The position numbers and the translations under genes are program-made. Below, piece after piece: positions 1 through 59,556 of a stretch of DNA of 59,556 nt. The notes beneath the pieces were generated by a model. It did not search any database. It was not told where the DNA came from and saw only the letters and a list, made by a program, of their open reading frames with translations. Every line of letters starts with the position of its first letter. The stretch's first letter is position 1. Source of the DNA: an uncultured Phycisphaerales bacterium. Its GTDB lineage: Bacteria; Planctomycetota; Phycisphaerae; Phycisphaerales; UBA1924. The stretch spans positions 1 through 59,556 of the forward strand of contig CALKJW010000006.1 in NCBI GenBank assembly GCA_937995595.1, in the 5' to 3' direction.

Positions 1-59
1 GCTTCGGTGTTGTGCTGCGTTGCTGTCCCGTGCAGGGGTCCGCGCCCGTGCGCCCGCGT

Positions 60-626
60 TCACTCCTCCACGAAGTCGAAGTGCCTGCCGTGCAGTTTCT
101 CGAGCAACTCGCGCGTGCGGTCGGGGTCGAACTTGGGGTCCGACGCCTCGATGCAGATGACGAATCGGTCGTCGGAGACGCGGAGGAACCGGTCCTTCTT
201 CAGGAGCGGGTGGTACCACATGGGCAGCGCGTTGAAGGCGAACATGCCCAGCAGCGCGCAGAACGCGGTGAAGAGCACGCCGATCTCGAACGTCACCGGC
301 ACCCACGGCTGGAACGCGTCGAACGGCTTGCCCTGCACGACCGTCGCGTAGCCCTTCGTGGTCACCCACCACTGGAACAGATACCCCAGCCCCGCGCCCG
401 ACAGGCCGACGATGCCCGTCAGCAGCGGGAGCTTGGTCGCCTTGAGGCCCATCGCCTCCTCCATGCCGTGCACGGGGAACGGCGAGTAGACGTCCCAGCG
501 CGAGTACCCCGCGTCGCGGACCATCTCCGCGGCGTGGAACAGGTCGGCGGGCGTGTCGAACTCGGCCATCACGCCGTAGACGACGCCGCCGTCCTCGGTC
601 TTGTAGATCTTTCGGGCCTTGCTCAT
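60..626 (-). CDS. actD: Alternative complex III subunit ActD (DUF3341)
   Basis: A 188-residue membrane protein. Two hydrophobic helices are visible (about residues 67-92 and 112-135) between an N-terminal cytosolic-type domain and a C-terminal charged tail, which is the layout of DUF3341/ActD. In the family it is a heme-free membrane subunit of the quinol:cytochrome c oxidoreductase known as alternative complex III. It lies 37 bp after actC on the same strand and is the last complete gene of the operon here. The actE/actF and oxidase genes that usually follow would lie beyond the left edge. The identification rests mainly on the fixed gene order actA-B-C-D plus the size and helix pattern. Confidence 0.9.
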   Translation of the reverse strand: MSKARKIYKTEDGGVVYGVMAEFDTPADLFHAAEMVRDAGYSRWDVYSPFPVHGMEEAMGLKATKLPLLTGIVGLSGAGLGYLFQWWVTTKGYATVVQGKPFDAFQPWVPVTFEIGVLFTAFCALLGMFAFNALPMWYHPLLKKDRFLRVSDDRFVICIEASDPKFDPDRTRELLEKLHGRHFDFVEE

Positions 627-663
627 GGGTCAACTCGTGTGCGTGGTGCGCGGGGACGCGAAC

Positions 664-2228
<1,565 letters not shown>

Positions 2229-2232
<4 letters not shown>

Positions 2233-5200
2233 GCATGCGCTCCCAGAACGCTCAGGCTCAGCCGGTACCCGGCGTCCTGCTCGGCCTTGTCGGTGTCAAA
2301 CATCATCGGCCCGTGCGCGTGGCCCGCGCCGGCCTTGCCGTTCCCCCCGTGCCCGTGGTCGAACGGGTGGTCCCACAGGTGCTTCCGCTCCGCCGAGACC
2401 AGCTCGGGGTTCGGGTTGCGGACCGCGAGCATGTGCGTCGTGCGCGGCCGCGTGTTGAGGTACCCCAGCAACTGGTACGTCCGACCCGACGACCGCATCG
2501 CGTGCACGCGGCTGCCGGTCCGCTTGCTCCCGTCCGCGTTCGTGTACGCCGTCCCGGTGTCGTAGATGTCGCCGAACACGATCGCGTCCGTCGGGCAGGC
2601 CTGCTGGCACGCGCTCTGCACCATCCCGTCGGGGATGCGCTCCAACCCCTTGAGTTTGGCCTCGATCCGCGCCTCGTTCACGCGCTGCACGCAGAACGAG
2701 CACTTCTCCATCACGCCGCGCGACCGGATCGTCACGTCCGGGTTCATCTGCAGTTTCTGGATCTCGTCGAGCCGCTGGCGCAGCCGCGGCGGGATCAGGT
2801 TCACGTTCCCCGGGTCGGCCTTGATCGCCGACAGCGTCTCCCGCCCGATGTAGTCGCCGTTGAACTTCTTCACCCCGTAGTCGAAGAAGTTGAACCGACG
2901 CACCTTGTACGGGCAGTTGTTGGCGCAGTACCGCGTGCCGATGCACCGGTTGTACACCATGTAGTTCATGCCCTCGGGGCCGTGCACCGTCGCGTTCACC
3001 GGGCACACCGTCTCGCACGGCGCGTTCTCGCAGTGCACGCACGCCACAGGCTGGTGCGCCACCTCCGGGTTCGGGTCGTTCCGGTCGTGGCCGGTGAAGT
3101 ACCGGTCCACGCGGATCCAGTGCATCTCGCGGCCCTTGTTCACCTCGACCTTGCCCACCACCGGGATGTTGTTCTCCGCCTGGCAGGCGATCGTGCACAC
3201 GTTGCAGCCCGTGCACAGCGTCTGATCGATGCTCATGCCCCACTGCGGGTTCTTCGCAAAGTCCGGCGGCGTGCCGGTCTCGCCGCTGGGCGCGGCGGTG
3301 GGCCCGGGCCCGCCGATCACCGGCGGGTCCTTCAGCCCGCGCTGCGGGTTCGTGTACGCGTTCACGTTCGCCGGCGCGTGCGCCAGTTCGCCCATCCGCT
3401 CGGCGAAGTTCAGTTGACGCTCCTGCCCGTACGGGTCGATCGTCAGCCGCTTCTTCTCCTCCGCCGACAGGCCCTTGAACGGGTCGTCGCCGTACGCCGC
3501 CCACGCCGCGAGGTCGGCCTCGCGCACGATCGCGCGACCCTCCATCGACCCGTGCGACTGCGTCGTCGAGATGTTGTACCACGGCGAGCCGACCGTCGTC
3601 CGCACCACCTCCGCGCCGCGCGCCGTGCGCCGGTTGCGCCCCGAGGCCAGCGGGTACGCGTTGAACCCCACGCCCGTGCCCACGTGCCCGCACACCGTGC
3701 GGCCGTAGCCCAGCGGCAGCACCACCGTGTCGTCGGCGATGCCGGGCACCGCCCACGCCGCGATGGTCATGCTCGCGCCGTTCACCGTCACCTTGACCAT
3801 GCGGCCCTTGGGCTTCTTGTCGGTCGGGTCGGTCTGCTCGATGCCCAGCCGCTTGGCCGTCGCCGGGCTGACCATCGCCGCGTTGTCCCACACGATCTTG
3901 CTCAGCGGGTCCGGCAGTTCCTGCAGCCACGAGCAGTTGGCGAAGCGACCGTCGCCCACGTTCCCGATCGAGAACACCACGTCGAGGCTGTTCTCGCCCG
4001 GCGCACGCGGCGGCTCCCACCTGCCCAGCGCGGCCGCGGCACGGCCCATGACCGACGCCGCGCCGCCCTGCACGCCCGCCAGCCCGCCCGCCGCGGGAGC
4101 CTCGCCCTGCGCAAACACGCCGTTGTGCAGCGCGCGACGCCACCAGCCCTCGAAGCCCGCGCCCGCGTCGGCCCCGCCGACGCGCGAGCGGTACACCGTC
4201 CGCACGATCTCGTACCCGTCCAGCGACTCCTCGCCCGCCAGCATCGCCAGCAGTTCCAGTTCGCCCCTAGCCCCGAACAGCGGCGCGATCATCGGCTGGA
4301 TCGGCGCCAGCGTCCCGTCCGCCGCCTCGGTGTCGCCCCACGACTCGAGGAAGTGCGCCAGCGGCAGTTTCCACGTCGCCGCGGCGACCGTCTCGTTGTC
4401 GCCCACGCTCGCGACGATCCGCTCCTTGGCCCGCGCGAACATCTCGGCAAACCTCGCGCCCGCCGGCGCGTCGTACACCGGGTTCACGCCGATGCACACA
4501 ACCGTCTCCGCGCCCGAGGCCAGCGCGGACGACGCGCCGTTGATCGCCTCGTCGGCGGTCATGCTCTCCGCGGCGGTCATCGGCCGGTAGTTGACCGTCG
4601 AGCCCGCGTTGCCCAGCGCGACATTCAGCGCGTGCACCAGCGCGTGCACCTCGGCGCTCTGCGTCGGGCCCGCCGCGATCAGCGTCCGGCCCGGACGCTG
4701 CGCCAGCAGGTCTCTGGCGATGGCGGAGACCGTCTTCTGATCGACGCCCGACGCGGCGGGCGCGCGGTTCAGGGCGTCGGCCAGCGGGCCGGCGTTCTTC
4801 AGACCCTGCCTCACCAGTTCCCCGGCCAGCGCGACCGCGAACACGCCCACCTGGCTCGGCGCCAGGCGCACGCGGTGGTCGGCCTTCGAGCCCGTCACCG
4901 TCCAAGCCGACTCGACGGCGTACAGGCGGTTCATGCCGTCGGCCCCGGAGACGACCCGCCGCCGCGCGCCGAAGCCGCGCGCGTTGGCCAGCGCGTTGCC
5001 GCCGTCGTCGTGCAGCAGCAGGTCGCGGTCGAGCGTCACGATCACGTCCGCGTTCTCCAGCCGCAGCGACTCGCGCATCGGCTTGCCGAAGGCCAGCGTC
5101 GAACCATCGATCGCGCTGTCCGCGCCGGCGGGGTCGTAGTAGAACCACCGGGCCTTGGGGAACCGCTCCTCGACGCGCGACCGCATCACCGCCAGCGCGG

Positions 5201-5852
5201 GGCTGGTCTTGCGCTCGACGATGAACACCAGCCCCTCGCCGCGCCGCTCGGCCAGGCGCGCAAAGTGCTGCCTGGACCACACCGCAAAGTCCTTCCACGA
5301 GCGCGGCACGTCCGCGCCCGAGGGGACGTACACCGGGTCCTTCAGGCGGTCCGGGTCGTAGAGTTCGAGGATCGACGCCTGCGACCACAGGCTGCTCTTG
5401 CCGCGGTTGATCGGGTGGTTCGGGTTGCCCTCGACCTTGGTCGGCCTGCCCTCGTGCGTCTCGACCAGCAGGCCCTCGGCCCCGCCGCCGGGCAGCGGCA
5501 TGCTCGTCGCGTAGTACACGGGCTTGCCGGGGATCACGTCCTCCGGCACCTCGCGCGAGAAGGCCATGATCTTGTGGTCGGGCCTGCGACAGCCGGGGAT
5601 CGTCGCCGCCCCCGCCAGCGCGACCGACGCGCCCATCAGTTTCAGGAACGTCCGCCGAGTCTCGCCGTTGATCATCGACGCGCCCGCGGGGAACTCGCGC
5701 TCCAGCCAGTCGCGGAACTCGGGCGTGTCCGCGGCGTCATCGAGCCCGCGCCAGTAGGCGCGCCCGTTGGCGCCGACGAGTTCGTGCGGCGTTTGGCGCG
5801 GCTTGGCCGCGGGCAGTTGGCCGACTGTCGAATGGCATTGGTCCATGCTCAT
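2229..5852 (-). CDS. actB: Alternative complex III iron-sulfur subunit ActB (molybdopterin-oxidoreductase-like/ferredoxin fusion)
   Basis: 1207 residues. A Tat-type signal ([16 protein letters not shown], Arg pair at 66-67) follows a cytosolic N-terminal stretch. The next ~750 residues resemble a molybdopterin oxidoreductase (B1 part); in known ActB this part lacks the cofactor. The C-terminal third is a ferredoxin-like B2 part with cysteine clusters [41 protein letters not shown] and CQQACP, fitting several Fe-S clusters. It passes electrons from quinol toward the ActA hemes on the outer face. It lies 61 bp after actA and overlaps actC by 4 bp. The fusion of the B1 and B2 parts is normal for the family. 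Confidence 0.95.
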
Positions 5853-5913
5853 CGCGTGTGATCCGTGTCGCGAGGTCCGGTCGGGGTGTCGCGGAGAGTC
5901 GTGTCGGGTCGGG

Positions 5914-6714
5914 TCAGTAGTGGCAGGCGCCGCAGTTCTCGGGCAGCAGGTGCAGGTCGTGCTCGCGGAGGCCGCTCAGCAGCGCCGCGCCGCCCGGCGT
6001 GCCCGAGTCCAGACCGCCCAGCCCGCTGCTGGCCGTGTTCAGGAACTTCGTGCTGCGGAACTGGTTCCGGACCCAGTACAGGTCCGTCACCTTGTCGCGC
6101 GGCACCAGGTGCGGCTCGGGGTTGCGGTGGCAGTCCAGACACCAACTCATCGAGAGCGACTCGACCTGGTGCACGACCTCCTGCTCCATGATGTTGCCGT
6201 GGCACGAGAAGCACGACACGCCCGCGTTGATGTGCACGTTGTGCGGGAAGTTGCGGACGTAGTCCGGCAGTTTGTGCACCCGCCGCCACCGGATCGACTC
6301 GTCCCTGGCCCACGCGTCGCGCACGAAACGAAGATTGGCCGGGCGCGCGAACTTCTCGTCCACGTGGCCCTCGGCGTGACAGCCCATGCACGTGCTCACG
6401 CTCGGGATGTTCGCCTCCGACGACTCCTCGACGTGGCTGTGGCAGTAGCGGCAGTCAAGGCCCAGTTTGCCCGCGTGAATCTGGTGGCTGAATCCGGGGT
6501 ACATCACCCCCGGCACGCGCGGGCTGGCCTCGCGCAGCAGCACGTCCTCGTACTCGGGAGTCAGGTACGGCTGCGAAGGCATGTAGCCGACGCGCCAGAA
6601 CTTCGGCGTCGCGTAGTACCACACGCCCGCGACCGCCGCGCTCCCGCCGCCGAGAACGCCCGCGAGAATCAGCGGCGGGAGTTTGTTGAACCACTTCGGG
6701 AAGATGGTGGACAC
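5914..6714 (-). CDS. actA: Alternative complex III pentaheme cytochrome c subunit ActA
   Basis: 266 residues from the chosen GTG. Five CxxCH heme-attachment motifs are visible in order: CRYCH, CMGCH, CFSCH, CLDCH and CGACH, the number expected for ActA. One N-terminal helix (PLILAGVLGGGSAAVAGVWY) anchors it. An upstream ATG at 6780 would add 22 residues of low-complexity Gly/Ala sequence. The GTG at 6714 is preferred because GGAGGAAG lies about seven bases before it and the protein then starts just before the signal-anchor helix. This is the first gene of the act operon, divergent from heme A synthase. Confidence 0.93.
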   Translation of the reverse strand: MSTIFPKWFNKLPPLILAGVLGGGSAAVAGVWYYATPKFWRVGYMPSQPYLTPEYEDVLLREASPRVPGVMYPGFSHQIHAGKLGLDCRYCHSHVEESSEANIPSVSTCMGCHAEGHVDEKFARPANLRFVRDAWARDESIRWRRVHKLPDYVRNFPHNVHINAGVSCFSCHGNIMEQEVVHQVESLSMSWCLDCHRNPEPHLVPRDKVTDLYWVRNQFRSTKFLNTASSGLGGLDSGTPGGAALLSGLREHDLHLLPENCGACHY

Positions 6715-6894
6715 GTGTGTGCTTCCTCCGGCCTGATGCTGCGCCGCCGCCGCGGCAGGGCCGCCGCGCCGTCCCGCCAAACGGGCACCGTTATCGACCG
6801 CCCATTCCCGCTCAAGAGCAAGATTTGCGGTCAGGCAGGAAGTCTCGCAGGTATGTTCCTACTCTGTCAAGGCGAGAGTGCCATCAAACTCAAA

Positions 6895-6909
6895 TGAGAT
6901 TGAGTCTCA
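6895..6909. promoter_or_regulatory. 7-1-7 inverted repeat resembling a Fur-family box
   Basis: TGAGATTGAGTCTCA: two 7-bp halves around a central G, six of seven positions symmetric. It lies 31 bp before the heme A synthase start and about 180 bp before actA, in the shared divergent promoter region (6715-6939). The layout is like the 7-1-7 boxes of Fur-family regulators. That it works as an operator is inference only. Confidence 0.3.
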
Positions 6910-6939
6910 ACCAGTCTCGGTGGTCTTCCGGAGAACCAC

Positions 6940-8346
6940 ATGGCTGATTTGCTCCCACCCTCGGGCATCCATCCCGAACCTCGGGCCGGGCTTCTGAGCA
7001 GGGCCATCGTCGTCGGATTCGCCGCGGCGGTCGCCGTCTGGTCCTCGTGGTTCATCACCCACCTGCCGTGGATCGGCATGGCCGAATCCACGAGCATTCC
7101 CCTGCTGTTGGGTGTCTGGGTCATCGCCACCGCCGCGGCGATCGGCTGGATCGGCGAGTCCCGCCGCGCCCAGGTCGGGTTGCTCTCGGGTGTCGTGGGT
7201 GGCCTGGTGGGCCTGCTCATCCTCGGCAGCAAGATCGTTCCCGACGCAACGCCCGAGGGCCCCGTCGGCGTCGCGCGCGATTCGTCGCTTCCGCCCGTCT
7301 ACCTGATCGTGCCGGGCTTCGTGGCCCTTGGGGCGGTGCTGGGGCTGATCGGCGGCGTGGTGAGCGTCCTCCTGCCGCGCGAGCGGGCCGCCGGCGACAG
7401 CCTGTCGCGATTCGGCATCGTCGTCTCGGTCGGCGTGGTGCCGCTGCTGGTGGTTGGCGGCTTGGTGACGAGCACCGACTCGGGCATGGCCGTGCCCGAC
7501 TGGCCCAATACCTACGGCTCCAACATGTTCCTCTACCCGCTCGGCCCGCGTTCCGATGCCGCGACCTATCTCGAGCACTCGCACCGCCTGTTCGGCTCGC
7601 TCATCGGCCTGATGACGCTGGTGCTCGCCGCGTGGGTGTGGGCCAGCGACCGGCGCGGCCGGGTCCGCGTGCTGGCGGGCGTCGCGCTCGGGCTGGTCGT
7701 CGTGCAGGGCGTGATCGGCGGCGGGCGCGTGCTCATGGGCTCGACCGACGCCGCGGCCGACAACCGCGCCATGGCCATGCTGCACGGCGTGCTGGCGCAG
7801 CTGGTGTTCGGCGTGATCGTCGCGCTGGCCGCGACGCTCTCGCCTCTGTTCAGGTCTCCGCTGCGTTTGCCGCCCAACCGCGCGCACCGGCGCTTCAAGG
7901 CCTTCGCCACGGGCTTCACGCACGCACTCATCCTGCAACTGGTCTTTGGCGCGATGTACCGGCACATGCGGCACGGGCACGCCCTCTGGACCCACGCCGG
8001 CTTCTCGCTCATCGTCGTGCTGCTCGCGCTGCTGGCGGGCTTTGCGGCCATCGGCCTGACGCGCTCCGCCGAGGATAACGAGCCCGCGCCCCTCGGCAAC
8101 GAGCCGGGCGCGGTCGATCTGTCCTGCACGCTCGGCCGCATCGGCTGGGGCATGGTCGTGATCGTGGGCGTGCAGTTCGCGCTCGGGTGGGCGGCGTTCT
8201 TCGTCGGCGGCGAACACCGGACCGCCGCGTCGCCTTTGGAGGCGATCATCCGCACCGCCCACCAGGCCAACGGCGCGGCGTTGATCGCGCTGGCCGCGCT
8301 GGGCTTTGTCTGGTCGCGCTGGGTCCTTTGGCGGGCCACGGCCTGA
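6940..8346 (+). CDS. ctaA: Heme A synthase (COX15/CtaA family)
   Basis: A 468-residue multi-helix membrane protein. The family core is visible: GGLVTSTDSGMAVPDWPNTY followed by EHSHRLFGSLIGLMTL, then further heme-ligand-type histidines in MLHGVLAQ and RTAHQANGAALIAL. The enzyme oxidises the methyl group of heme O to a formyl group, making heme A for aa3-type oxidases. The start is supported by GGAG about six bases upstream. Two or three extra N-terminal helices precede the conserved core, so it is longer than the typical 300-360 residues of bacterial CtaA. Divergence from the ACIII operon suggests shared respiratory control, with a heme-A oxidase encoded nearby. Confidence 0.93.
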   Translation: MADLLPPSGIHPEPRAGLLSRAIVVGFAAAVAVWSSWFITHLPWIGMAESTSIPLLLGVWVIATAAAIGWIGESRRAQVGLLSGVVGGLVGLLILGSKIVPDATPEGPVGVARDSSLPPVYLIVPGFVALGAVLGLIGGVVSVLLPRERAAGDSLSRFGIVVSVGVVPLLVVGGLVTSTDSGMAVPDWPNTYGSNMFLYPLGPRSDAATYLEHSHRLFGSLIGLMTLVLAAWVWASDRRGRVRVLAGVALGLVVVQGVIGGGRVLMGSTDAAADNRAMAMLHGVLAQLVFGVIVALAATLSPLFRSPLRLPPNRAHRRFKAFATGFTHALILQLVFGAMYRHMRHGHALWTHAGFSLIVVLLALLAGFAAIGLTRSAEDNEPAPLGNEPGAVDLSCTLGRIGWGMVVIVGVQFALGWAAFFVGGEHRTAASPLEAIIRTAHQANGAALIALAALGFVWSRWVLWRATA

Positions 8347-8463
8347 TCGGGGTTCGATAAACCGGGCCAAACGCCCAACCGCGCCGGAATCCGCGCGGGA
8401 AAGCGGCAATTCCGTGATACCGTGGGCGTTTGGCCGACGTATCGACACGGAGGGACCGTTCCG

Positions 8464-10080
8464 ATGCCGCGCCACCTGTTCAGCCGATCGAGCGTCCCGC
8501 CGGCCGCCCCCGGCGGCCCGGCGACTGCACCCCCGGACGACCCCGGCGGCGCGCCCGCGCGGCGCCCGCGCGGCAGGCCGATCAGTTCGTCGCTGGCGCC
8601 GATCCGCGCGCGCGACTTCGGCTTCGAGCAGGCGCGGCACCTGCTGTGGCGCGCCGGCTTCGGCGGCACGCCCCAGCAGATCCAGACGCTCGCCTCGTGG
8701 GGACCGGAGCGCGCGGTCGACTACCTGCTGAACTACGACGACATCCCCGCCGAGGACGTCAAGGGCACGCTCTTCGACCGCGACATCATGCGCCCCATGA
8801 ACGCCGAGGAGCGCGGCGAGATCGCCCGGGCGCGCATGCGCGGCGACGAGGCCGCGATCGACCGACTCCGCGCCCAGCGCCAGCGGGCCGAGCAGAACGA
8901 CCGCGAGCAGATGCGCAGGATCCAGCGCTGGTGGCTCAGGCGCATGATCGAGACGCCGCGCCCGCTCGAAGAGAAGATGACGCTGTTCTGGCACGGGCAC
9001 TTCGCGACCTCGTACCGCACGATCGAGGACTCGTACCACATGTTCGTGCAGAACCAGTTGTTCCGGCGCAACGCGACGGGCAACTTCGGCGAACTGCTCT
9101 TCGCGATCATCCGCGACCCGGCGATGATCGCCTACCTCGACAACAACGACTCGCGCAAGGGCCGGCCCAACGAGAACCTGGCGCGCGAACTGATGGAACT
9201 CTTCAGCCTCGGCGTCGGCAACTACACCGAGCAGGACATCAAGGAGGGCGCGCGGGCCCTCACCGGCTACACCTTCAACGACGACGAGTTCGTCTTCCAG
9301 CGAAACAACCACGACGACGGGCCCAAGGTCATCCTCGGCGAGCGCGGCACGCTCGACGGCGACGGCTTCGTCCGCGCCATCCTCAAGCAGCCCGCGTGCT
9401 CGCGCTACATGGCCCGGAAGTTGTACCGCTTCTTCGCCGCCGACTACCCCACCGGCCGGCCCGAGATCGACGGACCGGCCGACGCCGTCATGCGCCGGCT
9501 CGCGGCGACGATGGTCAGCGGCAGGTACGCGCTCCGCCCCGTGCTGCGGCAGTTGTTCCTCTCCGAGCACTTCTACGAGCCCGCGCTCATGAACGAGATG
9601 ATCAAGTCGCCGACCGAACTGGTCGTCGGCGCGGTCCGCTCGCTCAACACCCCGGTGCGCGACATCGGCGTGCTCACCGACGCACTGGGACTGATGGGCC
9701 AGAACCTGTTCTTCCCCCCCAGCGTCAAGGGCTGGGACGGCGGACGCGCCTGGATCAACACCAGCACCCTCTACACCCGCCAGAACATCCTCTGCTTCCT
9801 GCTCACCGGGCAGTTGCCCGCCGGACGGCGCGACGCCCTCCGCGACGTCGAGAGGTACGACCCCTCCGACCTGCTGGCCGACCTGCGCGACTCGGGCGCG
9901 GCGACCGATCCCGACGCCGTCGTCGACTACGTGCTGCGCTTCGCGCTGGGCAACAACACGCCGCGCAACCGCGAGACGCTCTCCTCCTTCCTTCGCCAGC
10001 ACGGCGGGCGCGTGACGCCCGAGACCGTCACCGGCCTGCTGCTGCTGGTGACGGCGATGCCGGAGTACCAGTTGTGTTGA
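8464..10080 (+). CDS. DUF1800 family protein
   Basis: 538 residues. The typical DUF1800 sequence is visible: FEQARHLLWRAGFGGTPQQI near the start, then a WHGHFATS segment, the NENLARELMELFSLGVGNYT motif, and FPPSVKGWDGGRAWINTSTL toward the end. The biochemical function of the family is unknown. It is very common in Planctomycetota, nearly always beside a DUF1501 gene, as here. The ATG at 8464 is chosen because GGAGGG lies about ten bases upstream; an earlier in-frame ATG at 8422 has no such signal. The N-terminal ~45 residues are Pro/Ala/Arg-rich and no clear signal peptide is seen. Confidence 0.88.
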   Translation: MPRHLFSRSSVPPAAPGGPATAPPDDPGGAPARRPRGRPISSSLAPIRARDFGFEQARHLLWRAGFGGTPQQIQTLASWGPERAVDYLLNYDDIPAEDVKGTLFDRDIMRPMNAEERGEIARARMRGDEAAIDRLRAQRQRAEQNDREQMRRIQRWWLRRMIETPRPLEEKMTLFWHGHFATSYRTIEDSYHMFVQNQLFRRNATGNFGELLFAIIRDPAMIAYLDNNDSRKGRPNENLARELMELFSLGVGNYTEQDIKEGARALTGYTFNDDEFVFQRNNHDDGPKVILGERGTLDGDGFVRAILKQPACSRYMARKLYRFFAADYPTGRPEIDGPADAVMRRLAATMVSGRYALRPVLRQLFLSEHFYEPALMNEMIKSPTELVVGAVRSLNTPVRDIGVLTDALGLMGQNLFFPPSVKGWDGGRAWINTSTLYTRQNILCFLLTGQLPAGRRDALRDVERYDPSDLLADLRDSGAATDPDAVVDYVLRFALGNNTPRNRETLSSFLRQHGGRVTPETVTGLLLLVTAMPEYQLC

Positions 10081-10162
10081 AGGGCCCATCCTCCCCCGCC
10101 CTCTTTGCTGCTTTCCTGCTTTCTTGATCCGCTGCTTTGGCGCTCACGCACGGAGCCTCCCC

Positions 10163-11464
10163 ATGCCCGACCCCATCGCCTTCACGCGCCGCCAGTTTCT
10201 CTCGACCGGGCTGGTGCTCACCTCCGCCGCGGCGACGGTCCCGGCCTTCATCAACCGGTCGGCCCTCGGCCTGCCGATGCCCGCCGACTTCATGTCCGAG
10301 ATCCCCGGCGTGCCGACAGACCACGTGCTGGTCGTCGTGCAGCTCGGCGGCGGCAACGACGGCCTGAACAGCGTCGTGCCCTTCGGCGACCCGGCCTACT
10401 ACCGCGCGCGCCCCTCCATCGGCATCCGCGAGAACAACGCGCTCAAACTCGACAAGGCCGCGGGCATCGGCCTGCACCCGAGCATGCGCGGCATCAAGGA
10501 CCTGCACGACCAGGGGCTGTGCGCGATCGTGCAGGGCGTGGGCTACCCCAACCCCAACCGCTCGCACTTCAAGTCGCTGGACATCTGGCACACCGCCGAC
10601 ACCTCCGCCACCGGCGACGGCTGGCTGGGCCGCTACTTCGACGCCGAGTGCTGCGGCGTCGGCGAGGGCGGCAAGCCCGAGCCCGAGCCAATGGCCGGCA
10701 TCGCCATCGGCCGCGAGGCCCCGCTCGCCATGCAGGGCCGGCTGTCGCGCGCCATCGGCTTCGAGGACCCCAACCTCTTCCGCTGGCTCGGCAAGGACGT
10801 GCACGCATCGCTCGACGACCCCTACGAGCAGATCAACCGCCGCGGCGTGGTCGACGGCGTTCCCGCCGACACCAACGCCGGGTTCCTCATGCGCACCGCC
10901 CTCGACGCGCAGATCTCCAGCGAGCAGATCCGGCGCGCCGTCGCGCAGCGCCCGCTGTCGCAGTATCCCAACAACGAACTGTCGCGCCAGTTGCAGATGA
11001 TCTCGAGCATGATCCGCGCGGGGCTCAAGACCCGCGTGTACTACGCCAACCTCGGCGGCTTCGACACGCACGCCGGCCAGGGCGGCGAGCAGGGCCGCCA
11101 CGCCCAACTCATGGACACGCTCGCCTCGTCGCTCAAGGCCTTCTACGAGGATCTCAAGAAGCAGGGCAACGACGGGCGCGTGCTCACCATGAGTTTCTCC
11201 GAGTTCGGCCGGCGCGTGGCGCAGAACGCCAGCGGCGGGACCGACCACGGCACCGCCGCGCCCATGTTCCTCTTCGGCCCCATGGTCAAGGCCGGCGTGC
11301 ACGGCAGGCACCCCTCGCTGACCGACCTCGACCAGGGCGACCTGAAGTTCAACACCGACTTCCGCGGCGTGTACGCCGCGATCCTCGAACACTGGCTCAA
11401 GGCCGACTCGCGCAAGATCCTCGAAGGGTCCTACCGCCCGTTCGACGTGATCAAGCGGACATGA
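10163..11464 (+). CDS. DUF1501 family Tat-exported protein
   Basis: 433 residues, starting with a twin-arginine signal (TRRQFLSTGLVLTSAAATV). DUF1501 features follow: VVVQLGGGNDGLNSVVP, then GGFDTHAGQGG, and MSFSEFGRRVAQNASGGTDHG. These resemble the alkaline-phosphatase/sulfatase-like fold assigned to this family, although no substrate is known. The ATG at 10163 follows CGGAG; an upstream ATG at 10124 would place 13 residues before the signal and has a poorer context. It begins 82 bp after the DUF1800 gene, and the pair is probably co-transcribed. Confidence 0.88.
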   Translation: MPDPIAFTRRQFLSTGLVLTSAAATVPAFINRSALGLPMPADFMSEIPGVPTDHVLVVVQLGGGNDGLNSVVPFGDPAYYRARPSIGIRENNALKLDKAAGIGLHPSMRGIKDLHDQGLCAIVQGVGYPNPNRSHFKSLDIWHTADTSATGDGWLGRYFDAECCGVGEGGKPEPEPMAGIAIGREAPLAMQGRLSRAIGFEDPNLFRWLGKDVHASLDDPYEQINRRGVVDGVPADTNAGFLMRTALDAQISSEQIRRAVAQRPLSQYPNNELSRQLQMISSMIRAGLKTRVYYANLGGFDTHAGQGGEQGRHAQLMDTLASSLKAFYEDLKKQGNDGRVLTMSFSEFGRRVAQNASGGTDHGTAAPMFLFGPMVKAGVHGRHPSLTDLDQGDLKFNTDFRGVYAAILEHWLKADSRKILEGSYRPFDVIKRT

Positions 11465-11470
11465 TCAGCC

Positions 11471-11645
11471 CAAGCGTCAGCGCTGACACTTGCGGCGACG
11501 CCGCGGGCAGCACACGCGCGCCTTCCGCCTTCGGCGGAATCGCCCTCGCTCACGCTCGGGCTGCCTATCGGCGCGTTTCATATGTGGATCAAGCGTCAGC
11601 GCGAGCGCTCGCGGCGCAGCACGCGACCGGATCATCCACGCCTTG
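11471..11645. repeat. Spacer with two degenerate copies of a short planctomycete-type repeat
   Basis: The 244-bp spacer after the DUF1501 gene (11465-11708) holds no convincing gene. AAGCGTCAGCGC appears twice, near 11471 and 11590, each followed by a CGGC...GCAGCACGCG-like stretch. Between them is a hairpin-forming CCCTCGCTCACGCTCGGG segment. Such motifs look like the small intergenic palindromic repeats seen in many planctomycete genomes. Only two copies were noticed in this window. Confidence 0.5.
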
Positions 11646-11708
11646 ATCTGATGCACCCGTGTCGCTGCCTCGACCTCGGTGCGCCCCGTGCGACTCCGTG
11701 GTTCAATA

Positions 11709-12206
11709 TCAAGCACTCACGCGCCCCGCGTCTCCCGCGGCCTCGTCCGCGCGCCAGATCTCCAGGTCCCCGGCCGTCAGGTTGTGCGCCCGCAGCTGGA
11801 TCACCATGCCGCACTCCGGGCACCGCACCGCGCCGTCGGCCACCGGCAGCCCCAGCAGGCTGTACCGGCACGCGCGGCACTCGGCCCGCGACAGGCGCTG
11901 CGCAAGATACCTCCGAAGAAGCCCGTCGCGCATGAACAGCACCGCCACAACGACCGCGACGATCACTCCCGAGACACTCAGAAACGACGCGGCGACGCCG
12001 AGCGGCTCCGCCGCCCGGTACACGACCGCCGATGCACCAAACCCGACCGGCGGGCCGGCGACGATCACCAGCACGTCCAGCAGCGCCCGACGTCGGCGCG
12101 AGCGTGCCTCGCACTTCACACGCTCGACGAACCTCTCGCACTCCTCGTCGCTGAAGGCGTCCAACTCGGGGAACGCGCGGTAGGCCTTGGAGAGCCGGAG
12201 TCTCAT
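11709..12206 (-). CDS. Zinc-ribbon membrane protein, paralogue of its neighbour
   Basis: 165 residues. The N-terminus (about 1-45) is a short soluble part with YRAFPELDAFSDEECERFV. Two hydrophobic helices follow, then a zinc-ribbon-like pair CRACRYSLLGLP ... CPECGMVIQL. The adjacent upstream gene has the same three-part order (YRAYPEFDGYSDEQCRKLL, helices, CPFCEFSLVGLP ... CPECGEKVRL), so the two arose by duplication. The start ATG overlaps the neighbour's stop by 4 bp. No function is known. A structural rather than catalytic zinc is likely, and the ribbon should lie on the cytoplasmic side if the helices form a hairpin. Confidence 0.75.
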   Translation of the reverse strand: MRLRLSKAYRAFPELDAFSDEECERFVERVKCEARSRRRRALLDVLVIVAGPPVGFGASAVVYRAAEPLGVAASFLSVSGVIVAVVVAVLFMRDGLLRRYLAQRLSRAECRACRYSLLGLPVADGAVRCPECGMVIQLRAHNLTAGDLEIWRADEAAGDAGRVSA

Positions 12207-12718
12207 TCGCGGTGTCCCCCCTCTCTCGGCGGAGCGGGCGGGTACGGCAGGCCCGGCCGCAGGTCCTCGTGACGGATGCCGTGCTCGCTCAACCGCACCT
12301 TCTCGCCGCACTCCGGGCACCGCACCGTGTTGACCCTGACCGGCAATCCCACCAGCGAGAACTCGCAGAACGGGCACGCCGCGCGGTTCACCAGCCGGCG
12401 CACCGAGCGCACCAGCAGCGCCCGCCGCACGCCGACGAACGCCGCGGCAAACACCGGCGAAACCAGCACCGCCACCGCGAGCAGGAAGTTCCCACCGACG
12501 ATCGTGATGCCGAGGAGCGCGGCCAGCGCGTGCATCAGCCCGGCCGCCACGAACAGCCAGAACCCCGCCGCCGCCGCCGCGGCGACGAGCGGCAGCACCC
12601 ACGCCGCGTCGCCGCGCCGCAGCCGCGCCTGCAGGAGCAGTTTGCGGCATTGCTCGTCGCTGTACCCGTCGAACTCCGGGTACGCGCGGTAGTAGGCCAG
12701 CAGGCGGGGCAATCGCAT
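12203..12718 (-). CDS. Zinc-ribbon membrane protein (first of a tandem pair)
   Basis: 171 residues with the same design as the following gene: a short soluble N-terminus containing YRAYPEFDGYSDEQC, a helical hairpin around residues 42-95, and a C-terminal zinc ribbon (CPFC ... CPECG). The sequence around the first CxxC (FSLVGLPV) matches the paralogue's YSLLGLPV, so the ribbon is the best conserved part. The 4-bp overlap with the downstream gene implies co-translation. Its start is the first ATG before the conserved N-terminal motif. It lies 44 bp from gatA on the same strand and might share its transcript. Function unknown. Confidence 0.75.
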   Translation of the reverse strand: MRLPRLLAYYRAYPEFDGYSDEQCRKLLLQARLRRGDAAWVLPLVAAAAAAGFWLFVAAGLMHALAALLGITIVGGNFLLAVAVLVSPVFAAAFVGVRRALLVRSVRRLVNRAACPFCEFSLVGLPVRVNTVRCPECGEKVRLSEHGIRHEDLRPGLPYPPAPPREGGHRE

Positions 12719-12762
12719 GCGGGGACTCCTGCGACGCAAGATATCACACACGCCCGTGCTGT

Positions 12763-14235
12763 TCACACCGGCGCGACGGCCACCGGGGGCAGGGCGCGCT
12801 CCAGCATCCGCGCGATGCGCAGCAGCCGCTCCTCGCGCCACGCCGGGCCGACGAGTTGCACGCCCACGGGCAGTTCGCGCCCGTCGAGCGACGCCGCGCC
12901 GGCGCGGAGCGTCACCGCGGGCAGCCCCGCCAGGTTCACGCCCACGGTGTACACGTCCTCGAGGTACAGCGCCAGCGGGTCGCTGGTCTTCTCGCCGAGA
13001 CGGAACGCCGGCCCCGGCGAGGCGGGCAGCAGCAGCGCGTCGCACGACTCGAACGCCGCATCGAAGTCGCGCCGGATCAGCCGCCGCACCTTGAGCGCGG
13101 TGTTGTAATAGGCATCATAATAACCGCTCGACAGCGCGTGCGTGCCCAGCATGATCCGCCGCTGGACCTCCGGCCCAAGCCCCTCGGCGCGCGAGCGGCG
13201 GTACAACTCGTCCAGCCCGTCGCCCGGCCCGAGTTCTGCCCGCCGGCCGTACCGCACGCCGTCGAACCGCGCCAGGTTGCTCGACGCCTCCGCCGTTGCC
13301 ACCAGGTAGTACGCCGCGATCCCGTGGCCCGCGTGCGGAAGGTCCACCTCGCGCACCACCGCGCCCTCGTCGCTCAGCGCCACCGCGGCACGCGCCATCG
13401 CCTCGTTCACCGCCGCGTGGTTCGAGTCCGACCGCGCAATCCGCGGCACGCCGATGTTCAGCCGGTTCACCCCCTCCTCGAGTCCGGCCAGCAGGTCCGG
13501 CATCGCGCGCTGCGAACTGGTCGCGTCGTGCGCGTCCGCGCCCGCCATCACCTGCGTGAGCAGCGCGGCGTCGCGCACGCTCCGCGTCAACGGCCCGATC
13601 TGGTCGAGGCTCGACGCGTACGCGACCAGCCCGTACCGCGACACGCGCCCGTACGTCGGCTTCAGACCCACGACCCCGCAGAACCCCGCCGGCTGACGGA
13701 TCGAACCGCCGGTGTCCGACCCCAGCGCGCCGGGCACAACCCCCGCCGCGACCGCCGCGGCGGACCCGCCCGACGACCCGCCCGGCACGCGCGACAGGTC
13801 CCACGGGTTGCGCGTCGGGCCGAAGGCCGAGTTCTCGCACGAACTGCCCATGGCGAACTCGTCCATGTTCGTCTTGCCGATCACCACCGCGCCCGCGTCG
13901 ATCAGCCGCTGCGCCGCCGTCGCCGTGTAGGGCGAGCGGTAGCGCTCCAGCATGCGCGAGCCGCAGGTCGTCCGGCCCCACGACAGGCAGATGTTGTCCT
14001 TGAGCGCGATCGGCACGCCCGCCAGCGGACCCGGGTGCTCGTGCCGCGCGACCCGCTCATCGATCGCGCCCGCCTGATCCATCGCCTCTCGCTCGAAGAG
14101 TTCGAGAAACGCGTGCAGCGCGGGCTCGCACTTCGCCGCGCGGTCCAGGCACGCGCCAGTCACCTCCCGCGCGCTCACACGCTTGTGCGCGATCGCGTCG
14201 GCAAGGTCCGTGATGGTGGCCGTCGCAATGTCCAC
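12763..14235 (-). CDS. gatA: Aspartyl/glutamyl-tRNA(Asn/Gln) amidotransferase subunit A (GatA)
   Basis: 490 residues from the GTG at 14235. It belongs to the amidase signature family: catalytic Lys79 (ALKDN), Ser154 in PGGSSGGSA and Ser178 in SDTGGSIRQPAG fall at the same numbers as in well-studied GatA. The GLKPTYGRVSRYGL and TSGYYDAYYNTALKV-like (here SSGYYDAYYNTALKV) segments separate it from general amidases. It supplies ammonia from glutamine for correcting Glu-tRNA(Gln) or Asp-tRNA(Asn). gatB and gatC are not adjacent. The GTG start gives the normal family length, but its ribosome site is weak. The gene diverges from the kynurenine cluster with 89 bp between. Confidence 0.93.
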   Translation of the reverse strand: MDIATATITDLADAIAHKRVSAREVTGACLDRAAKCEPALHAFLELFEREAMDQAGAIDERVARHEHPGPLAGVPIALKDNICLSWGRTTCGSRMLERYRSPYTATAAQRLIDAGAVVIGKTNMDEFAMGSSCENSAFGPTRNPWDLSRVPGGSSGGSAAAVAAGVVPGALGSDTGGSIRQPAGFCGVVGLKPTYGRVSRYGLVAYASSLDQIGPLTRSVRDAALLTQVMAGADAHDATSSQRAMPDLLAGLEEGVNRLNIGVPRIARSDSNHAAVNEAMARAAVALSDEGAVVREVDLPHAGHGIAAYYLVATAEASSNLARFDGVRYGRRAELGPGDGLDELYRRSRAEGLGPEVQRRIMLGTHALSSGYYDAYYNTALKVRRLIRRDFDAAFESCDALLLPASPGPAFRLGEKTSDPLALYLEDVYTVGVNLAGLPAVTLRAGAASLDGRELPVGVQLVGPAWREERLLRIARMLERALPPVAVAPV

Positions 14236-14324
14236 GGCCCAAGCGTACGCGACGCGGGCCGCGCCGCGCAGACGCGCCGGGTCTGCAATAATGCCCGGCC
14301 CTGCGGGCGAGGAACCTCCGCCAC

Positions 14325-15494
14325 GTGAAGATCGACCTGCACACGCACATCCTGCCCGAGAAGTGGCCCGACTGGACGAGGAAGTCCGGCTACGCGGGTT
14401 GGATCGCGCTCGAGCACCACGGCGCGGGCTGCGCGAGGATGTGCCAGACCTGCAGCACCGACGGCAGCAGCCCCCCCCGGTTCTTCCGCGACGTGCGGGC
14501 CAATCTCTGGGACCCACAGGCGCGACTCGCCGACATGCAGCGCACCGGCGTGACGACGCAGGTGCTCAGCACCGTGCCGGTGATGTTCTCCTACTGGGCC
14601 CGCCCGCGCGACGCGCTCGACCTGGCCCGCCTGCTCAACGACCACGTCTCCGGGGTTGTCTCGGCACATGGCACTGGTGGGGCAGGCGTCCCGCCTGCCC
14701 TTGGCGGCAGTTCCCGCCCCTTCGAAGGCCTCGCCACCGTCCCCCTGCAGGACATCGACCTGGCCATCCGCGAACTCGAACGCTGCACGACGCCGACCGA
14801 CCGCGGCGGCCTCGGCCTCCGCGGCGTGCAGATCGGCACCAACGTCAACGGGCTGAACCTCGGCGAGCCCGAGCTCTTCCCCTTCTTCGAGGCGGCGCAG
14901 CGGCTCGACGCCGCGGTCTTCGTCCACCCGTGGGACATGCTCGGCGCGACCTTCGGGCACAGGCCGACGAACCAAGGCCCGCCGCCCGTGCCGCCCGAGG
15001 CGCACCCGCGCTACGCCAAGTACTGGATGGCGTGGCTGGTCGGCATGCCCGCAGAGACCGGCATGGCCGTCGCCTCCGTGCTCCTGTCCGGCCTGCTGGA
15101 CAAACTGCCGCGGCTGCGCATGTGCTTCGCCCACGGCGGCGGCAGTTTCACCGGGACCATCGGCCGGCTCGAGCACGGCTTCGAAGCGCGCCCGGACCTG
15201 TGCGCCGTCGACACCAAGAAAAGCCCGCGGCAGCACGTGCTACGCATCGTCGATGCCCAGCGCGGCGAGGTGCGGCCCGCGAGTTTCTACGTCGATTCCC
15301 TCGTGCACGACGCGGGCGCGCTCGGCACGATCTGCGGCCTGCTCGGGGCCGAGCGCGTCGCCCTCGGCAGCGACTACCCCTTCCCGCTCGGCGAGGAACA
15401 CCCCGGCGCGCTCATCGAATCGATCCGCGGCCTGCCCGACTCCATGCGCGAGCAACTGCTGTGGAAGACCGCGGCGGAGTTCCTGCGGCTGTAG
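14325..15494 (+). CDS. 2-amino-3-carboxymuconate-6-semialdehyde decarboxylase (ACMSD)
   Basis: A 389-residue amidohydrolase-superfamily protein. The zinc-ligand HTH (His6, His8) near the start, LSTVPVMFSYW, FVHPWDM, MCFAHGGG and GSDYPFPLGEEHPG match ACMSD closely. ACMSD converts aminocarboxymuconate semialdehyde to aminomuconate semialdehyde, drawing kynurenine-pathway flux away from quinolinate and NAD. Directly downstream are kynureninase and kynurenine monooxygenase, which supports the call. Oddity: residues 114-130 (Gly/Ala/Pro-rich) are about 15 residues longer than expected between VVS and RPFEGLATVP, and are encoded by a palindromic repeat. A formylkynurenine or 3-hydroxyanthranilate dioxygenase gene is not in the window. 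Confidence 0.9.
   Translation: MKIDLHTHILPEKWPDWTRKSGYAGWIALEHHGAGCARMCQTCSTDGSSPPRFFRDVRANLWDPQARLADMQRTGVTTQVLSTVPVMFSYWARPRDALDLARLLNDHVSGVVSAHGTGGAGVPPALGGSSRPFEGLATVPLQDIDLAIRELERCTTPTDRGGLGLRGVQIGTNVNGLNLGEPELFPFFEAAQRLDAAVFVHPWDMLGATFGHRPTNQGPPPVPPEAHPRYAKYWMAWLVGMPAETGMAVASVLLSGLLDKLPRLRMCFAHGGGSFTGTIGRLEHGFEARPDLCAVDTKKSPRQHVLRIVDAQRGEVRPASFYVDSLVHDAGALGTICGLLGAERVALGSDYPFPLGEEHPGALIESIRGLPDSMREQLLWKTAAEFLRL
14680..14700. repeat. Palindromic repeat inserted in-frame inside the ACMSD gene
   Basis: GGGCAGGC (14680-14687) and GCCTGCCC (14693-14700) form an 8-bp stem around GTCCC. The pattern (GCAGGCGTCCCGCCTGCC) is the REP-like type scattered through many planctomycete genomes. It sits within the coding sequence, and the reading frame stays open across it. 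The inserted block is about 45 bp, encoding the Gly/Ala/Pro-rich stretch at residues 114-130. Confidence 0.7.
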
Positions 15495-15541
15495 CGCGGC
15501 CGTCCCGCCCGTGCTCCGACTCGACGCGCCAACAATGCCCC

Positions 15542-16900
15542 ATGCCGGAGAACCCCCGCACCGACGAGGGCTTTGCGCGCGAACTCGACGCGGCCGACCC
15601 GCTGCGCGGCTTCCGCGCCGAGTTCTGCCTGCCGCTCGCCGGCGACCTGCGCCGCGCCGCCGCGGCAGCCCGCAGCGTCTCGCCGCTGGCCGTCGCCGAC
15701 GACGAGCCCGCGATCTACCTGACCGGCAACTCGCTGGGCCTGCAGCCGCGCTCGACGCGCGACGCGGTCGTGCAGGAACTCGACGACTGGGCGCGTCTCG
15801 GTGTCGAGGGGCACTTCCACGCGAAGCACCCGTGGTACCCGGCGCACGAGGAACTCCGCGGCCCGCTCTCCCGCCTCGTGGGCGCCAAGGAGACCGAGGT
15901 CGTCGCGATGAACTCGCTGACGGTGAACCTGCACCTGCTCATGGTGTCGTTCTACCGCCCCCGCGCCGACCGCTTCCGCATCCTGATGGAGGACTCGGCG
16001 TTCCCGTCGGATTCCTACGCCATCCGCTCGCAGGCCGACTTTCACGCGCGCGCTTCCAACGGCGCCTTCAACGTGCGCGACGCGGTGGTGCGGCTGGTCG
16101 CACGCGACGAACGCTCCGGCGTGTACACAACCGACGAGGTCCTCGACGCCATCGACCGCCACGCCGACTCCGCCGCGCTGCTGCTCATGGGCGGCGTGAA
16201 CTACCGCACCGGTCAGGTGTTCGACATGGCGCGCATCACCGCGCACGCGCGGGCCCGCGGCGTCACCGTCGGCTGGGACCTCGCGCACGCCGCGGGCAAC
16301 GTCCCGCTCGCGCTGCACGAGTGGGGCGTCGACTTCGCCGCGTGGTGCTCGTACAAGTACCTCAACTCCGGCCCCGGCTCGGTCGCGGGGGCGTTCGTGC
16401 ACGAGCGGCACCTGTCCAACGCCGCGCTGCCGCGCTTCGCGGGCTGGTGGGGCAACGACCCCTCGACGCGCTTCGTGATGGGGCCCGAGTTCGTGCCCGT
16501 CGCGCGGGCCGACGCGTGGAGCACCTCCAACCCGCCGATCCTCTCGCTCGCGGCGGTGCGCGCTTCGCTCGGCGTGTTCGACCGCGCGACCGTCGGCGCG
16601 CTGCGCGAGAAGTCGAAGAAACTCACCGGCTATCTCGACCATCTGCTGCGCGCCGAACGCGGCGCGACGGGGATCGAGGTCCTCACGCCGCGCGAGCCCG
16701 AGGCGCGCGGCTGCCAGCTCTCGATCCGCGTGCCCGGCCACGGGCGCGAACTGCTCGCCCAACTCCTCTCGATGGGCGTGGTGTGCGACTTCCGCGAGCC
16801 CGACGTGGTGCGCGCCGCGCCCGTGCCGCTCTACAACACCTTCCTCGACGCGTGGCGGTTCGCGGCGATCCTGCGCGAACTGGCCGCGCCGCGCCGATGA
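15542..16900 (+). CDS. kynU: Kynureninase
   Basis: A 452-residue PLP enzyme of the aminotransferase fold. Family marks: YLTGNSLGLQPRST near residue 60, WDLAHAAGNVPLALH with the PLP-contacting Asp, and SYKYLNSGPGS, in which Lys272 is the expected Schiff-base lysine. GWWGNDPSTRF follows, as in other kynureninases. It cleaves kynurenine or 3-hydroxykynurenine to anthranilate or 3-hydroxyanthranilate plus alanine. Because kynurenine 3-monooxygenase is the next gene, the 3-hydroxy substrate is more likely. The length is close to the eukaryotic-type enzyme and somewhat longer than many bacterial KynU (~415). It starts 48 bp after ACMSD. Confidence 0.95.
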   Translation: MPENPRTDEGFARELDAADPLRGFRAEFCLPLAGDLRRAAAAARSVSPLAVADDEPAIYLTGNSLGLQPRSTRDAVVQELDDWARLGVEGHFHAKHPWYPAHEELRGPLSRLVGAKETEVVAMNSLTVNLHLLMVSFYRPRADRFRILMEDSAFPSDSYAIRSQADFHARASNGAFNVRDAVVRLVARDERSGVYTTDEVLDAIDRHADSAALLLMGGVNYRTGQVFDMARITAHARARGVTVGWDLAHAAGNVPLALHEWGVDFAAWCSYKYLNSGPGSVAGAFVHERHLSNAALPRFAGWWGNDPSTRFVMGPEFVPVARADAWSTSNPPILSLAAVRASLGVFDRATVGALREKSKKLTGYLDHLLRAERGATGIEVLTPREPEARGCQLSIRVPGHGRELLAQLLSMGVVCDFREPDVVRAAPVPLYNTFLDAWRFAAILRELAAPRR

Positions 16901-16943
16901 TAAACAGGGGTAATCGCGCACCTCGCTCCCATAGATCCTGCTT

Positions 16944-18428
16944 ATGGCTCAGCACGTCCTCATCGTCGGCGCCGGTCTGGTGGGCTCGCTGGCCGCGGTG
17001 TACTTCGCGCGGCGCGCCTGGCGCGTCAGCGTCGTCGAGCGTCGGCCCGACCCGCGCGCCGGGGGCTACGCGGGCGGGCGGTCGATCAACCTCGCGCTCT
17101 CGGCGCGCGGCCTGTGGGGGCTGGCCGGCGTCGATCTCGACCGCGCGGTGCTGGAGCGCGACGCGATCCCCATGCCCGGCCGCATGATCCACCCCGCGCC
17201 GGGCGCGGACGCCGCCGCGGGCACGATCTTCCAGCCGTACTCGAAGAACCCCGCGGACGCGATCAACAGCGTCTCGCGCGGCGGGCTGAACCTCACGCTG
17301 CTGCACGCCGCGGCGGGTGCGCCGGGCGTCTCGCTGACCTTCGAGCGTCGCTGCCTCGACGTCGACCTCGACCGCTGCCGCGCGACGTTCGTCAATGACG
17401 CGAACCCCGGCGCAGCGCCGGAGGTGATCGAGGCCGACCTGATCTTCGGCGGCGACGGCGCGTTCTCGGCGGTGCGCGGCGCGATGCAGAAGACCGACCG
17501 GTTCGAGTACAGCCAGTCGTACCTTGCGCACGGGTACAAGGAACTGCACATCCCGCCCGCGGCGGAGTTGGGCATCGCTGGCGTGGCGCGGCGCGACGGC
17601 GTGGCGTTCGCCATGGAGCCCAACGCGCTGCACATCTGGCCGCGCGGCGGGTCGATGATGATCGCGCTGCCCAACCGCGACGGGTCGTTCACGTGCACGC
17701 TGTTCTGGCCGTTCGAGGGCGAGCACTCGTTCGCGCGCCTCGAGAGCGATCTGGCCGCGCGCCGCGCGACAGACCCGCGCGCCGCGCCGAGCGAGGCGGA
17801 GCGGTCGCGCGTGCTCGACTTCTTCCGCGCGCACTACCCCGACGCGGTGCCGCTCATGCCGACGCTGGCGCAGGACTTCTTCGCCAACCCGACCGGTTCG
17901 CTGGTGACGGTGCGCTGCGCGCCGTGGTACCGCGTGGCGCGCGACGGCCTGCGTGCGACGGTGCTGGCGGGCGACGCGGCCCACGCGATCGTGCCGTTCT
18001 ACGGCCAGGGGATGAACGCGGGCTTCGAGGACGTGCGCGTGCTGGCCGAGTGCATGGACCGCTCTCGCGACCTGCGCGCGGCGCTGGCCGAGTACCACGC
18101 GCTGCGCAAGCCCAACGCCGACGCCATCGCCGACATGGCGATCGAGAACTTCGTCGAAATGCGCGACAAGGTCGGCTCGCCGGCGTTCCGCTACCGCAAG
18201 CGCGTGGAGCAGACCCTCCACGACGCGTTCCCGGACCTCGTGCACCCGCAGTACAACCTCGTGAGTTTCTCGACCGTACCCTACGCCGAGGCCCGCCGGC
18301 GCGGGCGCGAACTCGACGCCGTCCTCGACCGCGTGATCGAGCGGTTCGGCCCGGACTCGCCCGAGCGGCTCGGCGAGAGCGCGTGGCGCGCGGCGGTGTG
18401 CGGGGCCGCGGCGGAGTTGCTCGCCTGA
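16944..18428 (+). CDS. kmo: Kynurenine 3-monooxygenase
   Basis: A 494-residue FAD-dependent aromatic hydroxylase. The dinucleotide-binding GAGLVG motif begins at residue 9. GGRSINLALSARG, GGDGAFSAVRGAMQ and GDAAHAIVPFYGQGMNAGFED are the usual KMO segments. It hydroxylates kynurenine to 3-hydroxykynurenine with NADPH and O2. Eukaryotic KMO has a C-terminal membrane part; here the C-terminal ~100 residues are charged and no clear helix is seen. It is third in the ACMSD-kynU-kmo set, 43 bp after kynU. Tryptophan dioxygenase, formamidase and 3-hydroxyanthranilate dioxygenase would have to be encoded elsewhere. Confidence 0.95.
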   Translation: MAQHVLIVGAGLVGSLAAVYFARRAWRVSVVERRPDPRAGGYAGGRSINLALSARGLWGLAGVDLDRAVLERDAIPMPGRMIHPAPGADAAAGTIFQPYSKNPADAINSVSRGGLNLTLLHAAAGAPGVSLTFERRCLDVDLDRCRATFVNDANPGAAPEVIEADLIFGGDGAFSAVRGAMQKTDRFEYSQSYLAHGYKELHIPPAAELGIAGVARRDGVAFAMEPNALHIWPRGGSMMIALPNRDGSFTCTLFWPFEGEHSFARLESDLAARRATDPRAAPSEAERSRVLDFFRAHYPDAVPLMPTLAQDFFANPTGSLVTVRCAPWYRVARDGLRATVLAGDAAHAIVPFYGQGMNAGFEDVRVLAECMDRSRDLRAALAEYHALRKPNADAIADMAIENFVEMRDKVGSPAFRYRKRVEQTLHDAFPDLVHPQYNLVSFSTVPYAEARRRGRELDAVLDRVIERFGPDSPERLGESAWRAAVCGAAAELLA

Positions 18429-18452
18429 CTCGCCGCGCACCCGATGAAGGGT

Positions 18453-20063
18453 TCACGCCATCGCCTGCCCGAAGAGCACCACGGCGAAGGAGAACACGAT
18501 GGTGTTGTGCACGCAGTGCACCGCCGCGGCGCCGATGATCGAGCCGCGCCACTCCCGGATGACGGCGAACATGAGCCCGAGCACGCCGACGAGCACGAGT
18601 TGGATCGGCGCGTAGCCGTGCATGACGGCGAAGACCGCCGCGGTGACGAGCGCGGCCGGGAAGAACGGGAAGCGCAGCCGCAGCCGCCTGAAGAACGCGC
18701 CGCGGAAGACCGACTCCTCGACGATCGGCGCCCACACCGATGCGAGCGCGAAGATCAGCACGAGCACGAGCGGATTGCCCGAGGAGGCGAGTTCGAAGAC
18801 CTTGTTGTCCTCCAGCGGGCGGGCCGGCTCGGTGCCGAAGAACGCCGACCACAGCAGCATCGCAACCACGAGCACGAACGCGGTGAGGAAGTAGATCGGC
18901 AGCGCGGCCAGGTACACCAGCAGCCCCGCCCCCACTTCCCGCGCGACGCCGCGGCCGCGGTGCCAGCCGATCTCGCCGCGCCAGCGCTCCCAACTCATGC
19001 CGCGCGCAACGGGCCAGAAGATCACCAGCAGCAGCAGCCACTGCAGGCCCAGCGTCAGGAACCCGGCCCGCGACACGCCCGCGGCGCCGAGCAGGTCGCC
19101 GGCCAGCCCCATGAGCAGGAACCCGCCGACAAAGAGCGTGACGGTCTCGAGCCACACGCCCTGGCCGGGGCCTCCGTCGTCGCGCAACTCGCCGACCGAC
19201 CGGCCCGGCGGCACGAAGCGCCGGCGCAGCCGGCCCTGCAGCAGGAGCACGGCGAAGGAGATGAGCACCGCGAAGCCGGCAAGGACCGCCGCGCCCGCCG
19301 CGCCGCCGAAGAGCACGATCGCCAGCAGCATCGTCAGGCCGCTGCGCGCGGCCTGCTGTCGTGCCGCGGCGGACTCGTCGCCGAACGAGAGCGCGAGGCG
19401 TGCGAACAGCCCGTGCCGCTTCTCGAAGGCCTCGCGCTGGGCGGGCTCCATCGCCGCGGCGATGTCCGGCGCGGGAGGCGCGTCGTCCGCGTAGATGCGC
19501 CGCAGCAACGCGACGTCGGCGACCAGCGGCGAATCGGGCGCGAGTTGCGGCTCCACAAGGTCCAGCCGCCGCAGCGCCTCGCGCCGGTCGAGCGTGTCGG
19601 CGGCGAGGATCGCCGCGTAGAGCCTGCCGTGCGCGGCGGGCGGCGGCGCACCCGGCGAGCGCTGAATCGCCGGGAACAGCGCGGGCTTCTGCGGCCACAG
19701 GTCGGCGAAGCCCGCCGTGGCATCGACCGATTCCTGCAGCATCCGCGGCAGGTTGGGGTCGGGCGAAACGTCGCGAAGGCCGAAGTACAACTTGGCCGGC
19801 AAGGTGTACTCGATCGACGCCGTGGGGTACCTGATCGTGCCCGTCGCGGACCGCACGGCGAGGTCGGGCTCGACGGGCTCGGACCGTTGCTGCCGCACGA
19901 CGACCGCCGCCAGCAGGATGAACAGGAGCGCCCACAACCACCACGGGCCGTTTCCCCCGGCGCGGCGATGGTGCTCGCCCCATGGGTCGGAGCCGTTCGG
20001 GCCTGCAGGGCTGATCGCGCTGTCAGGCTGCGCGGCGGGGTAGCGGTCGGAGGGGTTGGGCAT
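18453..20063 (-). CDS. CPBP family intramembrane glutamic-type protease
   Basis: 536 residues. The C-terminal half is a multi-helix CPBP (Abi/CAAX-protease-like) domain with the active-site motifs EESVFRGAFFRRL, the following FAVMHGYAP and HCVHNTIV. One helix near residues 38-55 precedes a ~180-residue periplasm-facing or cytosolic region with no family I recognise, so the protein is about twice the length of a minimal CPBP protease. Substrate unknown; roles in the family range from prenyl-protein processing to bacteriocin self-immunity. It is convergent with kmo, with only 24 bp between, and diverges from rplM. Confidence 0.88.
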   Translation of the reverse strand: MPNPSDRYPAAQPDSAISPAGPNGSDPWGEHHRRAGGNGPWWLWALLFILLAAVVVRQQRSEPVEPDLAVRSATGTIRYPTASIEYTLPAKLYFGLRDVSPDPNLPRMLQESVDATAGFADLWPQKPALFPAIQRSPGAPPPAAHGRLYAAILAADTLDRREALRRLDLVEPQLAPDSPLVADVALLRRIYADDAPPAPDIAAAMEPAQREAFEKRHGLFARLALSFGDESAAARQQAARSGLTMLLAIVLFGGAAGAAVLAGFAVLISFAVLLLQGRLRRRFVPPGRSVGELRDDGGPGQGVWLETVTLFVGGFLLMGLAGDLLGAAGVSRAGFLTLGLQWLLLLVIFWPVARGMSWERWRGEIGWHRGRGVAREVGAGLLVYLAALPIYFLTAFVLVVAMLLWSAFFGTEPARPLEDNKVFELASSGNPLVLVLIFALASVWAPIVEESVFRGAFFRRLRLRFPFFPAALVTAAVFAVMHGYAPIQLVLVGVLGLMFAVIREWRGSIIGAAAVHCVHNTIVFSFAVVLFGQAMA

Positions 20064-20135
20064 CGGTCAATGATCGGCAGGCCAACTCAAGCCGGCCCAG
20101 GCCGAACCCGGATAACCGCCTTACTGCGTTCAGAG

Positions 20136-20163
20136 TTGACCCGCCTGCTCGGCCGCCTAACCT
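20136..20163 (+). promoter_or_regulatory. Sigma-70-type promoter for rplM-rpsI
   Basis: TTGACC (20136-20141), 16 bp, TAACCT (20158-20163). This is the best promoter match in the window by eye, upstream of a ribosomal protein operon, as expected for strong transcription. Transcription from it would give an untranslated leader of about 170 nt. Confidence 0.55.
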
Positions 20164-20169
20164 TGCTCT

Positions 20170-20340
20170 CCTGCCGCGGCGGCCGCGCCCGGCGGAAACG
20201 CCTTGAAATCCTGCCTGCACCGCCCGTCGCACTCGGGCTCTGCAGGCCCGCCCCGCCCGGTAGGCGGCGAGTTCACCCCGCACCCCGGGGCCCGGAGTTT
20301 GCGCTTCGGTCCTTTCTCGGTTCGACAGGAGTTTTCGGCC
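20170..20340 (+). other. Long GC-rich 5' leader of rplM, possible structured leader
   Basis: About 170 nt between the predicted transcription start and the rplM ATG with no convincing ORF. It contains several self-complementary GC stretches, e.g. around GGCGGCCGCGCC (near 20180) and CCCCGCACCCCGGGG (near 20277). AGGAG lies about nine bases before the rplM start. Ribosomal-protein leaders that sense their own product are known for L13 in Firmicutes; no sequence match to that family is claimed here. Confidence 0.3.
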
Positions 20341-20778
20341 ATGCGACGCCAGACCTATTTCGCCACGCCGCAGACCGTTCCCGCCAAGACCTGGCGCATC
20401 GTCGATGCGACCGACGTCTCCCTCGGCCGCCTCGCGGTGGACGTGGCGCAGGTGCTGATGGGCAAGCACCGCCCGGAGTACACGCCGCACGTCGATTGCG
20501 GCGACTTCGTGATCGTCGTCAACGGCTCGAAGGTCGGGCTGACGGGATCGAAGGCCGAGCAGAACGTCAAGCAGCGGTACACGCGCTTCCCCGGCGGTCT
20601 GAAGGAAGAGACCTACGGCTCGCTGCGCGACCGGCGGCCCGAGAAACTGATCGAGGACGCGGTGCGTCGCATGCTCCCCAAGAATCGCATGGGCCGGCAC
20701 ATGCTCGCCAAACTCAAGGTCTACCCCGGCGCCGAGCACCCGCACCAGTCGCAGCAGCCGGTAGCGATGACCATCTGA
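20341..20778 (+). CDS. rplM: 50S ribosomal protein L13
   Basis: 145 residues, a normal length for bacterial L13. WRIVDATDVSLGRLAVDVAQ, GKHRPEYTPHVDCGDFVIVV and RMLPKNRMGRHMLAKLKVY are the classic motifs. It is an early-assembling protein of the large subunit that binds 23S rRNA. The ATG at 20341 is preceded by AGGAG; an upstream in-frame ATG at 20203 lies inside the leader and would add 46 non-homologous residues. It is followed 88 bp later by rpsI in the usual L13-S9 operon order. Confidence 0.97.
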   Translation: MRRQTYFATPQTVPAKTWRIVDATDVSLGRLAVDVAQVLMGKHRPEYTPHVDCGDFVIVVNGSKVGLTGSKAEQNVKQRYTRFPGGLKEETYGSLRDRRPEKLIEDAVRRMLPKNRMGRHMLAKLKVYPGAEHPHQSQQPVAMTI

Positions 20779-20866
20779 CCACCCGCCCGCGCACTCCCTC
20801 CCAAGCCCCCCGCGGCACGCCGCGAACCGAAACCAGAAACGACCCGCACCAGCCCAAGGCTGAACC

Positions 20867-21388
20867 ATGACGCAGATCAACAACCCATCGATCACCGGCC
20901 TTTCGACGATCAACCCGGCGGACATCGCCAAGCCCGAGCAGATGAAGCGGCGCGTGCGCACGCCGGCCGAGCCCAAGCACGGCTGGTGGTGGGGCACGGG
21001 CCGGCGGAAGCGCGCCGTCGCGCGCGTGCGCATCCGCCCCAACGCCGCGGGCAACGGCGAGGTGAAGGTGCAGGTCGGCAACGACAAGTACAAGACCGTC
21101 GAGCAGTACTTCGCCGAGGAGCGCGACCGCGCGGACGCGTTCGCCCCGCTGCGCGTGACGAGCACGCTGGGCAAGATGGACGTGATCGTCCGCCTCTCGG
21201 GCGGCGGGTTCATGGGCCAGGCCCAGGCGCTGCGGCTGGGCATCGCCCGCGCCCTGCGCGACTTTGACCCGACCACCGAGGACGCGCTCCGCAACGCCGG
21301 CTTCCTGACGCGCGACGCCCGCGAGGTCGAGCGGAAGAAGTACGGCCAGGCCGGCGCCCGCCGCCGCTTCCAGTTCTCCAAGCGCTGA
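20867..21388 (+). CDS. rpsI: 30S ribosomal protein S9
   Basis: 173 residues. The S9 core starts near residue 45 (GTGRRKRAVARVRI) and ends in the diagnostic KKYGQAGARRRFQFSKR tail, whose basic C-terminus reaches the P-site tRNA. GGGFMGQAQALRLGIARAL is the conserved middle. The ~43-residue N-terminal extension (Asn/Ile/Pro-rich, then KPEQMKRRVRT) is longer than in E. coli S9 (130 residues). No internal start fits better. It is second in the rplM-rpsI operon and is followed by a strong terminator. Confidence 0.97.
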   Translation: MTQINNPSITGLSTINPADIAKPEQMKRRVRTPAEPKHGWWWGTGRRKRAVARVRIRPNAAGNGEVKVQVGNDKYKTVEQYFAEERDRADAFAPLRVTSTLGKMDVIVRLSGGGFMGQAQALRLGIARALRDFDPTTEDALRNAGFLTRDAREVERKKYGQAGARRRFQFSKR

Positions 21389-21394
21389 TGCGTG

Positions 21395-21416
21395 CCGCCG
21401 ACCTCCAGGTCGGCGG
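21395..21416. repeat. Perfect 10-bp-stem palindrome after rpsI (REP-like)
   Basis: CCGCCGACCT, a CC loop, AGGTCGGCGG, beginning seven bases after the rpsI stop. There is no T-run after it, so it is not a terminator by itself. The style (CCGACCTCCAGGTCGG) is like dispersed REP elements of planctomycetes and resembles the palindrome inside ACMSD in design though not in sequence. It may also protect the mRNA 3' end. Confidence 0.55.
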
Positions 21417-21437
21417 GACAACAACAACCCCCACCAA

Positions 21438-21465
21438 CCCCGGCCCCGCGGCCGGGGTTTTTGTT
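21438..21465 (+). terminator. Rho-independent terminator of rplM-rpsI
   Basis: CCCCGGCC-CCGC-GGCCGGGG (8-bp perfect stem, 4-nt loop) followed by TTTTTGTT. It lies 50 bp after the rpsI stop. Confidence 0.9.
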
Positions 21466-21514
21466 CGGCGGCGAGCGGGCTCTGTCATACGCCTTCCCGA
21501 TCAGACCCGTGCCG

Positions 21515-21655
21515 CAAAGAACGCTCGAAAGTACCTGACCGCCGTGGCGCAGAGAGCACCGAGCCGTCAGGGATTGCGAACGCTTCGGGATTCGCGGTCG
21601 ATCCTGTGTTCCTCCCGCTTTCTCGGCGTCCTCGGCGGCTCTGCGGTGTGTCCCG
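21515..21655 (+). repeat. Copy A of a ~140-bp dispersed repeat
   Basis: This stretch aligns along its whole length with the reverse complement of 48640-48782. The best-kept core is 21578-21602 (24 of 25 bases equal to the complement of 48696-48720). Flanks keep CGCAGAG- and CGTCCTC-type blocks. There is no plausible ORF in either copy. Here it fills most of the spacer between rpsI and the phosphatase gene, whose 3' ends converge on it. Confidence 0.75.
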
Positions 21656-21695
21656 CCTTCGGTCCGTCACGCCCGAGATCGAGCGAGAGTCCGTA

Positions 21696-23390
21696 TCAGA
21701 GAATCTGCACGCTCGCGACCGTCGTGTCGTCGGCCAGCGAGTCGGTCTGCGCGTACTTGAACACGGCCTCGAACATGCGGCGCACGTCGTCGTTCACCGC
21801 CCCTGCCGGGTCCAGACAGTCGATGGCGCGCTGCAGGCCGAAGAGTTCCTCGCGCCCGCCGGGGCCGCCGGGGCCGGGCTGCTCGACCACGCCATCGGAG
21901 AAGACGATGACCCGCGACTGCGGCGTCATCTCCAGCCGCGCCGACTTGTACTCGTAGTCGCCGTCGATGCCCAGCGGGATGCCGCCCGCGGCGTCGACGC
22001 GCCCCGTCTGCCGGCCCGGCGTGAGGTAGAGCCAGTGGCCGTGCCCGGCGTCGACGTAGGTCACGCTGCGGTCGTTGGCGTCGAAGATGCCAAGCCAGAG
22101 CGAGATGAACTTGTTCGCCGCGGAGTGCTGCGAGATGTAGGCGTTGACCTCGCGCACGGCCTTGGCGGCGTCGTTGTGCACCTTCAGCGAGGCGTTGAGG
22201 TGGGTCTGCGCGGTGGCCATCAGGATCGCCGCGCCGATGCCCTTGCCGGCCACGTCGCCCAGGAACACGCCGACGCGCCCCGGGCCGAGTTCGACGACGT
22301 CGAACAGGTCGCCGGCGACGAATCGCCCGGACTTCTGCCGCACGGCGTAGCGCACCGGCCCGATCTGCCCCTCGTCGGGGGGCATGATGAGTCGCTGGGC
22401 CTCCTGCGCGGTGGTGAGGTCGCGCACCAGGTCGCGCTGCCGCTCCTCGAGTTCGCGCGCGTTGATGTTGTTGAGCGCCATGGCGCACATCTTGGCGATG
22501 GCCTGGCAGAACGCCGCGGCGTCGGCCTGCACGACGGTGCGGCCCATCGCGCCGCGCGCGGCCTCGCCCTCGCGCGAGTCGAGGTAGAGGTAGGCGCCGA
22601 CGGCCGAGCCGATGACGATGGGCGCGCACAGCGCGGTCTGGATGCCCAGTCGCATGATGCTCTCGCCGGTGTTCATGGGCGAGTCGCCGGTCAGGCGGAC
22701 CATCTCGCCCGACCGCGCCGCGGCGATGAGCGAGCGGCTGAACGTGGCCCCGCCCGCGCTCCTGCCCGAGGCGTCGTACTCGCCGACGACGCGGACCTCC
22801 GCGCCGTCGCCGCCCGCCTCCTCGAGCAGCGCGGCGCGCGGGAACCCGGTGCCCTCGACCGCGGCCTTGAGCACGATGCCCGCCAGGCTCTGCTTGTCCG
22901 CCGCGCCCGCGACCGACGCGGCGCACGACATCATGAGCGTGAGCCGCTGCTGGGTGATGGCGGCCAGTTCGCGCTCGGCGACGCGCTCGACCCGCTGGCG
23001 GCCGACGGTGTCGACGGTGGTCACCAGCCCCGCGCCGCCCGATGCGGCGCCGACGCGCACGCGGAAGGTCCACGGGCCGATGCCGACCAGATCGCCCATG
23101 CGCAGCGGGGCCATGCCGTTGGCCTCCAGACGCACGGCGTTGACCATCGTGCCGTGCCGGCTGCCCAGATCGGAGATGAACCACGTGCCGTTGGCCTGGT
23201 GCACCGACGCGTGCCGACGCGAGACCGCCTCGTCGGCCAGCACCACCTGGCACGCCGACGAACGGCCCAGCGCGATCGACTGGCCCGCGGGGACCTCGAT
23301 CGGCGGCAACGGCGGGCCGTGGATCGGGTCCAGCGTCAGCGGCAGGGCGGGGGCGTCGTTCACGGCCTGCGGAGAAGAGGGTGCGGCCAT
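21696..23390 (-). CDS. FHA-GAF-SpoIIE (PP2C-type) serine phosphatase
   Basis: 564 residues. An N-terminal FHA domain (about 25-115: GRSSACQVV, SRRHASVHQ, SDLGSRHGTMVN) binds phosphothreonine in the family. A GAF-like middle (about 140-330) follows. The C-terminal SpoIIE/PP2C phosphatase (about 345-560) contains VAGDLFDVVELG, FLGDVAGKGIGAAILMA, YVDAGHGHWLYL and VFSDGVVEQ, with the metal-binding aspartates kept. It is likely a cytoplasmic signalling protein acting on Ser/Thr phosphorylation or an anti-anti-sigma switch, but no kinase, anti-sigma or STAS gene is adjacent. Joining the phosphopeptide reader and phosphatase in one chain suggests the FHA domain targets it to its substrate. Confidence 0.92.
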   Translation of the reverse strand: MAAPSSPQAVNDAPALPLTLDPIHGPPLPPIEVPAGQSIALGRSSACQVVLADEAVSRRHASVHQANGTWFISDLGSRHGTMVNAVRLEANGMAPLRMGDLVGIGPWTFRVRVGAASGGAGLVTTVDTVGRQRVERVAERELAAITQQRLTLMMSCAASVAGAADKQSLAGIVLKAAVEGTGFPRAALLEEAGGDGAEVRVVGEYDASGRSAGGATFSRSLIAAARSGEMVRLTGDSPMNTGESIMRLGIQTALCAPIVIGSAVGAYLYLDSREGEAARGAMGRTVVQADAAAFCQAIAKMCAMALNNINARELEERQRDLVRDLTTAQEAQRLIMPPDEGQIGPVRYAVRQKSGRFVAGDLFDVVELGPGRVGVFLGDVAGKGIGAAILMATAQTHLNASLKVHNDAAKAVREVNAYISQHSAANKFISLWLGIFDANDRSVTYVDAGHGHWLYLTPGRQTGRVDAAGGIPLGIDGDYEYKSARLEMTPQSRVIVFSDGVVEQPGPGGPGGREELFGLQRAIDCLDPAGAVNDDVRRMFEAVFKYAQTDSLADDTTVASVQIL

Positions 23391-23477
23391 CGGCGGGTAC
23401 TCGCGGCGGGACGGCGGGTCGGCGTGCGTCGGTACGACAGCATACCCGACAGACCTTTCGACCGTCGCGGCCGGCGC

Positions 23478-23512
23478 GCAAAGACGCCCGGCGGAGGCGG
23501 TTCCGCCGGGCG
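23478..23512 (-). terminator. Rho-independent terminator, minus strand
   Basis: On the minus strand CGCCCGGCGG, 8-nt loop, CCGCCGGGCG, then TCTTTGC. It lies 30 bp after the stop of the dockerin-tailed gene at 23543, separating that unit from the phosphatase gene. Confidence 0.75.
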
Positions 23513-23542
23513 CCGCGCGGTGGTTTCAACCGGCCATGCCGA

Positions 23543-24328
23543 TCACGGGCAGCCGGCGAACCACGCCGCGAGGAACGCGAAGATGTCCGACACGTCGGCG
23601 GTGCACGACCCGTCGAAGTCGGCGCGCCAGGACTCCGCGCCGCCGGGCCCGGCGAACCACGCCGTCAGGAACGCGAAGATGTCGGCCACGCCGACCTCGC
23701 CGTCGCGGTCAAAGTCGGCCGGGCAGCGCTGGGGAACCAGGTGCTCCTCGACCCAGTGGGCCGCGGCGTCGTGGTCGGCCTCGTCGGCCCCGTCGTTGAA
23801 GACGAACCAGAAGGGGCGCGACGCGCCGAGGGAAGGATCGGTGCTGAAGAGTTCGAGTTCGACAACGAACACGCCGGGACCGTCGGGATCGAGCCGCGTG
23901 ATCTCCAGGTGGCGGTGCCACGTGCCGTTGCTGGCGACGGGGAGGGTGAAGCCCTCGACGACGGTGTTGCACAGCGGCGTGAACACGGGCCCGAGGCTCG
24001 CGAAGGCGACGGCGAAGACGGGCGCGTCCTCCGCGGCCAGGCGCGAGCCGTTCCACCACAGCACCGGGCCGCGCACGCGGAAGCCGACGGCGCTGGGCAC
24101 GGGGAACGTGCCCGGCGCGCAGTCGAAGCCGGGCTCGTCGGCAAAGTGGGGCTCGGACTCGCCCATCTCGGCCGGGAAGACGCGGGCGGGCTCGGGCACG
24201 CCCGGCGTCTCCTGCCGGTTGGTGACGATGCGGCCGGACTCGACGGTGAGGTACACATCGCCGGCGTGCTGGGCGAGGGCCGGAGTGGCGGCGGCGATCG
24301 CCGCGACAAGAGCGGTCGTGAACTTCAT
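23543..24328 (-). CDS. Secreted protein with paired GC-type dockerin-like repeats
   Basis: 261 residues. It has a Sec signal (MKFTTALVAAIAAATPALA). The middle ~170 residues have no family I recognise; they contain FRVRGPVLWWNG and end with HWVEEHLVPQ. The C-terminus carries two dockerin-like units, [20 protein letters not shown] and RADFDGSCTADVSDIFAFLA, each followed by xAWFAG, with a terminal Cys-Pro. The Asp pattern DxDxDGxxxxxD suggests one calcium loop per unit. Such tails in Phycisphaerae probably hold the protein at the cell surface or in a complex. It lies 36 bp after a prepilin-like gene in the same operon. Middle-domain function unknown. Confidence 0.82.
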   Translation of the reverse strand: MKFTTALVAAIAAATPALAQHAGDVYLTVESGRIVTNRQETPGVPEPARVFPAEMGESEPHFADEPGFDCAPGTFPVPSAVGFRVRGPVLWWNGSRLAAEDAPVFAVAFASLGPVFTPLCNTVVEGFTLPVASNGTWHRHLEITRLDPDGPGVFVVELELFSTDPSLGASRPFWFVFNDGADEADHDAAAHWVEEHLVPQRCPADFDRDGEVGVADIFAFLTAWFAGPGGAESWRADFDGSCTADVSDIFAFLAAWFAGCP

Positions 24329-24364
24329 GGGTGGAACCTTTCTTCTGTTCTGTCCGCCGCGGCG

Positions 24365-25096
24365 CTACCGCGCGACGGCGGGGTTGAAACGGTTGGTTGC
24401 AAAGTCGGTGTACACAACGTCGAGGCGGTGCAGCGCCGCGCGCCCGTCGAGGTAGGCGTAGTTGGCGCGCGAGGCGAACGAACGGGCCGGGCCGCCCCAG
24501 GCGTCGATCTGCGCCTGCTGCGAGGCGCGGAGGGGCGGCTGCGTGCCCTGCCCCCAGTTCTCGACGTGCACGTGGTCCGACACGGCGAACTCGCCCTCGC
24601 GGGCGAGCATGAGGAACGCGACCGTCGCCGAGGGCACGGGGAGCTTGTTGATGTTGTCCCAGGGCTCGCGCGGCGAGAGGCCGGGGTTGTAGGTGCGCGA
24701 CAGGTAGTTGTTCATCGCGTAACTGCTCACGCGGTGCGCACCGTTGATCGTCTGCCCCTGCCCGCCCTGCTCTTCTGGCCAAAAGGGGCTGGCGTCGCCC
24801 GGCGAACGGAGCACGGCCGGGTTGGCGTAGTACTCGCGCAGCGTGTTCACCCACGACAGGTCCGGGTCGCCCGCGCCGCCGTGGGCAAGGCCCACGTCGG
24901 CCAGCGCGCCGCGGTGGTCGTTGGCGTAGAGCGTCTGGCAGAGCGCCAGCGAGCGCGCGTTCGCCAGGCAGGCCGTCGCGCGGGCCGAACGCCGGGCCGC
25001 GCCCAGCGCCGGCAGGAGCAACCCCGCCAGCAGCGCGACGACGGCGATGACGACCAGCAACTCGATGAGCGTGAAGGCACGCGATCGGATGACCAT
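24365..25096 (-). CDS. Type II secretion/pilin-like protein with prepilin N-methylation signal
   Basis: 243 residues. It starts [20 protein letters not shown], a type IV prepilin signal with the conserved Glu, followed by a long helix (ALLAGLLLPALGAARRSARA). The rest (LANARSLALCQTLYANDHRG, a DxxD-rich loop, and NYAYLDGRAALHRLD near the end) fits the planctomycete pseudopilin family with a late H-x-DG-like motif. It would be cleaved by prepilin peptidase and assembled at the inner membrane. GGAGCGGAGC lies just before the ATG. It is the upstream gene of a two-gene unit with the dockerin-tailed protein, an arrangement that recurs near 44 kb. Confidence 0.88.
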   Translation of the reverse strand: MVIRSRAFTLIELLVVIAVVALLAGLLLPALGAARRSARATACLANARSLALCQTLYANDHRGALADVGLAHGGAGDPDLSWVNTLREYYANPAVLRSPGDASPFWPEEQGGQGQTINGAHRVSSYAMNNYLSRTYNPGLSPREPWDNINKLPVPSATVAFLMLAREGEFAVSDHVHVENWGQGTQPPLRASQQAQIDAWGGPARSFASRANYAYLDGRAALHRLDVVYTDFATNRFNPAVAR

Positions 25097-25245
25097 GCTC
25101 CGCTCCGGTGGCGCGGCCCCGTCGGGTAGACGGCGCGGCGGCGTGCACGGGTGCGAACGCGCCGCGCACGGGGCAGCGCCGGTGCGCAACGACTCGGATG
25201 AACACGATGGAACGAGTGAGACACCCCGGCGGGGCCGGGATCGGC

Positions 25246-25788
25246 TCAGGCGCGCAGCACGCGGCCGACCGCGGGCGGGGCGCGCGGCTGCGCATCGCGC
25301 GAGCGGGAAACTCGCGGCGGTTCGGCGTGCGACGCGACAGGCGCGTCGGCCTTGGCCGCGGCGACCGGCAGCGCCGGGGGGGCGATGTCCGCCGCGAACC
25401 GGTGCGCGCCGGTGAAGATCACCTTGCAGACCGGGCAGTTGTGGTGGTCGTGCGGCTCGGAGGGGGCGGGCCTTGGCTCGTTGGCGGGCGCGGCGCCGGC
25501 GCGCTCGCCCTCGCCCGCCGCCGCGGCGAGGGGCGCCCGGGCCTCCGCCTCGGCATCGTGATCGTGCCCGCAGGCGCAGCGCGAACGCTTGGCGACGGGA
25601 GCGGGCGTGGCCGGCTGTCGCGCCCCGGGCCCGCAGGTCGTGTGCGCGCACCCTCCCACGCCGCATGCGTGCCCGCTCAGCGATAGGCCGTGCAGGCCGG
25701 GCAGGAGCGCCGCGAGCACGACCGCCGCAGCGGCGCAGAGCGCGCCAGGCGTTCCGCCGAATCGGGATGGGCCGGGCCGTGGTCGCAT
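25246..25788 (-). CDS. Small His/Cys-rich exported or membrane-anchored protein, possibly metal-related
   Basis: 180 residues from the ATG at 25788 (an earlier in-frame ATG at 25869 overlaps the operator-like palindrome and is disfavoured). A hydrophobic helix (ALCAAAAVVLAALLPGLHGL) near residues 18-37 is followed by clusters of potential metal ligands: HACGVGGCAHTTC, RCACGHDHD, and HDHHNCPVCKV. The rest is Ala/Pro-rich. No family is recognised with certainty; the pattern recalls DUF2946-like small proteins linked to metal stress. A palindrome 76 bp upstream could be the operator of a metal-responsive regulator. Function not known; binding of Zn, Cu or Ni is inference from the ligands. Confidence 0.6.
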   Translation of the reverse strand: MRPRPGPSRFGGTPGALCAAAAVVLAALLPGLHGLSLSGHACGVGGCAHTTCGPGARQPATPAPVAKRSRCACGHDHDAEAEARAPLAAAAGEGERAGAAPANEPRPAPSEPHDHHNCPVCKVIFTGAHRFAADIAPPALPVAAAKADAPVASHAEPPRVSRSRDAQPRAPPAVGRVLRA

Positions 25789-25863
25789 CGTTCGGCCCCC
25801 GCGGCGCCGTGCGCGGGGACTGCCGGAAGTATGCGGGCGCGCCGGGGCGGCGTCAAGGGCTAT

Positions 25864-25880
25864 ATGCAACTTTGTTGCAT
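25864..25880. promoter_or_regulatory. Perfect 7-3-7 palindrome, operator candidate
   Basis: ATGCAAC-TTT-GTTGCAT, in an AT-rich patch between the His/Cys-rich gene (76 bp downstream on the minus strand) and the GH31 stop at 25900. The AT-rich character stands out against the local GC. Size and symmetry fit a dimeric repressor, possibly a Fur/Zur-type metal regulator given the metal-ligand-rich product. It also lies just beyond the GH31 gene's upstream neighbour boundary, so a role for another gene is not excluded. Confidence 0.4.
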
Positions 25881-25899
25881 CTAGCCCCCCTCCCCCCTC

Positions 25900-28110
25900 T
25901 CAAGGCATCTCGATCACGATCTCGGCTTCTTGGTCGCTCTCGATCACGCGCTGGGCGCCGTCGCGTCCCAGCAGGACGACCCGGACCTTTCGCGCCGGCG
26001 GCGTGTAGTCGCCCATCCCCGCGCCGCGAACGTACAGCCGCCCGTCCGCGGCGATGGAGGCGTTGAACAGCGTGCGGCGCGACCGGCCCTCGCGATAGCC
26101 AAAGCCGTCGCCCTCGTCCTCGTAGAGTTCGCCCTGCGCCACGCCGCGGTCGTTGAGGCTCACGTACAGCGTGAGCGGGTCCAGCGGTTTCTGGCCCGTC
26201 CACTCCATGACCGGGCCGCAGGGCAGGATCGCCCCCTCGCGCAGGTAGAGGTCCGGCAGGTCGGGGTGCCGGCCCTCGCCCACGAGTTCGAGGCGCGTCC
26301 AGCGGCCCCTGGGCATGACGACCGCTCGGTCGCCCAGCGGCGTGACCCTGCACACGACCAGCAGCGCGTCGCCGAGCAGGAACGCGTCGTCCTCCGACCG
26401 CAGCGCGGGGTCGGCGGGGTCGGCAAAGAACAGCGGGCGAGCCACGGGCAGGCCGGTTTCCGAGGCCTCGTGGAAGAGCGTGTACAGGTAGGGCATGAGG
26501 CGGTAGCGCCGCTCCAGCGCGAGTCTGCACGCGCGCTCGACCTCGGGGCCGAAGGCCCACGGCTCCTTGTCGATGTTGCCCTTGCCGGTGTGGCCGCGGG
26601 CAAAGGGCAGCAGCGCGCCCAGGCCCATCCACCGCGCAAAGAGCCGGCCGTTCTCCGCGCCGCCGGGGCCGTTGCCGTTGAAGCCGCCGATGTCCGGCCC
26701 CGAGAAGGGCTGGCCCGAGAGGCCGAGGTTCAGCGCCATCGAGATGGAGTCTTCGAGATCGTCCCACTCGGCGGAGTTGTCGCCGGTCCACGTCGCCGCG
26801 TAGCGGTGGCTGCCCATGTACCCGGCGCGCGTGAGCACGAACGGGCGCTTGTCGGGGCGCGCGGCGAGGATGCCGTCGAAGGTGCCCTTGGCCATGAGCA
26901 TGCCGTAGACATTGTGGTAGCGCAGGTGCGGGCCGGGTGGCAGCGTGCCGCCGTAGTCCCACGCGCCGCCGCCGTGCCGGTTGTCCTCGGGCATGGTCTT
27001 GCTCGGCACGTTGAAGACCGCCGGCTCGTTCATGTCGTTCCACACGCCCGAGACGCCCGTGGCCATGAAGTCCCTGTACAGACCCGCCCACCACGCGCGC
27101 ACGTCGGGGCGCGTGTAGTCGGGGAAGATGCACATGCCGGGCCACACCTCGCCCTTGTAGATTTCGCCGCCGGCGGTGCGCACGGCCAGGTCCCCGGCGA
27201 TCATCTGGTCGTAGACGAAGTAGCCCGGCTCGGCCTTGACGCCCGGGTCGATCATCCAGATGCGCTCAAAGCCCATCGCGCCCAGGTCGGCGTTGAGTTT
27301 CCTCGGGTCGGGGAACTGCGAGGAATCGAACGTGAAGACCCGGTAGCCGTCCATGTAGTCGATGTCGAACCAGATCACGTCGCAGGGGATCCTGCGCGAG
27401 CGGAAGCCGTCGGCGATCTCGCGGACGCGCGCCTCGGGGTTGTAGGAGTAGCGGCACTGGTGGTAGCCCAGCGCCCACCTGGGCGGCAGGGGCATCGTGC
27501 CCGTGAGGCGAGCCAGCACCTGCAGGACGTCCTTGGGGCCGGCGCCGTCGATCACGTAGACCGGGTACGGCGCGCCCTCGCCGAGGAACACGATCCCGTC
27601 GCGCAGGTCGATGGTGCAGCGCCACGTGGTGTCGGCCAGCACGCCGAACGCGGTGCCGTCGGTCCGCACGGCCAGCACCCACGGGTGCGACTGGTAGAGC
27701 GAAGGGTTCTCGATCGTGTAGCCGTACGCGTCGGTGTTCCAGCACACCGTCACGCGACCGTTGCGGAGCAGCGGGCCCGCGACCTCGCCCGTGCCGTACA
27801 GGCTCGTGCCCGGCTCGGTCTGGATGCGCGCGCCGAACCGACCGTCCTCGGCCACAAAGAACGTTGGCGCGGCGTTGGTCGTCGGCCGCCCGGGCACCGC
27901 CTGCTGCGGCACGACGACCGCGGGCGATGGGTCCAGCGGCTCGTTGCGCAGATGCTCGGGCACGAACCGCGCCGCGCCGGACTGCAGCATCACGGCCTGC
28001 GGTTGGAACGGCGCGGCGTCCGCGACGCCCGGCACGAACGCGGCGAGGCTTACCGAAATGCAAACAGCGGCGCACTTCGCGGCACGGGCTGCGCGGGATC
28101 TGCTGGCCAT
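25900..28110 (-). CDS. Secreted GH31 alpha-glucosidase-type glycosidase
   Basis: 736 residues with a signal peptide (about 1-32, ending VADA). GH31 features: DVIWFDIDYMDGYRVFTFD, the nucleophile Asp359 in WNDMNEP, and Asp444 in TGDNSAEW as acid/base. RWALGYHQCRYSY is the usual beta-strand segment, and C-terminal beta domains follow. The family cleaves terminal alpha-linked glucose or xylose; the WNDMNEP/WTGDN pair suits an alpha-glucosidase of the maltase type. It probably works outside the cytoplasm on starch, glycogen or related alpha-glucans, together with the GH13 enzyme at 39.6 kb. It diverges from the ankyrin gene. Confidence 0.92.
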   Translation of the reverse strand: MASRSRAARAAKCAAVCISVSLAAFVPGVADAAPFQPQAVMLQSGAARFVPEHLRNEPLDPSPAVVVPQQAVPGRPTTNAAPTFFVAEDGRFGARIQTEPGTSLYGTGEVAGPLLRNGRVTVCWNTDAYGYTIENPSLYQSHPWVLAVRTDGTAFGVLADTTWRCTIDLRDGIVFLGEGAPYPVYVIDGAGPKDVLQVLARLTGTMPLPPRWALGYHQCRYSYNPEARVREIADGFRSRRIPCDVIWFDIDYMDGYRVFTFDSSQFPDPRKLNADLGAMGFERIWMIDPGVKAEPGYFVYDQMIAGDLAVRTAGGEIYKGEVWPGMCIFPDYTRPDVRAWWAGLYRDFMATGVSGVWNDMNEPAVFNVPSKTMPEDNRHGGGAWDYGGTLPPGPHLRYHNVYGMLMAKGTFDGILAARPDKRPFVLTRAGYMGSHRYAATWTGDNSAEWDDLEDSISMALNLGLSGQPFSGPDIGGFNGNGPGGAENGRLFARWMGLGALLPFARGHTGKGNIDKEPWAFGPEVERACRLALERRYRLMPYLYTLFHEASETGLPVARPLFFADPADPALRSEDDAFLLGDALLVVCRVTPLGDRAVVMPRGRWTRLELVGEGRHPDLPDLYLREGAILPCGPVMEWTGQKPLDPLTLYVSLNDRGVAQGELYEDEGDGFGYREGRSRRTLFNASIAADGRLYVRGAGMGDYTPPARKVRVVLLGRDGAQRVIESDQEAEIVIEMP

Positions 28111-28260
28111 GGGTCGGTTCCTGTGTGCGCCGCGCGGGCGCGGGTTCGTGGTCGGCGGACATGCTAGCCGAAACTCGCGCTTGCCCTCCGGGCCGGGATG
28201 TGTTCAACTACAGCGGCACGGCGCGGCCGTTGCGGATTGACCCCCGGCGTGGAGGCGCAC

Positions 28261-29232
28261 ATGAGCAGAACCAACCAGTCGGAACGATCGACGCTCGGCC
28301 TGACGATGCGCGCGCTGGTGCTGGCGGGGCTGGCGGCCGCGCTGGTCATCGCGTTCCTGATGGGGCGCGAACTCGGCGGCGCGGACGGCCCGCCGGGCAC
28401 CGCCGCGCGCGCGGCGGAGCCCGCGACGGGCCTGTTCGACGCGGTGGCGCGCAAGGACGCCGCGGGGATCAGGGCCGCGCTCGCCGCGGGCGCCGACGTG
28501 AACGGAACGCTGCCGGACGGCTCCGCGCCCGCGTCGCGCGCGGGCATGACCGCGCTGATGGTCGCGTGCTTCGAGGGCAGCGAAGCGTGCGTCGCCGCGC
28601 TGCTCGACGCCGGCGCGCGGACCGACGCCCGCGCCGCCGACGGGCGGACCGCGCTGATCTTCGCCGCCGGCTGGGGCGGCGCGGCGTGCGTGCAGCGGCT
28701 GCTGGCCGCGGGCGCGGCGACCGACGCCCGCGCCGCCGACGGCATGACCGCGCTCATGTTCGCCGCGGCACGCGGCGACGTGGAATCGGTCCGCGCGCTG
28801 CTCGCGGCGGGCGCGCGGGTGGACGAGCGGAACAGGTGGCGGCAGACGGCGCTGATGGCCGCGGCCCGCACCGGCTCGCTGGAGAAGGTCGGCGCGCTGC
28901 TCGAGGCCGGCGCGACCGTCGATCTGGCCGACCAGTTCGGCGACACGGCGCTCTCGATCGCCGCGTCGAGCACCTACGCCGACGAGTCGGTGCTGCGGAC
29001 GCTGCTGCGCGCCGGCGCGCCGCCGGACCAGGCCGACAACGACGGCGTGACCGCGCTGATGAAGGCGGCCGAGGCGGGCGACGAGGCCAAGGTCGCCGCG
29101 CTGCTCGACGGGGGCGCGTCCCCCACGCTCAAGGACCGCATCAACGGCTGGACGGCCCGCGACTGGGCCGCGAAGCGCGACGACGAGCAGGGCCGGGCCG
29201 TGGCCGAGATGCTCGGGCGCGTCGGCCGCTGA
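28261..29232 (+). CDS. Ankyrin repeat protein with N-terminal membrane anchor
   Basis: 323 residues. One hydrophobic helix (about 17-36, ALVLAGLAAALVIAFLMGR) is followed by seven or so ankyrin repeats: units such as GMTALMVACFEGSEACVAAL, DGRTALIFAAGWGGAACVQR and DGMTALMFAAARGDVESVRA have the TALM/TPLH-like and GA.VD signatures. Ankyrin repeats bind proteins; no partner is evident. The ATG at 28261 follows GGAGGCGCAC; an upstream start at 28198 is less likely. The protein should project its repeats into the periplasm or cytoplasm from a membrane anchor; topology cannot be settled from the sequence. Confidence 0.88.
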   Translation: MSRTNQSERSTLGLTMRALVLAGLAAALVIAFLMGRELGGADGPPGTAARAAEPATGLFDAVARKDAAGIRAALAAGADVNGTLPDGSAPASRAGMTALMVACFEGSEACVAALLDAGARTDARAADGRTALIFAAGWGGAACVQRLLAAGAATDARAADGMTALMFAAARGDVESVRALLAAGARVDERNRWRQTALMAAARTGSLEKVGALLEAGATVDLADQFGDTALSIAASSTYADESVLRTLLRAGAPPDQADNDGVTALMKAAEAGDEAKVAALLDGGASPTLKDRINGWTARDWAAKRDDEQGRAVAEMLGRVGR

Positions 29233-29321
29233 CCGAGAGCGCCCCGACCGCGGCGGATCGGCGCGGATCCGCCGCGCGGCGCGTGACAAACGACCGCGCA
29301 GGCCGTTACCATACCCCCGGC

Positions 29322-30353
29322 GTGCTGAAACTCCCGAACGATTCCGTCGCGCGGCTGCGCCCCAAACTGCAGGGGCGGGCGGTGTGCGTCACCGGCGGGG
29401 CCGGGTTCATCGGCGGGCACCTGGTCGACGCGCTGCTGAGCCTGGGCTGCCGCATCCGCGTGATCGACGACCTCTCCAACGCCGACGGCAGGCACGTGGC
29501 CGAACTGGTGGACATGGAGCCCGAGCGCGTGCAGTTCATCCACGGCTCGATCCTCGACGACCGCGCGCTCGACGACGCGGTGCGCGGGGCGCACACGGTG
29601 TTCCACCTCGCGGCGGTCTCCAGCGTGCCGCGCTCGATCGCCGAGCCGGAGCGCTCGTACGCGGTCAACGCGCTGGGCACGCTGCGCGTGGCCGAGGCGG
29701 CGCGGCGCGCGGGTGCCGGGCGGATCGTCTACTCGGCGTCGAGTTCGGCCTACGGCGACGGCGAGCGGCTGCCGAAGGTCGAGACCGACGTGCCCGCGCC
29801 GGTCTCGCCCTACGCCGCGAGCAAACTCGCCGGCGAGCACGTGATGCTCGCGTGGGCGCGGTCGTACGGCCTTTCGACGGTGAGCCTGCGGTACTTCAAC
29901 ATCTTCGGCCCGCGACAGCCGGCGGACTCGCCGTACGCGGCGGTGATCGCGGTCTTCGCCCGCGCGCTGCTGTCGGGCCGCGCGCCGGTGATCTTCGGCG
30001 ACGGCCTGCAGTCGCGCGACTTCACGTTTGTCGCCAACGCCGTGCTGGCCAACCTGCTGGCCGCGACGGCCGACCGGCCGCTGCGGGGCGAGGTGGTGAA
30101 CGTCGGCTCGGGCACGCGGCTGGACCTGCTGCAACTGGCGCGGCTGATCGCCGAGCGTTGCGGCGCGACCCATCTGGCGCCGCGGATGGAGCCGCCGCGC
30201 GCGGGGGACGTGCGGCACTCGCAGGCTGACCTGACGCTGGCGCGCGAACTGCTCGGCTACTCGCCTGTGGTCTCGCTGGAGGACGGGCTGAGCCGAACGA
30301 TCGACTGGTACCGGGGCGCGAAGGACCACTGCCCCAACGACGCCGGCGCATGA
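29322..30353 (+). CDS. NAD-dependent sugar-nucleotide epimerase/dehydratase (extended SDR)
   Basis: 343 residues from a GTG (another in-frame GTG at 29283 would add 13). The Rossmann motif TGGAGFIGGHLV lies near residue 23, RVIDDLSNADGRHV follows, and the catalytic YAASK (Tyr-x3-Lys) is at about residue 167 after SASSSAYGDGE. LRYFNIFGPRQ and GDGLQSRDFTFV are typical of UDP-sugar 4-epimerases such as those acting on UDP-GlcNAc or UDP-galactose types. The exact substrate cannot be told. It probably makes precursors for cell-surface polysaccharide. The small gene that follows overlaps its stop by 4 bp. Confidence 0.87.
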   Translation: MLKLPNDSVARLRPKLQGRAVCVTGGAGFIGGHLVDALLSLGCRIRVIDDLSNADGRHVAELVDMEPERVQFIHGSILDDRALDDAVRGAHTVFHLAAVSSVPRSIAEPERSYAVNALGTLRVAEAARRAGAGRIVYSASSSAYGDGERLPKVETDVPAPVSPYAASKLAGEHVMLAWARSYGLSTVSLRYFNIFGPRQPADSPYAAVIAVFARALLSGRAPVIFGDGLQSRDFTFVANAVLANLLAATADRPLRGEVVNVGSGTRLDLLQLARLIAERCGATHLAPRMEPPRAGDVRHSQADLTLARELLGYSPVVSLEDGLSRTIDWYRGAKDHCPNDAGA

Positions 30354-30556
30354 TCACGCGGACACTCGACTTCTTCGGCGGGCTCTACCAGTTGGCGCGG
30401 CTGGCGGTGATCTCGCGGTTCCGCTTCCGCGGGGCGTACTGGGCGTGGCGGCGTTACACCGCCTTCGGGCGCGGCGCGCCGCAATCGAAAATGGAGGTGG
30501 CCCGCGCCGTGGTCGAGTACGGCGTGTGGATGCACCGCATGCGCACCGGGCGGTGA
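30350..30556 (+). CDS. Small conserved-type basic protein, coupled to the SDR gene
   Basis: 68 residues, ATG overlapping the preceding stop (ATGA), so translational coupling is likely and the gene is credible despite its size. The sequence is aromatic and basic (FFGGLYQLARLAVISRFRFR, then AYWAWRRYTAF), weakly amphipathic, with no clear transmembrane helix; membrane association is possible. It ends GVWMHRMRTGR. I do not recognise a named family and assign no function. Its fixed position behind a sugar-nucleotide SDR hints at a role in cell-envelope chemistry. Confidence 0.7.
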   Translation: MITRTLDFFGGLYQLARLAVISRFRFRGAYWAWRRYTAFGRGAPQSKMEVARAVVEYGVWMHRMRTGR

Positions 30557-30571
30557 CCCGGCGCGGAGCGA

Positions 30572-31939
30572 TCACCACATCGCCGCGGCGAAACTCGAGA
30601 CCATCGTGGTGCCCGGCTGGTCGATGCTGGCGGCGTAGTTGAGCATCTCGACGCGCGAGGGCTCGACGGTGAGCAGGGTGGCGACGATGTTGCCCGTGGA
30701 GCACCAGCGCGTGGGGTTCTGCTGCCAGGCCATCGCGGCGACGAGTTCGCCGGGCTTGTTCTGGCGGACCAGGTCGAGCATGCCCATGTCGTGCTGGAAG
30801 ACGCGCTTGCGGGCCGCGTCGGCCTCGGGCGAGTCGCCCGCGAGGGTCTGCTTGTCGCCGAAGGCCGGGCCGGCGTGCGAGAGGTCGGCGGAGGCGACGA
30901 TGAGCGTGCGGCCGGGCAGGCTGCTCACGCAGTCCTTGAGCGCCTTGACGAACGGCTCGAGCGCGACGCCGTTGCCGTCGTAACTCTCGCCGTTGGCGAC
31001 GGCGGGGTCGTGCACCAGCGCGCCGAAGACCCTCGGGAAGCGCCCGTTCTCGTCGGCCCCGAAGACATGCTGGATCCACATCATCTGCAGTTCGACCGAG
31101 TGCTCGCGCTCGTGGTCGTAGCGGTTGGCCAGGAACCTGTCGCCCAGCGCGAAGGTGAGCGCGTGCACGACGTCGCTGTCGACCTCGCAGGTCCCCAGCG
31201 GCGTGGTGTAGCCCTTGTCGCACCCCACGACCCCCGTGCCCTGCCCGAAGTGGTTGGTGCCCAGCACGATCACCCGGTCGGGCCGGTCGCACACGCGCAT
31301 GCGCCCGTAGACGTGCGCGTAGTTGATCCACCCGCGCGGGTAGTCCACGTGCGGCACGACGACGGCGCGCGGCAACTGGTCGAAACTCGGCTTCTCGACC
31401 TTCTCCAGCGCCTTGTCCATCCACTGGTTGAACAGGTCGCGCACGCGCGACGGGCCCTGCTCGCTCTTGACGCTCTCGTCGACGTTCTGACCCAGCGCCG
31501 AGACGACGAGCGAGTCGGCAAACGCGGCGGTGCTGCCCGGCGGCAGGTTCGTCGCCGAGTCGAACTCGGCCTTGACCTTGTTCCACAGTTTGTCGAACGT
31601 CGGCCCCTCGAGCAGGCAGGCATCGTCGAGTTGCGCGACGATGCTCTGCAGGATCTGGGGCGTCAGGCCGCGCCCGACCTCCTGCACGATCTGGTCGATG
31701 TCGCGCGTGCCGTCCATGAGCGGCAAGACCATCTGGGCCGCGGGCATGGTGAACATCACCTTGTCGGAGATCTGCCGCGCGTCGGCCAGGCCGATCAACT
31801 GCACCTCCTGACCGTCGGGGCCCTTGCCCTGGGCCGGGAACCCGCGCACAGGCCGCAACTTGGGTCGGCGCATGTGGGCCGCGCCGGGGTCGAACTTCGG
31901 GGCCGAGGGAGCGGGGGGATTGGCGTCGGACTGGCTCAT
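30572..31939 (-). CDS. MEMO1-like protein (AmmeMemoRadiSam system protein B type)
   Basis: 455 residues. The Memo-like fold is in the C-terminal ~270 residues: AVVVPHVDYPRGWINYAHVY, VIVLGTNHFGQGTG, EHSVELQMMWIQHV, and IVASADLSHAGPAFG, in which the conserved His and Asp ligands stand. The N-terminal ~150 residues (PqqD-like: DKVMFTMPAAQMVLPLMDGT, DIDQIV) are an extra helical part. The family is related to class III extradiol dioxygenases but its reaction is unsettled. In many genomes it pairs with AMMECR1 and a radical-SAM protein, neither of which is beside it here. The ATG at 31939 is chosen over 32029 because it starts the conserved-looking sequence. Confidence 0.85.
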   Translation of the reverse strand: MSQSDANPPAPSAPKFDPGAAHMRRPKLRPVRGFPAQGKGPDGQEVQLIGLADARQISDKVMFTMPAAQMVLPLMDGTRDIDQIVQEVGRGLTPQILQSIVAQLDDACLLEGPTFDKLWNKVKAEFDSATNLPPGSTAAFADSLVVSALGQNVDESVKSEQGPSRVRDLFNQWMDKALEKVEKPSFDQLPRAVVVPHVDYPRGWINYAHVYGRMRVCDRPDRVIVLGTNHFGQGTGVVGCDKGYTTPLGTCEVDSDVVHALTFALGDRFLANRYDHEREHSVELQMMWIQHVFGADENGRFPRVFGALVHDPAVANGESYDGNGVALEPFVKALKDCVSSLPGRTLIVASADLSHAGPAFGDKQTLAGDSPEADAARKRVFQHDMGMLDLVRQNKPGELVAAMAWQQNPTRWCSTGNIVATLLTVEPSRVEMLNYAASIDQPGTTMVSSFAAAMW

Positions 31940-32115
31940 GTGCGGATCGTAGACCGTCGGCGGGAGGGTGCAGCCCGATCCGACGCGGCGGGTGATCGGC
32001 CACCGACCATTGCCCGAATCGGCCCGCACCGGCGGCCGCCGCGCAAAGCCCGGCGCGCTGGACGCTTGCGGGGGGTCGTCCTATCGTTCGGGCCCCACTT
32101 TCCGGAACTCGAACC

Positions 32116-32433
32116 ATGATCGACACGCTCAAGCCCGGCCAGACTGTCCGCTGCACGCTGGTCAAGTTGCCCCGCTCCCGCGGCAACGCCAAGACCCTGC
32201 GCTCGCTGATGCTGCTGGACCCGCAGAACGTCAAGGCCCTGCGTCGCGCCCAGGTCGCGCGTCGGCGCAACACGGTCGTCTACAACCGCGGCAACCGCGA
32301 CTGGGTGCAGCGTCGCCCGTGCGCGCGGATCGTCGCCATGCGGACCGGGGCGAACTGGTCGTTTGTGTACAACCACGACCTCGCGGCCGAACTCCGCTCG
32401 GTCGAGCCGCTGGTGCGCATCGAGGCGGCCTGA
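32116..32433 (+). CDS. Conserved hypothetical basic protein
   Basis: 105 residues, positively charged, no signal or transmembrane helix. Notable parts are GQTVRCTLVKLPRSRGNAKT, RRRNTVVYNRGNRDWVQRRP and SFVYNHDLAAELRSVEPLV. The composition suggests nucleic-acid or ribosome interaction, but no family is recognised and none is claimed. It is preceded by a divergent spacer of 176 bp shared with the MEMO-like gene and followed by a strong terminator, so it is probably a monocistronic unit. Confidence 0.75.
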   Translation: MIDTLKPGQTVRCTLVKLPRSRGNAKTLRSLMLLDPQNVKALRRAQVARRRNTVVYNRGNRDWVQRRPCARIVAMRTGANWSFVYNHDLAAELRSVEPLVRIEAA

Positions 32434-32463
32434 GTCGCGATCTCTCGGCACGAACCACGACAT

Positions 32464-32493
32464 GGCCCGCCCTCCGGCGGGCCTTGTTTTTTT
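32464..32493 (+). terminator. Rho-independent terminator
   Basis: GGCCCGCC-CTCC-GGCGGGCC (8-bp perfect stem) followed by TTGTTTTTTT, 30 bp after the stop of the basic protein gene and 28 bp before the CusF-like start. Confidence 0.92.
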
Positions 32494-32521
32494 GCCGGTC
32501 GGCCCGCGGCTACTCTTGTCC

Positions 32522-32935
32522 ATGCTGCGCGTGGTGCTGATCTCCGTCGTGCTGATCGCCTCCGGCGTAGGCATTCTCGCGCTGGTGTCGTGCAAGCGAA
32601 GCCCGGCGGCCGCGTCGCCGAAGCGCCCCGAGCCCGACGCCGTCTACACCGTGCGCGGCCGCGTGGTGATGCTGCCCGAGGCGGGCAAGCCGATGAGCGA
32701 TCTGCAGATCCACCACGAGGCGATCGACACGCTCGTCAATCCCAACGGCACGGTCGGCATGCCGGCGATGATCATGCCGTTCCCGGTCGCCAAGGGCGTG
32801 AGCCTCGACGGGCTGGCGGTCGGCGACGCGGTTGAGTTCACCTTCGCGCACTGGACCAAGCCGGGGCATCGCGGGTACGAGGTGACGGCGATCCGGAAAC
32901 TGCCGCGGGACACGGTTCTCGATCTTCCCGAGTGA
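32522..32935 (+). CDS. CusF-like copper-binding lipoprotein
   Basis: 137 residues. The N-terminus (VLISVVLIASGVGILALVSC) ends in a lipobox-like Cys at about residue 23. The remainder is a small beta domain with HHEAIDTLV, MPAMIMPFPV and VEFTFAHW. The Met-x-Met-x-Phe stretch, the HHEAI and the trailing beta strands (the family's copper-site neighbourhood) suit the CusF/SenC-type copper-binding fold. It should sit on the outer side of the cytoplasmic membrane and may buffer or deliver copper, for example to an oxidase. It follows a terminator and so needs its own promoter. Confidence 0.75.
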   Translation: MLRVVLISVVLIASGVGILALVSCKRSPAAASPKRPEPDAVYTVRGRVVMLPEAGKPMSDLQIHHEAIDTLVNPNGTVGMPAMIMPFPVAKGVSLDGLAVGDAVEFTFAHWTKPGHRGYEVTAIRKLPRDTVLDLPE

Positions 32936-33398
32936 CGCGGACGCTCGAACGAACCCGGGCGTGACGATCCGGCGGAGGGGCCTCGCCGCCCAGAGCGCGG
33001 GAAGGGCCGGGGGCCGACGTCGATTCTTCGGGGGGCTTGCTGTCCCGATTTGCACCGCGTTCTGGTCGCCTCGGCGGTACCGCTTTGCGCACGTGCATCA
33101 TGGCGCGCGTCGCTTCGAGGCCGTGCGGAAAGCGCGCCGACAGCGCGCGCAACTACCAAAGAAAAACCCAGCGCCTAGCCGCAAGGGCCAAGCGCCGGGT
33201 CTCGTGGGGGTCTGGTTGAGGGGTGTTGTTGTGGTTGGATGCCGGCGAATAGGACTCGGCCGGCGGGAACGCAACCCTCACTCGCGTCCAGGCCTCAGTG
33301 CGTTATTCGCACGAGCGGCCCTTCTGGTTCACATTGTGGCAACTTCGACCTGAAAGTTCCAGTGTGATCGTAAAAAATGGTCGAATTTGGGGATTGCC
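32936..33398. other. 463-bp gene-poor spacer with a minus-strand terminator and AT-richer stretch
   Basis: No ORF here looks real: the candidates are short, Arg-rich and of the type that GC-rich noise produces. The part from about 33200 to 33395 is clearly less GC-rich than its surroundings. A good terminator hairpin at 33157-33200 faces left. The left-facing UDG gene ends at 33399, about 200 bp before that terminator, so the interval could be a long 3' UTR or hold a small RNA. Confidence 0.5.
33157..33200 (-). terminator. Rho-independent terminator (minus strand)
   Basis: On the minus strand ACCCgGCGC ... GCC-like arms around a TTGC loop ... GCGCtGGGT, then TTTTTCTTTG. Arms ACCC/GGGT and GCGC/GCGC with one mismatch; the T-rich tail is on the minus strand only. 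It lies about 200 bp after the UDG stop. Confidence 0.7.
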
Positions 33399-34352
33399 TC
33401 ATCCCTCCTCCCCGGGGGACATCGTGGCCGTCTCGACCCGTACGGGGCTTGCGCCGAGCCGCTCCATGGCCTGCCGGAGGTCAGCCCAGACCTTCTGGCG
33501 GTTCTCGGTCGTGTAGGAACGCAGCAGGAACGCCGGGTGATACGTGGGCATGACGGGAACCGTCCATCCCGGCCGGAGGCCCTGCGCCCCCGGCGCGCCG
33601 GCGAGCAGGGCCGCGGGCGGCCGGAACGTCCACCACCTGCCGCGCAGGGCGCCCATGCTCTCCATGGTGTTCAGCAGCGTGCGGCTGGCGGGCAGGCCGA
33701 GGGTCACGATGACCTCGGGCCGGACGATCATGATCTGCTCGTAGAGGTACGGCGCGCACGCGGCGCACTCGTCGCTGGTCGGCGTCGCGTTGCCGGGCGG
33801 GCGGGTCTTGAGCACGTTGGCGATGTACACTTGGCCGCGCTCAAGGCCCATCGCGTTGATCATCTTGTCGAGCAGTTGCCCGGCGCGGCCGACGAACGGG
33901 CGGCCGGTTCGATCCTCCTCCGCCCCGGGCGCTTCGCCGACGAACATCAGCCGCGCGCACGGGTCGCCCTCGCCGAAGACGATGTTGTGGTGATCGGTGA
34001 CGAACCTCGCGTGCGGCGCATCGCGCTCGTACCGCTGCCGCAACTCGTCGAGCAGCGCGGCGGCGTGTTCGCGCGGCAGTTTCGCCGCCGCCGCCGGCGC
34101 GCCGGCGGGAGCGGCGGCCGGCCTGACTTCGGCTGGCGCGACTTCGCTCGAGAACAGGCCGGGCTTGGGCTCGATCTGCGGCGACAGAGCCGGCGGAGCC
34201 GGAGCGACCGGCGCGGCGGGCGCGGCGTCAACGGCGCGTGGCGCACGCAACGGCACGAAGTCGACGCCCAGCAGTTGCAGCGTCCGCGCGTTCTGGCGCG
34301 CCGCGCGCAGCACGGGCTCGGGAATGGTCGGGCGGCTCATGTCCGTGAGCAT
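33399..34352 (-). CDS. Family 4-like uracil-DNA glycosylase with most Fe-S cysteines missing
   Basis: 317 residues (313 if the ATG at 34340 is used). The C-terminal ~200 residues are family 4 [23 protein letters not shown] carries motif 1, and [11 protein letters not shown] carries motif 2. An Ala/Pro-rich N-terminal linker (about 35-90) is extra. It removes uracil from DNA. Oddity: the usual four cluster cysteines (CxxC before motif 1, Cys in KCRPP, Cys about 16 residues on) appear reduced. The first pair has no counterpart, KCRPP reads KTRPP, and only the ECAAC stretch keeps Cys. Activity may persist without the cluster, or another Cys may substitute. It ends the small unit that begins at 34619. 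Confidence 0.85.
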
Positions 34353-34364
34353 ACGGGCACGCCG

Positions 34365-34619
34365 TCACTGCGGGGCGGGTGCGACCGGCGCGGGCTGTTC
34401 GGCCGGCGGGACCTCGGCGGGCATCGGGTCTTCGCGCTGGTCGCGCGGACCGGGGCGGGCCGGCGCCGCGGCGCCCTTGCCGTCGGCGGGCAGGGACGCG
34501 GGCCGCTCCAGCAACGGCGGGATCACCGCGCCGGCCACCAGGCCGATGACCAACCCCACGATCAGACCCGGGATGAACGCGCGTGCGAACGAGGAGTTGG
34601 GGGGAGATCCTTCGGCCAT
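34365..34619 (-). CDS. Small membrane protein with Pro/Ala-rich tail
   Basis: 84 residues. One strongly hydrophobic helix (FIPGLIVGLVIGLVAGAVIPPLL, written here in two overlapping parts: FIPGLIVGLVIGLVAG and GLVAGAVIPPLL) is followed by a low-complexity Ala/Pro/Glu tail. GGAGCACC stands before the ATG. It ends 12 bp before the UDG start and probably shares its transcript. There is no recognised family; a single-pass membrane protein whose tail sits on one side of the membrane is all that can be supported. Confidence 0.6.
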   Translation of the reverse strand: MAEGSPPNSSFARAFIPGLIVGLVIGLVAGAVIPPLLERPASLPADGKGAAAPARPGPRDQREDPMPAEVPPAEQPAPVAPAPQ

Positions 34620-34714
34620 GTCGGTGCTCCGGGTCTGAACGCCGACATGGTACCGGACACCGACAGCCGCCGCACCCTCGCAGCCCGATCTTCACAATCG
34701 CGGCATCGCCGGCG

Positions 34715-35353
34715 TCAGGCGACCGCGTTCTCGATCCGGTAGCGCAGGAACGAGGGCCGCTTGCGGCCGGTCACGACGCTCCAGTACGGGTCTTCGCCGT
34801 TCTCGGTCCACCACGAGCGGAACTGGCCGCGCGGGTCCTCGGCGTAGACGTCCAGCACGCTGGACCCCACGAACACCGCCCGCTGCAGAAAGAGCATGTC
34901 CTCGCTGGCGTACTCGCTCTCGGCCGCGACGCCGGCGATGGCGTCAACGACTCGCCCGAAGAGTCGGTGATCGCTGCGGAGCAGCACGTCGGCGTCGTTC
35001 CAGATGAAGAACCGGCGCTTGAGCGCGGGCTCGCCCGCCGCGCCCGAGCGGCGCGACAGCCCTTCGACGATCCCCCCCGGCCCGTCGAGTGTCGCGGCGA
35101 TCGGGCCGACGTCCAGCACCGACCAGAGTTCATCGCGGAGCGAGGGAAGATCCCGCACGTCCTCGCCGTGGATCAGGCAGACCTGCGTGTCCTCGAACCC
35201 GGACAGGTGTTCGGCCATCTCCCACGCGAAGCGGCCGCGCTGCTCGCGGCTGGGAGACCAGGCGACCAGATGATGCTCTTCGAGCAGTTGCGCGGCATCC
35301 AGTCGCCAAGCGGGGACCGCGACGGGCCGGAACGCTTGCCTGGCGATTCTCAT
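34715..35353 (-). CDS. Hypothetical soluble protein
   Basis: 212 residues from the ATG at 35353. Predicted soluble, with VCLIHGEDVRDLPSLRDELW, FFIWNDADVLLRSDHRLFGR and EDPYWSVVTGRKRPSFLRYR as its most distinctive stretches. No signal peptide or helix pattern is seen. The LIHG and WNDAD parts recall nucleoside-triphosphatase or glycosyltransferase-like strands, but this is not enough for a call. A weak promoter-like pair (TTGCAG, 17 bp, CATGAT) occurs at 35482-35454 on the minus strand. Function unknown. Confidence 0.65.
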   Translation of the reverse strand: MRIARQAFRPVAVPAWRLDAAQLLEEHHLVAWSPSREQRGRFAWEMAEHLSGFEDTQVCLIHGEDVRDLPSLRDELWSVLDVGPIAATLDGPGGIVEGLSRRSGAAGEPALKRRFFIWNDADVLLRSDHRLFGRVVDAIAGVAAESEYASEDMLFLQRAVFVGSSVLDVYAEDPRGQFRSWWTENGEDPYWSVVTGRKRPSFLRYRIENAVA

Positions 35354-35574
35354 GGCCGACGCCTCGACGTGGCCCCACCCCCCTCCCACCCCTCCAGCAA
35401 CCAACCAAGGCTGCCTCCGTCCGGACGGGCCCCACGGCGACCCGCCGGACTACATCATGCCTCACAAACTCTTCGCCTGCAAGTTTGCCGGGGCTTCACA
35501 ATTGCCGCGCCGACCCTTTCGGCAACCGAACTTGCCTTGCAGCCAGAATCGGCCTCGGCGAACCCGGCAGCCGT
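35354..35574. other. 221-bp spacer with a weak minus-strand promoter-like pair
   Basis: Minus strand: TTGCAG (35482-35477), 17 bp, CATGAT (35459-35454), about 100 bp before the hypothetical gene at 35353. No ORF or repeat is seen. The match is weak and only worth noting because no better candidate occurs. Confidence 0.25.
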
Positions 35575-36648
35575 CTACCGCTGCCGCTCGGCCGAGAGCA
35601 CACGCGTCCGCGTGCCGGAGAACGCGTCGTACCGGACGCCCGTGGGCAGGCGGGTTGCGAAGTTCTTGTCCGGGGTCACGATGCGGACAACGGCCGTCGC
35701 CGCCCCGGCCACCAGCGCCGTTCGCGGCTTGATGTCGACTTCACCCCGGTTGACCTCGACCACGATCTCGGCGGGCAGGCCAGGACCGGCGGGCTCGCGC
35801 CGTTCCAGCCGCACGCGGCTGAGCCGCAGGACCTTCACCTCCACCTGATCGTCCACCACGAACGTCGCCGACGCTCCGAGCCCGGTTCGGATCTCGAGCC
35901 GGCCCGTCGCGGACGCGCCCGCGGCGATCGGCGACCACTCCTCGCCCAAACCGCGCCACTCGATCACGTCCGCGGGTCCATCGATCGACCCGACTCGGAC
36001 CGTGACGCTCTCGCCGGGCTTGGCGACCGCCGCGGTTCCGGGAACAGCCGCGGCCGGGCGGTCGCTCGGCACAGGCGTGGCGGCGGTCGCGGGCTGGGCG
36101 CGCGGCGCAGGGTCCGCCGCTGCCGGCGCGCTCACAGCCTCGGCGCGCAGCGGCGGAACCGGGTCCGGCTCGGCGCGGACGCGCGCGACAGGCTGCGGCG
36201 CGGGTGCGGGCTCCGCCGCGGGCTCCGTCGAGGGCCGGGCTGTCGTCACTGGCGCCGGCGCGGGGCGCTGTTCTTGGACCGGCACTGGCGCGGGCTTGAG
36301 GGGGCGCTGCTGCGCCGGGGCCGCGGGCTGCGCGGGCGCGGGCTCGGGGAGGTCCACGACCGGGCGCGGCGGCGGTGGTGGGGCGGGCTGCGCCGGCGGG
36401 GGCGTGTCGTCCGGCGACGGCGCGGCAGTTTGATCGGCAGGCTCGGCCTGCGGCGACGGCCGGCCGGGCATGACCTGCCCCGGACGCGGCTCCTCGGCCT
36501 GCTTCTTCAGGTCCACGACCGGCCTGCGGACGACCTTGGTCTTGGAAGGCGGCTGCGAGGATTGCGCCGCGGCCTCGTGGCCGACGGCCAGCGCGCCGCA
36601 CATCGCGAGAACGGCCGCCGCGAAAACGTGCTGTCGGGATCGGGTCAT
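35575..36648 (-). CDS. Secreted Pro/Ala-rich protein with FecR-like C-terminal domain
   Basis: 357 residues. The signal peptide is MTRSRQHVFAAAVLAMCGAL, ending around AAAQ. Residues ~35-210 are Pro/Ala-rich, low-complexity and probably extended. The C-terminal ~150 residues hold a beta-rich part beginning SVTVRVGSIDGPADVIEWRG and continuing with RTGLGASATFVV, VEVNRGEVDIKPR and PTGVRYDAFSGTRTRV, which resembles FecR-like periplasmic domains. In those the domain senses or binds something at the envelope. It starts right after a lipoprotein gene (36688-37527) on the same strand, with 39 bp between, so both may be exported parts of one function. Confidence 0.65.
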   Translation of the reverse strand: MTRSRQHVFAAAVLAMCGALAVGHEAAAQSSQPPSKTKVVRRPVVDLKKQAEEPRPGQVMPGRPSPQAEPADQTAAPSPDDTPPPAQPAPPPPPRPVVDLPEPAPAQPAAPAQQRPLKPAPVPVQEQRPAPAPVTTARPSTEPAAEPAPAPQPVARVRAEPDPVPPLRAEAVSAPAAADPAPRAQPATAATPVPSDRPAAAVPGTAAVAKPGESVTVRVGSIDGPADVIEWRGLGEEWSPIAAGASATGRLEIRTGLGASATFVVDDQVEVKVLRLSRVRLERREPAGPGLPAEIVVEVNRGEVDIKPRTALVAGAATAVVRIVTPDKNFATRLPTGVRYDAFSGTRTRVLSAERQR

Positions 36649-36687
36649 GCGTGCATCCGGTTGGTGTGGGAGTCTGTTCGAGCGCGA

Positions 36688-37527
36688 TCAGTTCGAACGC
36701 TCGCCGCGGCGCAGCGGCGTGCCCCTGATCCACTGCGACGGCGCCTCGGGCTTGGCGGCGGGTTGCGGGGCGGGCCGGGGCGCGGGCTCGGCGCGCGGCG
36801 GCTGAGGTGGGGGCGCGGCCGCGGCGGGCGCGGGCTGGCTCGGCGCGCCGTCGCTCGCCGACTCGATGTCGGAGTCGTCCACCGCGACCTGCGTGTTCCA
36901 GTTGGCGTGCGCTTGGGCGCGGATCGCGGCCAGCGCGGCCGGGCCGAGCGCCTCCTCGACCTGACCGAGCAGCGAAACAAACTGCGCGCCCGTCATGCCC
37001 TGGTAGTGCTTGCACTCTCCGGGGAGCAGGCCCATCGTCTGCAGCCGCTGGGTCGCCTTGGCGGGGGTGAGCGGCTTCTTGTCGCCCATCATGCGGACGA
37101 TCATGCGGGAGATCTCGCCGGTGGTCGCGGCCTCGCGCGGCGGGCGCGCCGGGCGCAGCGGCCGGAGCCAGCCCAGACGCCGCGCGATCGTGACGCGCTC
37201 GTCGTAACTCGGCATGGTCACGCCCGTGCCCAGCAGCATGACCGCGTGCAGGGCGTCGTCGTTGACGACTTCCTCGCGCGTCTCGAGTTCGTCGAAGAAG
37301 TTCAGTTCGCTCGCCGCCGCGCCGCCGGGGCGGGCCACGTCGTCGACGGTCACGAACAGTTCGGCGGCGGACTGCTCGACCAGCGGGCGCTCGCGCACGC
37401 CGCTGGGCCAGCGGGTGTAGCGCGTGTCCTTGTACCGCTCCGAGCACGCCGACGTCGCCGTCGCCGCGATCGCGGCGGCGATGGCCGCAAGCCTGATTCC
37501 GGTGCGCCGCAACGAGAAGTGGGTCAT
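36688..37527 (-). CDS. Exported lipoprotein of unknown function
   Basis: 279 residues. It starts MTHFSLRRTGIRLAAIAAAI and has a lipobox-type Cys (ATSACSERY, about residue 28). Middle features are SAAELFVTVDDVARPGGAAA, ELETREEVVNDDALHAVMLL and RRLGWLRPLRPARPPREAAT. It ends with a Pro/Ala-rich tail and SQWIRGTPLRRGERSN. GGAAAGGCGGCACGG precedes the ATG. It is the upstream partner of the FecR-like gene and is divergent from the plus-strand lipoprotein at 37684, with 156 bp between. No recognised domain. Confidence 0.7.
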   Translation of the reverse strand: MTHFSLRRTGIRLAAIAAAIAATATSACSERYKDTRYTRWPSGVRERPLVEQSAAELFVTVDDVARPGGAAASELNFFDELETREEVVNDDALHAVMLLGTGVTMPSYDERVTIARRLGWLRPLRPARPPREAATTGEISRMIVRMMGDKKPLTPAKATQRLQTMGLLPGECKHYQGMTGAQFVSLLGQVEEALGPAALAAIRAQAHANWNTQVAVDDSDIESASDGAPSQPAPAAAAPPPQPPRAEPAPRPAPQPAAKPEAPSQWIRGTPLRRGERSN

Positions 37528-37683
37528 CCGTGCCGCCTTTCCTTCCCCGGCCCCGCCGACATGTTGCCGGCCGCGGCCGCGGGCTGTCAACTCCGGCACG
37601 GGCACCGGCCCCCTTGCAGGCAACCGGCCCGGCGTGCCGATACGTCCTTGGATCTGGACACGAGTGTACCGCCGGAGCCCATC

Positions 37684-38316
37684 ATGCGCCGCCGACGCTG
37701 GTTGGATTGTCTGTTCGTGGCCGTCGGCCTTTCCTCGGCGGCGCTCCTGATGCCCGGCTGCAAGTCCGAGCGCGGCCGGATCCAGGACGCGTACGAGGCG
37801 ACGTCGACGGGCGGGCGCGTGGGCGCGGCGGACCGCCTGCGGCGCGACTGGGCCTTGGGACGGATCACCTTCAGGGAGGCGGTCAACCTGGCGCACGCGA
37901 AACTGGAATCGGGTGACCCGCTCGCGGTCGCCTTTGCCGGGGGCGTGCTGGACGCGCTGCTGATCCTCGAGCCGTCGCTGCGCGACCCGGACATGCCGCA
38001 GGACGCGGGTCGCGACGAGGTGCTCGATTGGCCGGTCGTCGGCGCGCTGGCCGGTAAGGCGGGCGCGATTGCCGCGGCGAGGGACGACTTCGTGCTCGCC
38101 GAGTCGGTTGTGCTGGGCGGGACCACGCGCTGGCAGACCGAGGAATACTGGGCCGACAACGACGCGCACGACGCGCTGGCGTCGACCGTCCTGCACAAGC
38201 GCGGGCGGAGCCAAGAGGCGATCGACCGGCTCCGCGCTCGCGAGCGACTGGGCGAGCAGTCCCAACAGGCGCTGGACACGATCGAGCGCGAGTGGCGCCG
38301 GGCCCGCGGCGGGTGA
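37684..38316 (+). CDS. Exported lipoprotein of unknown function
   Basis: 210 residues. A signal peptide with lipobox LLMPGCKSERG puts the lipidated Cys at about residue 26. The mature part is predicted helical: RIQDAYEATSTGGRVGAADR, LRRDWALGRITFREAVNLAH and VLHKRGRSQEAIDRLRARER, in a style like tetratricopeptide-type helical pairs but without a clear repeat. It probably sits on the periplasmic side. Its start is the first ATG before the signal peptide. It is divergent from the lipoprotein at 36688. Function unknown. Confidence 0.7.
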   Translation: MRRRRWLDCLFVAVGLSSAALLMPGCKSERGRIQDAYEATSTGGRVGAADRLRRDWALGRITFREAVNLAHAKLESGDPLAVAFAGGVLDALLILEPSLRDPDMPQDAGRDEVLDWPVVGALAGKAGAIAAARDDFVLAESVVLGGTTRWQTEEYWADNDAHDALASTVLHKRGRSQEAIDRLRARERLGEQSQQALDTIEREWRRARGG

Positions 38317-38348
38317 AAAGAAGAACGCCGGCCCCGGGGGACCGGCGT
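38316..38348 (-). terminator. Rho-independent terminator for the PEP-CTERM gene (minus strand)
   Basis: On the minus strand ACGCCGG...CCGGCGT with a 10-nt GC-rich loop that can pair CCCC with GGGG, followed by TCTTCTTTTC. It sits 27 bp after the PEP-CTERM stop at 38375 and overlaps the end of the plus-strand lipoprotein gene. Confidence 0.8.
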
Positions 38349-38374
38349 GTCGTGTCGCAAGTGGTGCGTGCGAC

Positions 38375-39277
38375 TCAGCGCCGGCGACGCGCGGCGAGCA
38401 GGCCGCCCAGCGCCAGCAGCGACGCCGCGCCGGGAGCGGGGACCTGCACCACGAAGTAGCCCTCGGACATGAAGTTGTTCAGGTTGACGTTCAGGACGCC
38501 GGTGAAGGCACCGGTCCCGTCGCCGCCGAGGTTGCCCTGCGGGGCGTTGAGGCCGGGCAGGAACTGGTTCGAGGCGTAGTTGTGGTTCTGATTGTTCACA
38601 AAGGCCATGACGCAGATCGTCTCGCCGACCAGGTCCTGCAGACCCAGGTCGGACAGCGCGATGCTCAGTTCGATGCCCGTGGTCACCGCGGCCGCGGCGG
38701 CCTGGTTGGCCGGGCCCGACCCGCCGACGACGCCCGCGACGTTCGAGCCGTTGTACGCGATCTCGATGGGCGAGAGGTTCAGCCCGGTGCCCGTCGCGCC
38801 CTGACCGAAGTCCTGCCCGCCGAACACGTTGCCGTAGAACGAGAAGTTCGGCGAGTTCAACTGGGCAAAGTCGAGGTCGAACCGGCTCTGCGTGCCGTCG
38901 AACCCGCGCCGCGCGATGAGGTGGTAGTTGGGCGCAAAGCCGCCGGCGAAGGTCAGGCCCGTCATCGCGCCCGCGCCGTCGTTGCCCGGCAAGCCGGTGA
39001 AGACGTTGCTGCCGCCGGGGCCTGTCTGCAGGAAGATCTCGAGTTTGTTGAAGTTGGCCTCGAGGTTGCCGGTCAGCGCGAGGTAGAACCGGCCGTTGGC
39101 CACGCGCGCGTAGGCCGCGTTGAGTTCGCTGAAGTTGTCGCCAAAGCCGGTCTCGACGGTCTGGACCGCGTAGGGCGCGCCGTACCCATCGCCACCGTCG
39201 ACCGTGCCGTCCACCTGTGCCTGCGCGAGGCCCGCGGCCAGACCAACGACCGCCAGCGCGGTCAGTGTGCGCTTCAT
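38375..39277 (-). CDS. Exported PEP-CTERM-type protein, module paralogue of the 44.6-kb gene
   Basis: 300 residues. The signal is MKRTLTALAVVGLAAGLAQA. The tail VPAPGAASLLALGGLLAARRRR is the PEP-CTERM sorting signal: the PAPGA motif, a hydrophobic helix and an Arg cluster, presumably cleaved by an exosortase. The middle is a module also found in the 44566-46713 protein: GDxxSELN-like and GNLEANFNKLEIFLQTGPGG here, [20 protein letters not shown] there, and later AYNGSNVAGVVGGSGP against [14 protein letters not shown]. The module's role is unknown. GGAGAG precedes the ATG. A promoter-like pair lies at 39368-39395. Confidence 0.82.
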   Translation of the reverse strand: MKRTLTALAVVGLAAGLAQAQVDGTVDGGDGYGAPYAVQTVETGFGDNFSELNAAYARVANGRFYLALTGNLEANFNKLEIFLQTGPGGSNVFTGLPGNDGAGAMTGLTFAGGFAPNYHLIARRGFDGTQSRFDLDFAQLNSPNFSFYGNVFGGQDFGQGATGTGLNLSPIEIAYNGSNVAGVVGGSGPANQAAAAAVTTGIELSIALSDLGLQDLVGETICVMAFVNNQNHNYASNQFLPGLNAPQGNLGGDGTGAFTGVLNVNLNNFMSEGYFVVQVPAPGAASLLALGGLLAARRRR

Positions 39278-39367
39278 CGCTCTCTCCTGCCGCTTTCGCG
39301 GCGTGATACTGCCCGCATCGTCGCGCCGGACACACACCCGCCGCGGGACGCGTTTCTCTCTGCGAAC

Positions 39368-39395
39368 AACATACCGATTTCCGCGGGCTTGTCGA
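39368..39395 (-). promoter_or_regulatory. Promoter candidate for the PEP-CTERM gene
   Basis: Minus strand: TCGACA (39395-39390), 16 bp, TATGTT (39373-39368). It is about 90 bp before the start at 39277. The -35 matches five of six and the -10 four of six against the consensus. Confidence 0.4.
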
Positions 39396-39514
39396 GGGCA
39401 TGTCGCAGAATTGTCGGGCTGTTCATGGTCTGTTCGATGCCCGTCGCAGCCGCGCGGCGTCGAGATCGTCCAACCCGCGCAGTTTGGCCGACCGCCGAAT
39501 CTCCGCTCGGAACG

Positions 39515-39542
39515 TTGGCGTTTGCGCGTGCATCCGTAGACT
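39515..39542 (+). promoter_or_regulatory. Promoter candidate for the GH13 gene
   Basis: TTGGCG (39515-39520), 16 bp, TAGACT (39537-39542), so transcription would start about 25 bp before the ATG at 39577. Fair match by eye, and well placed for a short leader. Confidence 0.45.
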
Positions 39543-39576
39543 AGTTGAATCAGAACCACAGCCCACGGAGGCGTTC

Positions 39577-41928
39577 ATGGTGCACTCGCTGGCGGTGATC
39601 GTCGCGCTGCTCGGGGCGACGCAGGACAACAACGTCGAGTGGAACGGCGTGTCGCACCGCCACCCGTACGACCTGCGCCCGCTGTGCCCGGTGAGCGGCG
39701 AGTCGTTCCAGGTGCGCGTGCAGGCGTACCGCAACGACCTGACGGCCTGCCGCGTGCGCTACAGCGTGGACGGCGGGGCGGCGCAGTGGATCAACGCGGG
39801 CGTGATCGCTCAGCGCGGCCCGTACGACGTGTGGGCGGCGCAGATCCCCGCGACCGGCCCGGCGAGCGTCGTGACCTACATCATCGAACTGACCGACGGG
39901 AGCGACAGCGACTACTACACCGCCATCGGCGGCGTGGGCGCGATGGTCGAGAACGAACCCGCCTCGGGCGGCTTTGTCGTGAACTTCGCCACGCTGGCGC
40001 ACGCGCCCGTTGGCGCAACGCCCGTCAGCGGCAGCGGCGCGGTCTTCCGCGTGTGGGCGCCCAACCCGACCAGCGCGTACGTGCGCGGCACGTTCAACGG
40101 CTGGTCGCTGGCCCACCCGATGACCCGGCTGGGCGAGGACTTCGTCCTGCACGTGCCCGTGCTGGCGCAGAACACGATGTACCAGTACTACTTCGAGCCC
40201 GGCGGCCTGTGGCGGCCCGACCCGCGGGCGCGCAGGCTCTTCCCCAGCGGCGGCAACTACCAGAGCCAACTCATCAACCCGCTCTCGTACACCTGGCAGA
40301 GCGACGCGTACCAGACGCCCGCGCTGGACGACCTGATCATCTACGAGATGCACGTCGGCACGTTCGCGGGACGCAACGACCCCTACGGCCCCGCGCCGAT
40401 CCCGGCGCGCTACATCGACGTGCGCGACCGCGTCGGGCATCTGGTCGAACTGGGCGTGAACGCGGTCGAACTCACGCCGATCAACGAGTTCCCCTTCGAC
40501 TTCTCCGCCGGGTACAACCCGATCACGCAGTACGCGCCCGAGTCGGTCTACGGCACGCCCAACGAGTTGCGCTCGATGGTGGACCGCTTCCACCAGAACA
40601 ACATCGCCGTGCTGCTGGACATCGTGTGGAACCACCACTCGATCACCGACAACATCCTGTGGAACTACGACGGCGGGCAGATCTACTACGACACGCCCGA
40701 GATCAGCACGCCCTGGGGCCCGCAACTGGACTTCGACCGCGGGCAGGTGCGGTCGTACCTGCTGGACTCGATGCACGCGTGGCTCGAGGAGTTCCGCATC
40801 GACGGCTTCCGCATGGACGCGACGAGTTACATGAACATCGGCGCGCAGGAGGCCGCGGGCTGGAGCCTGATGCAGGCCTTCAACAACCAGATCAAGAACC
40901 GCTTCGCCGACCGCATCTCGATCGCCGAGCAGTTGCCCAACAACCCGTGGATCACGCGGTGGACGAGCCTGGGCGGCGCGGGCTTCGACTCGCAGTGGTG
41001 GGACCCGTTCGGCGACCGGCTGCGCGAGGCGATCCACGCCGCGGCGTTCGGCGACCCCAACCTCGGCGCCATCGCCGCGGCGCTCTCGGGCGGCGACTGG
41101 CTCAACGGGCGCGAACTGTGCAACTATCTGGAGATGCACGACGAGGCGTGGCCCAGCAGCGGCGGGCAGCGGCTGGTGAGGACGATCGACCCGACCTTCC
41201 CGCACGACTCGGAGTTCGCGCAGGGCCGGCACAAACTCGGGCACGGGCTGGTCATGTTCTCGCCGGGCGTGCCGATGTTCCTGCAGGGGTGCGAGTGGCT
41301 GGAAGACACGAACTTCGGCGGGGGCGACGCGGCGGGCAACGACCGGATCGACTGGTCCAAGAAAGTCACTTACAACCACATCTTCCGGTACTTCCAGACG
41401 ATCATCCGCGTGAAGAAGGAGAACGGGTGCTTCCGAGCCTCGTCGCCCTACAGCGCGTACCACGTCAACGACACGGGCAACGTCATGGCGCTGCACCGCT
41501 GGAACAACGCCGGCAGCGTGTGCGTGGTGATCGCGAACTTCTCGAACACCGATTACCCGGTGTACAACATCGGCTTCCCGCTCCCCGGCCCGTGGTTCGA
41601 GATCGTCAACAGCCAGTCGGCGCACTTCGGCGGCGACGGCGTGCTGAGCAACCCGCGCATCGACACGCTCGGCGGGCCGATGCACGGCCACCCGCAGTCG
41701 GCCTCCATCAAGGTGCCGCGGATGGGCCTGCTCGTGCTGCGCCACAACGTGCCGCCGTGCGCGGCGGACTTTGACCGCTCGGGCGGCACCCCCACCGTCG
41801 CCGACATCTTCGCGTTCCTGAGCGCGTGGTTCGCGGGCGATGCCGCGGCGGACTTTGACGGCGGCGGCCTGAGCGTATCCGACATCTTCGCGTTCCTGAG
41901 CGCGTGGTTCACACCGTGCAACCTTTGA
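39577..41928 (+). CDS. GH13-family alpha-glucan enzyme (branching-enzyme-like) with dockerin-like tail
   Basis: 783 residues. The N-terminus holds a first beta domain (~20-130) and a CBM48-like region (VFRVWAPNPTSAYVRGTFNG, ~155-235). The GH13 barrel follows: DIVWNHHS (~349), RIDGFRMDAT with nucleophile Asp414, ISIAEQ with Glu451 as acid/base, and MHDE (His521/Asp522). Then come a C-terminal beta domain and two dockerin-like units ([39 protein letters not shown]). The arrangement suggests a glycogen-branching or trehalohydrolase-like enzyme acting on alpha-glucan; the exact reaction is open. No classic signal peptide beyond a hydrophobic start is evident (HSLAVIVALLGA). CGGAGG precedes the ATG. 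Confidence 0.88.
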   Translation: MVHSLAVIVALLGATQDNNVEWNGVSHRHPYDLRPLCPVSGESFQVRVQAYRNDLTACRVRYSVDGGAAQWINAGVIAQRGPYDVWAAQIPATGPASVVTYIIELTDGSDSDYYTAIGGVGAMVENEPASGGFVVNFATLAHAPVGATPVSGSGAVFRVWAPNPTSAYVRGTFNGWSLAHPMTRLGEDFVLHVPVLAQNTMYQYYFEPGGLWRPDPRARRLFPSGGNYQSQLINPLSYTWQSDAYQTPALDDLIIYEMHVGTFAGRNDPYGPAPIPARYIDVRDRVGHLVELGVNAVELTPINEFPFDFSAGYNPITQYAPESVYGTPNELRSMVDRFHQNNIAVLLDIVWNHHSITDNILWNYDGGQIYYDTPEISTPWGPQLDFDRGQVRSYLLDSMHAWLEEFRIDGFRMDATSYMNIGAQEAAGWSLMQAFNNQIKNRFADRISIAEQLPNNPWITRWTSLGGAGFDSQWWDPFGDRLREAIHAAAFGDPNLGAIAAALSGGDWLNGRELCNYLEMHDEAWPSSGGQRLVRTIDPTFPHDSEFAQGRHKLGHGLVMFSPGVPMFLQGCEWLEDTNFGGGDAAGNDRIDWSKKVTYNHIFRYFQTIIRVKKENGCFRASSPYSAYHVNDTGNVMALHRWNNAGSVCVVIANFSNTDYPVYNIGFPLPGPWFEIVNSQSAHFGGDGVLSNPRIDTLGGPMHGHPQSASIKVPRMGLLVLRHNVPPCAADFDRSGGTPTVADIFAFLSAWFAGDAAADFDGGGLSVSDIFAFLSAWFTPCNL

Positions 41929-41987
41929 GAACCGCCGCGGCGCGGCGGGTTCGCCGGTAGACTCCCGGTCAACACCGGAGTCATCCC

Positions 41988-43277
41988 ATGCCGCGCATCG
42001 AGATCGTGACCGTCGTCGTCGGGCTTCTCACGTGTGCGCTCGCCGCGGCTTCGGCGCGCGGGCAGACGCGGATGGTGCAGCCCGAGTCGCTGGAGCAGGG
42101 CTTCATCATCGTGGTGACCGACAAGTCCAAGACGGCGAGCGCGAACTCGCCGATCTTCATGGCCTCCAGCCACAACGGCTGGAACCCCGCCGACCAGAAG
42201 ATGAAACTCTCGCCGCGGTCGGACATGCGCTGGCAGATTGTGTGGGAGAAGCCCAAACTCGACTCGCGCATCGGGTTCAAGTTCACCCGCGGCAACTGGG
42301 ACACGGTCGAGGTCGCGGCCGACTTTGCCGACATCGACAACCGCCTGCTGCCGGAGGTCGACGCCTCGAAACTCGCCCCCGGCGAGAAGCCGGTGATCGA
42401 ACTGGTGATCGAGAACTGGCGCGACAAGCGCGCGTGGGAGCCAGCGCAGCAGGCCGCGAACCCGTACCGCGAGATCAAGGTCTCGGCCGGCACGCTGCGC
42501 CGGCTTGACGTTGCGGGCGGTGGCGTCGTCACCCGGCGGGACCTGCTGGTCTGGCTGCCACCGGGCTACGACGACCCGGCCAACGCCGAGCGCCGCTACC
42601 CGGTGCTGTACATGCAGGATGGGCAGAACCTGTTCGAGAAGCACCCCGGCATCCCCGCCGAGTGGGGCATGGACGAGACCGCGGCGAGGCTGATCGAGGA
42701 AGGGAAGATCGAGCCGCTGATCATCGTCGGCATCCCGCACGCGGGAGCGGCGCGTGCGAGCGAGTATCTGCCGCTGAGCGTGCTGGACGGGGTGGAGCCG
42801 CGCGGCAGGCAGTATGTCGAGTTCCTGGCGCGCGAGGTGATCCCGCGCGTCGAGCGGGCCTTCCGCGTCCGGCCCGGTCGCGACAGCCGCGGCATCGGCG
42901 GGGCGTCGCTGGGCGGGCTCATCGCGCTGGAGGCGGGGACGGAGTTGCCGGGCACGTTCGGCAAGGTGCTGGCCGAGAGCGTGCCGCTGCCCCTGGGGAA
43001 CAACGCGGTGTTCCGGCACTTCGGGTCCAAGCCGAACTGGCCGCTGCTGGTGTACTTCGGCATGGGCGGGCGCGAGGCGGGCGACAACGCCGCGATGAAC
43101 GAGCGGTACGTCGACGGGGCCGGCGCGTTCAGGGAACTGCTCGCCGGACGCGGGCTGGCGGCGGCGCGGGCGCGGGTGGTGATCGACGAGCACGCGCGGC
43201 ACGACGAGGCGGCGTGGGCGGCGCGGCTGCCGGGCGCGCTGGAGTTCCTCTTCCCGGCCCGGGGCGGGACGAGGTAG
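41988..43277 (+). CDS. Exported esterase-like protein with N-terminal carbohydrate-binding-type domain
   Basis: 429 residues. Signal peptide (IEIVTVVVGLLTCALAAASA). The N-terminal ~110 residues (FMASSHNGWNPADQKMKLSP, RWQIVWEKPK, FKFTRGNWDTVEV) resemble CBM20/48-type beta domains near enterochelin-type esterases. The C-terminal part is an alpha/beta-hydrolase of the esterase-D type: LVWLPPGYDDPANAERRYPV, MQDGQNLFEKHPG, and GGASLGGLIAL with the nucleophile Ser. It probably removes acyl groups from, or hydrolyses an ester on, a carbohydrate. It follows the GH13 gene by 59 bp and likely acts on the same glycan. Confidence 0.8.
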   Translation: MPRIEIVTVVVGLLTCALAAASARGQTRMVQPESLEQGFIIVVTDKSKTASANSPIFMASSHNGWNPADQKMKLSPRSDMRWQIVWEKPKLDSRIGFKFTRGNWDTVEVAADFADIDNRLLPEVDASKLAPGEKPVIELVIENWRDKRAWEPAQQAANPYREIKVSAGTLRRLDVAGGGVVTRRDLLVWLPPGYDDPANAERRYPVLYMQDGQNLFEKHPGIPAEWGMDETAARLIEEGKIEPLIIVGIPHAGAARASEYLPLSVLDGVEPRGRQYVEFLAREVIPRVERAFRVRPGRDSRGIGGASLGGLIALEAGTELPGTFGKVLAESVPLPLGNNAVFRHFGSKPNWPLLVYFGMGGREAGDNAAMNERYVDGAGAFRELLAGRGLAAARARVVIDEHARHDEAAWAARLPGALEFLFPARGGTR

Positions 43278-43288
43278 GCCCGCGCCGG

Positions 43289-44212
43289 TCAGTCGATCGT
43301 CTGCACGCGCGTGCTGCGGTTGCTCTGGATGACGTTCACGCTCTGGCCGCTGGTGCTGGCCGAGGAGAAGAACGTGGCGTGCACGTCGTCCTTGAGGAAA
43401 TCGACGTGCCCGTCGGTGAAGACGAAGTTGGCCCCGGCGCGCCCGTGGTTGTCGCGCGGGCCGTAGCGGCCGGGCTGGGTCTGCGCGGCGGTGGCGTTGG
43501 CCGAGTTGCCGCCGCCCGCGCCGTACCACGCGTCGGTGCTGACGTCGGGCCCGAGCGTCTCGTCGCCCCAGATGGGCGCGGGCTTGAGGATGACCGGCTC
43601 GTCGGTCTTGAGGCCGACGATGTAGAGATAACTGATGTTGTAACTGATCACGTCCTCGCTGTTCCGCGGGATGCGAGGGATCTTGAACAGCGTGTTCGCG
43701 CTGTTCAGGTTGCCCTGCCCGGGCAGCGTCACCGCGCCGAAGTACGCGTCCTCGCGGTCGGCCGGGCAGTAGAGGTTGCCGTAGCCGTCGGTGTAGGGCT
43801 CCATCAGCGGCACGCGGTTGCCGTTGACGTACTGCGTCGTGTCCGGGTTGCCCAGGTGCGTGAAGCCCGCGCCCGCGCCCGACGGGCTGGTCGCGTCGCC
43901 GAGTTGGAAGAGGCTGAACAGCCCCGCCACCCCGCCGTAGAGAAACTGCCCGTCCATCACGTTGGGGTTGCTGAACGCGCCGGAGGTCGGGCGCGGCATG
44001 ACCGGGTACCAGTCGCGCCACGCCTGCGCGTACATGGTCATGCTCAGGCCCATCTGCCGGACGTTGCTGGCGCACGCCGCGGTGCGAGCGCTCTGGCGCG
44101 CCTTGCCTAGGGCGGGCAGCAGGATGCCGACCAGCAGCGCGATGATGGCGATAACCACCAGCAGTTCGATGAGCGTGAAGGCACGCGCGGCGGACGGTTG
44201 TCGGCTGCTCAT
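43289..44212 (-). CDS. Type II secretion/pilin-like protein with prepilin N-methylation signal
   Basis: 307 residues. It starts [20 protein letters not shown], the prepilin signal with the conserved Glu, then the hydrophobic helix and [20 protein letters not shown], as in the first prepilin-like protein. The body has [25 protein letters not shown] and, near the end, [20 protein letters not shown], the DG-containing late motif of planctomycete pseudopilins. The ATG at 44212 is chosen because it directly precedes the signal. It should be cleaved by prepilin peptidase. Its promoter region diverges from a dockerin-tailed protein, echoing the pair near 24 kb. Confidence 0.88.
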
Positions 44213-44565
44213 GGTCGCTCCGGGCCTTGGATGCCCACCCCGCCCCGCCCGTTCCCACCTTTTTGCATACGCAACGGCGGGCCAAACGGACGCGGCGAGA
44301 ACAACAAAGTGTAAAGGGCGCGCCGGGGTGATGCAACCGTGCGGAACGCGCGGCGTGAACGACTGCACCCGCCCGAACATTCGGTTCGCCCGCTGTTCGC
44401 CGCCGAACGGCCCCGCTGCCGCGGATTCCAAGCGGTTTTTGATTGCTCCGGCCGTGCCGTCCTGTATGCTTTTGACCAGTATTCTCAGCCCGTTCCTGCA
44501 CGCCGCGGCGCTGCGTTGCGCCCCGTGCTCGGCGGGTCCGTCTGCACTGCAAGGAGAGACGTCCG
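44213..44565. other. 353-bp divergent spacer
   Basis: No ORF is seen. It carries a promoter candidate for the plus-strand gene (44443-44470) and an AT-richer patch around 44270-44330 that includes TTTTTGCATACGCAAC, a weak inverted repeat (TTGC...GCAA). The left part may contain the promoter of the prepilin-like gene; no clear -35/-10 pair was found on that strand. Confidence 0.5.
44443..44470 (+). promoter_or_regulatory. Promoter candidate for the 44.6-kb dockerin gene
   Basis: TTGCTC (44443-44448), 16 bp, TATGCT (44465-44470). This would give a leader of about 90 nt before the ATG at 44566, which follows AAGGAGAG. Confidence 0.45.
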
Positions 44566-46713
44566 ATGAAGAAGCGAACGATGACCGCCTCGATGCTGCT
44601 GCTCGCGGCGGGCATGGCCCATGCGCAGCCCACGATCGACGGCCGCCTGACCCCCGGCGACGCGTCCTTCTACGGGGCCGCGAAGTGGATCCAGACCAAC
44701 CCGACCGCCTTCGGCGACAACAACGCCGGCTCGCAGCCCCCGTGCGCGGGCTTCGGCGGCGGCATCCGCATCGCCATCGACAACTCGAACGTCGCGGGCG
44801 TGACCGGCGGGACGGGCCCGTCGAGCGGCGCGGGCGTGACGACCGGCGTCGAGATCGCCATCCCGCTCTCGCAACTGGGGAACCCCACGGGCGCGATCCG
44901 CATCGCCGGGTTCATCAACGGCGGCGGGCACGACTTCCTCTCCAACCAGGTCATCGGGTCGCTGCCCGACGGGTTCGGCAACCTCGGCGAGCCGCGGAAC
45001 GTGGACTTCTCCGCGTACGACGGCGACCAGTTCGTGACCGTTCCCGCCCCGGGCATGTGCCTGCTGTCGACGCCGCCGGTGATGGACGGTCAGGCCGACG
45101 CCGTGTACGGCGCGCCGCTGTGGGTGCAGACGCTGCAGACGCAGTTCGGCGACTCCAACCTCGGCCAGATCGACTACGCCAACGGCTCGGAGATCGACGC
45201 GCTCTACGGCTTTGTCTGCAACGCCGACATCGGCAACGGCGTCGAGCCGGTGCTGTTCATCCTCGTCGCCGGCAACCTCGAATCGAACTTCAACAAACTC
45301 GACCTGTTCTTCGACGTCGCCCCCGGCGGGCAGAACCAACTCCGCGGCGACAACCCCAACGTCGACTTCAACGGCCTGAACCGCATGGGCGACAACGGCG
45401 GCGGCAACGGCCTGAAGTTCGACGCCGGGTTCGAGTCCGACTACTACCTGACGTTCACCTGCGGCGGCGGGCCGTTCGCGACCTACGCCAACTACGCCGA
45501 GACGCTGACCTCGGGCGGCGGGCAGGGCGCGTACATCGGCTCGGGCGGCGCGGGGACCAACTTCCTGCAGGCCCAGGCCTGCCCGCCGTCGCTGCCCGAC
45601 GCGGGCCTGTCGTACGGCAGCGAGGTCAACGCGGTGTACTCCTACCTCGACGTGCCGAACAACCGGCTGTACGTCATGATCCCCGGCAACCTCAAGAGCA
45701 GCGACGAACAGCACCGCCTGCACCTGTTCTTCGACGTCAACGGCAATCCCGACGGCGATGAAGGCCAGAACACGATGCGGGGCAACAACGTGATCCTCGG
45801 CCTGGCCGACGGCACCGCGGGCGTGATCAACCGCCTGGGCGACAACGGCATCGACCCCGGCCTGACGTTCGACGCCGGCTTCTACGCCGATTACTACATG
45901 GTCTTCCATTTCGAAGAGGCCAACGGCTCGCGGGCCGTGCTCGACGCCGCGACGCTCCGCACCAACGGGCGCGCCGGCTCGCTCTCGGCCGCGCTGGACT
46001 ACGGCATGTTCCAGGGCAAGGCCGCGGGCACGCTCATCAACACCGACGGGAGCAACTTCTGCTGCACGCCCGCCAACGGGATCCAGCAGCAGACGGGCAT
46101 CCTGCCGGCGATCTACACCGCGTTCGCCCCGCGCGAGTCGGGCGACGTGCTGGCCGCGTACATCGACCTGTTCGGCACGTCCGAGGCCGAGTGGAACGAC
46201 TACATCGCCAACCCGGCGACCGGCCCGCGTTCGGGGCTGATCCTCGCCGTGGCCCGCAACGACAACCTTGTCGGCGTGACCGACACCTCCGCCGCGGGCG
46301 CTTCGGGCGCGACCGACGGCATCGAGTTCTCCATCGATCTGGACGAACTGGGCTGGGACGGCTCCTCGCCCATACGGCTGGCGGGCATCATCGGCAACAG
46401 CGACACGACGTTCATGTCCAACCAGGTGCTCGGCGGCCTGCCGACGGGCGCGGGCAACCTCGGCGAGCCGCGCCTGATCGATTTCTCGCAGATCGCCGGC
46501 GACCAGTTCGTCGTCCTGACCGGCGGCGGCGCCCCGCCCTGCCCGGCCGACTGGGACGGCAACACGATCGTCGAGGTCGCGGACATCTTCGCCTTCCTGT
46601 CGGACTGGTTCGCAGGCGACCCGGACGCGACCAACTTCGGCGGCACGCCGGGCGTTCCCGCGATCTTCGCCTTCCTGGGCGCGTGGTTCGCCCACGGCGT
46701 CGGCCCCTGCTGA
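44566..46713 (+). CDS. Modular exported protein with dockerin-like tail
   Basis: 715 residues. Signal [20 protein letters not shown]. At least three repeats of the module seen in the 38.4-kb PEP-CTERM protein can be traced, e.g. [20 protein letters not shown] with [20 protein letters not shown], and later [20 protein letters not shown] with [40 protein letters not shown] and [20 protein letters not shown] bracket it. The C-terminus has two dockerin-like units; the second ([20 protein letters not shown]) has lost the Asp loop, and the tail ends in Cys. Probably a surface protein that binds glycan or matrix. AAGGAGAG lies before the ATG. The module's biochemical role is unknown. Confidence 0.82.
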
Positions 46714-46746
46714 GCCGGGCCGGAACCACCGCGGCACGCATCCAAC

Positions 46747-46778
46747 GGGCCCGTCCCCACGCGGGGCGGGCCCTTTTT
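46747..46778 (+). terminator. Rho-independent terminator of the modular exoprotein gene
   Basis: GGGCCCG-t-CCCC, ACGC loop, GGGG-CGGGCCC, then TTTTTG. It lies 33 bp after the stop and just before the M3 peptidase gene. Confidence 0.9.
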
Positions 46779-46824
46779 GTGCGCGCAGGTGGCCGCGGGC
46801 GGCGCGCGGCTTTACGCTCCGGTC

Positions 46825-48588
46825 ATGACCAAGCCCGACGGCATCGTCCCCGACCGGTTCGACGGCGCATCGTGGGCGGCGATCGAGCCGTTGGTGAACG
46901 CGCTCCTCTCGCGCCCGGTCGGCTCGCGCGGGGCGCTGGAGCGCTGGGTGCTGGACCGCTCCGAACTCGACGCGGCGTGCGCCGAGGCCCGGGCCGAACT
47001 GTACATCGCCACCTCGTGCGACACCGAGAACAAGGAGGCCGAAGCCGCCTTTGCCCGCTACCTCGATCAGGTCGCGCCGCGCCTGCAGAAGGCCGAGTTC
47101 GACCTCGACCGGCGGCTGGTCGATCTGGCGGCGGAGTTCCCGCTCGACGAGCAGCGCTACGGCGTGATGCTCCGTGCCAAGCGCACGCAGGTCGAGATCT
47201 TCCGCGACGAGAACGTGCCGCTGCAGACCGAACTGGCCAGACTCAGCCAGCAGTTCGGCAAGATCGCCGGGGCGATGACCGTGTTCTTCGAGGGCCGGGA
47301 GCGCACGCTCCCGCAGATGAAGGAGTTCGACCTCTCGACGGACCGCGCCCTGCGCGAGCGCGCGTGGCGCGCCGTGGCCGAGCGACGCCTGCGCGACCGC
47401 GACGCGCTGGACGAACTCTACGACCGCATGATCGCCCTGCGCGACACGGTGGCGCGCAACGCGGGGTTCGCGACCGACGCCGACTCGGGCGCGTACGTCA
47501 AGTACACCTTCAGGGAGAAGGGGCGCTTCGACTACACCCCCGCCGACTGCCGCGCCTTCTGGAGCGCGGTCGAGCGGCACGTCGTGCCGTTTGTCCGCCG
47601 CCGCTCCGAGGCGCGCCGGCGCGCCCTGGGGGTCGACGTGCTGCGGCCGTGGGACCTGGCCGTCGACGAGCACGGGCGCGACCGGCTCCGGCCCTTCGAC
47701 GGCGGGGCGCAACTGGTCGCGCGATCGCTCGCCACCGTCCGCGCGCTGGACCCGCGACTGGAGGCGATGCTGGCCCGCATGACCGCGGGCGCGGCGGTGG
47801 CCGACCCCGCGCCGGGGACGCCCTGCCGGACCGAGTACCTCGACCTCGACTCTCGCCGCGGCAAGCGCCCGGGCGGGTACCAGTACATGCGCGACCGCAC
47901 GCGCCGGCCGTTCATCTTCATGAACGCCGCGGGCCTGCACGACGACGCGATGACCATGCTCCACGAGGCCGGGCACGCGTTCCACTCGATGCTGTGCGAG
48001 CGCGAGCCGCTGCTGGACTACCGGCACTCGCCGATCGAGTTCGCCGAGGTCGCGAGCATGTCGATGGAGCACCTGAGCATGCCGCACTGGGGCGCGCCCG
48101 GCGCGTTCTACACCAGCGAGGCCGACCTGCGCCGCGCCCGCGCCGAACATCTGGAGGACTCGGTCACGCTGCTGGCGTGGATCGCCACCATCGACGCCTT
48201 CCAGCACTGGGTCTACGCGCACCCCGGCCACAGCCGCGCCCAGCGCCGGGACCACTGGCTGGAACTCGACGCCCGCTTCGGGCGCGGCGTGTCGTGGGAT
48301 GGGCTGGACGAGGCGCGCGGGTGGCACTGGCAGAAGCAGAGCCACCTGTTCAGCCACCCGATGTACTACATCGAGTACGGCATCGCCCAACTGGGCGCGC
48401 TGCAACTCTGGCTGACCTCCAAGACCGCGGGCGAAAAGGCCGCGGTCGACGCCTACATCCGCGCGCTGTCGCTGGGCGGGAGCCGCCCGCTGCCGGACCT
48501 GTTCGCCGCCGCGGGCCTGCGGTTCGACTTCGGCGACGCCACCGTCGGCCGGGTCGTCGAGGCGGTCGAGCGCGAAATCGCGGGCTGA
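46825..48588 (+). CDS. M3 family zinc oligoendopeptidase
   Basis: 587 residues, a cytoplasmic-type protein without a signal. The zinc motif HEAGH (His380, Glu381, His384) stands in MTMLHEAGHAFHSML, and the third ligand is expected in the following SPIEFAEVASMSMEHL. HWQKQSHLFSHPMYYIEYGI near the end is typical of PepF/M3B members. These enzymes cleave short peptides and help recycle them. The ATG at 46825 is chosen because an upstream in-frame ATG at 46777 would run through the preceding terminator. No regulatory signal is evident. Confidence 0.9.
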   Translation: MTKPDGIVPDRFDGASWAAIEPLVNALLSRPVGSRGALERWVLDRSELDAACAEARAELYIATSCDTENKEAEAAFARYLDQVAPRLQKAEFDLDRRLVDLAAEFPLDEQRYGVMLRAKRTQVEIFRDENVPLQTELARLSQQFGKIAGAMTVFFEGRERTLPQMKEFDLSTDRALRERAWRAVAERRLRDRDALDELYDRMIALRDTVARNAGFATDADSGAYVKYTFREKGRFDYTPADCRAFWSAVERHVVPFVRRRSEARRRALGVDVLRPWDLAVDEHGRDRLRPFDGGAQLVARSLATVRALDPRLEAMLARMTAGAAVADPAPGTPCRTEYLDLDSRRGKRPGGYQYMRDRTRRPFIFMNAAGLHDDAMTMLHEAGHAFHSMLCEREPLLDYRHSPIEFAEVASMSMEHLSMPHWGAPGAFYTSEADLRRARAEHLEDSVTLLAWIATIDAFQHWVYAHPGHSRAQRRDHWLELDARFGRGVSWDGLDEARGWHWQKQSHLFSHPMYYIEYGIAQLGALQLWLTSKTAGEKAAVDAYIRALSLGGSRPLPDLFAAAGLRFDFGDATVGRVVEAVEREIAG

Positions 48589-48639
48589 CGCGCGCCTCTC
48601 TCCGCCGCCTCGACGGAACGCGTCCCGCGAACGGAGCCT

Positions 48640-48782
48640 GAGGGCGTTCCACACCAGATCCACAGAGGACGCAGAGAAGGCGGAAAGAACGCGAGATCGA
48701 CCGCGAATCCCGGAGCGTTCGAAACCACTTGTAACTCGGCGGCCTCTGCGCCTCTGCGGTGAGGTTCTTTCGAACCTCGTTC
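48640..48782 (-). repeat. Copy B of the ~140-bp dispersed repeat (inverted)
   Basis: The reverse complement aligns with 21515-21655 end to end. The best-kept core (48696-48720) equals 24 of 25 bases of copy A. The outer parts keep CGCAGAGGCGCAGAG, TTCTTTC and CGTCCTCTGTGG-like blocks. It fills the spacer between the M3 peptidase and the SWIM protein, whose genes converge here, just as copy A sits between two converging genes. Confidence 0.75.
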
Positions 48783-48821
48783 GCGGCGCGAGTCTCATAT
48801 GAAGGTCGAATTACATATTAT

Positions 48822-49916
48822 TTACGGTTCGTCCTGCGTGCCCGCGTCGCGCAGCACCGACTGGCTCACCACGTCGTAGCACGTGGCCAAGAGGCCCACC
48901 AGCGGGAACCTCGCCCCCGCCTGCCCGGCCCACGGGCTGGGGCCCAGGCGACGCAGCAGCGGGTGCGTGACCGCGGGCGGCTCCAGCGGCACCTCGAGCG
49001 AGTCGATGGCCCGCCGGCCGCGCTCGCCCGTGCCCCAGAACTCGTCGATCGCCTCTTCCAGAGGCCGGTTCCAGGGCGACTGCGGGTCGGCCGCGCCCGC
49101 CACGTGCTGGGCGTGCACCGGCACCGCCGCGCCCCCCGTGCGGGCCGCACCGACCAGCGCCCGCTGCTGCCGCAGTCGCTCCAGCAGTTCCTGCTCGGGC
49201 AGGCCGCGGAGCGCGAAGATCAGCAGCGGCTCGCGCCCCAGCCGCTCGGCGATCAGGAACATCGCGCAGCACACGTGCTTGCACCACGGCGTGCCGCCGG
49301 CCCTGCCCGGCCCGCCGCGGAACACCTCGCAGGTGCACGAGGTCGCCAGGTCCGGCGCCTCGGCGGGGAACAGGCGGAGGCCCAGGGGCGCGAAGAGGTC
49401 CTCGATGTTGCTGGGCAGTTCGCCCGACGCCAGCGGCGCGCCGTAGCGCACCTGCTCCGCCATCGACGCCAGCACGCGCTCCCACTGTTCGGCGGTGAAG
49501 ACCGGCAGGCGGATCTCGACCTTGTACGCGCCCGGCATGCGGCCCTGCACGCGGGCGGACACCGACCCCGGTCGCACTTCCAGCGAGCGCGTCTGCCCCA
49601 GCCGCGCGTACTCCAGGCCCTCGGCCAGTTGCTCGCCCGGTGCGTGGTTCTCGGCCAGGCGCATCCACCGCGACGACGCCCAGCCCCAGGTCCCGCTCAT
49701 GCCCGCGGCGAACGCGGCCTTGGTCGCGCCCTGCGCCGCCGCGGCGGTGGCGATCGGCCCGACGCGGGTCTGCAGGCGCACACCGCCGACGACGCGCCGG
49801 GGGTTGGCCGTGGGCTTGGGCGGCAGCGGCGGCCGGCGCTCGGGACGCGCCGGCTGGTACGGCGGCCGGCCCGGGTTGGGGCGCGGCGAGGACGGGGTCG
49901 GTGGGGGCGTCGGCAT
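48822..49916 (-). CDS. SWIM zinc-finger protein
   Basis: 364 residues. A SWIM-type CxCx(n)CxH motif is visible (CTCEVFRGG ... PWCKHVC, near residue 195-215) in the middle of the protein, with an N-terminal Pro-rich tail (about 1-40) and a helical C-terminal part. SWIM fingers bind DNA or proteins. The gene starts 9 bp after the stop of the SNF2 helicase gene on the same strand, and the two are often neighbours in bacteria; a joint role in chromatin-like DNA handling or DNA repair is inference. No catalytic domain is seen. A stop-side repeat (copy B) flanks its 3' end. Confidence 0.82.
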   Translation of the reverse strand: MPTPPPTPSSPRPNPGRPPYQPARPERRPPLPPKPTANPRRVVGGVRLQTRVGPIATAAAAQGATKAAFAAGMSGTWGWASSRWMRLAENHAPGEQLAEGLEYARLGQTRSLEVRPGSVSARVQGRMPGAYKVEIRLPVFTAEQWERVLASMAEQVRYGAPLASGELPSNIEDLFAPLGLRLFPAEAPDLATSCTCEVFRGGPGRAGGTPWCKHVCCAMFLIAERLGREPLLIFALRGLPEQELLERLRQQRALVGAARTGGAAVPVHAQHVAGAADPQSPWNRPLEEAIDEFWGTGERGRRAIDSLEVPLEPPAVTHPLLRRLGPSPWAGQAGARFPLVGLLATCYDVVSQSVLRDAGTQDEP

Positions 49917-49925
49917 CGGGCGGGT

Positions 49926-52900
49926 TCACTCCTCGTCGTCGCCGACCGCGTCGGCGCGCAGCGCCAGCAGGTCGCGCAGTTGCCCGGTGGACAGTTCGCT
50001 CAGCCACGACTCGCCCGAGCCGATGATCTCCGACGCCAGCGCGGTCTTCTCCTCGATCATCTGGTCGATCTTCTCCTCCAGCGTGCCGCCGGCGACGAAC
50101 TTGTGCACCTGCACGGTGCGCGTCTGGCCGATGCGGTAGGCGCGGTCGGTCGCCTGCGCCTCCACGGCCGGGTTCCACCAGCGGTCGAAGTGGAAGACGT
50201 GGTTGGCCGCGGTGAGGTTCAGACCCACGCCGCCGGCCTTGAGGCTGAGCACGAACACAGGCGGGCCGCCCGCGCCCTGGAACTCCTCGATCATCCGCTG
50301 CCGCTCGGCCGCGCTGGTGCCGCCGTGCAGGAACAGCACCTCGCGGTCGAACGCGCGCCGGAGCATCGCCGCCAGCAGGTCGCCCATCTGGCGGAACTGC
50401 GTGAAGACCAGCGCCTTGTCCCCCGCGGCGAGCACCTCCTCGAGCATCTCGATCAGGCGCTGGCACTTGCCGCTGCGCGCGGGGCTGGGCACCGCGCCGG
50501 CGCGGCCGTCGCCGAACTCCTTGAGGAACTGCGCCGGGTGGTTGCACACCTGCTTGAGTTTGATCAGCCCCGCCAGCACCAGGCCCTTGCGCTGGATGCC
50601 CGTCGCCGCGTCCGCCGCGTTGAGCATGTCGGTCACGCACGCCTGGTACAACTGCGCCTGCTCGGGCGTGAGGTAGCAGTACTCCTTGCTCTCCATCTTC
50701 TCGGGCAGGTCGCTGATGACCGCCGGGTCGGTCTTGAGGCGGCGCAGCACGAACGGCTGCACCAGCCCGCGCAACTGCGAGGCCCGGTGCTTGTCGTGGT
50801 AGCGCTCGACCGGCACGGCGAACCTGCGCCGGAACTCGCCGGCCGAGCCGAGGTAGCCGCCGTTGAGGAAGTCCATGATCGACCACAACTCGCCCAGCCG
50901 GTTCTCGACCGGCGTGCCCGTCAGCGCGATCCGGCGCGGCGCGTCGATCGCGTGCACGGCGCGGGTCTGCTTGGCCGCGGGGTTCTTGATGTTCTGCGCC
51001 TCGTCGAGCACCACGCGGCCCCAGCCGACCTTCTCCAGGTGCTCGCGGTCGCGGTGCGCCAGCGCGTAGGTGGTGATGACCACGTCGGACTCGCACGCGA
51101 CCCGCAGCAGCCGGTCGCCCAGCGGGCGGTCGGGCCCGTGGTGCACCAGCACGCGCAGCGAGGGCGTGAACCGGCGCGCCTCGTGCACCCAGTTGGCCAC
51201 GACCGACATCGGCACCACCAGCAGCGTCGGGCCCGGCCCGCCGCCGTCGCCGCCCTGCTCGGCCGCGAGCCGCGCCGCCTCGCGCTCGTGGGCCAGCAGC
51301 GCCAGCAACTGGATCGTCTTGCCCAGGCCCATGTCGTCGGCCAGGCACGCGCCCAGACCCAGCGTGTCGAGGAACGCCAGCCAACTCAGGCCCTTGACCT
51401 GGTACGGGCGGAGCGTGCCCACGAACGTGCGCGGCGGTTCGAGGATCGGCAGCGACTGGTTCGCGCCCGCGTCGGTGAAGACCTTGGCCACCCAGCCCGT
51501 CGCGTCCATGCCCAGGATCGGCACGCCGGTCTCGCGCACGTCCGAGGCGTAGGCCAGCCGCAGGGCCCGGCCGACCTCCATCTTCCCGCCCGGGTTGTCG
51601 CGGATGAACCCGACCGCGGCGCGCACGTCCTCGGGCCGGATCTCGACCCACCGACCGCCCAGACGAACCAGCGGCGAGTGCTGGGCCGCGAGCAGTTCGA
51701 ACTGCTCCAGCGTCAGCGTCGTCTCGCCGACGGCGATCTGCCAGCGGTAATCGACCAGCGTGTGCAGGCCGACGCGCGACGCGGCCGACTGCGGCCCGCC
51801 GCCCGCCGCCGGCGCGGGCGTCGAGAAGTCCACGTCCTCGCTCGAGACCAGCAGCCGCGCGCCCAGACGCACCGTCGGCGAGTCCCACCAGTCCGGCGCT
51901 TCGACGCCGAAGCCCTGCTCCATCAGCAGCGGGCGCAACTCGCGGAAGAACTTGTACGCCTCCGCCGTCGAGAGGTCGATCGACGACGGCTCGTCGTTCT
52001 CCAGCAGGCTCTCGAGCTTCCGGTACAGCCGCGCGGCGCGCCCCAGTTCGGCCAGCAGCACTTCCTGCGGCGAGTCGATCCGAAGCCCCTCCACCGTCGC
52101 GCTCCCCGAACCGCCGCCGGGAAGGAGCCAGATGTCCTGCGCGTCGAGCCGGGTCCGCGGGTTGGTCGTGCTCTGCAGGTGCAGCGAGAGCGTCCACCGC
52201 ACCTCGTCGCCGGGCGCGGCGAAGTCCTCGAGCCCGAAGACGTCCAGCGGCTCGCTCAGGCGCAGCAGCAGCCGCCACGGCGAGCCGGCGCCGCGCTCCT
52301 CCAGCCCGCCCACCCACCGGCGCACGTGCCGCACCAGTTCGGTGCGCTCCTTCGCGCCCTCGGCGCCCAGCACCGCCGGCCCGTTCAGGAGGCCGCTCAG
52401 CCACGCGACCTGCGGGTCGGCGGCCGGGTCGCGCCCCTCGATGGCCTCGTGCATCGACTCGCGCGACAGCGCGCGCCGGCACAGCGCGTCGCCTACGCCG
52501 GACAGGAACCCCTCCAGCACCGTCCACCCGTCGTGCGCCGCGGCGTCCTGCGCGCACCGCGCCTCGCCCGGCATCGCCGCGGCCAGCGCGGCGGCCTGCG
52601 CGCCCGCGGCTTCGTCGCTCAGCCACGGCTGCCACGCGCCGCGAACACCGCCGCTGGTTTCCTGCACCAGCATCGGGACGAACCGCTGCTGGGCCAGCAG
52701 GTGCAGCACGAGCCGCGACGCCGCGGCGTAGAACCGGACGCTCTCGCCGATCGACACCGCCGGCAACGCCCCGCCCGCGCCGTCCTCTTCCGCGGCGGCT
52801 TCGAGCGCTTCGAGCGCGGCGGGCGCGTCCGCCGCGACGACCCGCACGCTGGGCACGGTCACGCCCACCAGCAGGCGCGCCTCGGCGTCCAACCCCTCGC

Positions 52901-53252
52901 CCCACTCGTGCCCGGCCAGGTGCGCCAGCCTCGGGCTGGCGGCGGGCCCGCCGCCGGCGCCCATCGGCAACCGCACGCGGATCTCCGCGGGCTCGGCCTT
53001 GATCGGCTCGGCACCCGCCGCGCCCAGCGCGCCCGTCAGCGCGCCGGCCAGCGCGCCCGCGTCGGCGGCGAACGGATGGCGCGAGGAGTCGGCCGACGGG
53101 TTGGCCGCGGCGAAGGCCGCGACGGACTCGGCCCACAGGTGCAGCGCGCCGTCGGTCCACAGTGCGTGCACGACCAGGGCTGCGCCGCCCGCGCTGCGCG
53201 CGCCCGCCGGTGCCGGCTCCGTCGTGGCCAGGGCTTCCGTGCGATCGCTCAT
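49926..53252 (-). CDS. SNF2-family DNA translocase/helicase
   Basis: 1108 residues. The SNF2 ATPase is in the C-terminal half: ACLADDMGLGKTIQLLALLA (motif I, near residue 640), VVLDEAQNIKNPAAK (motif II), ALTGTPVENRLGELWSIMDF (III) and the C-terminal lobe with KALVFTQFRQM and SLKAGGVGLNLTAANHV. The N-terminal ~580 residues lack a family I recognise and may bind DNA or regulate the motor. It probably remodels DNA-protein complexes in the cytoplasm, as RapA- or SWI/SNF-like proteins do. Paired with the SWIM protein downstream, 9 bp away. Its ATG is the first credible start. Confidence 0.92.
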   Translation of the reverse strand: MSDRTEALATTEPAPAGARSAGGAALVVHALWTDGALHLWAESVAAFAAANPSADSSRHPFAADAGALAGALTGALGAAGAEPIKAEPAEIRVRLPMGAGGGPAASPRLAHLAGHEWGEGLDAEARLLVGVTVPSVRVVAADAPAALEALEAAAEEDGAGGALPAVSIGESVRFYAAASRLVLHLLAQQRFVPMLVQETSGGVRGAWQPWLSDEAAGAQAAALAAAMPGEARCAQDAAAHDGWTVLEGFLSGVGDALCRRALSRESMHEAIEGRDPAADPQVAWLSGLLNGPAVLGAEGAKERTELVRHVRRWVGGLEERGAGSPWRLLLRLSEPLDVFGLEDFAAPGDEVRWTLSLHLQSTTNPRTRLDAQDIWLLPGGGSGSATVEGLRIDSPQEVLLAELGRAARLYRKLESLLENDEPSSIDLSTAEAYKFFRELRPLLMEQGFGVEAPDWWDSPTVRLGARLLVSSEDVDFSTPAPAAGGGPQSAASRVGLHTLVDYRWQIAVGETTLTLEQFELLAAQHSPLVRLGGRWVEIRPEDVRAAVGFIRDNPGGKMEVGRALRLAYASDVRETGVPILGMDATGWVAKVFTDAGANQSLPILEPPRTFVGTLRPYQVKGLSWLAFLDTLGLGACLADDMGLGKTIQLLALLAHEREAARLAAEQGGDGGGPGPTLLVVPMSVVANWVHEARRFTPSLRVLVHHGPDRPLGDRLLRVACESDVVITTYALAHRDREHLEKVGWGRVVLDEAQNIKNPAAKQTRAVHAIDAPRRIALTGTPVENRLGELWSIMDFLNGGYLGSAGEFRRRFAVPVERYHDKHRASQLRGLVQPFVLRRLKTDPAVISDLPEKMESKEYCYLTPEQAQLYQACVTDMLNAADAATGIQRKGLVLAGLIKLKQVCNHPAQFLKEFGDGRAGAVPSPARSGKCQRLIEMLEEVLAAGDKALVFTQFRQMGDLLAAMLRRAFDREVLFLHGGTSAAERQRMIEEFQGAGGPPVFVLSLKAGGVGLNLTAANHVFHFDRWWNPAVEAQATDRAYRIGQTRTVQVHKFVAGGTLEEKIDQMIEEKTALASEIIGSGESWLSELSTGQLRDLLALRADAVGDDEE

Positions 53253-53304
53253 GCCGTGCCGTTCACCCCGGGATGCGCCGCGCCACGCCTTCGCGGCGGG
53301 AAAA

Positions 53305-53377
53305 TGAGGGCGCCGAGACTCGAACTCGGGACCCGCGGATTAAAAGTCCGCTGCTCTACCAACTGAGCTACGCCCTC
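53305..53377 (-). tRNA. tRNA-Lys (anticodon TTT)
   Basis: A full cloverleaf can be drawn on the minus strand: acceptor GAGGGCG/CGCCCTC with discriminator A, D-arm GCTC...GAGC, anticodon arm GCGGA-CTTTTAA-TCCGC and T-arm CCGAG-TTCGAGT-CTCGG; 73 nt. The anticodon loop gives TTT, which reads AAA/AAG (Lys). CCA is not encoded. It lies between the SNF2 gene and the subtilase gene. Confidence 0.97.
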
Positions 53378-53475
53378 GACAAGACACCCGCTCCGAGCGC
53401 GGGACAGACCGCGCGGGAGCAGCCCCGATCTTAGGCCGCGTCCGACGCGTGCCCTGTTCCGCCGCGCCGTGCCGG

Positions 53476-56400
53476 TCAGGCGGGCAGGCCCGTTGTGCCC
53501 AGCGAGGTGCCCAGCGTGCCGAAGCCGCCGCCGAAGCCGGTGTCGAAGTGGCCCTGGTAGGCGACGATCGGCACCGACGACCGCACCTGCACGCCGAAGA
53601 ACGTGCCGAAGCCCGGCACGGTGCCCTGCGTGCGCCGCAGGCCGGTGATGAACTGGTGCAGGTTGAAGTTGTTGGCCGCGCGCGGGTTGACCGTCCGCAG
53701 GAAGGTCTCGCTCTCGCCGTTGTTGAAGTTCATGGTGATGGCAACCGTCGCGGGCTCGGTGCCGGGGTTGTAGAGCCGGAGGTAGTCGCTCACGGTGTTG
53801 TTGGTCACGCGCCGGAAGCCCTCGCTGAAGAGCCACTGCGTCGAGGCCAGTTGCGCGAAGGCCGAGCCGGTCTGCTCGCCGTTGCTGAACGAGGGCAGCG
53901 TGAGCGTCACCGGGCGGTTGGAGGTGTAACTGATCGAGTACGCCTGCCCGACCGGGAAGCCCGGCAGCGAGTTGACCGCGACGGTCGTGCGCTGCTCGGC
54001 CGGGGCGACGACCAGCCGCCGGTACGCGCTGCCGTTGGCGAACGAGAAGGTCAGCGTCACGCTGGCGCTCTGCGTGTTGGCGTTCAGGATCGCGATCGAC
54101 TCCTGCGACGCGTTCACGCCGAACTGGCCCTCGGGCGACACGCCGCGCGTCTCGCCCGCCGAGGGCGTGCCCAGCGTCGCGTAGCCGCTGCGGCGCGAGG
54201 AGTCGAAGTGCGTGAGCGACGCGACGATCGGCGCCTCGCCCTCGACCTTCACGCCCACCCTCGTGTTGTTGGCCAGGCCGGGGATGTCGCGGAGCAGCCA
54301 CCCGCCGCGCCGGTTGCCCTCGACGGTCTGCTGCTGCACGATGGCCGGCGCGTTCTCGCGGTAGAGCGTCAGCGTGACCTTCACCGGCACGGGGCTGGGG
54401 TTCAGGAAGACCACGGCGTCCTGCACGTTGTTGGCCTTGATCGCCTCGCCGAAGGTCCAGGTCGTGCTGGTCGTCGAGGTGAACGCCTCGCCCGTGGAGA
54501 TGTCGTTGAAGTCGTAGTGGCTCAGCGTCGCGCCCACGGGCAGGCTCGAGCGGATCTCCAGCGCGTACGGCGTGTTCTTCCGCACGCCCTGACGGCCGGC
54601 GATCTCGCTCTTGACGTTCGTCGAGGTGCCCTGGGCGAACAGCGTCGGCGTCGTGATCGTGATGCCGTCGCGCTTGTTGGCGACGATGTGGCCGATCGAC
54701 CGGTCCGTCGAGGAGTCGAACAGCACCTGCGAGGGCTCCGTGCCCTCGTACCGCGCGATCACCACCACCCGCACCGGCTCGGCGTTGGCGTTGACGATCG
54801 GCACGAACGTGCTGTTGTTCGCGCTGGCGAAGCCCTCGGGGTAGTAGATCGCGTACGGCAGGGCCTCTGCGTCGATCGCCGGGTCCAGCGGGTTGGCCGC
54901 CAGGTGGCCGAAGTTGGCGCCGCCCTCGAGCAGGGCGAACTGCGCCTGCACCGCCGCGGGCGTCGGGCCCATGAAGATGAAGTAGCGGAAGGTCTTGGAC
55001 GTGTTGCCGTCGATCGAGCCGAGGTTGAAGGCGACGGTCATCGTCAGGTCGCCGTTGACGCCCGTGTCGCCCGCGCCGTCGGGGTCGAACGGCGAGTTGA
55101 TGACCTGGAACGGGTCGCGGACCGAGCCCGGCGCCTCGAACGACATCACCACGCCCGAGCCCGACGGCGCGCCCAGGCCGATCGTCGGCCCGCCGGCGAT
55201 GCGCGACCAGGCCAGGCGGCCCGTCGCGTTGTCGATGTTGTTGAGCGTGCGCGCGTCGCCGTTGACGGGCACGCCCTGCTGCGGGTTGAAGCCCTCGACC
55301 CACGCGGCGTCGTTGATCGGGAGCAGGCCGCGGTTGGTGATCGTCACGTCGATGGCGATGAACGGGTCGTTGATGCCGAAGGACAGCGACCGGCGGATCT
55401 CGACCGTGTCGCGGTACAGGCCGCTGACCAGCGCGCGCCGGTTGGCGAAGTCGCTCTCGTTGCTGACCGACACGCCCAGGTCCGACTGCGAGGCCGAGCC
55501 GGCGTTGCGGATCACAAAGCCGTCGAAGTAGGCGCCAAAGAAGGACTCGACCGACCCGGCCAGCAGGTACTCGGTCGCGCCGAAGCGCAGGCCGACCGGG
55601 TTGGCCTGGCCCGCGCCGTAGATGCCGATCGAGCCGTCGGCGTTGAGGCCCGTCGAGATCAGGTTGCCGTCGAGCCGGACGAGCGTCTCGCTCACGCCGC
55701 CCGAGACGCCCACGGTGAGCGTGTAGTTGCCGGTGGCGTCCGACGGGGAACCCGAGCCGCCGGAGAACGGGTCGTAGTTGGTGTTGCCGAACACGCCCGG
55801 CGCGGTCTCGTTGCCGCCCGAGACGCCGACGTAGTACACGCCCGCGTTGACGACCAGGAAACTCGCGATGCTGTCGCGCGTGCCCTTGACGGAGTTGGCC
55901 GCGACCTGGTTGCCCAGCGCGTCGAAGATCCGCAGGACCGCGTCGAGCGCGCCGCTGGTCGGCGTGGCGGAGGCGGTGATGGTCGTGCCGGCGCCGGCGT
56001 TGACGCGGAACAGGTCCACGTCGCGCAGGCCGAAGGCGCCGTCGCCGATGAAGGCGGTGACGGTGCGCGAGCCGGTGCCGACGATGTCCAGGTCGGTCGC
56101 GAGGATGATCGTGTCGTTGAGTTCGAAGGGCCCGAAGATGTCGTTGGTCAGCGTGAGGTCGAGCTGCCAGTTCAGGAGCGTGCCCGCGTCGCCGGCGCGG
56201 AGGTCCTCGATGCGCAGCGTCCAGTTGCCCTGGGCCGAGGTGTTGTTCAGCGCGTTGAGCGACTGCTCGGGGCGGAAGCGGCCGGTGAACGGCGCGGCGC
56301 CGAGCGTGACCGGCGTGCCGGCCTGGGTGTCGAAGATGGTGCCGGTGAAGTTCTGGCCCGGGCCGCCGCGCCGGTTGACCAGCAGCACGCTCTGGCCCTG

Positions 56401-58821
56401 CGGGCCGGTGAGGGTGATGCGCAGGTCGCCGACGTAGGTGTGCTGGATGTTCACGCGCACGTCGACGTCGGTGATGGTGCGGCCGTCGGGGATGAAGATG
56501 ACGCTCTCGATCACGCCCGCGCCGGGGATGGCCACCGGGGTGTCGTTGACCACCGAGACGCTCTCGCTGGCGGCGACGGACACGTCGATCGTGAGGTTGT
56601 ACAGGCCCGAGGTGCCCGAGAGCGTGCCGCTGGGCGCGAGGATCGGGTTATAACTGACGTTCGGGTACGCCGACACGCCGATATAATAATTGCCCGCGGC
56701 CGGGACGAAGTACTGGATCTTCGGGTCCAGACCGTTGAAGTTGTCGTTGTTCCGCAGTTCCACGCCGCTGGCGTCGAACAGCCGCATGTACGGGTCCAGG
56801 CTCGACGGCGTCGGGAGGCTGCGCGCCATGACCTCGGCGCTGATGAGCGCCGGGCCGTTGACGTACACGCGGAACAGGTCCACGTCGCGCGTCTCGTACA
56901 GCCCGTCGCCGATGAACAGGTCGAAGAACTCGGCCCGGCCCGTGGGGCTCAGGATCACCGGCGTGGCCGTCATCAGCGTGTCGTTGGGCTCCAGCGGCCC
57001 GCGGTACGACACCACCGTGAAGTCGTACACCTCGTCGTTGCCCGAGGTCGTGTCGCCGTTGAGGAAGTTGCCCGCAAAGTCGCGGAAGCCCTGGTGCGAC
57101 AGCGTCAGCCGGTACGCGTCGCGCGGCAGCAGGCCCGAGGCCAGCGTGATCCGCATCAGGCTGCCGTCGAGCGTCACGTCCCCGTCGTTGATGGGGACGA
57201 AGATGTCGTTGGCGTTGAAGATGTTGTCGCCGTTGCTGGCGCGCAGGCGGATGCGGGTCGTGTCCAGCATCCCGCCGGGGAACAGGAAGGCCGGGTTGAT
57301 GTCCTTGTTGAACTGGACGACGATCTCGCTGACCGGCGCGGTCGTCGCGCCGGGCTGGATCGCCGCGACGATCGGCCCCGGCACCTGGATGATCTGCAGC
57401 GAGCGGAAGGCGTTGATGCGCCCGCCCGTGGCGACCCGCCCCACCAGGCCCGGCAGCACGTCCACGCCCAGGTACAGCGCGTCGCGCAACTGCTCCGGCG
57501 TGGCGTAGCGGTTCACCGAGGCCAGCAGGCCGATCACGCCCGCCGTGTAGGGCGAGGCGAAACTGGTGCCGTTGATGTACTGGTACCCGCCGCCCACCGC
57601 CGTGGTCAGGATCTGCTCGCCGGGCGCGCCGACGTCCACCGACGTCAGGCCGTAGTTGCTGAACGACGCGAGCCGGTCGCGGTTGTTCGTCGCGGCGACC
57701 GCGATGATCAGCGGGTTGGGGTAGCCGTCGGGGTAGGAGAAGATCGGGCCGTCGTTGTTGTTGGCGTCGTTGCCCGCCGCGGCGACGAAGAGAATGCCCG
57801 CGTTGGTCGCCTGCTGGATGGCGATCTCCTCGGCGCTGTCGAACTCACCCGCGGCGTCGGGCCGCAGGTTGCCGTAGGAGTTGTTGCTGGCGACGATGTT
57901 GACCCCGTAATCACGGCGCAGGATCGTGATGTACTGCTGGGCCTGCACGATAGCGAACAGCGGCGCGCCGCCGTTCTCGGGGAAGATCTTGATCGGCAGG
58001 ATCGAGACGTTCCACATCACGCCCGCGACGCCGATGCCGTTGCCGCCCACCGCGCCGATCACGCCCGCCACGGCGGTGCCGTGGCCCTGCGTCGGCGGGT
58101 CGTTGGGGTTGTTGTCCTGCCCGGCGGGCTCGTTGCTGGCAAAGTCCCAGCCGTTCACGTCGTCGACAAAGCCGTTGCCGTCGTCGTCGATGCCGTTGAG
58201 GTCGGCCGGATCCATCACGATGCCGTCACTGCCCAGGTCCTCGCCCGGATTCACCCAGATGTTGCACTCCAGGTCCTCGTGGTCGTAATCGGTGCCGCTG
58301 TCCAGCACGGCAACCCATATGTCGGGAAGCGCCACGGCCATGTCCCAGGCCTCAGGGGCGTCGACGTCGGCGTCGGGGGTCCCGCCGGTCTGGCCGGTGT
58401 TGTCCAGGCCCCACTGGTCGGCGAACTGCGTGTCGTTCGGGACGAACTCCCACCGGCCATAGGTGTTCACTTCGGCGTACTCGAACAGGCCGCTCTCCTG
58501 CAGCTGGGCAACAAAGCTGACCGGGTCGAGGCCCGGGGGAACGCTCACGTCGATGGCTCCGAGCCGGTTGGCACGCAGAACCCTTGCGCCCTGCGCGCCG
58601 AAGAAATCGGCCATCGCGTCGCTTGTCCTGGTCGCCTTGAATTTGACCGTTACGACGTCAGGCACGACCTCGAACCATTGATTTGGCGATGATTCCACGA
58701 ACCATTTTTCGTCCATCCGGACAAACTGTTTGCCCTGCAACTCCAATTGTTCGGGCGGGTCGGCCACCAATTCAATGGGCGAAACCATGAGCGCCAGAAT
58801 GACGATCCACGTCGATTTCAT
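53476..58821 (-). CDS. Giant secreted subtilisin-like protease (S8) with multiple C-terminal domains
   Basis: 1781 residues. Signal sequence about 1-21, a propeptide-like part, then an S8 domain with the catalytic triad Asp174 (VLDSGTDYD), His247 (QGHGTAVAG) and Ser420 (NGTSFASPY); Asn351 of AAAGN is the oxyanion residue. Calcium-loop-like Asp runs (NGIDDDGNGFVDDVNG) occur. An Ig-like part follows (about 480-640), then a prepeptidase-C-type domain (LEPNDT...), a P-like domain (IPGAGVIESVIFIPDGRTIT) and another LEPNDT-style unit (FELNDT). The last ~650 residues are a long beta-rich part without a recognised family. It degrades protein outside the cell or at the surface. The first ~80 codons are noticeably AT-richer than the rest. 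GAAGGAG precedes the ATG. Confidence 0.93.
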   Translation of the reverse strand: MKSTWIVILALMVSPIELVADPPEQLELQGKQFVRMDEKWFVESSPNQWFEVVPDVVTVKFKATRTSDAMADFFGAQGARVLRANRLGAIDVSVPPGLDPVSFVAQLQESGLFEYAEVNTYGRWEFVPNDTQFADQWGLDNTGQTGGTPDADVDAPEAWDMAVALPDIWVAVLDSGTDYDHEDLECNIWVNPGEDLGSDGIVMDPADLNGIDDDGNGFVDDVNGWDFASNEPAGQDNNPNDPPTQGHGTAVAGVIGAVGGNGIGVAGVMWNVSILPIKIFPENGGAPLFAIVQAQQYITILRRDYGVNIVASNNSYGNLRPDAAGEFDSAEEIAIQQATNAGILFVAAAGNDANNNDGPIFSYPDGYPNPLIIAVAATNNRDRLASFSNYGLTSVDVGAPGEQILTTAVGGGYQYINGTSFASPYTAGVIGLLASVNRYATPEQLRDALYLGVDVLPGLVGRVATGGRINAFRSLQIIQVPGPIVAAIQPGATTAPVSEIVVQFNKDINPAFLFPGGMLDTTRIRLRASNGDNIFNANDIFVPINDGDVTLDGSLMRITLASGLLPRDAYRLTLSHQGFRDFAGNFLNGDTTSGNDEVYDFTVVSYRGPLEPNDTLMTATPVILSPTGRAEFFDLFIGDGLYETRDVDLFRVYVNGPALISAEVMARSLPTPSSLDPYMRLFDASGVELRNNDNFNGLDPKIQYFVPAAGNYYIGVSAYPNVSYNPILAPSGTLSGTSGLYNLTIDVSVAASESVSVVNDTPVAIPGAGVIESVIFIPDGRTITDVDVRVNIQHTYVGDLRITLTGPQGQSVLLVNRRGGPGQNFTGTIFDTQAGTPVTLGAAPFTGRFRPEQSLNALNNTSAQGNWTLRIEDLRAGDAGTLLNWQLDLTLTNDIFGPFELNDTIILATDLDIVGTGSRTVTAFIGDGAFGLRDVDLFRVNAGAGTTITASATPTSGALDAVLRIFDALGNQVAANSVKGTRDSIASFLVVNAGVYYVGVSGGNETAPGVFGNTNYDPFSGGSGSPSDATGNYTLTVGVSGGVSETLVRLDGNLISTGLNADGSIGIYGAGQANPVGLRFGATEYLLAGSVESFFGAYFDGFVIRNAGSASQSDLGVSVSNESDFANRRALVSGLYRDTVEIRRSLSFGINDPFIAIDVTITNRGLLPINDAAWVEGFNPQQGVPVNGDARTLNNIDNATGRLAWSRIAGGPTIGLGAPSGSGVVMSFEAPGSVRDPFQVINSPFDPDGAGDTGVNGDLTMTVAFNLGSIDGNTSKTFRYFIFMGPTPAAVQAQFALLEGGANFGHLAANPLDPAIDAEALPYAIYYPEGFASANNSTFVPIVNANAEPVRVVVIARYEGTEPSQVLFDSSTDRSIGHIVANKRDGITITTPTLFAQGTSTNVKSEIAGRQGVRKNTPYALEIRSSLPVGATLSHYDFNDISTGEAFTSTTSTTWTFGEAIKANNVQDAVVFLNPSPVPVKVTLTLYRENAPAIVQQQTVEGNRRGGWLLRDIPGLANNTRVGVKVEGEAPIVASLTHFDSSRRSGYATLGTPSAGETRGVSPEGQFGVNASQESIAILNANTQSASVTLTFSFANGSAYRRLVVAPAEQRTTVAVNSLPGFPVGQAYSISYTSNRPVTLTLPSFSNGEQTGSAFAQLASTQWLFSEGFRRVTNNTVSDYLRLYNPGTEPATVAITMNFNNGESETFLRTVNPRAANNFNLHQFITGLRRTQGTVPGFGTFFGVQVRSSVPIVAYQGHFDTGFGGGFGTLGTSLGTTGLPA

Positions 58822-59161
58822 GAGTTATCTCCTTCGTAGTTATTGAGGTTCTGCAAAAAGTAGCACTATGCTCACGAAACACCACTTGCACTACACAGTA
58901 CGATCTGCAGCGTGTCAGTCAGCTTGAATCCGAGGTCGGACTTCTTCGCCCGCGGCTGTGTTATCCGCCGTGCGGGCGGCGTAGCGAGACAAAGGCCGTT
59001 TCCCTCGGTCACCTGGAGAAGACGGTTCCCCAAGTACACCTGATGCTCAATATGCCGCGCCCGCGCCGCAATGACCTAGGTCATTTTCATAATTGAATGT
59101 GATTCAGGACGGGGCCCAGAACCGTCGGGGGGACGGCGGAGGCGCGCGGCCAGCAAACCGC
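58822..59161. other. 340-bp AT-richer spacer upstream of the subtilase, with a palindrome
   Basis: No ORF is seen. The base composition is clearly lower in GC than in neighbouring coding DNA and continues into the first ~80 codons of the subtilase. The subtilase ribosome site (GAAGGAGATAACTC then ATG) is strong. A perfect palindrome lies at 59071-59084, 78 bp beyond the stop of the GTPase-like gene and about 250 bp before the subtilase start. Confidence 0.6.
59071..59084. promoter_or_regulatory. Perfect 14-bp palindrome, operator candidate
   Basis: ATGACCTAGGTCAT, fully symmetric with no loop, in the AT-rich spacer before the subtilase. Its size fits a dimeric regulator. It could act on the subtilase, although the 250-bp distance makes that uncertain. 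Confidence 0.35.
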
Positions 59162-59556
59162 TCAACCCGCCAGCAGGCTCAGCACCTGTTCGTCCAGCGG
59201 CGGGCCGTCCAGTTGGACAAAGTCGTAGGCCACGCGCGTCAGCGGCACGTCCACCTCCAGCATCCGGTCCAGCCTGGCCGGGCTGGCATCCACCACGCAG
59301 GCCACGTCCTCGGCCTGGCAGCAGGCGTTGATGGTCGCCTGCAGCGACTCGCGCTGCGCCTCCGAGTAGCCCATCGCCGGCAGCACGCTCTCGAGGTGCG
59401 GGTTGGCCGCGAACACCTCCCGTATCGTGCCCGCCGCGTACGGCCGCGGATCGACCACGGTTGCCCCGTGGCGCCTGGCCGCCACCGTACCGGCGCCGAA
59501 GGACATGCCGCCGTGGGTCACCGTGGGCCCGTCCTCGATGACCAGCACGCGCTGGC
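59162..59556 (-). CDS. COG2403-like GTPase/cyclic-diphosphoglycerate-synthetase family protein (3' part)
   Basis: Only the C-terminal 131 residues are inside the window; the gene runs off the right edge. It contains RVLVIEDGPTVTHGGMSFG, VDPRPYAAGTIREVF, PHLESVLPAMGYSEAQ and a late LTRVAYDFVQLDGPPL, which fit the COG2403-type predicted GTPase family. The IEDGPT/THGGM run is the most typical part. The reaction is uncertain: some members are cyclic 2,3-diphosphoglycerate synthetase relatives. The upstream half, which would settle it, is not visible. Confidence 0.75.
   Translation of the reverse strand, partial: QRVLVIEDGPTVTHGGMSFGAGTVAARRHGATVVDPRPYAAGTIREVFAANPHLESVLPAMGYSEAQRESLQATINACCQAEDVACVVDASPARLDRMLEVDVPLTRVAYDFVQLDGPPLDEQVLSLLAG

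Follow-up and report, generated by a model that had tools for sequence, protein, structure and literature searches.

How does a palindrome come to lie in the middle of a metabolic gene whose reading frame stays open? The gene belongs to the window, by which we mean the whole 59,556-nucleotide stretch of DNA analysed here; the window is part of contig C6 of a 3.11-Mb draft genome (G000, 96% complete) of an uncultured Phycisphaerales bacterium. Its coordinates are as follows.

14325..15494, forward strand: gene for 2-amino-3-carboxymuconate-6-semialdehyde decarboxylase (ACMSD), 389 aa, GTG start; based on Pfam, PDB matches and dN/dS.

This open reading frame matches the Pfam family Amidohydro_2 (E 5.6e-31), and its top matches in the PDB are ACMSDs (E about 1e-96); a profile search of NCBIfam with the ACMSD returned no families. 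A kynureninase gene comes next on the same strand, and an amidase gene lies upstream on the opposite strand. The sister species G001 encodes an ACMSD 81% identical to that of the window, and with a dN/dS of 0.18 between the two genomes the gene looks functional and under purifying selection.

Alignments with the PDB ACMSDs contain a 14-residue gap at a block that an earlier, sequence-only reading had described as about 45 bp of extra sequence. We measured the segment from the ND motif to the FxG motif across the bacterial family, where 79 genomes have an ACMSD match and 70 entered the comparison (four partial matches and five others were left out). The segment has 31 residues in the window's ACMSD and 17 in 54 of the 70. 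The insertion is thus real, and its net size relative to those 54 is 14 residues, or 42 bp rather than 45.

14658..14714, forward strand: expanded loop segment, about residues 112-130; based on alignment and a low-confidence loop in the AlphaFold model.

The mean pLDDT of the model is 78 for residues 111-120 and 57 for residues 121-130, against 97 and 95 in the flanks, and the low-confidence loop falls between a helix (94-114) and a strand (133-137). The inserted peptide is accordingly modelled as a flexible loop, in agreement with the earlier proposal that it is tolerated at the protein surface.

Within this loop the sequence-only reading had also noted a perfect inverted repeat with 8-bp arms. 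The palindrome is indeed perfect, with arms one base pair longer than claimed, and it overlaps a tagged element of 23 nt.

14680..14700, forward strand: perfect palindrome with 9-bp arms (14680-14688 and 14692-14700) and a 3-nt loop, TCC; based on sequence and folding.
14677..14680, forward strand: GTGG tetranucleotide tag at the hairpin foot; based on per-base conservation in 91 copies.
14677..14699, forward strand: GTGG-tagged REP element, 23 nt, encoding most of the peptide GGAGVPPA; based on the alignment of 91 copies and on 152 copies spread over 21 of 163 genomes.

The 23-nt unit, which occurs once in the window, consists of the tag and the hairpin GGCAGGCG-TCC-CGCCTGCC, with arms at 14681-14688 and 14692-14699 and the loop at 14689-14691 (8-3-8). 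As single-stranded DNA, positions 14670-14706 fold at -13.5 kcal/mol (z -3.2; one of 200 shuffles was as good). Searching the genome for the palindrome, as the sequence-only reading had suggested, was informative: a 20-mer has five exact copies in G000 and 12 with at most two mismatches, while at most three mismatches give 27 matches against six for the reversed control, both strands being counted and self-complementary hits included. Across the family, a 19-mer with at most one mismatch occurs 152 times, against two for the reversed pattern, with 62 copies in G035, 17 in G042, 16 in G081, 15 in G025, 11 in G000 and three in G001. In 91 distinct copies aligned in context, each base of the GTGG is kept in 95-97% of cases and those of the hairpin in 93-100%, and flanking columns reach at most 54%. 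Because tag and hairpin are conserved in these copies and the flanks are not, we delimit the element as GTGG plus the 8-3-8 hairpin; on the evidence of this alignment, the window's palindrome is a dispersed REP element.

A GT[AG]G tetranucleotide at the hairpin foot is described as a REP hallmark in passages of three papers (PMC2817692, PMC6006769, PMC8266576), and one of these passages reports GTGG tags in Pseudomonas REPs (PMC2817692). The window's element has such a tag (GTGG), and at 23 nt it lies within the range of about 20-50 nt of these short dispersed palindromes. Facing pairs and tandem clusters, which are typical of REPs, are found in G081, G042 and G035. Copy number is lower than the more than 100 per genome that is usual, if not obligatory, for REPs (11 in G000, at most 62 in G035); REP families with fewer than 100 copies are included in Table 1 of PMC2817692.

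These counts bear on an alternative in which the loop is an old and normal part of ACMSD and its GC-rich Gly/Ala/Pro codons form a palindrome by chance. The segment is longer in 16 of the 70 family ACMSDs, the window's included; three of the 15 others carry REP-like sequence (G001, G048 and, in degenerate form, G115) and 12 carry no recognisable REP, three of these 12 having a 7-bp inverted repeat. In addition, a hairpin scan of the 70 genes (stems of 8 bp or more, loops of 3-5) picked up seven hairpins outside the loop segment (71,979 bp), two of which were identified as REPs of a second loop, alongside three inside it (4,221 bp; p 0.015), namely those of the window, G001 and G048. Such loops and hairpins speak for chance, but chance does not account for a 23-mer with 152 copies against two reversed, a conserved tag and unrelated flanks. 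On dispersal and control counts we reject the chance palindrome and the old loop, a reading that we consider extremely unlikely. The sequence-only reading had itself named the same loop in genes lacking the palindrome as an argument against insertion. That argument holds in part: longer loops without a recognisable REP do exist, in the 12 genes above, and because of them the ACMSD loop appears tolerant of length change in general; residues 118-125 (GGAGVPPA) of the window's ACMSD, however, are encoded by the REP element itself, and in the hairpin scan the window's gene is the sole one to carry it. The 23-nt unit leaves 19 bp of the net gain unexplained, and a 23-bp insertion alone would shift the reading frame.

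That a REP-like element sits inside the ACMSD coding sequence with the frame open had been seen correctly; that this is unusual does not hold for this bacterial family. REPs typically lie between genes; for 61 of the 91 aligned copies a plausible ORF across the element is lacking, and the other 30 fall within ORFs that are 150 aa or longer and have coding-like GC3, only part of which we confirmed. After Pfam searches and inspection, the window's REP lies between conserved parts in 12 genes, a strict set picked by hand in which a multi-copy IleRS gene counts once. With names such as IleRS and SucC given from motifs and Pfam hits, the set comprises ACMSD and squalene-hopene cyclase (both in G000), two MmeI-type methylases, a MiaB-like radical-SAM protein, a methylpurine glycosylase, an amidohydrolase, three IleRS-like class I tRNA synthetases, aconitase and SucC. 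ORFs were dropped where the REP is probably upstream of the true start (L129, L132, L133), where a domain was found on one side only (L137, L259) or where a Pfam match was absent (L272, L273), and overlapping or short ORFs were also left out.

Nine of the 12 strict genes read the element in one of two Gly/Ala/Pro-rich frames (GGAGVPPA or AGGTPAP; p 0.004 against an expectation of 1/3), and three use other frames. This preference fits selection for a harmless loop. In-frame insertions of this REP, and of the sister REPs described below, recur in the family. We further note a single IleRS-like class I tRNA synthetase gene (L263/L264, contig C42 of G035) with five in-frame REP copies, all in the same frame.

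The frame preference also bears on the possibility that the hairpin is retained because it acts at the DNA or mRNA level, through terminator-like activity, mRNA stability or translation pausing, with the peptide incidental. The hairpin folds strongly, and intergenic REPs are often proposed as RNA elements (PMC3733652). The element is, however, in mid-gene with an open frame and is confined to the window's species among the 70 ACMSDs, and the preference for certain frames points to selection on the peptide; we regard a nucleic-acid function as very unlikely. The explanation that we prefer, and hold with considerable confidence, is that a solitary GTGG REP of the 8-3-8 architecture seen in group 3 TnpA-REP REPs inserted in ACMSD at a permissive surface loop and was retained because its orientation and frame yield the flexible peptide GGAGVPPA. 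REP arrival may have involved a TnpA-REP that cleaves and joins single strands, and insertions in a wrong frame or at a bad site would have been purged.

The same ACMSD loop appears to have been struck repeatedly by different REPs. In the sister species G001 it contains GTAG-CACGGCCA-TCC-TGGCCGTG, in the same orientation and frame as the window's REP, and this GTAG REP has 15 further matches in G001 and two in G000; the G001 insert also contains the palindrome CATGGGCCGCAAGCCCATG, which has no other match in either genome. The loop in G115 holds a degenerate GTGG-CACGGGCG-TCC-CACCGGTG, again in the same frame, and G115 has 12 related sites, the ACMSD one included, with no control matches. Two observations are set beside these: in G048 (L061), CCTCTCCCCTCGGGAGAGG in the ACMSD loop is followed by a second hairpin, and in G001 five of the 15 further GTAG REP matches form an array, spaced at 33 bp (C14:50952-51105), directly after the ACMSD gene.

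The two second-loop REPs mentioned above are found after the HPWDM motif of the ACMSDs of G116 and G117; they read GGTPVPP in frame and show the tag complement CCAC, in the other orientation. The length of this second loop is measurable in 53 of the 70 ACMSD genes (not in 17), and in the window's gene (about 14940-15010) it is also expanded: the stretch between HPWD and YW has 34 residues there, whereas 41 of the 53 genes have 15. The hairpin of G116 and G117 is absent from the window's second loop.

The agreement of the G000, G001 and G115 REPs in loop, orientation and frame, with a chance of 1 in 36 if six frames are equal, raises the alternative that a single REP inserted long ago in an ancestor shared by G000 and G001, its stem being overwritten later through gene conversion by the locally dominant REP family. 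The insert flanks of G000 and G001 do not align, however, the ACMSDs of G111 and G114, from the genus of G115, are short-looped, and the second-loop REPs have the other orientation. We judge ancient insertion with conversion to be improbable, and retain separate insertions of REPs kept in a favourable frame as our preferred reading. Recent mobility of the ACMSD REP, which the sequence-only reading had raised as a possibility, is plausible, the copy matching the consensus perfectly and the sister species having another REP at the same place. The element's mobility, and the move into ACMSD itself, are inferred.

Which enzyme could have mobilised the element? A TnpA-REP is flanked by the window's REP in G035 and by near copies of it in G161; no such arrangement was found in the window's genome. 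In G161, a REP copy in the ValRS ORF adjoins a complete RAYT-like domain, and a second REP, in inverted orientation, bounds the far side of the unit, which is 595 bp long, is stop-free, has GTGG outward at both ends and lies between conserved ValRS parts. In G035, a RAYT is placed in frame in an Hsp70 ORF, flanked by the exact 23-mer of the window's ACMSD as inverted repeats. Enzymes of this kind, carried as in-frame domains of Hsp70 and ValRS, are the likely mobilisers.

The window's own genome offers no such candidate. A search with the G161 domain found no TnpA-REP of the embedded kind in G000; valS is uninterrupted in G000 and in G001, and embedded-type RAYTs are absent from both. G000 has two PF01797 (Y1_Tnp) genes, poorly related to the embedded RAYTs, and a hairpin scan around them found one 8-bp stem, which is not the window's REP. 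With the REP absent near both genes and little similarity, we rejected an own-genome RAYT as the mobiliser. A RAYT next to the window's REP in G001 (L133) is surrounded by other palindrome arrays and was counted as coincidence. With no matching enzyme in the window's genome, the ACMSD copy may be left from a past infection, or the 96%-complete draft may not include the gene; the mobilising enzyme could have been lost, or could be present but so far unseen.

The G161 RAYT domain has 70 matches (E <=1e-20) in 59 of the 163 family genomes. We examined 61 of them, counting two loci of one place in G035 once and leaving out nine, and all 61 lie inside longer ORFs (L318-L347, L378-L411); the usual RAYT trait of a free-standing single gene was seen in none. 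The hosts are ValRS (23, assigned by BLAST to both halves), RdgB (19; 16 by alignment and three by eye), LeuRS (16, at two sites, from motifs by eye with two checked against Pfam and L386 uncertain because of masked bases) and, by Pfam, one each of Hsp70, a PLP aminotransferase-like enzyme and MiaA. In 18 genomes, including the single-contig genome G064, the embedded ValRS is the sole match to the ValRS segment searched.

The first H of the HUH motif is present in 61 of 61 embedded RAYTs, the second in 60, and the catalytic Tyr in 60, the exception being G161 (Ser). The enzyme looks alive, its catalytic residues being preserved in nearly all cases. In three RdgB pairs dN/dS is 0.11-0.18 for the RAYT part, close to the 0.10-0.26 of the N-terminal host part. 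In a Foldseek search of the PDB, an AlphaFold model of an RdgB-RAYT protein (mean pLDDT 76, pTM 0.56) retrieved E. coli RdgB (E 6e-13) as well as 4er8, a REP-bound tyrosine transposase (E 7e-9).

Flanks with a common inverted repeat of at least 14 bp surround 48 of the 61 RAYTs, against 15 of 301 controls with mismatched partners, and repeats of at least 20 bp surround 31, against three of 301. The signal is weaker in LeuRS (7 of 16), and the MiaA-embedded RAYT has no flanking repeat of at least 14 bp. In a quick tree, many of whose branches are poorly supported, host labels need nine changes, with a minimum of six and a shuffled mean of 31; on this basis the RAYT enzymes appear mostly to follow their host gene and also to have moved between hosts. 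Phylum-wide, a RAYT match is present in 31 of 392 genomes, the hosts including ValRS, AlaRS and a FabA-like protein, with free-standing forms alongside. The loci L431, L434 and L438 of other Planctomycetota have RAYT domains inside FabA-like and AlaRS ORFs. A PHROGs search with the RAYT gave one weak hit, of unknown function in PHROGs.

These findings lead us to a broader proposal, which we regard as evenly poised between right and wrong. A lineage of REP transposases in Planctomycetota would live as translated internal domains of ValRS, LeuRS, RdgB, AlaRS, FabA-like proteins, Hsp70 and MiaA. Flanked by REPs and catalytically intact, it would jump in frame into permissive loops, where its removal or a frameshift would break an essential gene, and it would shed REPs that land in frame elsewhere, the ACMSD hairpin being one such copy. 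If true, the lifestyle would resemble that of inteins, but without splicing. Carriage of the transposase within essential enzymes would account for the way in which REP transposases escape loss, and in-frame insertion would become a strategy rather than an accident. Such embedded transposases would also mark sites in tRNA synthetases and RdgB where nature has already tested an insertion.

Among known systems, the GT[AG]G-tagged REPs (the GTAG superfamily and its GTGG variants) resemble the window's element in the tetranucleotide at the foot of a short hairpin, in dispersal and in occasional facing pairs. The stem sequence differs, and the window's genome shows no flanked transposase gene, that of its relatives sitting in housekeeping genes. 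The group 3 REPtron of Stenotrophomonas maltophilia (TnpA-Sm) is described, in the section of PMC8266576 that deals with it, as a GTAG tag followed directly by 16 palindromic nt interrupted by 3 nt. This 4+8+3+8 architecture is that of the window's REP, but the group 3 element has GTAG rather than GTGG and a free-standing transposase gene, and belongs to a proteobacterium. Rickettsia palindromic elements (RPE) are likewise palindromes that protein genes tolerate as in-frame insertions; RPE-1, however, is described as longer and confined to Rickettsia (PMC3733652), whereas the window's unit is 23 nt long, REP-tagged and from Planctomycetota, and is thus neither rickettsial nor a longer RPE-1-type insert.

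Inteins offer a parallel to the embedded enzymes: they too are mobile enzyme domains that conserved proteins, tRNA synthetases among them, carry in frame. The embedded RAYTs differ from them in their REP flanks, in that the RAYT presumably stays in the protein, and in the splicing domain, none being detected in the RAYT-bearing ORFs scanned with Pfam. Free-standing RAYT/TnpA-REP enzymes share the HUH and Tyr fold and the flanking inverted REPs, but the relatives of the window carry the enzyme as an internal domain of ValRS, LeuRS, RdgB and others. We found no report in the open-access PMC literature of REP transposases as in-frame domains of tRNA synthetases or other housekeeping proteins; one survey set aside long fused proteins (PMC6006769), and the same paper describes in-frame REPs inside tnpA-REP (subclass 2.4) as frame-keeping insertions. 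Intragenic REPs themselves are already known, including in tRNA synthetases, and in-frame cases are reported from several species, once at about the same recB site in two Xanthomonas species (PMC3733652). The hairpin of the window adds a metabolic enzyme of Phycisphaerales-related bacteria to the genes known to contain REPs.
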